DNA of 45,797 nt from positions 1-45,797 of the forward strand of contig JAOTWF010000014.1 in the NCBI GenBank assembly GCA_029863005.1, read 5' to 3'. The notes beneath the pieces were generated by a model. The model was not told where the DNA came from, did no database searches, and saw only the letters and a list, made by a program, of their open reading frames with translations. Every line of letters begins with the position of its first letter. Positions within the stretch are counted from its first letter, which is position 1. The stretch is from Gammaproteobacteria bacterium. Its GTDB lineage: Bacteria; Pseudomonadota; Gammaproteobacteria; Acidiferrobacterales; Sulfurifustaceae. Below are positions 1 through 45,797 of this stretch, piece by piece. The translations under genes were made by a program, and so were the position numbers.

Positions 1-1179
1 CCGTGCAATATCCAATGAGACGCCGTCCACCGCTTTGACGTGGCCCACGACCCGCTTAAACACCCCTTTGTGGATCGGGAAGTGCACCTTGAGATCGTGC
101 ACCTGCAGCAGCGTTTCACCAGCCTTGCTTGTTTTCGGCGATGGGGGCCTGCCTGTTTCCCGGCGTGAGACCGGCGCGGCCACCGGGACGGACGCCGTGG
201 GATCGTACAAATGACAGCGCACTCCCCGCCCGGCTTTGTCAATCCAGGCGGGAAGTTTCATGCGACAAAGCTCCCAAGCAAGATCGCAACGCTCGACAAA
301 CCGGCAGCCACGAAATTCCTGATTCAGCGACGGAACGCTGCCCCGAATGACTTCGAGCGTATTGCCGCGCTGTATCCGCCCCGGTATGGAGCGGAAGAGT
401 TTTTGCGAATAGGGATGTTGCGGGGATGAAAAAAACTTCTTCTGCGGTGCGAGCTCCACAATTTGCCCGGCATACATGACCGCCACCCGGTCGGCCATCT
501 CGGCCACGACACCGAGGTCGTGCGTGATGAGCAGGATGGCCATGCCCGTTTTCTTTTGTAGCTCCCGGAGTAAGGCCAAGATCTGCGCCTGGATGGTGAC
601 GTCAAGCGCCGTCGTCGGCTCATCGGCAATCAGCAAATCTGGCTCGGACGTGAGCGTCATGGCGATCATGACGCGCTGTTTCATGCCGCCGGAGAGCTGA
701 AACGGATATTCGTCGTAGCGCCGCGCGGCATCGGCAATGCCCACGGCCTTGAGCAGTTCGGCCACCTTGGCCCTCTTTTGCCCACGACTGAGTTTGTCAC
801 CCCCGGGGATAGCCTCGCTGATTTGCTCGCCCACCGTCAGCACGGGATTGAGCGAGGTTTGTGGCTCCTGAAATATCATGGCCATGCGACGTCCGCGAAT
901 AGTGCGCATGTCCCGCTCGGGCAGTGCCAGGACGTCTTGCCCACGCAGCTGCGCTTGTCCCGAGACGATTCTCCCCGCTGGCTCCGGCACCAATTGCAAC
1001 AACGACAGCGCAGAGATGGACTTCCCGCAACCGGATTCGCCGAGCAAAGCCAGCGTCTCGCCAGAGGCGATGTGGAAGTCAATTCCATCTACCGCGCGTA
1101 CCGTTCCCTCGGGGGTGTCAAACCAGGTCTTGAGGTTTTCAACCTTAAGCAAGTTTTCGCTCGCGGCGATCTTTTTCAT
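1..1179 (-). CDS. yejF: peptide ABC transporter, double ATP-binding protein (YejF-like), 3' end cut by window edge
   Basis: Reads open from an ATG at 1177-1179 for 393 codons and runs off the left edge. The first ATPase domain is complete: Walker A GESGCGKS at about residues 47-54, Q-loop FQEP, signature LSGGM at 162-166, Walker B LLIADEP at 182-188 and switch His220. It is followed by the cysteine-containing C-terminal tail typical of oligopeptide/dipeptide importers. A second ATPase domain starts near residue 355 and is truncated. Fused tandem ATPases are typical of YejF and differ from separate DppD/DppF. The start overlaps the yejE stop in an ATGA, so the two are translationally coupled. 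It would power uptake of peptides (YejABEF imports microcin C in E. coli); the real substrate is unknown. Confidence 0.93.
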
Positions 1180-2576
1180 TTTCTCAGCCTCGGATCAAAG
1201 GCATCGCGTACGGCATCAGAAAACAGATTGGCCGCCAGCACCAAGGCGAACATAAACACGAACGCCGCCGTCAGGCTCCACCAGACGATGGGCTCGCGCG
1301 CCATCTCGAGCCGCGCGCTCACGATCATATTGCCCCAGCTGTTCATGGTCGGGTCAACACCAACGCCTACATACGCCAGCACCGCCTCAGCCAGCACCAA
1401 TCCGCTGAAATCCAGCACAACCGTAATCAGGATAATATGCATGACGTTGGGCAGGATATGGCGTGCCATGACTGTCGCGTGGCTCGCGCCCAGCGCCCGG
1501 GCCGCCTGGATGAAATCCACTTCGCGCAATTTGAGTGTCTCACCTCGCAGCAAGCGGCAAAGGCTGGTCCAGCTGGTGACGCCGAGGATCAAACACAGAA
1601 ATAACAACCGGGTATCCGCGCGCTGAGTGGTGCTGGTGAACGATTCGGGATTGGTTTCGATATACAACTGCAGGCTCAGAATGGCCGCGGCGATCAAAAG
1701 CACGCCGGGAATCGAACTCAAGGTGGTATAAACGTACTGGATGACGTCATCCACCCAGCCACGAAAGTATCCGGCCATGATGCCAAACAAAGCAGCGAAC
1801 GGAAGCATGACGAGCGTGGTCAGCGTGCCGATCACGAGGCCGGTGCGAATACTCTTAAGCGACTTGTAAAACACATCCTGCCCGGCTTGGTCTGTCCCGA
1901 AAATATGATAAGTGAGCGACAGGTAACCGGCATTCGTTGCCAACATTATCAGTATTCCCACGGTAATCAGGACAGTGCGCCAGGGTATATCGCCCTCGCC
2001 GCGCATCAATCTGCCTGCTGCCTGCGCCAACGTCTCTTCCCTTTTCTGCCGGATCAGCAAAAATCCTCCCACGAGCAACAGCCAGAACCCCAAACCGGCC
2101 AGGGTGGCGGTTCCTGCCCGAGAGGCAATATCCCCGCCGCGCTCTGCTTCATTTTTCAGGTGAGCACCACCGTAAAGCAGGCGCGGGTATTCGCGCGCAT
2201 GCCGCCCGTCTGGGTATTCCACGGTTTCCTTGGTGTAGGCCTGCATGGCGAACGGCGCGGAATAGGTTTTTTCCGTGCGCGCGCGCAAGGGCATCGCAAC
2301 CTTGTCCAGCAGACTCAACTCCACATTGGAATAAACCGGTTCACCCGAATTCTGTCGGTCTTGCAATGGTCGGTAATGGATGGAATCCATCAGGCCGATC
2401 ACCACGTAAGCGCACAAAATGACCAGTGAAGCCATGGCCAAGGGACGGCGCGCCACCTGGCGCCAAGGTACACGCAAATGCTCGTGGCGCAAGGTATAAA
2501 CGCCAAACGCCAAGATGGATCCCATCAATACAAATATCAGGAAGTCGGTCCACAATATTTCGATCTGGAATGGCAT
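1176..2576 (-). CDS. yejE: peptide ABC transporter permease (YejE-like), long form
   Basis: A 466-residue inner-membrane permease. The C-terminal 270 residues carry the binding-protein-dependent permease fold: the FGTDQAGQDVF segment that opens the domain, several membrane helices, and the cytoplasmic EAA-type loop (RALGASHATVMARHILPN) that docks on the ATPase. It ends in the VRDAFDPRLR tail seen in the DppC/YejE family. E. coli YejE has about 341 residues; here the extra N-terminal 130 or so residues add about three hydrophobic segments and a polar stretch between them. Starts 4 bases after the yejB stop and overlaps yejF by 4 bases, so it sits in one operon. Family assignment is firm; substrate is inferred from E. 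coli. Confidence 0.92.
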   Translation of the reverse strand: MPFQIEILWTDFLIFVLMGSILAFGVYTLRHEHLRVPWRQVARRPLAMASLVILCAYVVIGLMDSIHYRPLQDRQNSGEPVYSNVELSLLDKVAMPLRARTEKTYSAPFAMQAYTKETVEYPDGRHAREYPRLLYGGAHLKNEAERGGDIASRAGTATLAGLGFWLLLVGGFLLIRQKREETLAQAAGRLMRGEGDIPWRTVLITVGILIMLATNAGYLSLTYHIFGTDQAGQDVFYKSLKSIRTGLVIGTLTTLVMLPFAALFGIMAGYFRGWVDDVIQYVYTTLSSIPGVLLIAAAILSLQLYIETNPESFTSTTQRADTRLLFLCLILGVTSWTSLCRLLRGETLKLREVDFIQAARALGASHATVMARHILPNVMHIILITVVLDFSGLVLAEAVLAYVGVGVDPTMNSWGNMIVSARLEMAREPIVWWSLTAAFVFMFALVLAANLFSDAVRDAFDPRLRK

Positions 2577-2580
2577 TCTG

Positions 2581-3558
2581 TCACTCGAAGCGAACGCGCG
2601 GATCCACCAGCGTGTAGGTGATGTCGGTCAAGATCAGGCCTACGATGTACAGCACCGAACCCAGGAAAACCATGGCGCGCACGATGGCAAAGTCTTGCGA
2701 ATGGATGGCATCGATGGTGTAACTGCCCAAACCAGGAATAGAGAAGAAGGATTCAAGAATGAGGCTTCCGGTAAAAAGCAGCGGAATGACCACTACCACT
2801 CCGGTAAGAATCGGAATCATGGCGTTCTTGAGCACATGGCGGAACAGCACGCGCAGCTCGGACAGTCCTTTGGCGCGGGCGGTGCGCACGTAATCCTTGT
2901 TGATCTCCTCGAGAAAAAAGGTACGGTACAATCGTGTGCTGGCGCCGATACCACTGATCACACCGACTATTATCGGAAGTACCAGGAATTTGATGGCATC
3001 CCATCCCACGTCATAGCCCGAGATAGGCCACAAACGCAGAAGTAAACTAAGCAGGTACTGCCCACCAATGACATAAAAAAGCGATGAAATTGACATCATC
3101 GCTACGCACAACACCACACCAGAGGTGTCTAGATAGGAGCCACGGAAAAATGCCAGCAACATCGCGAAAGTAATTTGCACAAATATTCCAACAATAAAAA
3201 TCGGCAGCGCTATGGCTAGACTGGGCCACATGCGCTGAGAAATGTCGTATCCGATATCACGGCCTTGGTCAGAACGACCAAAATCGAATACAAAAAGCTT
3301 CAAGGAATGGCGGACAAAAATGGTGTCGGTGAGTTTTTCCATTCCGGGTTTGCTGCCGTGGTAAAGCAGCGGTTTGTCGTAACCACGGTCTTCCTTCCAC
3401 TTGACGATGGCCTCGGGCGTAACCCGTTTCACACCGAGATGAAGACGTGCCATGTCATCCGGACTGTTGACGAAAAAGAACAACACGAAAGTAAGCAGGT
3501 TCACCCCTATCAAAATCGGGATGGCATAGGTCACGCGGCGGATGATGTAGCCGATCAT
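2581..3558 (-). CDS. yejB: peptide ABC transporter permease (YejB-like)
   Basis: A 325-residue DppB/YejB-type permease. It starts with the classic MIGYIIRRVTYAIPILIGV helix, has about six membrane segments, and carries the docking loop TARAKGLSELRVLFRHVLKN. It ends with TDITYTLVDPRVRFE, the usual last helix and tail of this family. The ATG overlaps the stop of the substrate-binding protein gene by 4 bases (3555-3558), and yejE follows after 4 bases, so the genes form one transcription unit. It pairs with YejE to make the membrane channel. Nothing looks truncated. Confidence 0.94.
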   Translation of the reverse strand: MIGYIIRRVTYAIPILIGVNLLTFVLFFFVNSPDDMARLHLGVKRVTPEAIVKWKEDRGYDKPLLYHGSKPGMEKLTDTIFVRHSLKLFVFDFGRSDQGRDIGYDISQRMWPSLAIALPIFIVGIFVQITFAMLLAFFRGSYLDTSGVVLCVAMMSISSLFYVIGGQYLLSLLLRLWPISGYDVGWDAIKFLVLPIIVGVISGIGASTRLYRTFFLEEINKDYVRTARAKGLSELRVLFRHVLKNAMIPILTGVVVVIPLLFTGSLILESFFSIPGLGSYTIDAIHSQDFAIVRAMVFLGSVLYIVGLILTDITYTLVDPRVRFE

Positions 3559-5729
3559 CGGCGTCGGGCCCGTTCTTTTCTTCGATAGGTGACGATCGCC
3601 GGCAACGCGCCTGCCGCCAGCACCCCCAGCACCAGGGCCACGGGCCAGATCACCGGGCGATTCCAGGCCGCGCGCAACTCCTCGCGTTTGACCGGATCAA
3701 GACGGACGTATTTTAGCGTGTTGTTCGCCATGTTGTGTGGCTTGGTGTTGGACATCCAGGCATGCTCGAGCAAAAACTGCTTGGGGTGCATGCCCCAAAT
3801 CCAGGGGGCGTCACGCCGGGCGATGTCGATCATCTGGTCGATTATTGCCTGCCGTTCGGGGGTGTTCTCCATATTCTTCATTCGCTCGAACAGGCGGTTG
3901 AATGCCGGGTTATCGTAGTTCGAGGCATTTTCACCATTTTCCCCGACTTTCTTGTTCGGCCCGTAGAGCAAAAAAAGGAAATTTTCCGGGTCGGGATAAT
4001 CCGCGTTCCAGCCCCAGTCGAAGATCTGCGCGTCGCCCTTGCGCATCTTTTCCTGGAAGCGGTTGTAATCGGTGGCTCGCACCACCAGCTGGATGCCAAG
4101 CTTCTTGAATTGTTTGAGCATCCAGTCGAGCTGAGCCTTGCGTTCCGGGCCAATGGCCGGTGTTTCGTAGTTGATCGAAAGTGAGTTACCAGTCGCGGCA
4201 TTCACACCGTCCGGGTATCCCGCCTCCTTCAGCAACTGGCGCGCATATTCAATTGGCTTGCGCCGAGGCTTGCCTTCCGCCCAATCGTAGACATACGGAT
4301 TGATGCCGGCTCTCCCCTCGCGGTACCCAAAGATGCCCGGCGCCAGTGGGCCCTGTGCAGCGATCCCGCGGCCGTTCTCGAAGATGGTAATCTGCTCCTC
4401 GAAGTCCACCGCGATCGATATAGCCTGGCGCAACTTGCGCGCCCGTTCGGTATACCCCCCGACCACCGGATCGAGCATGTTGAAGCCAAGGTAATAAGTC
4501 GAGGCGGCCACGCTGGTCAGCAACCGGATGCCTTTTTCTTTCATCGTGTCGCTGACATCAGTATCGCCCTCACTGGTGAAGCGGATGGCCTGGTCGAAAC
4601 CTTCCGGCTGCACCCCAGATCGATCGTAGTAACCTTGCAGAAATTTGTTCCAGCGCGGAATACTTTCCTTGTCCAGGTTGAAGATGACTTTATCGATGAA
4701 GGGCAAGCGCTGGCCCGCATCCAGTAACAATCCAGACGGGCCGTCACCCGGTTCGCCTTCGGTGGGATAAGATTCCTCGTGATAGTTCGGATTGCGCTCC
4801 ATTACCATCTGACGGTTGGGATTGTTGACGGTCAACGTGTAGGCGCCACTGCCGACGGGGTACCAATCGAGCGTGATATTTTTATCCGCCATGCCGGGCT
4901 GGGAGAAAAATCGGTCCACTTCTGGTGCCATCGGGGCGAAAAACGGCATCGCCATCCAGTAAAGCAGTTGCGGGTATTTACCATGAAGTTTCACACGATA
5001 GGAGTAGCGGTCCACCGCTTCCGCGCCGGCGAGCGGGAATTTTGAAAGATCGAGATAAACCCCAGAATCGCGTCCAACGGCGATTTCATCATGGGCCTGC
5101 TTCAGGGTCGTCGCGTACTCTTTCATCCCCACGATGTAATCGTTCATAACGCTCAAGATCGGGGAATGCAGCTTGGGATGGGCCAGGCGTTTGATCTGGT
5201 ACACGTAGTCAGCGGCGACCAGTTCGCGCGTGCCGGTGTGGGGGAAATCACCAATAGCACGCAGCCCCTCGATATCTCTCGGGCTCAAATCATGATAGAG
5301 ATACCGACCGTCGGCATCGCGCGCGAAAGCCGGATGCGGTTGATAGAGAATGCCGGGGCGAATCCGGATCTCATAGACGCTAAAGGCGATTGCCTCAGGA
5401 GAAGCATCGCGTGGCAGGCGGTGGCCTTGTTTGTCGAGATAGATGGGCATGGGAACGGACTCCGCCGTGAGCGGGATCAGCGTGTACGGCCGTTTCAGAT
5501 AGTGATATTGAAACGGAGGCTCGTAGATTTGCGCAATGAAAAGATATTCATTGGAACTGTAGGAACGCGCGGGATCGAAGGTTTTGGGGCGCTCGCGAAA
5601 GGCGGAATAAAGGATATTTTTTCCGGCATCCTCTTCCGGATAAGGATTGTTCCAGGAAGCTGCGGCAGCACTGGACGCAAAGAAAGAAATGGCCAGTAAA
5701 AGGATGCGTATCGCGTCGGGGCGTTTCAT
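3555..5729 (-). CDS. yejA: extracellular peptide-binding protein of the Yej-type ABC importer, with C-terminal membrane anchor
   Basis: A 724-residue family-5 extracellular solute-binding protein. An N-terminal signal peptide (hydrophobic core ILLLAISFFASSAAAA) is followed by the binding-protein body, including a segment like GSGAYTLTVNNPNRQMVMERN and a C-terminal lobe with IDQMIDIARRDAPWIWGMHP. It is longer than E. coli YejA (about 600). The last 35 residues hold a clear membrane helix (about 693-715) followed by an arginine/lysine-rich end, so the protein is probably held in the inner membrane. This is unusual for a gammaproteobacterial binding protein. First gene of the yejABEF-type operon; its promoter must lie in 5730-5966, shared with the divergent fabI. 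Confidence 0.9.
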   Translation of the reverse strand: MKRPDAIRILLLAISFFASSAAAASWNNPYPEEDAGKNILYSAFRERPKTFDPARSYSSNEYLFIAQIYEPPFQYHYLKRPYTLIPLTAESVPMPIYLDKQGHRLPRDASPEAIAFSVYEIRIRPGILYQPHPAFARDADGRYLYHDLSPRDIEGLRAIGDFPHTGTRELVAADYVYQIKRLAHPKLHSPILSVMNDYIVGMKEYATTLKQAHDEIAVGRDSGVYLDLSKFPLAGAEAVDRYSYRVKLHGKYPQLLYWMAMPFFAPMAPEVDRFFSQPGMADKNITLDWYPVGSGAYTLTVNNPNRQMVMERNPNYHEESYPTEGEPGDGPSGLLLDAGQRLPFIDKVIFNLDKESIPRWNKFLQGYYDRSGVQPEGFDQAIRFTSEGDTDVSDTMKEKGIRLLTSVAASTYYLGFNMLDPVVGGYTERARKLRQAISIAVDFEEQITIFENGRGIAAQGPLAPGIFGYREGRAGINPYVYDWAEGKPRRKPIEYARQLLKEAGYPDGVNAATGNSLSINYETPAIGPERKAQLDWMLKQFKKLGIQLVVRATDYNRFQEKMRKGDAQIFDWGWNADYPDPENFLFLLYGPNKKVGENGENASNYDNPAFNRLFERMKNMENTPERQAIIDQMIDIARRDAPWIWGMHPKQFLLEHAWMSNTKPHNMANNTLKYVRLDPVKREELRAAWNRPVIWPVALVLGVLAAGALPAIVTYRRKERARRR

Positions 5730-5966
5730 GCTTCCTGACTGCGTCCTCCCACCATGTCCATTGTGTCGGAAAAGAGTGCCGACGGCACCATCAATATATC
5801 AAATTCCTTTGCCTACTCCCTCTTCCCGCGAACGTGGATTTTCGCTACTGTAGCGGCAAATAGTTGCTGGATGCGCTCGATATCTGCAAGGCACATCCCG
5901 ATTTGAACCAATAAGTCGGTGGAGAACGTTGATGAATGACAAGACGAGCAAAGCAGGGCTACGTTA

Positions 5967-6767
5967 ATGGGGTTTCTGGCAGGCAAGCGGGCGTTGATAG
6001 TGGGCGTAGCGGGAGATCGGTCTATCGCCTGGGGAATCGCCAAGGCCATGCACCGGGAAGGCGCCGAGATTGCCTACACCTATCAGAACGAAAAATTGCG
6101 GGAACGGGTCGCGAAGCTTGCAGCCCAGACCAAGTCCGACATCCTGATTCCCTGTGATGTCTCGAGCGACGAACAGATCGAAGCCGTGTTCACCCACCTG
6201 GATGATTTCTGGGATGGACTGGATATCATCGTGCACTCCGTCGCCTTCGCCTTGCGCGAACAGTTGTCTGGTAACTTTGTGGACGTCACGACACGCGAGG
6301 GGTTCCGTGTCGCACATGAGATCAGCTCTTTCAGCCTCACGGCGCTGGCCAAGGCCGGTCGCGCCATGATGCAGGGCCGCCAAGGCTCAATGTTGACGCT
6401 GACTTACATTGGCGCGGAGCGCTCCGTTCCGAACTACAACATCATGGGGCTCGCGAAAGCCAGCCTCGAAGCTAACGTGCGCTACCTGGCACAGGCGCTC
6501 GGCCCGGAGGGAATCCGCGTCAACGCGATTTCCGCCGGCCCAATCCGAACACTTGCCGCGGCCGGGATCACTGATTTCAAGAAACTATTGGACTACAACG
6601 ACAAAATGGCGCCGCTCGGGCGCGGCGTGACCATCGAAGAAGTGGGAAACGTGGCGGCGTTTTTGTGCTCGGATCTCGCCTCCGGTATCACGGGTGAGAT
6701 CACCTACGTGGATGGCGGATTCAATACTATTGCCATTGGACTCGACTACGCCAAGCTGCTGGAATAA
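5967..6767 (+). CDS. fabI: enoyl-[acyl-carrier-protein] reductase (NADH), FabI
   Basis: Reduces the trans-2-enoyl-ACP double bond, the last step of each fatty-acid elongation round. 266 residues, near the E. coli length of 262. Visible features are the FabI nucleotide site [13 protein letters not shown] (13-25), the catalytic pair Tyr157 and Lys164 in [10 protein letters not shown], Tyr147 in TYIGA, the [10 protein letters not shown] substrate loop and the DGGF C-terminal motif. The residue matching E. coli Gly93 is alanine (HSVAFA), as in many Gram-positive FabI proteins. The start has a modest AGGG 8 bases upstream. It stands alone on the plus strand, divergent from the peptide transporter and converging on ppiD with only 6 bases between the stops. 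Confidence 0.97.
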
Positions 6768-6773
6768 TACCGA

Positions 6774-8660
6774 TCAAAGCTGATCGGGATAGATCTTGAT
6801 ATCCGCGTTCTGCCGCAATCCAGACCGGTAGTTCGTGAAGTACTCATTACCCCGTCGTGCCTCAAGCATCTCGCGAATCTTTTTCTCCAGATCAGCACTC
6901 TGCTTCGACGTGGCGTTACGTACGCGAGTCAGCGCCATCAGCGCATAACCCCGTTTGTCCAGGTCGACCAGGTCATAAACCGGTTTATCTCCTTCGGGAC
7001 GCTTTGAACGGAAAACGTGATCCACGAGGCGAGAATCCACCCCAGCGGCTTCCTGGCGAGAAATCATTCTCGGCGGCTGCCATTTCAAACCGCGTTTTGC
7101 GGCAATGGTATTGAGCGATCCGCCGGCACGGGCTTCGCGCAATATTTCATCACCGATCTCGCGGGACTGCTGCTGCGCTCGCTCCTGCTTCAGCAGAAGC
7201 TCGATTTGTGGACGCACTTCCGTAAGCGGTTTGCGGCCGGCGGGACGACGGTCGGCCACGCGTATGGCCACCAAGGTATCGGCACTGATATCGATGGCAT
7301 CACTATTGCGCGTCTGGCTCAGCACATCCGGTTCGAAAGCGGCCTGCACGACCTTAGGGTTCGCGGCGATCCCGGCCCCACCGGCAAGGGTAAACCAGTC
7401 GCTCTTCTGAATCTCAAGCCCGAGCGCTTTAGCGGCCGGGACAAGACTATCCGGCTGCTCGTAAACAAGATTGCGTAACTTCTCCGTTTTGTCAAAAAAT
7501 ACTTCCTCGCCCTTCCGACGGCGGATGATGTCAACCAGCTCTTTTCGAACCTCGGCAAGCGGTTTACGTTTTTCCGGTGTGTGCGCAGTGAGTTTGATCA
7601 CGTGATATCCGTAGAGGCTGCGCACGGGTTGACTGACTTCACCCGGTTTCAGCGTGAATATTGCGTCCTCGAGTTCTTTGGGCAATACGCCACGACGGAT
7701 TTCACCCAGATCTCCTCCCAGTGGTGACGTCGTGGTGTCCTCGGAATATTTCTTGGCCAAGCCGGCGAAATCCGAACCGCTTCGGGCCTGTTTGGCGATT
7801 TCCTGAATTTTGGCGAAAGCTTCTTTAGACTTTTCATCGCCAGCCTGTGAAGGCAGGGTAATCAGGACATGGCTAGCGCGGCGTTTTTCAAGAGTCACGT
7901 AGCGGGCCGCCTCTTCGGCATAGACCCTGTTCAATTCCTCATCCGAAGGTTGATAATTTTGATTCTGGTCGGCAGCGGAAAGGCGCAGGTACTCGATACG
8001 CACTTGTTCAGGGAACTGAAACATCTCGGGATGTGCTGAATAGTACTTTTCGATGTCGGCCGACGTGAGCGTAATCTTGGCCATCTGCGGCTCGATGCCG
8101 ATCAGAACAAATGCGATTTCCCGCTCTTGTGACAACAGGCGCGCGATTTCAGCAATTTCGGATTGGGTGATGATTCGGCTTTCACTGATGCCGGCCTGAA
8201 GGTGGGTGACAAGAATTTCATCGCGCACCCTGGCTTCAAACAGCTTCGGGCTCAAGCCTTCCCGACGCAGCAAGGCCTCGTACAGGCTCGCGTCGAATTT
8301 CCCGTCACGCTGAAAATTGGGCTGATTCCGTATAATTTCAGCCAACTGCACATTGCCGACACGATAGCCCTGAAGCTCGGCATTCCGAATAATCAGCGCC
8401 TGGTCAATCATATTGCTGAGAATGGACTGTTTGAATTGGGGATTATTGAGGGTTTTCGGCTCCACCTTTCCACGCAGCCGATCGATTTCGTTGCGGAAAT
8501 CATTCTGGGTGATGTCCATGCCATTGACCTTGGCGATATTGATCTGGCCCCCGGTATCAAAATAAGAGTTAACACCCCATAGTGCAAACGGAATGGCAAT
8601 CAAAGCGACAATAAAAGCAGCAATGATCCCCTGGGTTTTTTCACGGATGGCGGTAAGCAT
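6774..8660 (-). CDS. ppiD: periplasmic folding chaperone / parvulin-type peptidyl-prolyl isomerase, PpiD
   Basis: A 628-residue protein anchored by one N-terminal helix (about 12-34), with the rest in the periplasm. The SurA-like N-terminal chaperone region (about 35-200) contains the FRNEIDRLRG and SNMIDQALI stretches. A complete parvulin domain follows (about 262-365), recognisable from ASHVLITLP, the GGDLGEIRRGVLPKELEDA block and the YGYHVIKL end. A long C-terminal chaperone part follows. It helps newly exported proteins leave the Sec translocon and fold. Length matches E. coli PpiD (623). It follows hupB and two tRNAs, as in Pseudomonas and, without the tRNAs, E. coli. No strong ribosome binding site is visible at the ATG. 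Confidence 0.94.
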   Translation of the reverse strand: MLTAIREKTQGIIAAFIVALIAIPFALWGVNSYFDTGGQINIAKVNGMDITQNDFRNEIDRLRGKVEPKTLNNPQFKQSILSNMIDQALIIRNAELQGYRVGNVQLAEIIRNQPNFQRDGKFDASLYEALLRREGLSPKLFEARVRDEILVTHLQAGISESRIITQSEIAEIARLLSQEREIAFVLIGIEPQMAKITLTSADIEKYYSAHPEMFQFPEQVRIEYLRLSAADQNQNYQPSDEELNRVYAEEAARYVTLEKRRASHVLITLPSQAGDEKSKEAFAKIQEIAKQARSGSDFAGLAKKYSEDTTTSPLGGDLGEIRRGVLPKELEDAIFTLKPGEVSQPVRSLYGYHVIKLTAHTPEKRKPLAEVRKELVDIIRRRKGEEVFFDKTEKLRNLVYEQPDSLVPAAKALGLEIQKSDWFTLAGGAGIAANPKVVQAAFEPDVLSQTRNSDAIDISADTLVAIRVADRRPAGRKPLTEVRPQIELLLKQERAQQQSREIGDEILREARAGGSLNTIAAKRGLKWQPPRMISRQEAAGVDSRLVDHVFRSKRPEGDKPVYDLVDLDKRGYALMALTRVRNATSKQSADLEKKIREMLEARRGNEYFTNYRSGLRQNADIKIYPDQL

Positions 8661-8720
8661 GAGGCGGCTACTTTACTGGGGCTCCGTATGAGCATCAAAT
8701 CGGATGTAATGTTGATTCAG

Positions 8721-8751
8721 TAAACGAAAGGGCGAGGAATGAGCCTCGCCC
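8721..8751 (-). terminator. intrinsic terminator after tRNA-Asp
   Basis: On the minus strand an 8-bp perfect GGGCGAGG/CCTCGCCC stem (plus positions 8730-8737 and 8744-8751) with a 6-base loop is followed by TTTCGTTTA. It lies just past the 3' end of tRNA-Asp and before ppiD, so it probably ends the hupB/tRNA transcript and gives ppiD its own promoter. Confidence 0.6.
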
Positions 8752-8766
8752 GGCATGCATAGTTAA

Positions 8767-8843
8767 TGGCGGAGCGGACGGGACTCGAACCCGCGACCCC
8801 CGGCGTGACAGGCCGGTATTCTAACCAACTGAACTACCGCTCC
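8767..8843 (-). tRNA. tRNA-Asp (GTC)
   Basis: 77 bases including the encoded CCA. The 7-bp acceptor stem GGAGCGG/CCGCTCC is intact, with a D arm GTTCAGTTGGTTAGAAT, anticodon loop containing GTC, and T arm GCGGGTTCGAGTCCCGT. Nearly identical to E. coli tRNA-Asp. Probably processed from a transcript shared with tRNA-Val 8 bases upstream. Confidence 0.98.
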
Positions 8844-8851
8844 CGGTCTCT

Positions 8852-8927
8852 TGGTGGGTGCTGAGGGGCTCGAACCCCCGACATTCGCCTTGTAAGGGCG
8901 ACGCTCTACCAACTGAGCTAAGCACCC
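8852..8927 (-). tRNA. tRNA-Val (TAC)
   Basis: 76 bases including CCA. Acceptor stem GGGTGCT/AGCACCC, D arm TAGCTCAGTTGGTAGAGC, anticodon stem CGCCCTTACAAGGGCG with anticodon TAC, and T loop TTCGAGC. It lies between hupB and tRNA-Asp on the same strand; only 28 bases separate it from the hupB stop, so co-transcription with hupB is likely. Confidence 0.98.
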
Positions 8928-8955
8928 GGAGGCGAAACGACCCCCAAAGGGGCGG

Positions 8956-9228
8956 CTAGTTTAAGGCATCCTTCAGGCCTTTGCCAGACTTGAATTTGGG
9001 TGCCTTCGAGGCCGGGATGGTAATCAACTCACCGGTGCGGGGATTGCGTCCGGTGCGAGCCGACCGGTTGCTGACGGAAAATGTTCCAAAACCGGAAAGT
9101 GTCACGGAGTCACCATCGCGCAACGTATTAGCGATGGTGTCCAGTACCGCCTCAACGGCACGAGCGGCGGATGCCTTGTTGAGTTCAGTAGATACAGCAA
9201 CTCTATCGATCAGATCGGTTTTATTCAC
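8956..9228 (-). CDS. hupB: DNA-binding protein HU, beta type
   Basis: A 90-residue histone-like protein that bends DNA and compacts the nucleoid. Starts MNKTDLIDRVA and contains the diagnostic GFGTFSVSNRSARTGRNPRTG arm followed by IPASKAPKFKSGKGLKDALN, all at the expected places; full length for the family. The start is GTG at 9226-9228, chosen because a strong AAGGAG Shine-Dalgarno lies 4 bases upstream (complement of 9233-9238) and because it gives the standard HU N-terminus. Lies between lon and the tRNA-Val/tRNA-Asp pair. Confidence 0.97.
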   Translation of the reverse strand: MNKTDLIDRVAVSTELNKASAARAVEAVLDTIANTLRDGDSVTLSGFGTFSVSNRSARTGRNPRTGELITIPASKAPKFKSGKGLKDALN

Positions 9229-9453
9229 GTTAGCTCCTTGCAGGTTGTGGTGAACAGGTACCCGAAAAGCCAATGCTGCTGAGACCAAACGGCACGCCCG
9301 GAAAATCCAAGACGTGTCGCAGGTTTTATACAAGCGTGGAAAATCGTTGTCAAGAAAGATATACACGGCGCGGTATATCGAAACATCGCGTCGTGCACTT
9401 CAAAGACATCAGGAACATCTCCCTCGCATGAAGGGGAACACGCCGCTTCGCCG

Positions 9454-11901
9454 TCAGTGTGTTCGTACTGGCTTGGCGGCGTCGTGCGGTTCAGGAGGCT
9501 TGGCAGCCTCCGCGAGCTTCGACTCGTCCAGCGGCTCGGGTATGTGCTCGAGCGCTGCTTCCAGAACCTGATCGATCCATCTTACAGGACGGATATCCAG
9601 ACTGTCACGGATGTTTTTCGGTATTTCCGTGAGGTCCTTGCGGTTCTCCTCCGGGATCAATACCACTTTGAGATTGCCGCGATGGGCCGCGAGCAGTTTC
9701 TCCTTGAGACCGCCAATAGGAAGGACCTCCCCGCGCAGCGTGATCTCACCGGTCATGGCCACCTCGGCGCGTACCGGAATCTTGGTTAGTGCCGAAACCA
9801 TGGCAGTGCACATGGCAATGCCGGCGCTCGGACCGTCCTTGGGTGTGGCACCCTCGGGAACATGGACGTGAAAATCATGCTTCTGGTAAAAATCCGGCAT
9901 GATGCCCAATTTTATCGCGCGTGAGCGCACAACACTCATGGCCGCCTGGATGGATTCCTGCATGACATCCCCGAGCTTGCCGGTGATGGTGAGCTTGCCC
10001 TTGCCGGGGACGATAGTCGACTCGATGGTGAGCAATTCACCGCCGACTTCGGTCCATGCCAAACCCGTGACCTGGCCGACCTGATTGCTCTGCTCGGCGG
10101 TGCCATACCGGAAACGTCGCACGCCAAGATACTTTTCCAGGCCTTTGGGCGTAATGGAAACCACTTTTTCCGCCTTATCCTTCAGGAGCAGCAGGTACTT
10201 GGTGACTTTGCGGCAGATCTTGGCGATCTCACGCTCAAGATTTCGCACACCCGCTTCTCGCGTGTAATAACGGACGATGTCGCGGATCGTCTTTTCCGAT
10301 AAATGCAGTTCTTTATCCTTAAGTCCGTTGTTTTTGAGTTGTTTAGGAATAAGGTAGCGAATGGCGATGTTCACTTTCTCGTCCTCGGTATAGCCCGATA
10401 GACGGATGACCTCCATGCGATCCAGCAAGGGGGGCGGAATATTCAGCGTATTGGCAGTGGCCACGAACATGACATCCGACAGGTCGTAATCGACCTCAAG
10501 ATAATGATCGTTGAACGCATGGTTCTGTTCAGGATCCAGAACCTCCAGCAATGCGGAGGAAGGATCACCACGAAAATCCATGGCCATTTTGTCCACTTCG
10601 TCCAACATGAAAAGCGGATTGCGCACCTTCACCTTGGAAAGGTTCTGAATAATCTTTCCCGGAAGGGAGCCAATGTAAGTACGGCGATGGCCGCGGATTT
10701 CTGCCTCGTCACGCACGCCACCGAGCGACATGCGCACGAACTTGCGGTTCGTGGCGCGCGCGATTGACTGACCGAGAGAGGTTTTGCCGACACCCGGCGG
10801 GCCGACTAGGCACAGGATCGGGCCTTTGAGTTTAACCACGCGCTGCTGTACCGCCAGATATTCAAGAATACGTTCCTTGACCTTATCGAGCCCGTAGTGA
10901 TCCGCTTCCAGAATTTCCTCAGCTTTGCTGAGATCCTTCTGGATCTTGCTGCGCTTTTTCCACGGAACGTTGAGGAGCCAGTCAATGTAATTGCGCACGA
11001 CGGTGGCCTCAGCCGACATCGGCGACATCATTTTCAGCTTCTTCAGTTCGGACTCGGCCTTTTCGCGGGCTTCCTTGCTCATGCCCGCCTTTTCAATCTT
11101 CTTCGCCAACTCCTCGGCCTCGTTCGGGCCGTCTTCGAGCTCGCCCAGTTCCTTCTGGATCGCCTTCATTTGCTCGTTGAGATAGTACTCACGCTGACTT
11201 TTCTCCATCTGGCGCTTGACGCGACCGCGGATACGCTTTTCAACCTGCAACAGGTCGATTTCGCTCTCAAGTACGGCGAGTATTTTTTCCAGGCGTTCAC
11301 GCACATCCTGAACCTCCAGGATCTGCTGCTTGTCTTCAATCTTGAGTGACAAATGCGCCGCCACCGTGTCCGCGAGGCGGCTCGGATCATCAATGCCCGC
11401 GAGCGAAGTAAGAATCTCGGGAGGAATTTTCATGTTGAGCTTGACGTACTGGTCAAACTCATTCAGCACGGAGCGCATGAGCGCCTCGCCTTCCTTGTCC
11501 GTGAGTGGCAAGGCTTCGAGCAACGCCACTTGGGCGGAGAAGTAATCTTCCGTTTCAAGATATTTTTGCAGCACCGCGCGGCGTTCACCCTCCACCAGGA
11601 CTTTAACGGTGCCGTCCGGCAGTTTCAGTAATTGCAAGATGCTGGCAATGGTGCCGATGGTGTGGATGTTATCCGTCGTCGGATCATCGTCCGAGGCGCT
11701 CTTCTGCGCCACCAGCATGATTTGCTTGCCGGATTCCATGGCCTGTTCCAGGGCGCGAATGGATTTACGCCGGCCGACGAACAATGGAATGACCATGTGC
11801 GGGAACACGACGACGTCGCGCAACGGAAGAACCGGAAGATTTGTCTCCGATCCAGATACGATCACGGCTCGTTTGGTTTCTGGCATTAGCGCTTTAATCA
11901 C
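9454..11901 (-). CDS. lon: ATP-dependent protease Lon
   Basis: Cytoplasmic AAA+ serine protease that degrades misfolded and regulatory proteins. 815 residues against 784 in E. coli; the extra length is at both ends. The N-terminal substrate domain begins at [20 protein letters not shown]; the AAA+ module has Walker A GPPGVGKT (about 367) and MLDEVDKM; the protease domain has the catalytic Ser in [12 protein letters not shown] and the Lys in [13 protein letters not shown]. The GTG at 11899-11901 and an ATG at 11884-11886 are both possible starts; neither has a clear ribosome binding site. The C-terminal 25 residues are proline- and glutamate-rich and lineage-specific. Probably heat-shock controlled (see candidate promoter upstream). 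Confidence 0.96.
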
Positions 11902-11922
11902 TATGGTGGTGGATTACTTCAA

Positions 11923-11951
11923 GTTTGGGGGCTAAATGCCCTGATTTCAAT
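11923..11951 (-). promoter_or_regulatory. candidate heat-shock (sigma-32 type) promoter of lon
   Basis: On the minus strand ATTGAAA (complement of 11945-11951) is followed after 14 bases by CCCCAAAC (complement of 11923-11930). This resembles the sigma-32 consensus CTTGAAA / CCCCATNT: 6 of 7 in the -35 and about 5 of 7 in the -10. It would start transcription near 11917, just upstream of lon. lon is a known sigma-32 target in E. coli; the match here is by eye. Confidence 0.4.
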
Positions 11952-12041
11952 GTTTCACCGGATAATTTTTTCGAGAAATATCATGTTTGGATCGGGCCTG
12001 CGACAAATGGTACATATGACCTTATAAACTGCAGTTTGCAT

Positions 12042-12070
12042 AAAAAACCCCGCGGTCGGCGGGGTTCTTT
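12042..12070 (-). terminator. intrinsic terminator after clpX
   Basis: A perfect AACCCCGC/GCGGGGTT hairpin (stem between 12046 and 12066, loop of about 5) followed on the minus strand by a run of T. It lies 20 bases past the clpX stop and separates clpX from lon. The plus-strand reading also has TTCTTTTT, so it could act in both directions, but no plus-strand gene ends here. Confidence 0.8.
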
Positions 12071-12090
12071 TTGTTAGTCCAGTATTTCAC

Positions 12091-13392
12091 TTACTGGTTA
12101 GCCGATGCCCGCCGCTTTTCTTGCTCATCATTGTCGACATAAATCACCAGCGGTTTGCTGCCCTCCGTGATCACGCCAGACTCGATGACGACTTTCTTCA
12201 CGTTTTCCGTGGAGGGGAGGTCAAACATGACCTCAAGCAGGGCGCGCTCCAGGATGGAACGCAATCCGCGCGCACCAGTTTTGCGCTCCATGGCGCGCTT
12301 GGCCACGGCCAGCAATGCATCCTCTTTAATTTCAAGCTCGACCCCTTCCAGCTTAAGCAGTTTATGGTATTGCTTGGCCAAGGCATTCTTGGGTTCTGTC
12401 AGGATCTGGATCAGTGCGCGTTCATCGAGTTCGTCCAGAACGGCGATCACCGGCAAACGGCCGACGAACTCCGGAATAAGACCGTATTTAATAAGATCTT
12501 CCGGTTCCACCATACGCAGGACTTCTCCCGTCTGTCTGGCGTCTTCCTTGCTGCGAATCTCTGCCTGGAAGCCGATGCCAGTTCGTTCCGTGCGATTCTG
12601 GATGACCTTTTCCAGTCCCGAGAACGCGCCTCCACAGATAAAGAGAATATTGCGTGTATCGACTTGCAGAAATTCCTGCTGCGGATGCTTGCGCCCACCC
12701 TGGGGAGGCACTGAAGCGATAGTTCCTTCAATCAGCTTAAGCAGGGCCTGCTGCACGCCCTCGCCCGAGACATCACGCGTGATCGAGGGGTTTTCGGATT
12801 TACGCGAAATCTTGTCGATTTCGTCAATGTAGACGATGCCCTTCTGCGCCTTTTCGACGTCATAATCACACTTCTGCAGAAGCTTCTGAATGATGTTTTC
12901 CACGTCCTCACCGACATATCCCGCCTCCGTGAGCGTCGTGGCATCGGCAATCGTGAAAGGAACATTGAGCAAACGTGCCAAGGTTTCGGCGAGCAGCGTC
13001 TTGCCGGAACCCGTGGGTCCGATCATCAAAATATTGCTTTTGGAGAGCTCTACTTCGCCGATTTTGCCTTCGTTCTCGATCCGCTTGTAATGGTTGTAGA
13101 CCGCCACCGACAGCACCTTCTTGGCATCGGTCTGACCGATTACGTACTCATCAAGTATTTGAAGGATTTCACGCGGGGTGGGGAATTTCTTCTTGGCGTT
13201 GGCCGCGTTTTTCTCTTCCTGGACTTCTTCGCGGATAATGTCATTGCACAACTCGACGCATTCGTCGCAGACGAACACGGAAGGACCGGCAATCAGCTTG
13301 CGCACCTCGTGCTGGCTCTTGCCGCAGAAAGAACAGTACAGGAGCTTTTCGCTCTTGCTATCGCCCCTGCCCGTGTGGTTATTGTCCGCCAT
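12091..13392 (-). CDS. clpX: ClpX, ATP-dependent unfoldase of the ClpXP protease
   Basis: A 433-residue AAA+ unfoldase (E. coli 424) that recognises tagged proteins and feeds them to ClpP. The N-terminal zinc domain has the four cysteines at 20, 23, 42 and 45. Walker A GPTGSGKT is at 125-132, Walker B YIDEID at 188-193, the RKH substrate loop at 234-236 and the IGF loop that docks on ClpP at 273-275; all are intact. A good GAGG/AAGG ribosome binding site precedes the ATG. Lies downstream of clpP with a 139-bp gap that probably holds a separate promoter (a TATAAT is seen), and ends at a strong terminator. Confidence 0.98.
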
Positions 13393-13483
13393 CCTTAAAC
13401 CTCACATTCGAATAAGGATCTTTTGCCGCAAAGAATGCGGGTTTTCGCAATAATTTGCAAGCAATACAGTCATCATTTGAAAC

Positions 13484-13489
13484 ATTATA
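13484..13489 (-). promoter_or_regulatory. candidate -10 element upstream of clpX
   Basis: A perfect TATAAT on the minus strand about 90 bases upstream of the clpX ATG, in the AT-rich clpP-clpX gap. I see no good -35 at 16-18 bases, so it is only a candidate. Confidence 0.25.
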
Positions 13490-13531
13490 CCTTAAGTTTA
13501 TAGCAGATACCGCAGAAAGTGCACTTGATTT

Positions 13532-14161
13532 CTAACTGCGCTTCTCAATCACCGTGTCAATCAATCCAAAACTCTTGGCCTCTTCGCCATCCATGAAGTA
13601 GTCGCGATCTGTGTCATCCTTTATTTGATCCATGGTGCGACCGGTATGTTTGACCATGATTTGATTTAGCCGTTCACGTACACGCAAAATCTCCCGGGCA
13701 TGAATGTCGATATCCGTCGCTTGCCCCTGAAAACCGCCCATGGGTTGATGCACCATCATGCGAGAATGCGGTAAGGCAAATCGCTTGCCCAGGGTGCCAC
13801 CGGTGAGTATCAGCGCTCCCATGCTGGCCGCCTGACCTATGCACACGGTGCTGACATCCGGTTTGATGAATTGCATGGTGTCGTAAATGGCCAGACCGGC
13901 ATTAACCGCGCCCCCCGGAGAATTGATGTAGAGATGAATATCCTTGTCTGGATTTTCGGACTCAAGATACAAAAGCTGCGCCACCACGAGATTGGCCATA
14001 TGGTCTTCCACTGGCCCCACGAGAAATACCACGCGTTCTTTGAGCATCCGCGAATAAATATCGTAGGCGCGCTCGCCTCGGCCCGTGGTCTCGATGACCA
14101 TGGGTATCAGTCCCAGAGCCTGCGGATTTAGCGCACCATCCAGATGTTCAGTGTCTTTCAT
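13532..14161 (-). CDS. clpP: ClpP, proteolytic subunit of Clp protease
   Basis: A 209-residue serine protease (E. coli 207) that forms the double-ring chamber of ClpXP. The catalytic triad is in place: Ser113 in GQAASMGA, His138 in MMVHQPMGG and Asp187 in DRDYFMD. The oxyanion-hole glycines in [11 protein letters not shown] are present. A short N-terminal propeptide is likely, as in E. coli. The ATG has an AGGA 8 bases upstream. It lies 65 bases downstream of tig and upstream of clpX, the usual order. Confidence 0.98.
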
Positions 14162-14226
14162 TATTCAGTTCCTAGATTTCGCCGATAACGGCGCCGTGAA
14201 TGCCATTGATATAGTTCTACTGTAGC

Positions 14227-15516
14227 TCATTGCACTGTAGACTCAATTTTCAACAAATCCTGAAAATTTACCGGCTGGTCAGTGATTTCAGCCGACTTCA
14301 AGAGCTCTTCCACCACCTGCTCCTCCATGATGAGGCTTTCGATTTCCGCCAGGCGCTCCGGTTTTTGGTAGTGCCATTGGATGAATTCCTGAGGAGATTC
14401 GTAATCAGCCGCCATTTCCTCAAGCCGCGCGCGCACCTTGGCCGGATCGGTAACGAGCCCCCGGCTGCGTATGAATTCCCCGAGGATGAGCCCCAGCGCC
14501 ACCCGGTTGCGCGAACGTCTTTGGTAGTTCATTTCATCGCCTGCCTTTACTCCCGTCGAAGCATCGGTGTTTTTCAGGCGCCGGATTTCCGCCTCAACCA
14601 GGTTCTGGGGGACTTCAATGGGATTGGCATCAAGTAAGAACTTAAGCGCCCGCGCCCTCACAATGGCACGGGCGCGGTTCGCCGCTTCACGCTCCAAATT
14701 GGACCTCACATCGGCTTTCAACTTATCAAGGCCGCCTTCCTTGACTCCCATTTCAGTGGCAAACGCTTCATTCAACTCAGGCAGATTTGCCTCATCGACG
14801 CCGAGGATCTTGACCTCGAAGTCCACACGCTTCCCGGCCAACGGGGAATGCCGATAATCAAGTGGAAATGTGGCAGGAACATGCCGCGTATCACCGTTCT
14901 TCGCCCCGATAATCCCTTTTTCCATATCCTCGATCAGCGATCCGCTGCCGAGCACCACGTGAAAACCATTGGCCTTACCGCCTTCGATTTCCTTGCCATC
15001 CAAACGACCCACAAAATCAATCGTGACTCGGTCGCCCAGTCGGGCATCGCGCTCAACCGGATTCCAGGTGACACGTTGTTTCCGTATGGTTTCCAGCGTG
15101 CGGTCCACATCCTCATCGGCAACGGTGACCACCGGACGCTCGATGCGTTTCCCCGCGAGATCGAAGTGTTTGACTTCCGGGAAAATTTCAAACTCGACGG
15201 TATATTCCAGCTGCTCACCCCGCACCACCGGCTTGCGTTGCACCTGTGGATCGCCGGCCGGGCGCAATCCCTGGCTTCCGATGGCCTCGAACATGGAAGT
15301 CTGGATCAGCTCTCCCGCCACCTCGTCCATCAGCCGTACGCCATACTGGGCTTCCACCATTTTCAGTGGCACCTTTCCGGGGCGAAAGCCAGGCATCTTA
15401 ACCTGCTTGGAAAGGCGTTGGAGTCTGGCAGTGAATTCTTTCTCCACCCGATCCGCCGGCACGGCCACCGTTAACCGCCTCCCGAGCGCGCCGAAGGTCT
15501 CAACCGAAACTTGCAT
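14227..15516 (-). CDS. tig: trigger factor, ribosome-associated chaperone
   Basis: A 429-residue protein that meets nascent chains at the ribosome exit. The ribosome-binding signature GFRPGK is at about 43-48. The FKBP-type prolyl isomerase domain (about 150-245) follows, with DRVTIDFVGRLDG and the GSGSLIEDMEKGI stretch, and then the long helical C-terminal chaperone arms. Length matches E. coli (432). I chose the ATG at 15514-15516 because GGAG lies 7 bases upstream; an upstream TTG would add five residues without a ribosome binding site. The gene starts the tig-clpP-clpX series. Confidence 0.96.
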   Translation of the reverse strand: MQVSVETFGALGRRLTVAVPADRVEKEFTARLQRLSKQVKMPGFRPGKVPLKMVEAQYGVRLMDEVAGELIQTSMFEAIGSQGLRPAGDPQVQRKPVVRGEQLEYTVEFEIFPEVKHFDLAGKRIERPVVTVADEDVDRTLETIRKQRVTWNPVERDARLGDRVTIDFVGRLDGKEIEGGKANGFHVVLGSGSLIEDMEKGIIGAKNGDTRHVPATFPLDYRHSPLAGKRVDFEVKILGVDEANLPELNEAFATEMGVKEGGLDKLKADVRSNLEREAANRARAIVRARALKFLLDANPIEVPQNLVEAEIRRLKNTDASTGVKAGDEMNYQRRSRNRVALGLILGEFIRSRGLVTDPAKVRARLEEMAADYESPQEFIQWHYQKPERLAEIESLIMEEQVVEELLKSAEITDQPVNFQDLLKIESTVQ

Positions 15517-15602
15517 GGGACAACTCCGCAATCATTTAATAATGAACTGATGTAATTTGAACAGGAATCATACCGATTCACCGGTCACAGGCCAATAAGA
15601 GC

Positions 15603-15687
15603 TGGTGCGAATGGAGAGACTCGAACTCCCACGGGTTGCCCCACTGGAACCTAAATCCAGCGCGTCTACCAGTTCCGCCACATTCGC
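15603..15687 (-). tRNA. tRNA-Leu (TAG)
   Basis: 85 bases with encoded CCA and the long variable arm (TGGGGCAACCCG) typical of class II tRNA. Acceptor stem GCGAATG/CATTCGC is intact; the anticodon loop holds TAG, reading CUA-type leucine codons. A TATACT -10 hexamer (complement of 15704-15709) lies 17 bases upstream of the mature 5' end. Confidence 0.97.
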
Positions 15688-15703
15688 CACATACCCGGAA
15701 CGC

Positions 15704-15709
15704 AGTATA
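15704..15709 (-). promoter_or_regulatory. candidate -10 element of tRNA-Leu
   Basis: TATACT on the minus strand, followed by a GC-containing discriminator, places the start about 10 bases before the mature tRNA-Leu. No clear -35 is seen at the right distance. Confidence 0.35.
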
Positions 15710-15823
15710 GCGCCAACCTGTCGAGCGCGCGCCGAACGTCAGACTCCAGATCGATATGAAATTACGTCGACAGGACAATCGACAGGTAATCGGGCTTTCC
15801 TCAGGATAACCTACCACTCAATA

Positions 15824-15870
15824 TGGGGGCGAGCAGGACCTGAACCTACGGCCCGCTGCTTAACAAGCCA
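15824..15870 (-). pseudogene. degraded 3' half of a tRNA (tRNA-Lys-like), possible attachment-site remnant
   Basis: On the minus strand this reads as an anticodon arm, T arm and acceptor end. There is a 5-bp T stem (GTAGG/CCTGC with one G-T pair) around a TTC loop, and a TTGTTAA anticodon loop, but no D arm or 5' acceptor strand follows upstream. The core 15842-15863 matches 20 of 22 bases of the T-arm/anticodon region of the intact tRNA-Lys at 18330-18351, in the same orientation. It is therefore either a decayed tRNA or the far end of an element that integrated into tRNA-Lys. The rest of 15688-16049 holds the tRNA-Leu upstream region and, from 15871, nothing I can recognise. Confidence 0.6.
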
Positions 15871-16049
15871 ATGAATAATAATACTGTAACAGTTCGGTTA
15901 ATTAAACCTGCTCCGGCGCAAGGGCGCTCGAAGGGAATGGTCTCTCCCGTTCGACGGGCGAAACGAATGCACCAGGGCACGGACAGTCCATGATCGCCAT
16001 CCGGTTGAGAACTTGGGTGCAAGACTCCGGGAGTTATCGCTCGCTAGGA

Positions 16050-16490
16050 TCACCAATCTCTGCAACAGGCGATAATCCGGTCGACCACAATCTTTGTTTT
16101 CGGGTTATGCCGGTAGAAATACATGAGTAACAGCAAGATCCACAATAGAGCAAGCAAGCCCAGGCTGTACGCCAGCTTCATGGTGACATCGAGTAACACA
16201 AAAGCGGCCAGTGTTAGGGTCAGCAACAGCGGCAAACGGAAAATGTGCAAGCTGCCTTCGGTTTTGTGTTCCAGAAAATAGTACATGCCCACAACGGTCT
16301 GCCCCATCAAGACAGCGATTATCACCGGTTGACCGAACATTCCAAGCCAATATAAGACCAGTAAAGTCATCCATGTGAGGCTGACGCTGGTACACATCAC
16401 GCAAAACTTCCATTCGGTAATCTTCTTGACGATGAGTAATAAAATAAATAGTACAACGATCATTAACAACGCCAGGACCGGGTCGGTCAT
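16050..16490 (-). CDS. small multi-pass membrane protein with CxxC motif (unknown)
   Basis: 146 residues, almost entirely hydrophobic, with about five membrane helices. A CVMC motif (Cys30, Cys33) follows the first helix and the protein ends in a short basic tail with two adjacent cysteines (ACCRDW). I do not recognise the family. The start overlaps the stop of the upstream membrane gene by 4 bases (ATGA), so the two are translated together and probably work as a pair. Their CxxC motifs, and the DUF411-type and cysteine-rich genes upstream, suggest a role in copper or thiol redox handling. This is inference. Base composition is lower in G+C than the surroundings. Confidence 0.75.
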   Translation of the reverse strand: MTDPVLALLMIVVLFILLLIVKKITEWKFCVMCTSVSLTWMTLLVLYWLGMFGQPVIIAVLMGQTVVGMYYFLEHKTEGSLHIFRLPLLLTLTLAAFVLLDVTMKLAYSLGLLALLWILLLLMYFYRHNPKTKIVVDRIIACCRDW

Positions 16491-16999
16491 ACCACAAGCT
16501 CAACAATTCCTGCTACGGATACAAGTAGCGTGAGAGTGATGACCGAGCCCTGAAAGGGAAACATGACTCCACCTCGGGCCAGTGTCAGTTTTCTGCTCAA
16601 GTAAGGCGTTGACAGTATCAGCAAACCACCGATCACCCCCCCGACTACGAACAGGTTTATCAGCAGCGTTTTGCCATACTCACCCCAATACGGGAAATAC
16701 AGGGAGGTATAATCGGCGAGCACGGTCTGCAATGGGAGGATCGTGGTAACAAACGAGAGGATCACCAGGACTGCTTTCTGTTGTGGTATGTAACGTTTCT
16801 TTAAGAACCTTGCGAACCATATTCCGAGGGCCACTGCAAACGCACCAAGAAATATGCCCACAGAAATAGGTCCCATCCCCAACTTGACGGCTCCAAGCGC
16901 CACGATCCCGGCACCGGCGGTGCATAATGGACAATGCGCAAATACCATCCCGGGCAGCAGCAGCACAAACAATCCACTTAATACCAGCGTAATAGTCAC
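16487..16999 (-). CDS. membrane protein with N-terminal signal-like helix and CPLC motif (unknown)
   Basis: 170 residues. A first hydrophobic helix resembling a signal peptide ends at FAHCPLC, giving a CPLC motif (Cys23, Cys26) on or near the periplasmic face; about four further helices follow. The start is GTG at 16997-16999, supported by GGAGGG 5 bases... upstream. It lies 65 bases after the DUF411-type lipoprotein gene and overlaps the next membrane gene by 4 bases. A CxxC close to the membrane surface could pass electrons or bind a metal such as copper, but no family with known function is recognised. It could be a distant relative of thiol-redox membrane proteins; I am not sure. Confidence 0.78.
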   Translation of the reverse strand: MTITLVLSGLFVLLLPGMVFAHCPLCTAGAGIVALGAVKLGMGPISVGIFLGAFAVALGIWFARFLKKRYIPQQKAVLVILSFVTTILPLQTVLADYTSLYFPYWGEYGKTLLINLFVVGGVIGGLLILSTPYLSRKLTLARGGVMFPFQGSVITLTLLVSVAGIVELVV

Positions 17000-17064
17000 T
17001 TAGCCCTCCAACCACAAACCAACTTGCCGTGCTCAATAATGACCCGCACTGCTTGAATTCCTGA

Positions 17065-17511
17065 TCAGAGTTCTTCGTAAAGCGAGGTCTTGCCATCCTT
17101 CATCGAATAAATTTTCCAGGTCTCATTTTTTGGTCCTGGCATCCCGGGTGATCCGGATGGCATGCCCGCCATCCCGATTCCATCAATTGCCGGTTTCTCG
17201 GCCAACAGCTTGTCAATGACCTTGGACGGGATATGTCCTTCGACAATGTAGTTGCCGATAATCGCCGTGTGACAGCTCTCCAGGTGGCCGGGGATATGAT
17301 ACTTCTTCTTGACGGCCGGCATGTCCTTGTCCTCCAAGTTCACGACTTTGACCTTGTAGCCGTTGCTTCTCATGTGCTCTGTCCAACCGTTGCAACAACC
17401 GCAGGTATAGGATTTGTAGACTGTGATTGACTCTTTCGGTGCCGTATTGCTGCCGCAACCGGCTAGCACCAATACCAAGCCCAGTATTGGGAGGATTTGA
17501 TACTTATTCAT
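17065..17511 (-). CDS. DUF411-family metal-binding lipoprotein
   Basis: 148 residues. A lipoprotein signal peptide ends in the lipobox LAGC (Cys19), so it is probably lipid-anchored in the envelope. The mature part has the DUF411 hallmarks: VYKSYTCGCC with cysteines 37, 39 and 40, HIPGHLESCHTAIIGNY, and EGHIPSKVI. The C-terminal AGMPSGSPGMPGP segment is also usual for the family. DUF411 proteins are found mostly in copper-resistance clusters and are thought to bind metal; the exact role is not settled. I chose the ATG at 17509-17511, which has AGGAG 9 bases upstream; an earlier in-frame start would bury the signal peptide. Confidence 0.9.
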   Translation of the reverse strand: MNKYQILPILGLVLVLAGCGSNTAPKESITVYKSYTCGCCNGWTEHMRSNGYKVKVVNLEDKDMPAVKKKYHIPGHLESCHTAIIGNYIVEGHIPSKVIDKLLAEKPAIDGIGMAGMPSGSPGMPGPKNETWKIYSMKDGKTSLYEEL

Positions 17512-17662
17512 GATCCGTTCTCCTAAACATTTATCAACACTTAGACCAAATAATGATCCGTTCAACTTATCGCGGAAAATACCGACAAAGTGAAATCGAG
17601 ATTCTGCGCATGGAGGATGATATTTTTTGCCGACTTTGGTCAAAAGCCGCAAACAAACATTG

Positions 17663-18052
17663 TCAACCAACGCGTGGGGGATGGAATATGCTTACTGAAC
17701 GGTGCTTGATGATGAGTTGCCGTGGATCCTGGAAGGAGATAGTAGTGCCTGGTTCATACCAAAGCTCGACCATAGGATGTAACAGGATGCTGACAGAACA
17801 TATCGAGCATGTGAGCCCGGACATGCTGCAATCTGACTGGGACATTTCCGAGGCACAATCAGAGCGCGAAGCACAATCCGGCGAGGTACAAGGGGCCGGA
17901 TCCGAAGAAATATTGTGTGGTTGATGCTGCTCGGGCAAACTCGATTCAATCGCAGTCATGGAGCCACCTTGCGCAAAGCCCGGGGGCACGAGCCACATCA
18001 CCAAAATTGCGACGAGCAACGCCTGTATGATTTGCGGAATCCTGTTTATCAT
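17663..18052 (-). CDS. small exported cysteine-rich protein, CopL-like
   Basis: 129 residues from the ATG at 18050-18052 (an upstream ATG at 18068-18070 would add six). It has a signal peptide (core IIQALLVAILVMWLVPPGFAQ), then a cysteine-rich stretch with six cysteines in about 30 residues (CTSPDC, CASEMSQSDC, CSIC), and a C-terminus RSVSIFHPPRVG resembling the end of CopL/DUF2946-type copper-linked proteins. The resemblance is by pattern, not certain. It is the first gene of the four-gene minus-strand cluster; the DUF411 gene starts 151 bases downstream. A perfect FNR-type box lies upstream. No Shine-Dalgarno is visible, and the predicted transcript start is only a few bases before the ATG. 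Confidence 0.65.
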   Translation of the reverse strand: MINRIPQIIQALLVAILVMWLVPPGFAQGGSMTAIESSLPEQHQPHNISSDPAPCTSPDCASRSDCASEMSQSDCSMSGLTCSICSVSILLHPMVELWYEPGTTISFQDPRQLIIKHRSVSIFHPPRVG

Positions 18053-18060
18053 ATGAGAAA

Positions 18061-18067
18061 GATATAG
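18061..18067 (-). promoter_or_regulatory. candidate -10 element for the copper/thiol cluster
   Basis: Minus-strand CTATATC (TATATC at 18066-18061) lies where a -10 should be for a class II FNR-dependent promoter, given the box centred at 18096.5 and a start near 18055. The spacing is the main support. Confidence 0.35.
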
Positions 18068-18089
18068 CATACACGTCGAATCACGAATC

Positions 18090-18103
18090 TTGATTTAAAT
18101 CAA
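18090..18103. promoter_or_regulatory. FNR/Anr-type binding site, perfect palindrome
   Basis: TTGATTTAAATCAA matches the FNR/Anr consensus TTGATNNNNATCAA at every fixed base. It is centred about 44 bases upstream of the likely first codon of the CopL-like gene, a position suited to activation under low oxygen. It is the only strong regulatory match in the island and ties the cluster to oxygen or redox status if it is used. Confidence 0.6.
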
Positions 18104-18309
18104 TAAAACATGTCAATTTGCCCTCAAATCCAAGAGAGGGCTTTCTGTGCCGTATCGGTTTGGATTGCCTTGGAGCATGGTCAGCATGTCTATGACTGTC
18201 CATGCCCGAACGCACTCTGAAGGATCAATCCGCTCGTAGATTGAGAAAGGCCATTCCGTACGGGGACCCTCGAGTTTAAGCCGGTTTATTTACCGAGCCT
18301 ATTTATAAA

Positions 18310-18385
<76 letters not shown>

Positions 18386-18396
18386 CGGTGAAAAAC

Positions 18397-18474
18397 TGGG
18401 GTGAGCGATGGGACTCGAACCCACGACAACCGGAATCACAATCCGGGACTCTAACCAACTGAGCTACGCTCACC
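18397..18474 (-). tRNA. tRNA-His (GTG)
   Basis: 78 bases with CCA, including the extra 5' G(-1) opposite C73 that histidyl-tRNA synthetase needs. Anticodon stem CCGGA/TCCGG with GTG in the loop; T arm GTGGGTTCGAGTCCCAT. Eleven bases separate it from tRNA-Lys. Confidence 0.97.
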
Positions 18475-18536
18475 AAATATTAACCAACAACGCAAGTATT
18501 ATACCTGCGAAAAAACGTCGTACTCCACTCTGAATA

Positions 18537-18613
18537 TGGCGCGCCCGGCAGGAGTCGAACCTGCGACCGCCAGCTTAGAAGGCTGGTGCTCTATCCAACT
18601 GAGCTACGGGCGC
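18537..18613 (-). tRNA. tRNA-Arg (TCT)
   Basis: 77 bases with CCA. Acceptor stem GCGCCCG/CGGGCGC, anticodon stem CCAGC/GCTGG around a loop with TCT (reads AGA/AGG), T arm GCAGGTTCGACTCCTGC. All stems pair fully. Confidence 0.97.
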
Positions 18614-18637
18614 CGGAACCCGGACGCGATTTAAATA

Positions 18638-18714
<77 letters not shown>

Positions 18715-18944
18715 TTCGGTACTCACGCCAGGCGCCGCGTGCGCGAACCCATATCAATGAACGCTGATGAAAAAGCGGTATGGCCCGGTCGGAACGAGGC
18801 CGGAACTATACGCACCGCCCCCGGGAGCGTCAATCTGGCGTGGCCAAATTATAGGTCAAAATCGCAGTTTATCTGCTTGGCGCATCGCCGTGACACATGC
18901 GAAGATGCACCGGGCGCACCCGTTCGCGCCGCGGCCTGAAAATC

Positions 18945-19799
18945 ATGAGCGCACGTATCCTCGACGGAAAAAAAATCGCACAAGAATTTCGCGCTGAGAT
19001 TAAACAGCGGGTCATTCACCGCACCGCCACGGGCAAACGACCCCCCGGGCTTGCCGTCATCAAAGTGGGCGAAGACACCGCCTCGGAGGTTTACGTGCGC
19101 AACAAGCGCGAGGCTTGCGCCGAAGCCGGTTTCATTTCGTTCGATTTCGATATGCCGGCGGATGTTTCCCAGCAGAATATCCTGACTCGAATCGACCAGC
19201 TGAATACGAATCCGGATGTGGACGGGATTCTCGTGCAGCTGCCGCTCCCTAAACACGTTGACCAGACCATCATCATCGAACGCATTCATCCGGATAAGGA
19301 CGTGGATGGATTTCATCCCTACAACATTGGGCGGCTGGCTCAGCGTATCCCACGATTACGCCCGTGCACACCCTTCGGAATCATGCGGCTGCTCAATCAC
19401 ACCGGCGATTCCTTGGAAGGCAAGGAAGCTGTGGTGGTCGGGGCCTCGAACATTGTCGGGCGACCCATGTCGCTTGAGCTCCTGCTGGCCGGATGTACCG
19501 TTACCACTTGCCACCGTTACACAAAGGATCTTCCCGGCCATATCGCCCGCGCCGATGTGCTGGTGGTCGCCGTCGGAAAACCAGGCATGGTCAAGGGCGA
19601 TCGGATCAAACCCGGAGCTATCGTCGTTGACGTCGGGATCAACCGGCTTCCCAGCGGTAAACTGGTAGGCGATGTGGATTTCGAATCTGCCAGAAAACGC
19701 GCGGGATGGATCACGCCGGTACCCGGGGGTGTCGGGCCCATGACGGTAGCCACATTACTCTCGAACACGCTGGATGCGGCGGGGTATCGAGGCAAGTAA
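18945..19799 (+). CDS. folD: bifunctional methylenetetrahydrofolate dehydrogenase / cyclohydrolase, FolD
   Basis: 284 residues (E. coli 288). Interconverts 5,10-methylene-THF, methenyl-THF and 10-formyl-THF with NADP. Seen: [13 protein letters not shown] with the catalytic lysine, the [13 protein letters not shown] block, the [11 protein letters not shown] motif, the nucleotide motif [14 protein letters not shown] and the C-terminal [13 protein letters not shown]. The ATG at 18945 gives the standard N-terminus ([15 protein letters not shown]); an upstream ATG at 18897 would add sixteen odd residues. First gene of the plus-strand run folD-pgi-mtfA-rhomboid. One-carbon partners thyA and folA lie 3-4 kb downstream and metH 22 kb downstream. 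Confidence 0.96.
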
Positions 19800-19802
19800 A
19801 GA

Positions 19803-21221
19803 ATGGTAGTATTGCATCAAGGCCCGATGCTGAAGAGAAAATCCGTGGCGCAATCAAGAAATAACTCACCTGCCAACAACGCTTCCACCTTGTCACGTCT
19901 GCACATTGATACTTCGCGTCTATACCGGGACAGCGTGGGCACGGAAGGCGTGGAACGGTCCGAGATTGACGCCCTCCTGCCCGAACTTCGAAGCGTTCAC
20001 CAGACAATAACAAATGGCTCCGCCGGCGGGTTGGAAGCCGAATACGCTTGTCTAACGCTGCATGACACCATGCCGGAATCCCTGGCACCGATCGAGGCCA
20101 TGGCGGAACAACTCGGCCGCTTCGAAAATATCGCGGTCATCGGGATCGGCGGTTCCAGCCTCGGCGCCAAGGCCGTGCATCAGGCACTCGACATGGAAAT
20201 GTCGGGCGCTTCTCAACCCAAATTGCACTTCCTGGAGAATATTGACCCACGTCATCTGGACAGGATGCTGCGGAACTGGGACGCTGAAAAAACGGCCGTC
20301 ATCGCCATCAGTAAATCTGGCGGGACGATGGAAACAGTCTCCCAATATCTGATCTTGCGCAGCTGGCTCGACAAGCAGCTCGGTACGAACAAGGCGCGTG
20401 AACACCAGTGGTTGATCACCGATCCGTCGCTGGGTTGGTTGCGGGAACTGGCACGGCGCGAGGGGCTTACCTCGTTATCGGTGCCCCCACGGGTTGGTGG
20501 GCGTTTTTCTGTGCTCACGGCCGTAGGGTTGTTACCGTTGGCCGTGGCCGGCGTGGATATACGACGTCTGCTTGCCGGGAGTGCCGCCAATGCCGCACGG
20601 TGCACTTCAGACGATCCCCGGGACAACCCGGCGATGGAAATGGCCGCGCTGTTCTATCTGCTCGACGTAAAGCGTGACAAGCGTCTCTCAGTCATGATGC
20701 CCTATGCCGATCCGTTGCAGCTTTTTGGCGACTGGTATCGTCAATTATGGGCCGAATCCCTCGGCAAGCGGATGGAGAGCCGGCCAGGAAAGCCACCGGC
20801 AGGAACGCTGCCGGTGCGTGCCATGGGAGCGGTGGACCAGCACAGCCAGTTGCAGATGTACCTTGAGTCACGATGCGACAAGATTTTCACCTTCATGGCC
20901 ATCGACGACTGGGAACAGAACCTCCCCATCCCGGTGTCAGAAGCTGACCGGAAATATTTTCCCTATCTCGAAAACAAGCGCATGCTGGATGTGCTCGAAG
21001 CCGAATTCCGCGCCACCGTACAGGTAATCTCCGAGGCCGGCCATCCCAGTATGACTTTACGCCTACCTCGACTCGATGCTTACGTGCTGGGCCAACTGAT
21101 TGATCTCTACCAGCGCGCCACGGTCTACACCGGCCTGTTGTATGGCATCAATCCCCTGGATCAGCCCGCCGTGGAGAAGGGCAAGAAACTGGCCATGCAC
21201 CTCCTCGGCGGTGGGCACTAG
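19803..21221 (+). CDS. pgi: glucose-6-phosphate isomerase, short form
   Basis: 472 residues, shorter than the roughly 549 of E. coli Pgi, so it belongs to the compact bacterial type. Seen: the sugar-phosphate motifs IGIGGSSLGAKA and AISKSGGTMET, the signature RVGGRFSVLTAVGLLPLAVAG, the active-site PVRAMGAVDQHSQLQMYLE with the catalytic glutamine/histidine region, and the C-terminal GINPLDQPAVEKGKKLA holding the catalytic lysine. Interconverts glucose-6-P and fructose-6-P in the cytoplasm. Starts 3 bases after the folD stop. The first 40 residues are poorly conserved and an ATG at 19827 is an alternative start. Overlaps or abuts the mtfA-like gene. Confidence 0.93.
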   Translation: MVVLHQGPMLKRKSVAQSRNNSPANNASTLSRLHIDTSRLYRDSVGTEGVERSEIDALLPELRSVHQTITNGSAGGLEAEYACLTLHDTMPESLAPIEAMAEQLGRFENIAVIGIGGSSLGAKAVHQALDMEMSGASQPKLHFLENIDPRHLDRMLRNWDAEKTAVIAISKSGGTMETVSQYLILRSWLDKQLGTNKAREHQWLITDPSLGWLRELARREGLTSLSVPPRVGGRFSVLTAVGLLPLAVAGVDIRRLLAGSAANAARCTSDDPRDNPAMEMAALFYLLDVKRDKRLSVMMPYADPLQLFGDWYRQLWAESLGKRMESRPGKPPAGTLPVRAMGAVDQHSQLQMYLESRCDKIFTFMAIDDWEQNLPIPVSEADRKYFPYLENKRMLDVLEAEFRATVQVISEAGHPSMTLRLPRLDAYVLGQLIDLYQRATVYTGLLYGINPLDQPAVEKGKKLAMHLLGGGH

Positions 21222-21246
21222 CCGCAAACCAGCGCCACCGCGCGCC

Positions 21247-22035
21247 GTGCGTGCGGCAGGTAAGATAAAAAAACTTCTCCATCGCTGGCGAGGGAAGAAC
21301 CGTTCGTTGTCCGATACACTCTGGTCGAAAACCATGCACTCCTCAATCTATGCACGCGCATTGCCCCGGAAAGACCAGCAACGATTACACCAGCTTACGG
21401 AAAAACTTCTGTGCACGAAATCCTATGAGGGAGCGTCCGGATTCACCGTCAGCGCTGCGATTCGCGCCCGCATCGCGCTTCACGCGTGCATCCCTGTACT
21501 CAATCTCGGACTGGATTACTATGCCGACTGGGCTTCCATCGTGATCTATCCGGGTGATTTCCGCGTTTACGATGAATCCATGGACGAGTTCGGTGTCGTA
21601 CACCGGGAAATGCTGGACCTGTGCGGCCAGTCTTTGTCCCAAGGCCCGATCGTGCTGTCATGGGAGACCATTCAGGAGGAAAGGAAGACGTTGGGAGATC
21701 ATGACCTGGTGATCCATGAGTGCGCACACAAGCTGGACCTGCTAAATGGTGCTGCCAACGGTTTCCCCCCTTTGCATACTGGGATGAATCGGCGCGCCTG
21801 GGCGCGCGATTTTCACCAAGCCTACCGACAATTTTGCACTGGGCTGGATTCCCGCGGCAGCCATCGACTCGATGCCTATGCGGCCGAAAATCCTGCTGAA
21901 TTTTTTGCCGTACTGAGCGAAACCTTTTTCACTGCGCCACATTTGGTGCATGAAGACTTTCCAGCAGTTTATGTTCACCTGCAAGATTTCTTTCGTCAGG
22001 ACCCCGACCGAATCATGCGCAGGATAAAGTCGTGA
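21247..22035 (+). CDS. mtfA: MtfA-like zinc metallopeptidase
   Basis: About 262 residues. Related to E. coli MtfA (YeeI), a zinc aminopeptidase that binds and inactivates the glucose repressor Mlc. Seen: an N-terminal basic KIKKLLHRWRGK stretch as in the family, ALHACIPVLNLGLDYY, VIYPGDFRV, QGPIVLSW, the zinc motif HECAHKLD and the further acidic ligand region DAYAAENPAEFFAVLSETFF. The start is uncertain: GTG 21247 keeps the family's basic N-terminus; TTG 21307 and ATG 21334 are alternatives, and no clear ribosome binding site distinguishes them. It follows pgi directly and overlaps the rhomboid gene by 4 bases, so co-expression with pgi is likely. Confidence 0.88.
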   Translation: MRAAGKIKKLLHRWRGKNRSLSDTLWSKTMHSSIYARALPRKDQQRLHQLTEKLLCTKSYEGASGFTVSAAIRARIALHACIPVLNLGLDYYADWASIVIYPGDFRVYDESMDEFGVVHREMLDLCGQSLSQGPIVLSWETIQEERKTLGDHDLVIHECAHKLDLLNGAANGFPPLHTGMNRRAWARDFHQAYRQFCTGLDSRGSHRLDAYAAENPAEFFAVLSETFFTAPHLVHEDFPAVYVHLQDFFRQDPDRIMRRIKS

Positions 22036-22727
22036 TTCCGCTCCACGACGACAATCCCACGACCATCAAGCCATTTCTGACAATTGCATTTATCGTATCC
22101 TGCTCCGTGATATTCCTGTGGCAGCTATCGCTCGGGACACGCGGTTTTGAGATGGCGGTGTATCGATTGGGCGTGATACCGGCCGCTCTGCTCGGTGACA
22201 AGACGCTTCCACCTGAACTGGCGATGGTGCCACCGACGCTGACGGTTTTCACCTCCATGTTCATGCATGGTGGCTGGATGCACCTCATCGGTAACATGCT
22301 GTATCTCTGGATATTCGGAAACAATATCGAGGATGCCATGGGTCACGTGCGGTTCGTGGTGTTCTATCTGCTGTGCGGCATTGCCGCCGTATTCGCGCAG
22401 GCCCTGCCCAACATGGAATCTACCATCCCGATGATCGGCGCGAGCGGCGCCATCTCCGGCGTGCTCGGGGCTTACTTACTGCTGTTCCCGCGCGCTCACG
22501 TTCTGGTGCTGGTCCCCCTGGGGTTTTTTACCCGCACCATGTACCTGCCGGCGATGGTGGTACTGGGTTTCTGGTTTCTGCTGCAGCTGATCAATTCGGC
22601 TCTGGCCGATCCCGGCCAGGGTGGCGTGGCCTTCGGCGCGCATATCGGCGGCTTCATCGCGGGCATGGTGCTGTTGCCGCTGTTCAAATATCGCCACGTG
22701 CGCCTGTTCACGCCACCGCGGCACTAG
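22032..22727 (+). CDS. rhomboid family intramembrane serine protease
   Basis: 231 residues with about six membrane helices. Rhomboid hallmarks are present: the loop after helix 1 with TSMFMHGGWMHLIGNMLYLWIFG, the catalytic serine in IGASGAISG, and the catalytic histidine in FGAHIGGFIAG. It should cleave transmembrane segments of other proteins; its targets are unknown. The start is GTG at 22032, overlapping the mtfA stop (GTGA), so the two proteases are coupled. The N-terminus MIPLHDDNPT is typical of the bacterial subfamily with a large L1 loop. It is not GlpG-like, since no cytoplasmic N-terminal domain is present. Confidence 0.93.
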   Translation: MIPLHDDNPTTIKPFLTIAFIVSCSVIFLWQLSLGTRGFEMAVYRLGVIPAALLGDKTLPPELAMVPPTLTVFTSMFMHGGWMHLIGNMLYLWIFGNNIEDAMGHVRFVVFYLLCGIAAVFAQALPNMESTIPMIGASGAISGVLGAYLLLFPRAHVLVLVPLGFFTRTMYLPAMVVLGFWFLLQLINSALADPGQGGVAFGAHIGGFIAGMVLLPLFKYRHVRLFTPPRH

Positions 22728-22814
22728 GCCTCGATGGCTGTTTCTGGAACAACGAGCAGATATACTAACGATCCGATATATCCCCAGTAATATCGTAGTT
22801 ACGGAGACCAACGC

Positions 22815-23609
22815 ATGCGGCAGTACCTCGACCTGATGCGCCACGTGATGCAGCACGGGACACGCAAGGAAGACCGCACCGGCACCGGGACTCTGTCGGT
22901 CTTCGGCCACCAAATGCGGTTCGATCTGGCACAGGGATTCCCCTTCGTCACTACCAAGAAGCTTCACACCAAATCCATCATCCACGAACTGCTGTGGTTT
23001 CTGCGTGGCGACACCAATATTCGTTATCTTAAGGAACACGGCGTCAGCATCTGGAATGAATGGGCCGATGACAACGGAGATCTTGGACCGGTCTACGGCT
23101 CACAGTGGCGCTCCTGGCCCTCCTCCGGCGGTGGCCGGATTGACCAAATCAGCCAGGTGGTACGGGACATCCGTCAGAACCCGGATTCGCGCCGGCTGAT
23201 CGTCAGCGCGTGGAACGTGGCAGATATCGAACGCATGGCGTTGCCTCCTTGCCATCTGCTGTTCCAGTTCTACGTGGCGGAGGCAAAGTTGTCTTGCCAA
23301 CTGTACCAACGCAGCGCCGACATTTTTCTGGGCGTGCCATTCAACATCGCCTCGTATACCCTGCTGACCCTGATGATCGCCCAGGTCACCGGCCTCAAGC
23401 CGGGGGAGTTCATTCACACGCTCGGTGATGCCCATCTATATTTGAACCACCTCGAACAGGCGCAGATCCAGCTCGCACGTGATCCGCGGCCGCTGCCCTC
23501 GATGCGTCTCAATCCCGAAAAAACCTCGCTGTTCGATTTCGATTTCGATGATTTCGAGCTTCTCAACTACGACCCCCATCCCTCCATCAAGGCGCCGGTT
23601 GCGGTGTAA
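22815..23609 (+). CDS. thyA: thymidylate synthase, ThyA
   Basis: 264 residues, the same as E. coli ThyA. Converts dUMP and methylene-THF to dTMP and dihydrofolate. Seen: the opening [15 protein letters not shown], the phosphate-binding arginine region [19 protein letters not shown], the catalytic cysteine in [12 protein letters not shown], the [17 protein letters not shown] dUMP/folate site and the C-terminal [13 protein letters not shown] strong GGAG lies 8 bases upstream of the ATG. folA follows after 5 bases, the common thyA-folA pairing that recycles the dihydrofolate made here. Confidence 0.98.
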
Positions 23610-23614
23610 ACGCC

Positions 23615-24121
23615 GTGTCTCAGGGAAGGCGCGTTTCACTCATTGCCGCCATGGCGGAAAATCGCGTGATCGGCATCCATAACACCCTGCCCTGGCGCTT
23701 ACCCGCGGATCTTCGGCATTTCCGGCAGCTCACCACCGGTCACCATGTGATCATGGGGCGGCGCAACTACGAGTCCATCGGCAAACCGCTGCCCGACCGC
23801 CACAATATCGTTCTCACGCGCAACCCGTCCTATCACGCACCGGGCTGCCAGGTTAAAAATTCACTCGGGGAGGCACTTCAAGACATTCAGAACGATCCTG
23901 AAATATTTATCATTGGCGGCGCGGAGATTTACCGTCAGGCCCTGGCTTTGGCAGACCGGATATATCTGACGCTGGTTCATGCCGAGATCAACGGGGATAC
24001 CTTTTTTCCAGATTTTGATATGCGTGACTGGAAGGAAACCATCCGTACACGGCACGAGGCTGATGAAAAAAATCCTTATGCCTGCAGTTTCGTGATCTAC
24101 GACAGGATAAAGAGGAAATGA
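23615..24121 (+). CDS. folA: dihydrofolate reductase, FolA
   Basis: 168 residues. Reduces dihydrofolate to tetrahydrofolate with NADPH. Seen: ISLIAAMAENRVIG-like opening (here VSLIAAMAENRVIG), LPWRLPADLRHFRQLT with the catalytic acidic residue replaced in its usual place by Asp of LPADL, the cofactor motif MGRRNYESIGKPLPDR, and IIGGAEIYRQAL. The start must be the GTG at 23615, since no other start gives the conserved first strand. Directly downstream of thyA and overlapping the next gene by 4 bases (ATGA). Confidence 0.96.
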   Translation: MSQGRRVSLIAAMAENRVIGIHNTLPWRLPADLRHFRQLTTGHHVIMGRRNYESIGKPLPDRHNIVLTRNPSYHAPGCQVKNSLGEALQDIQNDPEIFIIGGAEIYRQALALADRIYLTLVHAEINGDTFFPDFDMRDWKETIRTRHEADEKNPYACSFVIYDRIKRK

Positions 24122-24801
24122 AGATCCGTGGCGTCTTGCTGTTGCTGTTATTCCAGCCCCTCCTGGTCGAAGGGGCCGGACCAATGACTCCGCCAGATAG
24201 CCAGGCATCATCCCTGGATTTTTCAATGCGATTCGCCCGTCAGAAAATCCCGCTCGAATATGCCAACCGGATTCAGGACAGCACCATCCGCTGGCTCGGC
24301 GTCAGTCTGCGTGAAAAGGCCGGCAAACACGTGACACTGGGAATGTACGGTGGATACGCCTTTCTCACCCAGACAAACAATCCCGTCACGGCCGGTAAAG
24401 AACTCGACGGGTATCACGCGGGATTCACTTTGCACGGTCTCCTTCTGGAAGGCCAACGAGTCTCTCTCTATGGATCACTCGAATACATCTATCAGAAGAC
24501 GGATCACAAGAATGACGCGCAGACGGTTGTGATTGATTGGGTGCAGTCGCAGGCCCAGATTGGCGTCATGGTGAACCTGGTTCGGTCATGGCGCCTTTAC
24601 GGCGGGGGGAGCTACGGCAAAGTCGACGGCGAGGAACGTGCCAGCGGTTCGATCAATCACACCTTGTCTTTCGAACGCGGCGCCAAATCGGGGGGTTTTC
24701 TCGGTCTCGACCTGAACGTGGAGACGGACGGCTATATCGGCATCGAGGCCCGATCAGGACTCGTCCGTGGCGGAGAGATCTATTTTAAGCGGAGATTCTG
24801 A
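24118..24801 (+). CDS. predicted outer-membrane beta-barrel protein (unknown)
   Basis: 227 residues. A short signal peptide (MKIRGVLLLLLFQPLLVEGAG) is followed by alternating amphipathic strands with aromatic girdles (VTLGMYGGYAFL, AGFTLHGLLLEG, RVSLYGSLEYIYQ, WRLYGGGSYGKVDG, YIGIEARSGLV), and the protein ends in phenylalanine (YFKRRF), as outer-membrane barrels do. Eight to ten strands is likely from the length. I do not recognise the family. AGAGGA precedes the ATG, which overlaps the folA stop. It is convergent with fimV, with 9 bases between the stops. Confidence 0.8.
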   Translation: MKIRGVLLLLLFQPLLVEGAGPMTPPDSQASSLDFSMRFARQKIPLEYANRIQDSTIRWLGVSLREKAGKHVTLGMYGGYAFLTQTNNPVTAGKELDGYHAGFTLHGLLLEGQRVSLYGSLEYIYQKTDHKNDAQTVVIDWVQSQAQIGVMVNLVRSWRLYGGGSYGKVDGEERASGSINHTLSFERGAKSGGFLGLDLNVETDGYIGIEARSGLVRGGEIYFKRRF

Positions 24802-24810
24802 AATGAAATA

Positions 24811-27702
24811 TCAGGCGATCTGGGACGATAGTTCCTGCGCCTGTTTCTTTTGTGCGTCGCTGCCTTCCGTTATCACTTCCTGCAGAATACTGCGCGCGCC
24901 CTCGGCATCGCCCATATCAATGTAGGCCTTGGCCAGATCAAGTTTAGTTGCCGCCTCATCCCACTGCGCGGAGACCTTACCATCCCCGGAGGGGGCGACG
25001 GCTGAGTCCAGGTCGACTTCCGCCCCGGCCGCAGGCGCAGCCGGTTCCGGTTCCCATTTAATTTCATCGGCGGGTTCCGCTGGCGTTTCAGTGGCCGCGT
25101 CAAAATTGATGGAGTTATCCGACGGTGAGCCAAAATCGAGAGAATCAAGACTCGGCTCTTCTTTGGGTTTGGGAGCAGGCTCAGGCATGGACACCGAAAA
25201 ATCTTCACTGACTTCAGTGGACTTGGCTTCCTCTGCCGCCGGTGTCTCAAGATCAAAATCGAAGTCATCAATAGTTTCAATCTTTGTCGTTTCGGCACCG
25301 GGGCTCTTGAAATTAACCCCCGATGTCGCTGGCGCCGTCGTCACGACGGACTCCACCACAGGAGCCGTAGCGGGCTTGGTCGGCGGTACGGCTTCCGGGG
25401 CCTTGCCCGGGACGCCGCCACGGAACATCGGGTTGTCCGGATTAAGCTTGCGTCCCATTTCTTCTACTTTGCCCCAGATCTTGCCCCCACGACCGCCCTG
25501 CGCCGCGTAGACTTCCTCGGCTAATGTTTCGAACGCGGAGACATCATTGCGCTGGTGGTAGATCTCGAGAAGCTTAAGCTTGATCTCCTGGCGATCCGGA
25601 TTCTTGACCATGGCCTCCTTAAGAATCTCCTCGGCCGTTTCGTCTCGTCCGTAGGCCAGATAAACCTCGGCTTCAGCAATCGGATCCACTTCATCGGTAT
25701 GGATGTTGCCCATGCCGCCTTGGCTGAAATCGCTCAGGAACGATGTATCACCGCCAGTGGTGGCGGCTACCGGTTGCTGACCCGCCACGGTTCCCGTGGT
25801 CGCGGGTTGGTCGGTACTGATGGCATCGGCCGAAAGAATGCTCTCCTCAAATTCAGCGATGGATCTCTGACGGCGGCGGAAATAGACAAGCGCGATCCCT
25901 CCGCTCAGCAACACGACAATGCCAATCAGGACCGGCATCAAGAGATCACTTTGTACCGCGTCCATGACCGTGGCCAGGAAGTCCTTTTCCTGCGGCGGTG
26001 GCGGGGGTGGCGGCACACGCTTTTTCGGCGCGGCCGGCGCGGGTTTGGCGACTGGCGGCGGGAGAGGTTCAACCTTGGGTTTTTCCACCGCGGCCGGCGC
26101 GGGGGAAGGTTCTACGGGCTTGGCGACCGGTTCCGTCGGTTTGGGCTCTGGTGCCTTTTTCTGTTGGGCCAAACTTTGGCTTTCCAGTTCAATCAGGCGA
26201 GATTCTTTTTTAAGTTGCGAACGTACCAGCCCAACCTTGTCGCTGAGTTCCTGGTTTTCGAGCCGCTTGGACTCGAGGGACTCTTCCAGCGTGGCGGCAC
26301 GTTCGGCCAGCGCCTGTTTCTCGCGAGTAGTCGTTTCTTTAGCGGATTCCTTTTCTGATACGGCTTTGTCCGGGGTGCTCTTCTCCTGTTGCAGGGTGTT
26401 GCGCACGATTTTAAGCAGTTCATCCTGCTTGCCCTTGTCAGCCGCGCTCGGTGCCGGTTTTAACGGCTTCGCCGTTTCTTTCTTAGGCTCCGGCATCACG
26501 GCAGACTTCTCCGCCACAGGTTGCTCCGGTGCGGGCGGCGGCGCGACTGCGGGGGCTTCCGTCACCTTGACGGCACCACTGGCACTCGCCAGCTTCAGTT
26601 TGTATTCTTGCCAGGCATCGTATTGCGCGCGGAACTCCCGCCGCGCCTGAGAAGGTGTGACGGATTCCACTTCCGCACGTTCGGGAAACTTGAGTATCTT
26701 GCCCGCCCTCAGGTTGTTGACGTTGTTCCCGAAAAAAGCATCTTTGTTGGTCCGATAAATCGCCAGAATCATTTGCTCGATGCTCACGTCCCGGTTTCCG
26801 CCTTGCGCTTTCTCTGCAATGCGCCAGAGCGTGTCACCACGTTTAACGCTGTATTCCGACATGTCCGCCAGCGCCGGAGAGATTTTTGGTTCATCCAGCG
26901 TTGGCGTTTTCGGTGTCTCCTCCGCCTTGGGGGCAGCTTCCAGCGGTTCTACAGTGGGTGTCGCAGATACATCCGGTTCAGTGTCGAGCGCGATATGCGG
27001 CGGACCAAATTTTTTTGGTTCCGTCAGAATTTCCGTGGAAGAAACTTCTTTTACAACTTCTTTTTGGGGAGGCGTTTCTTCTGGCTTCAATTCCTCGGTT
27101 GCTTTCTGTTCTTTCGGAATTATGGCGACAGGTGGGATTTCTGCTTTCGTCATCTCCACCGGTGGCGCCTCCGCCACGGGTGGCGGTGGTGCGAGAGGCT
27201 GTGCTATCGGCATCGGAGGCGGCAGTGGCTCTGGCGCGGGAGGCGTAACGACGGGTGTTTCGACCGGAGCGGTCTTGCCAGTGATCCGGTAAGGTGGATC
27301 AATCAGCGCGGTGTACTCACGCACGAGACGCCCACCCGGCCATTCAACTTGAAGCAATAAATGGAGAAACGGTTCGTCTACCTGTTGATCGGTGCGCAGG
27401 CTAAGGAAATGTCGCCCATCGGATTTCCGATCAACGACAAATTTAATTTGGGAAAGAAACGGAAGTCGATCGACACCTACGGTATTGAAGTCAGCGCGAG
27501 AGGCCAGCGATATCGCCAGCCCTTTAAGCTCCTTGTCAGTAATGGAAGTGAATTCAATCTCGGCATTGAGCGGTTCGTTCAAAGCAGAAAGAACTTTGAG
27601 TTTGCCTAATGCCAGCGCATGACCGGCCACCGGGAACAGCGCCATGATGCCGATAAGCAGCCATTGAGATACGAGCGCTAGCCCCCTCCTGTTCCGAAGC
27701 AT
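24811..27702 (-). CDS. fimV: FimV-type peptidoglycan-binding hub protein
   Basis: 963 residues. The conserved FimV N-terminal domain (about 33-140: ALGKLKVLSALNEPLNAEIE to VREYTALIDPP) is followed by a proline/glutamate-rich stretch and a LysM domain (YSVKRGDTLWRIAEKAQGG, about 285-345) that binds peptidoglycan. A coiled coil (about 430-510), another proline-rich stretch, a membrane helix (LLMPVLIGIVVLLSGGIAL, about 590-610) and a long acidic cytoplasmic part ending in the conserved FimV tail (TKLDLAKAYIDMGDAEGAR) complete it. It organises type IV pili secretin assembly and polar proteins. I chose ATG 27700-27702 because AGAGGGG lies 8 bases upstream. Its usual neighbour asd is upstream; truA is not next to it here. 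Confidence 0.93.
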   Translation of the reverse strand: MLRNRRGLALVSQWLLIGIMALFPVAGHALALGKLKVLSALNEPLNAEIEFTSITDKELKGLAISLASRADFNTVGVDRLPFLSQIKFVVDRKSDGRHFLSLRTDQQVDEPFLHLLLQVEWPGGRLVREYTALIDPPYRITGKTAPVETPVVTPPAPEPLPPPMPIAQPLAPPPPVAEAPPVEMTKAEIPPVAIIPKEQKATEELKPEETPPQKEVVKEVSSTEILTEPKKFGPPHIALDTEPDVSATPTVEPLEAAPKAEETPKTPTLDEPKISPALADMSEYSVKRGDTLWRIAEKAQGGNRDVSIEQMILAIYRTNKDAFFGNNVNNLRAGKILKFPERAEVESVTPSQARREFRAQYDAWQEYKLKLASASGAVKVTEAPAVAPPPAPEQPVAEKSAVMPEPKKETAKPLKPAPSAADKGKQDELLKIVRNTLQQEKSTPDKAVSEKESAKETTTREKQALAERAATLEESLESKRLENQELSDKVGLVRSQLKKESRLIELESQSLAQQKKAPEPKPTEPVAKPVEPSPAPAAVEKPKVEPLPPPVAKPAPAAPKKRVPPPPPPPQEKDFLATVMDAVQSDLLMPVLIGIVVLLSGGIALVYFRRRQRSIAEFEESILSADAISTDQPATTGTVAGQQPVAATTGGDTSFLSDFSQGGMGNIHTDEVDPIAEAEVYLAYGRDETAEEILKEAMVKNPDRQEIKLKLLEIYHQRNDVSAFETLAEEVYAAQGGRGGKIWGKVEEMGRKLNPDNPMFRGGVPGKAPEAVPPTKPATAPVVESVVTTAPATSGVNFKSPGAETTKIETIDDFDFDLETPAAEEAKSTEVSEDFSVSMPEPAPKPKEEPSLDSLDFGSPSDNSINFDAATETPAEPADEIKWEPEPAAPAAGAEVDLDSAVAPSGDGKVSAQWDEAATKLDLAKAYIDMGDAEGARSILQEVITEGSDAQKKQAQELSSQIA

Positions 27703-27770
27703 CCTGTACACCCCTCTTGTATTCAACGAACTTCCTTGTCCAAAGGCCTTATAAGACCGGGAGTTAGGTA

Positions 27771-27801
27771 ATTAAATAGCAATACTTTTTACAAATCTCA
27801 A
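27771..27801 (-). promoter_or_regulatory. candidate promoter of fimV
   Basis: In the AT-rich gap before fimV, TTGAGA (complement of 27796-27801) is followed after 17 bases by TATTTA, or after 19 by TTTAAT (complement of 27771-27776). The -35 is good and the -10 is mediocre. Confidence 0.35.
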
Positions 27802-27990
27802 CTAAATATAGCGTACAGATGGTCTTTTACCAGACATCCCCTGGCCGGCAAACTTCCCCCTTCTGCTGAGTTTTGACTGATTTATCGGGTTGTCGACCGG
27901 GCGCGATGACATGGCAATTTCTCAATACCCTCGAAATTAGCGCATAAATGGCGGCCTTTTATATTTATATAGTCCTGCCGCCCACCGACA

Positions 27991-29157
27991 TCAATGCGCG
28001 CTTAAACCGGCTTTTTGGCGGGAAATCCCCGATTTGCCCGTAATACTGGCTTCCAGCAAGATGCGGAGCATGCGCCGGAGCGGTTCCGCCGCGCCCCACA
28101 GCAGCTGATCACCCACGGTAAAGGCGCCCAAGTATTGGCTTCCCATGTTCAGCCGGCGCAGGCGCCCTACAGGCACCGTGAGCGTGCCCGTTACCGCCGC
28201 CGGGGTGAGTTCGCGCATGCTGCGCTCGCGTTCATTCGGGATAACCTTCACCCAATCGTTATGCGCCGCCAACATGGCATGGATTTCATCCAGCGGCACA
28301 TCCTTCTTAAGCTTAATGGTGAATGCCTGGCTGTGGCAGCGCATCGCGCCCACGCGCACGCAGATGCCGTCGATGGGCACAGGCCGCTCGGAACGCCTGA
28401 GAATTTTGTTGGTCTCGGCCTGGCCCTTCCATTCCTCTTTCGATTGTCCGCTTTCGAGCTGCTTGTCGATATAGGGAATTATCGAACCTGCCAGCGCGAC
28501 ACCAAAGTAGTTCTTCGGGTAATTCTCACTGCGAATGTGATCAGCGACCGCCCGATCAATGTCCAGAATCGCCGAGGCCGGATTATCGAGCTTGTCTTTT
28601 ACCGATGCATGGATGCTACCCATCTGCTTCACCAGCTCGCGCATGTTGTTGGCGCCGGCCCCCGAGGCCGCCTGATAAGTCATCGAGGTCATCCATTCGA
28701 TCAGATCCGCCTTGAACAAACCACCGAGCGCCATCAGCATGAGCGACACCGTGCAATTGCCACCAATGTAATTCATGACTCCGTCGCGTATGCCGTCCTG
28801 AATGACATCGGCATTCACCGGATCGAGAATGATGATGGCGTCTTTGTTCATGCGCAGGCTGGAGGATGCGTCTATCCAGTATCCCTTCCAGCCAGCGGCA
28901 CGTAATTTAGGAAATATTTCCGAGGTATATTCACCACCCTGACAGGTGATGATAATCTCCATCGTCTTTAATTCATCAAGGCTTCTGGCGTCCTTGAGCG
29001 GTGGCACGTCCTTCACGATTGTGGGACCCTGGCCGCCGACATTTGACGTGGAAAAGAATACCGGTTCAATATGATCAAAATCTTTTTCCGCCTGCATCCG
29101 GCCCATGAGCACCGATCCGACCATGCCGCGCCAACCCACCAGCCCTACCCTTTTCAT
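27991..29157 (-). CDS. asd: aspartate-semialdehyde dehydrogenase, Asd
   Basis: 388 residues, closely like the E. coli enzyme (367) but with about 18 extra C-terminal residues. Makes aspartate semialdehyde for lysine, threonine, methionine and diaminopimelate. Seen: the NADP motif [24 protein letters not shown], the catalytic cysteine in [30 protein letters not shown], and the catalytic histidine region [17 protein letters not shown] prefer ATG 29155-29157 (MKRVGLVG) because GAGG lies 9 bases upstream and it matches E. coli; ATG 29164-29166 would sit right on the ribosome binding site. Follows leuB by 44 bases. Confidence 0.97.
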
Positions 29158-29201
29158 TACTGCCATCCTCTCTATAAAGATATTATCAAAATAATTTGGA
29201 C

Positions 29202-30281
29202 CTATGATCCCAACATCGATACCACGGCGTCACCCATCCCCGAGGTTCCGACTTTTTTCATACCTTCCGTATATATATCTCCCGTGCGCAGATCCTGATC
29301 GAGCACGCGGGAAACCGCCTGTTCAATGTTGTCGGCAAGTGAGGGTTCATTGAGCGTATAGCGAAACATCATCGCCACGGAGAGTATCGTCGCCAGCGGA
29401 TTGGCCACACCCTTCCCGGCGATGTCCGGGGCGGATCCATGAATTGGCTCGTACATGCCCTTGTTGGCGGCATCGAGCGAGGCCGATGGCAGCATGCCAA
29501 TGGAACCCGTCAGCATCGCTGCTTCATCCGACAGGATATCACCGAATATATTTCCGGTAACGATGACGTCAAACTGCTTGGGTGCGCGCACCAGTTGCAT
29601 CGCCGCGTTGTCCACGTACATATGGCTCAATTCAACATCAGAATAATCCTTGGCAACACGGAGCACCACCTCACGCCACAGGCCGGAAGTTTCGAGAACA
29701 TTGGCTTTTTCCACCGAACAAAGCTTGCAGCGGCGCTTGCGCGCGGCGGCGAACGCCACGCGTGCCACACGTTCCACCTCATGCTCGGCATACAACATGG
29801 TATTAAATCCCTGGCGCTCTCCACTTTCCAACGTGCGCACGCCACGCGGCTCGCCGAAATAGATGTCTCCGGTCAATTCGCGCACGATCAGCAGATCGAG
29901 TCCCGCGACCACCTCGGGTTTGAGCGTCGAGGCCGAGGCCAGCTGCGGATAGAGTATGGCCGGTCGCAGGTTGGCAAACAGCCGCAGCTCCGAACGCAGT
30001 GTTAGCAAGGCCTTTTCCGGGCGCAGTTCGCGCGCGAGCGTATCCCACCGGTTGCCGCCCACGGCGCCGAGCAATACGGCGTCCGCCTGTTTGGCCAGCT
30101 TCAGCGTCGCATCCGGCAGCGGATGCTTGTGGGTGTCATAGGCGATACCGCCCACCAAGGCGGTTTCGAGCTCGATTTTCAGGCCGAAATCCCGGCGCAG
30201 ACGCTCCAATACCTTGACCGCCTCATTGACCACTTCGGGCCCGATTCCATCCCCGGGCAGCACGGCAAGTTTTTTTGTCAT
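29202..30281 (-). CDS. leuB: 3-isopropylmalate dehydrogenase, LeuB
   Basis: 359 residues (E. coli 363). Oxidises and decarboxylates 3-isopropylmalate in leucine synthesis, using NAD. Seen: opening [44 protein letters not shown] with substrate-binding arginines, [15 protein letters not shown], the Mg-binding MLPSASLD and [19 protein letters not shown] chose ATG 30279-30281; earlier in-frame starts reach back into the leuD end and add residues not seen in the family. It follows leuD by 16 bases in the leuCDB-asd run. Confidence 0.97.
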
Positions 30282-30297
30282 GGGGTATAAGTTTCCA

Positions 30298-30939
30298 TTA
30301 TTCGGAGAAAAGCCAGGGCGCCTGTTTCCGGCGCCGTCCCTCGTAGGCCTTGATTTCATCCACGTGCTGCATGGTCAGCCCGATGTCATCGAGGCCGTTC
30401 ACCAGGCAGTGCTTGCGAAAAGCGTCGATTTCAAATTTGAATTCCATTCCCGAGGGCGTGGTCACCTTTTGCGATGCGAGATCCACCGTCAACCGGTAAC
30501 CCGGTGTGGCTTCGGTTTCCCGGAACAGCCGTTCCACGGCTTCCCGTTCAAGCACGATGGGGAGCAGGCCATTCTTGAAACTATTGTTGTAGAAAATATC
30601 GGCATAGCTCGGTGCGATGACCGCGCGAATACCATAGTCGAGGAGTGCCCACGGCGCATGCTCGCGCGAGGAACCACAACCGAAGTTATCACGCGTGAGC
30701 AGTATCTGAGCACCCCGGTAACGCGGCTGGTTCAGGATAAAATCGGGATTGATCCGGCGCTGGCTGTGATCCATGCCGGGCTCGCCCGGATCAAGATAAC
30801 GCCAGTCGTCAAACAGATTTGGTCCAAAACCAGTGCGCTTGATCGATTTCAAATACTGTTTGGCAATTATCGCATCGGTATCCACGTTGGCGCGATCCAG
30901 CGGTAATACAAGTCCGGTCAGTGTTTCAAACTTTTCCAT
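30298..30939 (-). CDS. leuD: 3-isopropylmalate dehydratase small subunit, LeuD
   Basis: 213 residues. The swivelling small subunit of isopropylmalate isomerase. Seen: [38 protein letters not shown] with the substrate loop, [17 protein letters not shown]. Its ATG shares one base with the leuC stop (TGATG), so the two subunits are translated together in equal amounts. Length is slightly longer than E. coli LeuD (201). Confidence 0.97.
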
Positions 30940-32345
30940 CAGTGAAGCTCCCGTACATCCACAAAATGCCCTGCAATCGCGGCGGCCGCGGCCATGGCAG
31001 GGCTGACAAGATGTGAGCGTCCGCCGGCGCCTTGGCGACCTTCAAAATTCCGATTCGAAGTGGAGGCGCAACGCTCACCAAACTCGAGACGATCGGCATT
31101 CATGGCCAGACACATCGAACAACCCGGCGCACGCCACTCGAACCCGGCTTCGAGAAATATTTTATCGAGGCCTTCCTTTTCCGCTTGTACTTTCACCAAG
31201 CCAGAACCCGGTACCACCATCGCAAGCCTAATATTTTTTGCGATCTTTTTGCCTTTCACCACGGTGGCCGCCGCCCGCAAATCTTCAATGCGTGAATTCG
31301 TACAGGAGCCGATGAAAATCTTATCGAGCATGATGTCGCGCATCGGTGTACCTGGTTTGAGATCCATGTATTTGAGCGCTCGTTGCATGCCTTCGCGCTT
31401 GATGGAATCGAATTCCCTGTCCGGATCGGGTACGACACCATCCACTGGCACGACCATCTCGGGGGACGTACCCCACGTGACCTGTGGCTTGATGTCGGCG
31501 GCATTCAAGGTCACTTCCTTGTCAAACTTTGCCTCCGGGTCGCTGCGCAGATCTTGCCAGGCAGCTACCGCTTGCTCCCAAAGCTCGCCGGCGGGTGCAT
31601 ACGGTCGGCCGTGAAAATATTTTATCGTCTTGTCATCCACCGCAATCATGCCGGCGCGTGCGCCGGCTTCGATAGCCATGTTGCAGACTGTCATGCGTCC
31701 CTCGACGGAAAGTTGGCGGATGGTGCTCCCGGCAAATTCTACAGCATGGCCGGTGCCACCGGCCGTGCCGATTTCTCCAATGATCGCCAGAACAATGTCC
31801 TTGGCGGTGATGCCAGGAGGAATCTTGCCTTCGACCCGAACACGCATGTTTTTAGCTTTCTTCAAAATCAGGCATTGCGTGGCCAGGACATGCTCTACTT
31901 CCGATGTGCCGATGCCGAAGGCCAGCGCCCCGAAGGCACCGTGGGTTGAGGTGTGCGAGTCGCCGCACACCACAGTCATGCCGGGCAGGGTGGCGCCCTG
32001 TTCCGGGCCGATCACATGGACAATCCCCTGGCGCGCATCACTCATGGAAAATTCCGTAATGCCGTAGTCGTGGCAATTCTGATCGAGCGTTTCCACTTGC
32101 AGGCGAGAGACCGGATCAACGATGCCGTGGGAGCGGTCCGTCGTCGGAACATTGTGATCGGTGGTGGCGAGGTTGGCGTCCACGCGCCAGAGCTTACGAC
32201 CGGCCAGGCGCAGCCCCTCGAAGGCCTGCGGGCTGGTCACCTCATGCACCAGATGCCGGTCGATATACAGGAGGCAGGTGCCGTCATCATTGTGACGGAC
32301 CACGTGCGCATCCCAGAGTTTGTCGTAAAGGGTTTTACCCGCCAT
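30939..32345 (-). CDS. leuC: 3-isopropylmalate dehydratase large subunit, LeuC
   Basis: 468 residues (E. coli 466). The catalytic subunit, with a 4Fe-4S cluster held by cysteines in [11 protein letters not shown] and in [10 protein letters not shown] near the C-terminus. Also seen: [30 protein letters not shown] and [23 protein letters not shown]. First gene of the leucine cluster; the 93-base gap to the divergent LysR gene should hold its promoter and the regulator's binding site. The ribosome binding site at the ATG is weak. Confidence 0.98.
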
Positions 32346-32390
32346 GGCTGAATGAAGTGAGGTTAGTTGCGTAAATCCTAGGCATATTCT

Positions 32391-32415
32391 ATAAATAACA
32401 CAAATTCATGTTTAT
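32391..32415. promoter_or_regulatory. candidate LysR-type operator between leuC and the LysR gene
   Basis: In the AT-rich divergent gap, ATAAA at 32391-32395 and TTTAT at 32411-32415 form an inverted repeat, with a T-N11-A pattern inside. This fits the usual place and loose shape of a LysR-family site, but the arms are short. Confidence 0.3.
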
Positions 32416-32438
32416 CATATAAAGTATTAATAATAGTT

Positions 32439-33311
32439 ATGGATATATCCGCTTTACAGGTTTTCCTGGCTGTGGCCGAAGCCGGTTCATTCACTCGCGC
32501 CGCAGAACGGATTTACCTCACTCAGCCGGCCATCAGCAAGCGCATCGCCGCACTCGAATCCGAGATTGGAACGCGCCTGTTCGACCGCATCGGCCGAGGT
32601 ATTCATTTGACACCCGCCGGAGAGGCATTGCTGAGTCGTGCTCGAACGGTGCTGCAGGAACTGGAGGACGTTAAGCGCGGTATCACCAATCTGTCCGGGA
32701 CCATTACCGGCGAGCTCCACGTGGCCACCAGCCATCATATCGGACTGCACCGGCTCCCGGGACCGCTCAAGCGCTTCCATGATACCTACCCGCAAGTGAG
32801 ACTGAATCTTCAGTTCATGGACTCTGAAAAAGCCTGTCAGGCTATAGCAAAAGGCGACATTGAGCTCGCCGTCGTTACCCTGCCCACGATCACCTCCGCA
32901 CCCCTGAAGACGGAGACAATCTGGGACGACCCGTTGGATATTGTCGTGAGTCCGGGACATCCGCTGGCCCAAGAGCGGCGCGTAAAACTTGAAATATTGC
33001 TGGATTACCCGGCTATTTTGCCCGGGCCCGGTACCTATACGCGGGAGATCATTCTGAATGCCTTCGGTTCATTGCGCGACCGAATTCAGATCGGCATGGC
33101 TACCAATTATCTCGAAGTACTCAAAATGCTGGCGGCCATTGGTCTCGGCTGGAGCGCGTTGCCGCGGACCATGATTGACGAAGGGCTTAAAGTGGTCCAG
33201 ATTGAAAAGGGGGTGATAAGGCGCGAGTTGGGGATAGTCACCCATGAAAAACGCACCTTGTCCAATGCCGGGGCGGCTCTGATCCGGATCATTCGCGATA
33301 CGAGAAAGTAG
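32439..33311 (+). CDS. LysR-family transcriptional regulator divergent from leuC
   Basis: 290 residues. The N-terminal helix-turn-helix (MDISALQVFLAVAEAGSFTR, TQPAISKRIAALE, residues 1-60) is intact, followed by the effector domain (about 90-290) with WDDPLDIVVSPGHPLA. Divergent from leuCDB-asd with a shared 93-base promoter region; a LysR gene sits at the same place in Pseudomonas. It may regulate leucine synthesis and itself, but the effector is unknown. This is inference from position only. Confidence 0.92.
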   Translation: MDISALQVFLAVAEAGSFTRAAERIYLTQPAISKRIAALESEIGTRLFDRIGRGIHLTPAGEALLSRARTVLQELEDVKRGITNLSGTITGELHVATSHHIGLHRLPGPLKRFHDTYPQVRLNLQFMDSEKACQAIAKGDIELAVVTLPTITSAPLKTETIWDDPLDIVVSPGHPLAQERRVKLEILLDYPAILPGPGTYTREIILNAFGSLRDRIQIGMATNYLEVLKMLAAIGLGWSALPRTMIDEGLKVVQIEKGVIRRELGIVTHEKRTLSNAGAALIRIIRDTRK

Positions 33312-33317
33312 AGAACG

Positions 33318-33737
33318 ATGAATTTCAAAGAATTGCTGGCGCAGCTGGAAGAACGCCTGGGGTATCACCAGTTTCCGGTGAACCCGGCCGCTACCCATAT
33401 CAAAGATGTGTTCGATGGCAGCCCGCTGCACCATGACATCATGACGCGTTTGGCGCGCGCGATTTACGTCTCGAATGCCTGCCGACGACTGACCGATCCG
33501 GTGAGTCTGGAGAAAACGCTCCTGGCTCTCGCGCCCATCCGCCAGGAAGTATTACGCGCCGCCCGGACCGATGTCGACCTTTACCGCGTGCTCGACGAAC
33601 TCGGCGCTGCCTTTAATAAAATATTCGCCGATAGCCTCGTCTCCCGTAAGCCCGTCGCGCCGGTCATGCGGCGCACGGCTGAGATCATCCTGCTTTCCTC
33701 CTACCGTCGGCAACGCAGCCTCAAATCCTCGGCCTGA
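33318..33737 (+). CDS. hypothetical protein, predicted helical, cytoplasmic
   Basis: 139 residues starting MNFKELLAQLEERLGYHQFPVNP. There is no signal peptide or membrane helix; the sequence is mostly helical, with charged heptad-like stretches (LEKTLLALAPIRQEVLRAA, YRVLDELGAAFNKIF). I do not recognise it. It starts 6 bases after the LysR stop, so it is probably in the same transcript. Its last 17 bases overlap the 3' end of the convergent MFS gene (33721-33737), so the two stops interlock. Confidence 0.75.
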   Translation: MNFKELLAQLEERLGYHQFPVNPAATHIKDVFDGSPLHHDIMTRLARAIYVSNACRRLTDPVSLEKTLLALAPIRQEVLRAARTDVDLYRVLDELGAAFNKIFADSLVSRKPVAPVMRRTAEIILLSSYRRQRSLKSSA

Positions 33738-34854
33738 TCAGAAACCACGCTACCACGAATGCCAGTCCCGCGGTCGCGGCGGCAATATTGAAAGTGACGG
33801 TCGGACCCAGCGTGGCCCAGGTATGGCCGCTGTACAAACTACCCACCGCGCCGCCGATCCCAAAGCTGAGACTTCCATAGATCGCCTGACCGCGATGCTG
33901 ATGTTTGCCAGTGAAAAAACGATGCACGAGCTGCATGGCGGTGGCGTGAAAACTGCCGAACGTTGCCGCATGAAGCGCTTGTGCCACCACCAACACAGAG
34001 ATATTTTCTGGAAAGTGACCAATGAGCAACCAGCGCACGGTCGCGAGGAGAAAACTCGCGATCAGCACAGCGCGCAGCGATATGCGAATGAGCAGTCGCT
34101 GCATTAATAGGAACACGCCGATCTCGCACACCACGGCAAATGCCCACAGCATGCCGATCACGGTCTTCGAATAACCGTAGCTCTCAAGATAAATGGAATA
34201 AAAAGTGTAGTACGGGCCATGGCTGACTTGCATGAGCAGACAGGCCAGCAGAAAAGCGAATATCCCCGGTCGCCATAACGCATCGCGGAACCGCCCCGCA
34301 TGTTCGACAGCGCCTTTCATCTCCGATTCCGGCAAGAGCTGGCTGAACAACCAGATGCCCAGCATCAAGGAGAGCAACGATGGCAGCACCCACCATGGGC
34401 CGTGGGCGTCAATCACTGGCCCGAGTGCCAATACCGACACAATGAACCCGATGGATCCCCACAGGCGCACACGTCCATAAGCACCCGGTCGTGTTACCGT
34501 GTGTTGCATGACGAACACTTCGAGCAACGGCAACGAGGCGTGCCAGAAAAAACTGAAGAGCAGCATTACCACGGCCAGCCACCAGAACGACGCGCCAAAA
34601 AAAATGCCGGTGAACGCCGCCACCGCCAGGAACGACGCCAGCCGCACCACCGCCATACGCTGCTCGCGATGATCGGCGATCCAGCCCCATACCACTGGCG
34701 CGACGATGCGCGAGAACATGAGGATAGCGATCAGATTGCCGATATCCACCGGCGCGAAGCCAACGGACTGGAGATAGAGGCTCCAATACGGCACCAGCAC
34801 TCCGAGGGTGGCAAAGTAAAAGAAATAAAATCCGGAAAGGCGCCAGTAGGGCAT
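33721..34854 (-). CDS. major facilitator superfamily transporter, HcaT-like
   Basis: 377 residues with about twelve membrane helices. It opens YWRLSGFYFFYFATLGVLVPYWSLYLQ and carries WGWIADHREQR (the MFS loop 2-3 signature) and GAYGRVRLWGSIGF, features of the MFS_1-like group that includes the 3-phenylpropionate transporter HcaT and nucleoside/sugar symporters. The substrate cannot be told from the sequence. Convergent with the hypothetical gene at 33318-33737, and followed upstream on the minus strand by a small membrane protein gene 46 bases away. Confidence 0.88.
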   Translation of the reverse strand: MPYWRLSGFYFFYFATLGVLVPYWSLYLQSVGFAPVDIGNLIAILMFSRIVAPVVWGWIADHREQRMAVVRLASFLAVAAFTGIFFGASFWWLAVVMLLFSFFWHASLPLLEVFVMQHTVTRPGAYGRVRLWGSIGFIVSVLALGPVIDAHGPWWVLPSLLSLMLGIWLFSQLLPESEMKGAVEHAGRFRDALWRPGIFAFLLACLLMQVSHGPYYTFYSIYLESYGYSKTVIGMLWAFAVVCEIGVFLLMQRLLIRISLRAVLIASFLLATVRWLLIGHFPENISVLVVAQALHAATFGSFHATAMQLVHRFFTGKHQHRGQAIYGSLSFGIGGAVGSLYSGHTWATLGPTVTFNIAAATAGLAFVVAWFLIRPRI

Positions 34855-34900
34855 ATTGAATCAATGGAGCAACGGTCTTGCCCCCGCTACCCGGGACAGG

Positions 34901-35311
34901 TCAGTTTTTATAAATCAATCCCACGGCAGCACCGGCTGTGATTGCTTCGATCATTCCACCGAGGAACCAGTAGAACGACAACTCCCCCGGAATCGGCAAG
35001 ACCGCGTACCAGACAAGGTTTTGCATCACCGTCAACGCTACCCCCATGTATAGGCCGTAACGCAATCCCTGACCGAAACCTGTTTTGCCCGGCTCATACC
35101 CCTTGATGTAGATCAGGGCGAAAAACGGGGCGAAGACCAGGTAACCCAACCAGAACGCCCATGTCATCCGCTCGATCTCGTGGAATGGGCGCCAAACCGA
35201 AGCGGTTTGTTCATAAATTCCCATGAGCACGAAACTATTAAATAGTACTTCCAGAACGGCGATGACGATCAGCACCGCCAGGCTTGCGAGCAACCAGCGA
35301 TTGACGTTCAT
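34901..35311 (-). CDS. small membrane protein with four helices (unknown)
   Basis: 136 residues with four predicted membrane helices (about 8-30, 52-70, 85-105, 112-132). It resembles the general pattern of small conserved inner-membrane proteins of environmental proteobacteria, but I cannot name a family. GGAG lies 7 bases upstream of the ATG. It sits between aroC and the MFS gene on the same strand. Confidence 0.75.
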   Translation of the reverse strand: MNVNRWLLASLAVLIVIAVLEVLFNSFVLMGIYEQTASVWRPFHEIERMTWAFWLGYLVFAPFFALIYIKGYEPGKTGFGQGLRYGLYMGVALTVMQNLVWYAVLPIPGELSFYWFLGGMIEAITAGAAVGLIYKN

Positions 35312-35348
35312 AGAGACTCCTACATTAAATGAAAAGCGCCGTTGCGCC

Positions 35349-36446
35349 TTACGCCTGTCCTGGGATAACCGGCGTGGGACTTTTGACGTCGAGATTCTGG
35401 GCGCGGTGCCGTAGCGCGTGATCCATCAAGACAATGGCGAGCATTGCTTCGGCAATTGGCGTGGCGCGAATCCCGACACAAGGGTCATGACGCCCGGTGG
35501 TGGCAACCTCGACTGCCTCGCCCTTCACATTCACGGTACGGCCCGGCAGACGTATGCTGGAAGTGGGTTTGAGGGCGATGCTCACGACAATATCCTGCCC
35601 AGTGGAGATGCCGCCAAGGGTGCCGCCGGCGTAATTGGACAAAAAACCCTTCGGGGTGATTTCATCGCGGTGCTCCGTACCTTTTTGCTCGATGCAGTGG
35701 AATCCCGCACCGACCTCAACACCTTTCACCGCATTAATGCCCATCATGGCGTAGGCGATGTCGGCGTCCAACCGCCCGAAGATGGGTTCGCCCAGCCCCA
35801 CCGGCATGTGGCTCGCAACGACATTGATCCGCGCGCCGATGGAATTGCCTTCCTTGCGTAACGCATCCATGTAAGCCTCCAGTTCCGCCACTTTCGAGGC
35901 ATCCGGGCAAAAGAACGGGTTGTTATCGACCTCGTTCCAGTCCTTGAGCTCGGCTTTGATCGGGCCCAATTGCGCGAGGTAACCGCGGATTACCACACCG
36001 TAACTTTCATGTAAATATTTTTTGGCAATGGCCCCGGCCGCCACCCGCATCGATGTCTCGCGCGCGGAGGCGCGCCCACCGCCGCGATAATCGCGCAGGC
36101 CGTACTTCTGAACGTAGGTGTAATCGGCATGGCCCGGACGGAATCGATCCATTATTCTGGAGTAATCCTGCGGGCGCTGGTCGGTGTTCTGGATCAACAG
36201 GCCGATCGGCGTGCCGGTTGTCTTACCTTCAAACACACCCGAAATAATCTTGACTTCATCCGATTCGCGCCGCTGCGTGGTATGGCGCGACTTACCGGGC
36301 TTGCGCCGGTTGAGATCCGGCTGTAGGTCCGCTTCCGTCAGAGCCATGCCAGGCGGACAACCATCGACGATGCCGACATACGCCGGCCCATGGGATTCTC
36401 CCGCAGTGGTAACGGTAAACAGCTTTCCGATGGTGTTGCCGGACAT
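35349..36446 (-). CDS. aroC: chorismate synthase, AroC
   Basis: 365 residues (E. coli 361). Makes chorismate from EPSP with reduced FMN, the last shared step to aromatic amino acids. Seen: [59 protein letters not shown] and the C-terminal [12 protein letters not shown] weak GCGC stem followed by TTTT past the stop (about 35331-35343) may be a terminator. Starts 39 bases after the preceding small acidic gene. Confidence 0.97.
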
Positions 36447-36485
36447 GGCAGAATGTTACCGGCAAACTGGTTAAGTCACAAACCG

Positions 36486-36800
36486 TTAACCCGGCAGGCC
36501 TTGCCGGTTCGCGATGTTGAGTGTCGTGAACAGATTATAAAACGGAAGACGAGCCTTCCATTTGTTCACGACCGGCATAAAGGGCAGGTCCCGGTCTTCA
36601 CCGAAAACATGCCGGCCTTGCATGATTTCGGCGTGCAACTTCTTGAGATCCGTCGACAACTGCTCGTATAGCGGCAGCAGCTCGGAAAATTCGGAATCCT
36701 CCGGGTCGCCTTCGTCCTCGGCGCACATCAGGATCTCCTCGATTTCAAAGATCAGCTGATCCACCAGATCCAGAAATTCGTCCCGCGTTCTCGGTGTCAT
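36486..36800 (-). CDS. small acidic hypothetical protein
   Basis: 104 residues, strongly acidic at the N-terminal half (FLDLVDQLIFEIEEIL, EDEGDPEDSEF) with two predicted helices. No signal peptide or membrane helix. The last 20 residues (KWKARLPFYNLFTTLNIANR) are more basic. I do not recognise it. It lies upstream of aroC on the same strand, 39 bases before its start, and may be co-transcribed. Confidence 0.7.
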   Translation of the reverse strand: MTPRTRDEFLDLVDQLIFEIEEILMCAEDEGDPEDSEFSELLPLYEQLSTDLKKLHAEIMQGRHVFGEDRDLPFMPVVNKWKARLPFYNLFTTLNIANRQGLPG

Positions 36801-36834
36801 GGTATGAATCTCAAAATTACGTAACAGGTTGTGC

Positions 36835-37641
36835 TCAAGGCCGCTTCGCTTCCGCCAACACCCAGGCGATGCCCACTCCCGCCATAAAAGAGGAATTTTT
36901 CTTCACCAACGGGCTGTCGTCAAAGGCGGCGCCGGACAGTTGATCATAGCGCGCAAACGCGCCGACCCAGAAACTCCGGAAACGCCGGTTGGCCGTGATC
37001 GTCAAGCGGCTGCCGCTGTACCCGCTTGTGGCATCGTAAGCAGGACGCGTCGGCGTGGCAAAATCTGGCGTCACCTCGTAGAAGTAGTCATGATATTTTT
37101 CCGACGCATAGAGGGGACCGGCCGACGCTCTCAGATCCCATCCCCTCTGGCGCATTTCATAATGGAGGCTGGGAGCGAAAACCCAGCCAATTTCATCATA
37201 ATGCGCAAGATCGGTAGCGACCGCGATGCGCCAGGGCAGTCGAATCGACCAGGATTGATCATGAAAGCTGTCGCGTGACATGGTGATTTCGAGCAAGGGT
37301 CCCACCTCAACCGTCGGGTCTATGTCCGGCATCCCGCTTCGGGCCATATTGTCGTCGCTGCGTGCCGGTGGTCCGGCACTCACGCTCAGCTCGAGTCGGA
37401 GGCGATCGGAGCTGAACAACTTACCGCGCGCGCCCTCGCGATCGATCTGCAAGAACTTCCCGCGGTACTTGACGTAAGGCAAGGGAAACAGGTACGCACG
37501 CTGTTCATCAGATCCACGGTAATCGGGGAGGCTTAAACTGCCCACACCCAACCCCACTTCCCAAAGCGGCAATTCCCCGGCGCGTGCACTCGGCGCGGTC
37601 AGGCACAATGTCAGCAAGGTGAGAATATATAGTTGGCGCAT
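36835..37641 (-). CDS. MipA/OmpV-family outer-membrane protein
   Basis: 268 residues. A signal peptide (LYILTLLTLCLTAPSARAG) is followed by the MipA/OmpV opening WEVGLGVGSLSLPDYRGSDE and the LFPLPYVKYRGKFLQ segment; the rest is a beta-barrel with repeated aromatic strands. The family includes MltA-interacting protein and outer-membrane barrels tied to stress. I chose ATG 37639-37641 because AGGA lies 6 bases upstream; ATG 37645-37647 would add two residues. Longer in-frame starts upstream would destroy the signal peptide. Divergent from the TraB-like gene with 64 bases between. Confidence 0.88.
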   Translation of the reverse strand: MRQLYILTLLTLCLTAPSARAGELPLWEVGLGVGSLSLPDYRGSDEQRAYLFPLPYVKYRGKFLQIDREGARGKLFSSDRLRLELSVSAGPPARSDDNMARSGMPDIDPTVEVGPLLEITMSRDSFHDQSWSIRLPWRIAVATDLAHYDEIGWVFAPSLHYEMRQRGWDLRASAGPLYASEKYHDYFYEVTPDFATPTRPAYDATSGYSGSRLTITANRRFRSFWVGAFARYDQLSGAAFDDSPLVKKNSSFMAGVGIAWVLAEAKRP

Positions 37642-37705
37642 CGGCATTCCTAATATATTCTTGAGTTCATGGTAATCGGGCCTTCTTCCTGAAGCCATCC
37701 ATCCG

Positions 37706-38671
37706 ATGCGACGACATTTCGCCATCGACCCAGATATATCCACGGCGGTTCGCCGGTATCTTGTCGGTATTCTTCTTTCCTGCTTCCTGATCCTGCCGCT
37801 ATGGACGAGCGCGCCGCACGCGGCCCTCCCCGCGACAAAAAGTGCCGCGGACGTCACCCCCGAAACCGCCTCCCGTTTCACCAAAGGCCTGCTGTGGAAA
37901 ATCGAATCACCGAATATTCCGGCCAGTTACGTTTTTGGCACCATCCATTCGGATGACAAACGTGTCACCGCTTTGCCCGAACCGGTTTCCCGGTCACTGA
38001 ATGACGCCAAGCAGTTTGTCATGGAAGCCATCGTCGATGGCGATGCCCTGGTGAGCATGGCCGAGGTCATGTTTTTTAATGACGACCGTACCCTGGAACA
38101 GGTCATTGGCCAGAAACTTTACCGAGATACGAAGAAGGCATTGTCTGCGCGCGGCATGCCAACACAAGGTATCGAGAAGCAGAAACCCTGGGCGGTCATG
38201 ATGGCGCTGTCCATGCCGACCCCAAAGACCGGAGAATACCTCGATTTCGTGTTGCAGGCTCACGTGACCCGAATGAACAAGCCCGTTTCCGGTTTGGAGT
38301 CTATTGCCGAGCAACTTTCGGTATTCAATGATCTGTCCCTCTCTGACCAGATTGCATTGCTGGAAGATACTGTACGCGCACAATCGACTTTGGACCGTCA
38401 ATTCGAAGAGCTGCACCAGGCCTGGCTCGCCCGCGATCTGGGCGCCATCATGGCGCTCGCTGAAAAATACAAACCCGGCGACGACCGGCTATATTTCGAC
38501 GTCATGGATCGCCTGCTAAACCAGCGGAATCTACGCATGGTGGAGCGAATGGGGCCGATCCTCAAGGAAGGTAGCGCTTTCATCGCCGTGGGCGCCGCGC
38601 ACCTGCCGGGCGAAACGGGCCTGTTGTATCGCCTCGAGAAAGCCGGGTATCGTGTAAGGCCTGTATATTAA
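37706..38671 (+). CDS. TraB/GumN (TIKI-like) family protein, probable exported metalloprotease
   Basis: 321 residues. A hydrophobic signal segment lies at about 20-40. The TraB/TIKI fold is recognised from two GxxH motifs, YVFGTIHSDD near residue 77-86 and AVGAAHLPGE near the C-terminus, where the histidines are thought to bind metal, plus the conserved GLESIAEQLSVFNDLS and LLYRLEKAGYRVRPV parts. E. coli YbaP is related. Its activity is not established. No clear ribosome binding site is seen at the ATG. It opens a tight plus-strand run with the zinc peptidase and the ATP-grasp gene. Confidence 0.85.
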   Translation: MRRHFAIDPDISTAVRRYLVGILLSCFLILPLWTSAPHAALPATKSAADVTPETASRFTKGLLWKIESPNIPASYVFGTIHSDDKRVTALPEPVSRSLNDAKQFVMEAIVDGDALVSMAEVMFFNDDRTLEQVIGQKLYRDTKKALSARGMPTQGIEKQKPWAVMMALSMPTPKTGEYLDFVLQAHVTRMNKPVSGLESIAEQLSVFNDLSLSDQIALLEDTVRAQSTLDRQFEELHQAWLARDLGAIMALAEKYKPGDDRLYFDVMDRLLNQRNLRMVERMGPILKEGSAFIAVGAAHLPGETGLLYRLEKAGYRVRPVY

Positions 38672-38688
38672 CACTGTAAAAAACAACG

Positions 38689-38694
38689 AAGGAG
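38689..38694 (+). promoter_or_regulatory. strong Shine-Dalgarno AAGGAG in front of an ATC codon
   Basis: AAGGAG ends 6 bases before ATC at 38701-38703, an ideal initiation spacing. From that ATC the frame is open without a stop into the zinc peptidase and reads as a Lys/Arg-rich leader. The first conventional start in the frame is GTG at 38764, 70 bases after this site. Confidence 0.6.
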
Positions 38695-38763
38695 ACGCAC
38701 ATCGCTTCAAAAAAAAGGAAAAGTCGCAATAAGCCGCGCCGGAAAAAAACCGCGAAGCGACCC

Positions 38764-39774
38764 GTGACGACGTCCTGGACGCGCCGGTCCGACGAGCACC
38801 TGCTGGACACCCGGCTGTGCGACCTGGGGCTCACACTCAACGGCAGCAAGATGCAGAAAGAGGTCGAAGTCCTGTGGGACGAGTTGGCCCTTCGTGGATT
38901 TGCGTTCCGCCCGCACTGCTGGCTGTCGGACTGCTGGTTTTGCCCGGACGGTGTTCCTGGATTTGCCATCCCCTTCTACCTCGTGCATCCCCGGCTCATG
39001 CGCCTGGAAAAGGCGCACATGCTCGAATTCGACGGCACCACCACGGAGTCGCGCATGAAGCTGCTGCGTCACGAGACGGCACATGCGCTGGCCAACGCCT
39101 ACCGACTGCACCTGAAGCAAAGCTGGCGCCGCCGTTTCGGGCGCGCCAGCAAGGCCTATCCCGAGAGCTATCTGCCGCGCCCTTATAGCCGCAATTACGT
39201 GCTTCACCTGGATAACTGGTATGCCCAGAGCCACCCCGCCGAGGACTGGGCCGAAACCTTCTCCGTGTGGCTCGACCCGGGCTCGCGCTGGCGCGAGAAA
39301 TACCGCGACTGGCCGGCGCTCAAGAAACTTAATTACGTGGAAGAATTGATGAAGGAGATCATCGGCCACAAACCGCCGGTGCGCAGCAAGAAACAGGTTG
39401 ACTCGATCGTCACTTTGCGCCTGACGCTGCGCGAATACTTCGCGGAGAAGCAGACACGCCTGCAACAGGATTTGCCGCGCTTTCACGAGCAGCAGTTGCG
39501 GCAGATCTTCCCCGCGTCGGTCAGCCACAAGAACGAGCGCGCGGCGCACTTCGTGCGAAAAATGCGTCGCGAGGCCATCAATAGCGTGGCGCGCTGGACT
39601 TCCGAATCCCGGTATCGCATCAACCTGACCATCGATGACATGATTCATCGCTGCGAAGAAATGAACCTGCACGCCTCCCGCGACAAGGAGGAAACCAAGA
39701 CCGCGCTCATCGCCTCGCTGGTGATGCTCTACATGGGTTCACTGCGCAGCGGCATGTCGCGCCTGGCCATATGA
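38764..39774 (+). CDS. putative zinc-binding metallopeptidase (Peptidase_Mx type)
   Basis: 336 residues from the GTG at 38764. The zinc site is complete: HETAHALANAYRL (HExxH), followed by a third-ligand region AEDWAETFSVWLDPG about 60 residues later. The N-terminal part RLCDLGLTLNGSKM and RPHCWLSDCWFCPDGVPGFAIPFYL is typical of the putative zinc-binding peptidase family (PF15887, from memory). No signal peptide. The frame extends upstream without stop to 38680, with a Lys/Arg-rich 21-codon stretch and a strong AAGGAG placed for an ATC at 38701, so the true start may be there. Coupled to the ATP-grasp gene by ATGA overlap. Substrate unknown. Confidence 0.85.
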   Translation: MTTSWTRRSDEHLLDTRLCDLGLTLNGSKMQKEVEVLWDELALRGFAFRPHCWLSDCWFCPDGVPGFAIPFYLVHPRLMRLEKAHMLEFDGTTTESRMKLLRHETAHALANAYRLHLKQSWRRRFGRASKAYPESYLPRPYSRNYVLHLDNWYAQSHPAEDWAETFSVWLDPGSRWREKYRDWPALKKLNYVEELMKEIIGHKPPVRSKKQVDSIVTLRLTLREYFAEKQTRLQQDLPRFHEQQLRQIFPASVSHKNERAAHFVRKMRREAINSVARWTSESRYRINLTIDDMIHRCEEMNLHASRDKEETKTALIASLVMLYMGSLRSGMSRLAI

Positions 39775-40790
39775 AAAAGCTCCGCGTCATGATGGTGGTG
39801 CACTACACGCTGGTGCCCCCGGAAGACCTGAGCGACAAAAACGATCCGCGGATGGAGAAGTTCCGCACCGAGTACGACGTCAAAAATGCCCTCATGAGCC
39901 TCGGTCATGAAGTCCAGATCGTGGGTGTTTACGATGATCTCCTGCCGATCCGCAAGATGAACGAGGAATTCAAACCCCATATCGCGTTCAACCTTCTGGA
40001 GGATTTCGCCGGCAACAGCGCCTTCGATTATTACGTCGTCAGCTATTTTGAAATGATGCGTATCCCCTACACCGGATGTAACCCACGCGGCCTGCTGCTG
40101 GCACGCGACAAGGCGCTGACCAAGATGATCCTCACCTACCATCGCATCAGTGTTCCGGACTTCTATGTCTTCCGGCTCGGCCGCAAGATCAGCCGGCGGC
40201 GTAAGTTCACTTTTCCCTTGATCGTCAAATCATTGACCGAGGAAGGCTCGGTCGGAATCGCCCAGGCCTCCTACGTGGAGAATGAGGACCAGTTACGCGA
40301 ACGCGTGGCACTTATTCACGACAAGCTTCATGGCGATGCCATTGCTGAGCAGTACATCGACGGGCGCGAACTGTATGTCACGGTTCTCGGCAATAGTAAG
40401 CTCGAGGTCCTACCCATCCGCGAGCTGGTATTCGACAACGTTGAACCAGGGACACCCAGAATGGCGACCTACGCGGTTAAATGGGACGACAAGTATCGCG
40501 AGCGCTGGGGCATCGAATACCAGTTCGCCCGCACCTTGCCAAATGGCATGGAGGAGCGCATCCAGCACCTGTGCAAGCGCGTTTATCACCTGCTCGATAT
40601 GAATGGCTATGGGAGGGTCGACCTGCGGCTCACGGCCGACGGAGAAATCTACGTGATTGAAGCCAATCCCAACCCCGGCATCGCCCGCGACGAAGACTGC
40701 ACGCATTCCGCCATCAAGGCCGGGATGAACTATGACGACTTCATTCAGCGCATTATCCATCTGGGTTCGACCTACCGGACCATCGAATAG
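39771..40790 (+). CDS. ATP-grasp ligase, D-alanine-D-alanine ligase-like
   Basis: 339 residues. ATP-grasp fold: N-terminal domain (about 1-105), nucleotide lid with FPLIVKSLTEEGSVGIAQAS (about 145-165), EQYIDGRELYVTVLG, and the metal/phosphate motif YVIEANPNPGIARDED near residue 300, as in the Ddl group. Ddl enzymes end ENxNPGMT; here it is EANPNPGIA, so it is a relative with perhaps another amide or ester product. It overlaps the zinc peptidase stop by 4 bases, implying a shared pathway in which one forms and the other cuts a peptide-like bond. Not a standard ddl: no mur or fts genes are nearby. Confidence 0.85.
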   Translation: MKKLRVMMVVHYTLVPPEDLSDKNDPRMEKFRTEYDVKNALMSLGHEVQIVGVYDDLLPIRKMNEEFKPHIAFNLLEDFAGNSAFDYYVVSYFEMMRIPYTGCNPRGLLLARDKALTKMILTYHRISVPDFYVFRLGRKISRRRKFTFPLIVKSLTEEGSVGIAQASYVENEDQLRERVALIHDKLHGDAIAEQYIDGRELYVTVLGNSKLEVLPIRELVFDNVEPGTPRMATYAVKWDDKYRERWGIEYQFARTLPNGMEERIQHLCKRVYHLLDMNGYGRVDLRLTADGEIYVIEANPNPGIARDEDCTHSAIKAGMNYDDFIQRIIHLGSTYRTIE

Positions 40791-40794
40791 CCCT

Positions 40795-40811
40795 CCGGGC
40801 GCCCGGTTTTT
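40795..40811 (+). terminator. candidate intrinsic terminator after the ATP-grasp gene
   Basis: A palindrome CCGGGCGCCCGG followed directly by TTTTT just past the stop at 40790. The stem is GC-only but short (4-5 bp once a loop is allowed), so termination may be partial. Confidence 0.45.
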
Positions 40812-40912
40812 CCCCTCCCCGCAATTTCCCCAAGGCCACACGCAAGCCCAAAGCCAAATACGGGAACAAGGCAGCAGAGCGGCTATACTGCTTTCAATCT
40901 CTTGATGTTTAA

Positions 40913-40935
40913 CAACCCCGCCGTTGGCGGGGTTG
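40913..40935. terminator. strong hairpin upstream of metH, terminator-like
   Basis: A 10-bp perfect stem CAACCCCGCC/GGCGGGGTTG with a GTT loop. The plus-strand tail is TCGTTTC and the minus-strand tail is TTAAAC, so neither has a clean T run. It may end transcription of the ATP-grasp operon or attenuate metH, whose ATG is 72 bases on. Nothing else is recognised in 40812-41007. Confidence 0.45.
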
Positions 40936-41007
40936 TCGTTTCATGCATTCACGGCAGCTTTCCGCTAAACTCCCTTAGCTCTTACATGAGCCAGAACCTG
41001 AAGAAGA

Positions 41008-44000
41008 ATGTCCCAGCGTCCCTACGTCGTCACCGACAGCGCCCAGCGTGAACGTCTGTCCCGGCTTGAGAGTCTCCTTAAAGAGCGAATCCTGATCCTG
41101 GACGGTGCTATGGGCACCATGATCCAGCGCTACAAGCTAGGCGAGAAAGACTATCGCGGCGAACGCTTCGCGAGTTGGGCGCATGAGCTGAAGGGCAACA
41201 ACGATTTGCTCACGCTGACGCAGCCCAAGATTATCCGCGACATCCACGCAGCCTATCTCGATGCCGGCGCCGATATCCTCGAGACCAACACCTTCAACTC
41301 GCAATCCATCTCTATGGCGGATTACAAGATGGAGGAACTGGCCTACGAGCTGAATCGAGAGGGCGCGCGCCTGGCGCGGGCCACGGCCGATGAATACGAA
41401 CGCAAGGATTCTTCACGTCCCCGATTTGTCGCCGGCGTGCTCGGGCCAACCAACCGCACCGCCTCACTGTCACCGGATGTGAACAACCCGGGGTTTCGCA
41501 ATATCAGCTTCGATGAGTTGGTCATGGCCTACACCGAAGCCACGCGCGGGCTGCTTGAAGGCGGTGCTGATTTGTTGCTGGTCGAAACCGTGTTTGACAC
41601 GCTCAACTGCAAGGCGGCGCTGTACGCCATCGACCAATATTTTGAAAAGCACGGCATCCGCGTGCCCATCATGATCTCGGGCACCATCACCGATGCCAGT
41701 GGTCGCACCCTTTCCGGACAAACCACCGAGGCCTTCTGGAATTCCATCGCGCATGCAGAGCCTTTAATCGTGGGGCTCAACTGCGCGCTCGGCACCTCGC
41801 AATTGCGTCAGTATGTCGAGGAAATGGCGCGCGTGGCCAACGTGCACGTCAGCAGCCATCCCAACGCCGGTTTGCCCAACGAATTTGGCGGCTATGACGA
41901 CACACCGGAATTCATGGCCGAGCAAATCGGGGAATGGGCAGGTTCCGGTTTTATCAATATTATTGGCGGCTGCTGCGGGACCACGCCACCGCATATCAAG
42001 GCCATCGCCGAGGCCGTACGAAAGGTGCGTCCACGCACGTTGCCGAAAATCGAGCCGCAATGCCGGCTCGCGGGTTTGGAGCCGCTCAATATCGGCCCGG
42101 ACAGCCTGTTCGTGAACGTAGGCGAGCGCGCCAACGTTACCGGCTCGGCCGTGTTCAAAAAACTTATCCTGAACAACGAATACGACAAGGCCCTCGACGT
42201 GGCGCGGAGCCAAGTGCAAAACGGCGCGCAGATGATCGACGTCAATATGGACGAGGCCATGCTCGAGGGTGAGAAGGCCATGTCGACCTTTCTGCATCTC
42301 ATCGCTTCCGAACCGGAAATCTCGAGGGTACCGGTCATGATCGATTCCTCGAAGTGGACCGTGCTCGAGGCCGGACTGAAATGCGTGCAGGGCAAGCCGG
42401 TGGTGAACTCCATCAGCCTCAAGGAAGGCGAGGAAAAATTCATCGAGCAGGCACGCGCCTGCCGCCGCTACGGCGCGGCCGTGGTGGTCATGGCCTTCGA
42501 CGAAAAAGGCCAGGCCGACACGCGCGAACGCAAGATCGAGATCTGCGTGCGTTCATATAAAGTGCTCACCGAAAAGGTCAGCTTGCCGCCGCAGGACATC
42601 ATCTTCGACCCGAATATTTTCGCTATCGCGACCGGCATCGAGGAACACAACAACTACGCCGTGGATTACATTGAGGCCACGCGTGAGATTCGCAAACGCC
42701 TGGCGCACGCGCATATTTCGGGCGGCGTGTCCAACGTATCGTTCTCGTTCCGCGGCAACAACGCCGTGCGCGAAGCGATTCACTCGGTGTTCCTGTACCA
42801 CGCCATTAAAGCCGGCATGACCATGGGCATTGTCAACGCCGGCCAGCTGGCGGTGTACGAGGACATCCCATTGGAGCTGCGCAGCCGAGTCGAGGATGTG
42901 ATCCTGAACCGCCGGCCGGATGCCACCGAGCGTCTGCTTGAGATCGCCGCGAAGTTTGCCGGTGAAGGCGGCAAGGCCAAGGTGGAGGACCTTTCCTGGC
43001 GCGGAACACCGGTGACCGAACGGCTGACCCACGCACTGGTGCACGGTATTGATGAATATGTCGAGAATGATACCGAAGAGGCGCGTCAACAATTCGCGCG
43101 GCCTATTCAGGTCATCGAAGGCCCACTCATGGACGGCATGAACGTCGTCGGTGACCTATTCGGTGCCGGTAAAATGTTCCTGCCACAGGTAGTCAAGAGC
43201 GCGCGCGTCATGAAGAAGGCCGTGGCCTGGCTCATCCCCTTCATCGAGGCGGAGAAGACCTCCGAGAGTCGCGCCAAGGGCAAGATCCTCATGGCGACGG
43301 TCAAGGGCGACGTGCACGATATCGGCAAAAACATCGTGGGCGTGGTGCTGGCCTGTAATAACTACGAGGTCATCGACCTCGGCGTCATGGTACCAGCGGC
43401 GAGAATTCTTGAAACCGCGAAGAAAGAAAAGGTGGACATCATTGGTCTGTCCGGCCTGATCACGCCCTCCCTCGAAGAGATGGCGCATGTCGCGAAGGAA
43501 ATGCAACGCGAGGATTTTACGATCCCCCTACTCATCGGCGGCGCTACCACCTCGCGCGTGCACACGGCGGTGAAAATCGCACCGAACTATCCCCACCCGG
43601 TGGTGTGGGTGAAGGACGCCTCGCGCGGTGTGGGCGTGGCCTCGAACCTGCTCAGCACGGACCTAAAAATAGACTTCGTGGCAAAGGTCCAGGCCGAGTA
43701 CGAGGAAGTGCGTGCTCGACACAAGGGCAAGCAGGCCGGGGTGCGCATGCTATCGATCACGGAGGCGCGCGCCAACAAAACCAGAATTGACTGGAAGAGC
43801 CATGTCCCGACCACGCCACGCAAACCGGGCATTACCGTGTTCGAGGATTACCCCCTCGATGAGCTGACACGTTACATCGACTGGACGCCGTTCTTCATCA
43901 CTTGGGAGATGAAAGGCCGTTACCCGGCCATTCTCAAGGATGAGAAAACCGGCGTAGAGGCCAGTAAGCTTTTTAACGATGCTCAAGCGTTGCTCAAGCG

Positions 44001-44733
44001 CATCATTCAGGAAAAGTCATTCACGGCGAAAGGTGTCATCGGCCTGTTCCCGGCCAACAGCGTGAACGACGATGACATCGAAGTGTATCAGGATGAATCG
44101 CGCAAGAAGGTCGCCCTGACACTGCACAGCCTGCGCCAACAGGATGAAAAACCTCCAGGGCGGCCGAATCGTGCGCTGGCGGATTTCGTGGCGCCGAAGG
44201 ACTCCGGTGTTAAGGATTACCTCGGGGGGTTTGCCGTCGGGATTCACGGGGCCGAAGCGCTGGCAATGAAATTTGAGAAACAGCACGACGATTACAATGC
44301 CATCATGGCCAAGGCGCTGGCCGACCGGCTGGCCGAGGCCTTTGCCGAGCGACTGCATGAACGCGTGCGCCAGGAATTCTGGGGCTACGTGAGCAGTGAA
44401 AAACTCGACGGTGAAGCGCTGATTCGAGAGGAATACCAAGGCATCCGCCCGGCTCCCGGGTACCCGGCATGTCCGGAGCACACCGAAAAAGAGCTGTTGT
44501 TCAAACTGATCGATGCCACGAAGAATACCGGCGTGAAGCTGACCGAAAGCTTCGCTATGCGCCCTGCCGCCGCCGTGAGCGGGCTTTATTTTTCGCATCC
44601 CGAATCGCGGTACTTTGCCGTAGGCAACCTCGGCAAGGATCAGGTGGAAGATTACGCGCGGCGAAAGAAAATGAAACTCGTCACCCTGGAACGCTGGCTG
44701 TCGCCAAACCTGGGATACGAGCCACAGGAATAA
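41008..44733 (+). CDS. metH: cobalamin-dependent methionine synthase, MetH
   Basis: 1241 residues (E. coli 1227), all four modules present. Homocysteine domain (1-340) with zinc ligands Cys259 in GLNCALG and Cys322/Cys323 in GGCCGTTP. Pterin (methyl-THF) domain about 360-640 ([22 protein letters not shown]). Cap domain, then the B12 domain with cobalt-ligand His770 in GDVHDIGKN and the VMVPAARIL / [13 protein letters not shown] blocks. SAM-binding activation domain about 920-1241 with [17 protein letters not shown]. Transfers methyl from methyl-THF to homocysteine. No cobalamin or SAM riboswitch is visible before it. Confidence 0.98.
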
Positions 44734-44777
44734 TTAACTATTGTTTCTCTGTGTCGAGAAGCTTGCTGGACTGGCGA

Positions 44778-45152
44778 CTAGAAATACCCTGCCACCAAAG
44801 CATTATTTTCAATTCTCACCCTTTCTCCCGACTTGAATCGAGGGGTGGAGTCTTGCGCGATGGTGTGCTGTTCACCACTATTCATGCGCACCGTGATCAC
44901 AAAGCGGGCGTCCTGTAGCTGATTGCCTTCGATTTTCTTTCCGGCGACGGACTGCACGCCATTGAATGATGAAATTTTGACGTATTCGATGACACCACAC
45001 TTCTCGCACTCCCGGGAAGCCAGTTCTTCATCGCTCAGATCAATCGAGCTGGGGAAACCCCCGGTAGCAATGCCGATTCCCAACAGAAGTAACAGCACTG
45101 CCGAAATGGCAGCAATTTTTTTAAGAATATTTATTATTATCTGAGTGGGCAT
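44778..45152 (-). CDS. small membrane-anchored protein with CxxCGVIE motif; glycine-zipper protein relative lacking the zipper
   Basis: 124 residues. An N-terminal membrane helix (IAAISAVLLLLLGIGIATGG, about 13-32) is followed by CEKCGVIEYVKI and then a C-terminal part ARFVITVRMNSGEQHTIAQ and FKSGERVRIENNALV. These two ends are the parts that flank the glycine-zipper 2TM segment in the SlyB/YmgG-like outer-membrane family, but here the glycine-rich middle is replaced by about 20 ordinary residues. The reading is inference from motifs. It is convergent with metH (44 bases) and divergent from the gene at 45496, which shares the CxxCGVxE motif. An AAGGA lies 10 bases upstream of the ATG. Confidence 0.75.
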   Translation of the reverse strand: MPTQIIINILKKIAAISAVLLLLLGIGIATGGFPSSIDLSDEELASRECEKCGVIEYVKISSFNGVQSVAGKKIEGNQLQDARFVITVRMNSGEQHTIAQDSTPRFKSGERVRIENNALVAGYF

Positions 45153-45495
45153 GGTAAATTGTTCCTTTGCGCGTGATAACGCTGAAAAAACAGAATGTAA
45201 ACTTGCGGGTATAATACACTGGGGGATGTGAAGTTTTTCCCGCTATTGACAGAGTTTACAAATATTAACAAACAAAAATTGCCCGTCTGGCGACAGTTGT
45301 CATGATTACAACGATTCCGAGATTATTTTCCCGGAATCCTGTAAATCCCGGAAAATTTCTTGCTCTGTTAAAACCGGTCAGCAGAAAGATATTTCCCAAA
45401 ATGACTATGGTTCGGGAGAGGATGGCGTTCTTGAGCTGTCACAAATGGTGTAGAATTTCAATTCCGTAGCATGTTTGTTCATTCAAGGAGACAAG
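45153..45495. other. divergent intergenic region, AT-rich, 343 bases
   Basis: No gene seen. It holds an interrupted inverted repeat (TTTTCCCGG at 45326-45334 and CCCGGAAAA at 45347-45355, one mismatch) followed by T-rich sequence, a TATAAT at about 45210, and near the right gene a TAGAAT (45451-45456) with a poor TTCTTG 17 bases before it. These may be promoters for the two divergent genes, but none is strong. Confidence 0.5.
45451..45456 (+). promoter_or_regulatory. candidate -10 element of the gene at 45496
   Basis: TAGAAT (5 of 6) lies 39 bases before the ATG; a weak TTCTTG at 45428-45433 is 17 bases upstream. A plausible but unproven promoter. Confidence 0.3.
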
Positions 45496-45797
45496 ATGGC
45501 AACCCCGGAAGACAGCAAGAGCATACTCATTCCCATCGTCGTCATGGCGTTGGCGGCAGCCGGTGGCGTGGCGGCAATCAAGACCGGTGTCATCACGAAT
45601 CCATTTCAGCCGGCCGAAGAAACTGCCGCGACAGTCCAATCTGCCGCGCCCACATCTACCGCGCCAGCCCCGAAAACTGCGCCCACCCAAGGTACTGTTC
45701 CCGCCCAGGTGAATAAGCCAGCGGCCGTCAAACCCAAAGTAGCCAAGGCCACGCCGGCCGTGTGCCGTGAATGCGGCGTGGTCGAATCCATTGAAAG
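45496..45797 (+). CDS. exported or membrane-anchored protein with CxxCGVxE motif, cut by window edge
   Basis: The first 100 codons are in the window. AAGGAG lies 5 bases before the ATG, and the start MATPEDSKSILIPIVVMAL leads into a membrane helix (about 9-28), then an alanine/proline/threonine-rich linker (about 38-90), then CRECGVVESIE at the edge. That order is typical of glycine-zipper 2TM outer-membrane proteins, whose zipper would follow beyond the window; this is a prediction. Divergent from the small CxxCGVIE gene on the other strand, so the two may be a paralogous pair. Confidence 0.75.
   Translation, partial: MATPEDSKSILIPIVVMALAAAGGVAAIKTGVITNPFQPAEETAATVQSAAPTSTAPAPKTAPTQGTVPAQVNKPAAVKPKVAKATPAVCRECGVVESIE

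Follow-up and report, generated by a model that had tools for sequence, protein, structure and literature searches.

Among the closest described systems, the RimK/RimB system (RimABK), which is involved in polyglutamylation of ribosomal protein S6, likewise combines an ATP-grasp amide ligase with a protease encoded alongside it; RimB removes the glutamates added by RimK and also stimulates RimK (PMC11957791). The Anbu operon, encoding a circularly permuted ATP-grasp protein, an Alpha-E protein, a transglutaminase-like protein and the proteasome-like Anbu, was described in two publications, neither of which mentions a zinc metallopeptidase, as a system predicted to serve peptide synthesis or tagging (PMC5666114, PMC6376114). 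Furthermore, a protease and an ATP-grasp protein are encoded in one operon in the RloA-RloB-RloC system of Pseudomonas aeruginosa (PMC12239564). In this study, a peptidase gene and a ligase gene located in a stretch of 45,797 nucleotides (assembly GCA_029863005.1, contig JAOTWF010000014.1; hereafter referred to as the window) of a gammaproteobacterial genome were analyzed.

The pair in the window belongs to this general kind of ligase-protease association, but lacks the defining features of RimK/RimB, the Anbu operon and RloA/RloC. The protease RimB is an aspartic enzyme of the retropepsin-like type, and RimK represents an ATP-grasp subfamily of its own, whereas the proteins of the window are an HExxH zincin and a ligase of the Ddl fold. 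In the RloA-RloB-RloC system, the aspartic protease is secreted and the transglutaminase-like protein is located in the membrane, and protease and ATP-grasp protein are members of other families. D-Ala-D-Ala ligase (Ddl) has the fold and the ATP site in common with the window ligase, but the residues binding its substrates are replaced in the latter. The Anbu operon resembles the pair in combining an ATP-grasp ligase with hydrolases and, in the genomes sampled, is usually accompanied by a classical Peptidase_Mx protein as well; it differs in its circularly permuted ATP-grasp protein, its Alpha-E, Anbu and DUF2126 partners and its zinc-ribbon peptidase, none of which is part of the window pair.

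In Gammaproteobacteria, nine of 12 loci encoding classical Peptidase_Mx also feature a circularly permuted ATP-grasp protein, an Alpha-E protein, a proteasome-like protein or a DUF2126 amidoligase. Since classical Peptidase_Mx proteins are thus encoded beside the ATP-grasp ligases of Anbu operons, this peptidase superfamily has two links to amidoligases. The genome harboring the window itself has an Anbu-type locus on its contig 82 (positions 1-11000), where a classical Peptidase_Mx with zinc ribbon is encoded together with a circularly permuted ATP-grasp protein and a proteasome-like protein.

The initial annotation of the locus stated that no described pathway comprises these genes. This holds for the exact pair, for which no paper was found in the literature searched (which did not include the survey of amidoligases that Iyer and colleagues published in 2009), but not for the kind, since RimK/RimB, RloA/RloC and the Anbu operon are known. 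The pair is real and widely conserved, and it is probably undescribed.

Arrangement of the locus and translation start of the peptidase gene

Three open reading frames are located on the plus strand, and the labels initially given to them are each backed by Pfam, with stronger support for the TraB-like and ligase labels and weak support, covering the model in part, for the peptidase label. The first gene (37706-38671) encodes a protein of the TraB/PrgY/GumN family (PF01963, TraB_PrgY_gumN, 1.8e-61). It is followed by the gene of a zinc metallopeptidase (38701-39774, counted from a probable ATC start) and by that of a Ddl-fold ATP-grasp ligase (39771-40790; PF07478, Dala_Dala_lig_C, 1.5e-30). 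The distances reported in the initial annotation were reproduced: the TraB-like stop codon ends at 38671 and the Shine-Dalgarno sequence AAGGAG of the peptidase gene (38689-38694) begins at 38689, so that exactly 17 bases lie between them, and peptidase and ligase genes overlap by ATGA at 39771-39774, which represents a translational-coupling geometry. The reported motifs GTIH, GAAH, HETAH (as RHETAH) and EANPNPGI are likewise all present. Scans for promoters and terminators near the genes yielded nothing usable. Upstream of the pair, a divergently oriented MipA-family outer membrane gene (36835-37668, minus strand) is located; many genomes of the order share this arrangement, including those lacking the TraB-like gene.

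The first in-frame ATG, GTG or TTG of the peptidase gene is the GTG at 38764, which is located 69 bases past the ribosome binding site, and the codon at the right spacing from AAGGAG is an ATC at 38701. AAGGAG is identical in each of the nine genomes that represent the genus (loci L003-L011); the codon in frame exactly 6 bases further on is ATC in eight of them and ATT in one (L008), and no ATG, GTG or TTG start is common to these genomes. Moreover, the first canonical start would truncate the conserved domain at its N-terminal side in two cases (L004 and L010). In the nine genomes, the peptidase gene hence appears to start at ATC or ATT. The infC gene of the window's genome likewise appears to have an ATC start, found in frame after GGAGG (L238:1477). 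In Escherichia coli, infC has an AUU start codon and is regulated by IF3. In analogy to this regulation, and because infC apparently starts with ATC here, translation of the pair may respond to IF3.

Conservation of the peptidase-ligase pair

The conserved unit is the pair of peptidase and ligase genes and not the trio. In Gammaproteobacteria, Planctomycetota, Bdellovibrionota, Omnitrophota and Acidobacteriota, the two genes were found side by side with their order preserved, and within the window's own order, the ligase gene was found beside the peptidase gene in the same order in all 26 peptidase-carrying loci. A first scan of named genomes had detected the pair in records of Planctomycetota, Omnitrophota, Bdellovibrionota, Acidobacteriota and Myxococcota. 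Subsequently, unbiased samples of 274 gammaproteobacterial, 119 planctomycetotal, 97 bdellovibrionotal and 78 omnitrophotal genomes were evaluated. Among the Gammaproteobacteria, 12 genomes encode the peptidase and 11 of these also the ligase, always in adjacent position; the twelfth peptidase gene lies at a contig end, where the start of the ligase gene is visible as a fragment. This co-occurrence in the 274 genomes is far beyond chance (Fisher p ~9e-19). In Planctomycetota, all 20 strong peptidase matches (>400 bits) are paired, and weaker relatives (<=330 bits) occur without paired ligase. Furthermore, 28 of 30 loci are paired in Bdellovibrionota (of the remaining two, one is truncated at a contig end and L161 represents a genuine exception) and eight of nine in Omnitrophota, the ninth being located at a contig end. 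Co-occurrence of peptidase and ligase beyond close relatives, the absence of which would have spoken against the system initially suggested, was thus found in several phyla. Loci containing one partner without the other are L039, L161 and L128-L130.

Based on 99 distinct pairs, the genes overlap by 4 bases in 58 cases and overlap or lie <=50 bases apart in 89. In some genomes of the genus (L007 and L029), about 210 bases between peptidase and ligase replace the 4-base overlap. Pairwise distance matrices of peptidases and ligases are correlated (r 0.76, compared with a maximum of 0.15 in 1000 permutations), a value to which shared species history contributes. In a FastTree tree, the ligases from pairs group into a single clade (support 0.91), within which one unpaired sequence is nested, and the peptidase tree indicates mostly clade-wise inheritance. 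Neighborhood comparison revealed no third gene recurring beside the pair across phyla, and the pair therefore represents a stand-alone module. The neighborhoods differ completely from phylum to phylum, so that the genomic context names no pathway. Anbu-type genes (circularly permuted ATP-grasp, Alpha-E, Anbu) were also not found to recur beside the pair, whose ligase is of the Ddl type.

A true three-gene system including the TraB/TIKI-like protein, as the initial annotation implied, would be in line with the tight packing of the genes in the window's genus and with a TraB-like gene adjoining the pair in 15 of the 26 loci of the order (1.5 kb flanks). Nevertheless, such a system is very improbable and was largely refuted by the neighborhood comparison: the TraB-like gene was not seen within 1.5 kb in the other 11 loci of the order, nor in any of 22 loci beyond these (L037-L058), many of which were inspected with 8 kb flanks. 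It is hence limited to part of the window's order and absent near pairs in other phyla. Moreover, the TraB-like protein is probably exported, as suggested by its hydrophobic N-terminus, whereas the pair looks cytosolic.

Predicted properties of the two enzymes

The peptidase is a distant relative of Peptidase_Mx (PF15887). The profile match reaches 28.6 bits (cut-off 27) and covers positions 90-164 of 236 only, and a sequence search of the PDB returned E-values of 0.03 or worse, so that fold comparison carried the assignment. In the AlphaFold2 model (pLDDT 86), residues 21-203 match gluzincin endopeptidases, and the C-terminal part (~200-336) was barely covered by the search. Matches included the lethal-factor catalytic domain (Z 9.9 over ~138 residues), Pro-Pro endopeptidases (Z 8.6) and 4l7a (Z 7.0), the structure of a Peptidase_Mx protein from Bacteroides; Z values of this size are modest, and a common fold does not demonstrate a function. 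The catalytic set H103, E104, H107, Y153 and E160 (numbered from the window GTG) shows no variation in 96 of 96 paired peptidases, and the core HExxH ... YAxxHPxEDxAE is common to these and to four classical Peptidase_Mx members. Structure 4l7a aligns Tyr and Glu at the positions of Y153 and E160, and the spacing of seven residues between Tyr and Glu equals that between the catalytic Tyr and the third zinc ligand in PPEP-1. The protein should accordingly be regarded as a predicted active zinc peptidase. The N-terminal zinc ribbon (PF10005) of the classical members L198 and L201 is absent from the window peptidase, and its N-terminus is rich in lysine and arginine, with no evident export signal. 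Distant relatives of the peptidase were also found on 28 viral contigs (IMG/VR), one of which (L210) carries a peptidase-ligase pair. Those of L211-L235 are unpaired and mostly reside inside longer open reading frames of up to ~740 codons; the viral relatives therefore do not explain the pair.

The ligase model (pLDDT 90) adopts the Ddl fold over its full length (Z ~32 over ~300 residues). The ATP/Mg residues K153, E193, E200, K237, R282, D284, E297 and N299 are present in 97 of 97 paired ligases. The substrate residues of Ddl, Ser150, Tyr216 and Ser281/Leu282 (E. coli DdlB numbering), are replaced by G/A159 in place of Ser150 and by E308/D309 in place of Ser281/Leu282, the latter being an acidic pair (Glu/Asp or Asp/Glu) across paired ligases; W238 at the position of Tyr216 is a match resting on the HMM alignment. 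The ligase fails the curated NCBIfam cut-offs for Ddl and Van proteins by a wide margin (best score 137.8 bits, cut-off 243). It also remains below the RimK Pfam cut-off (19.4 versus 21 bits), the Ddl family matching far better.

A separate, ordinary ddlB gene is located elsewhere in the same genome within a murC-murB-ddlB cluster. With this gene present, the substrate residues replaced and the ATP-binding residues kept, a role as the organism's only or housekeeping D-Ala-D-Ala ligase was rejected; the initial annotation had named such an identity as an outcome that would speak against a new system. Because the ATP/Mg residues are kept, the D-Ala positions are changed, the Ddl/Van cut-offs are failed and a separate ddlB exists, the ligase should join a carboxylate and an amine with ATP in an amide-type bond other than D-Ala-D-Ala. 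Judging from the acidic acceptor site, a free amino acid is unlikely as its second partner.

Proposed function and competing explanations

For the pair, a two-gene module is proposed, in which a cytosolic amide-bond writer acts together with a peptidase trimming or maturing the same peptide or protein; a probability of roughly one half is assigned to this reading. The ligase would convert a carboxylate into an acyl-phosphate with ATP and subsequently join it to an amine, as in Ddl-type ATP-grasp enzymes. Because the acceptor pocket is changed, the amine is suggested to be located on a peptide, a protein or a cationic molecule rather than on a free D-amino acid. The zinc peptidase would act on the substrate of the ligase by removing or trimming the added group, as RimB does with RimK products; alternatively, it may expose an end that the ligase then modifies. 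RimK/RimB and the proposed pair are thus alike in concept, but composed of unrelated parts. Strict gene order and overlapping genes suggest balanced co-translation of both proteins. That the chemistry is amide ligation, that both enzymes act on one substrate and that the target is a peptide or protein is inferred. The analysis turned up neither a substrate nor an acceptor protein or precursor peptide, which was counted against this reading together with the variable neighborhoods and the few loci with a single partner, and peptide, protein and small-molecule acceptors are indistinguishable by fold and motif evidence. The initial idea of a peptide-like product that is made and trimmed was therefore retained as the best reading with respect to the conserved ligase and peptidase, and dropped with respect to TraB as a second protease partner.

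A small peptide-like metabolite is the main rival. Accordingly, the ligase would produce a dipeptide or an amino acid-polyamine conjugate, and the peptidase would free a precursor from a peptide or degrade the product. The closest characterized relatives of the ligase are dipeptide-type ligases, and the acidic residues replacing the Ser/Leu that grip the carboxylate of the second D-Ala in Ddl would suit a cationic amine acceptor. Such a pathway is conceivable but rather doubtful, since the pair is not recurrently flanked by a transporter, tailoring enzyme, NRPS or regulator gene and a full-size endopeptidase-like fold would be unusual for metabolite trimming. A variant cell-wall precursor ligase of the D-Ala-D-X type with an accessory peptidase, serving for example wall remodeling or resistance, appears improbable: despite the full-length Ddl fold (Z ~32) and above-chance scores to Ddl and Van models, the ligase falls far below every NCBIfam Ddl/Van cut-off with its substrate residues replaced, no van- or mur-type gene recurs nearby, and the peptidase has no evident export signal.

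Equally improbable is a two-gene conflict or defense module of the toxin-antitoxin-like or anti-phage type. Neither PADLOC nor PHROGs matches were obtained, phage and plasmid records contained no match, defense genes do not recur nearby, and the mostly clade-wise inheritance of the peptidase argues against it, whereas two overlapping genes, their patchy distribution and the 28 viral contigs with distant peptidase relatives, one of them with a ligase, would fit. A known defense system and mobile-element cargo were rejected as candidates on the basis of the PADLOC result and of the phage and plasmid records, respectively.

The reading as amide-bond writer and peptidase may be extended to a phylum-spanning reversible modification, in which the Ddl-fold ligase would attach an amino acid or another carboxylate to an amine of a protein or peptide and the zincin would remove or trim it, with expression in the window's genus tied to initiation factor IF3 via the conserved AUC/AUU start. 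This extended version is put forward tentatively. Conserved pairs of amide ligase and protease, as in the case of RimK/RimB, have pointed to regulated modifications. The pair described here spans several phyla and combines a ligase fold mostly familiar from the synthesis of cell-wall dipeptides with a peptidase superfamily without assigned role, and it is small enough for direct testing. Since the Anbu operon comes with a related peptidase, solving the function of either the pair or the operon may explain the other.

Furthermore, two different Ddl-like ligase relatives are encoded in tandem, without a peptidase, in four planctomycetotal loci (L132, L134, L135 and L136), possibly representing a second kind of Ddl-like ligase module.
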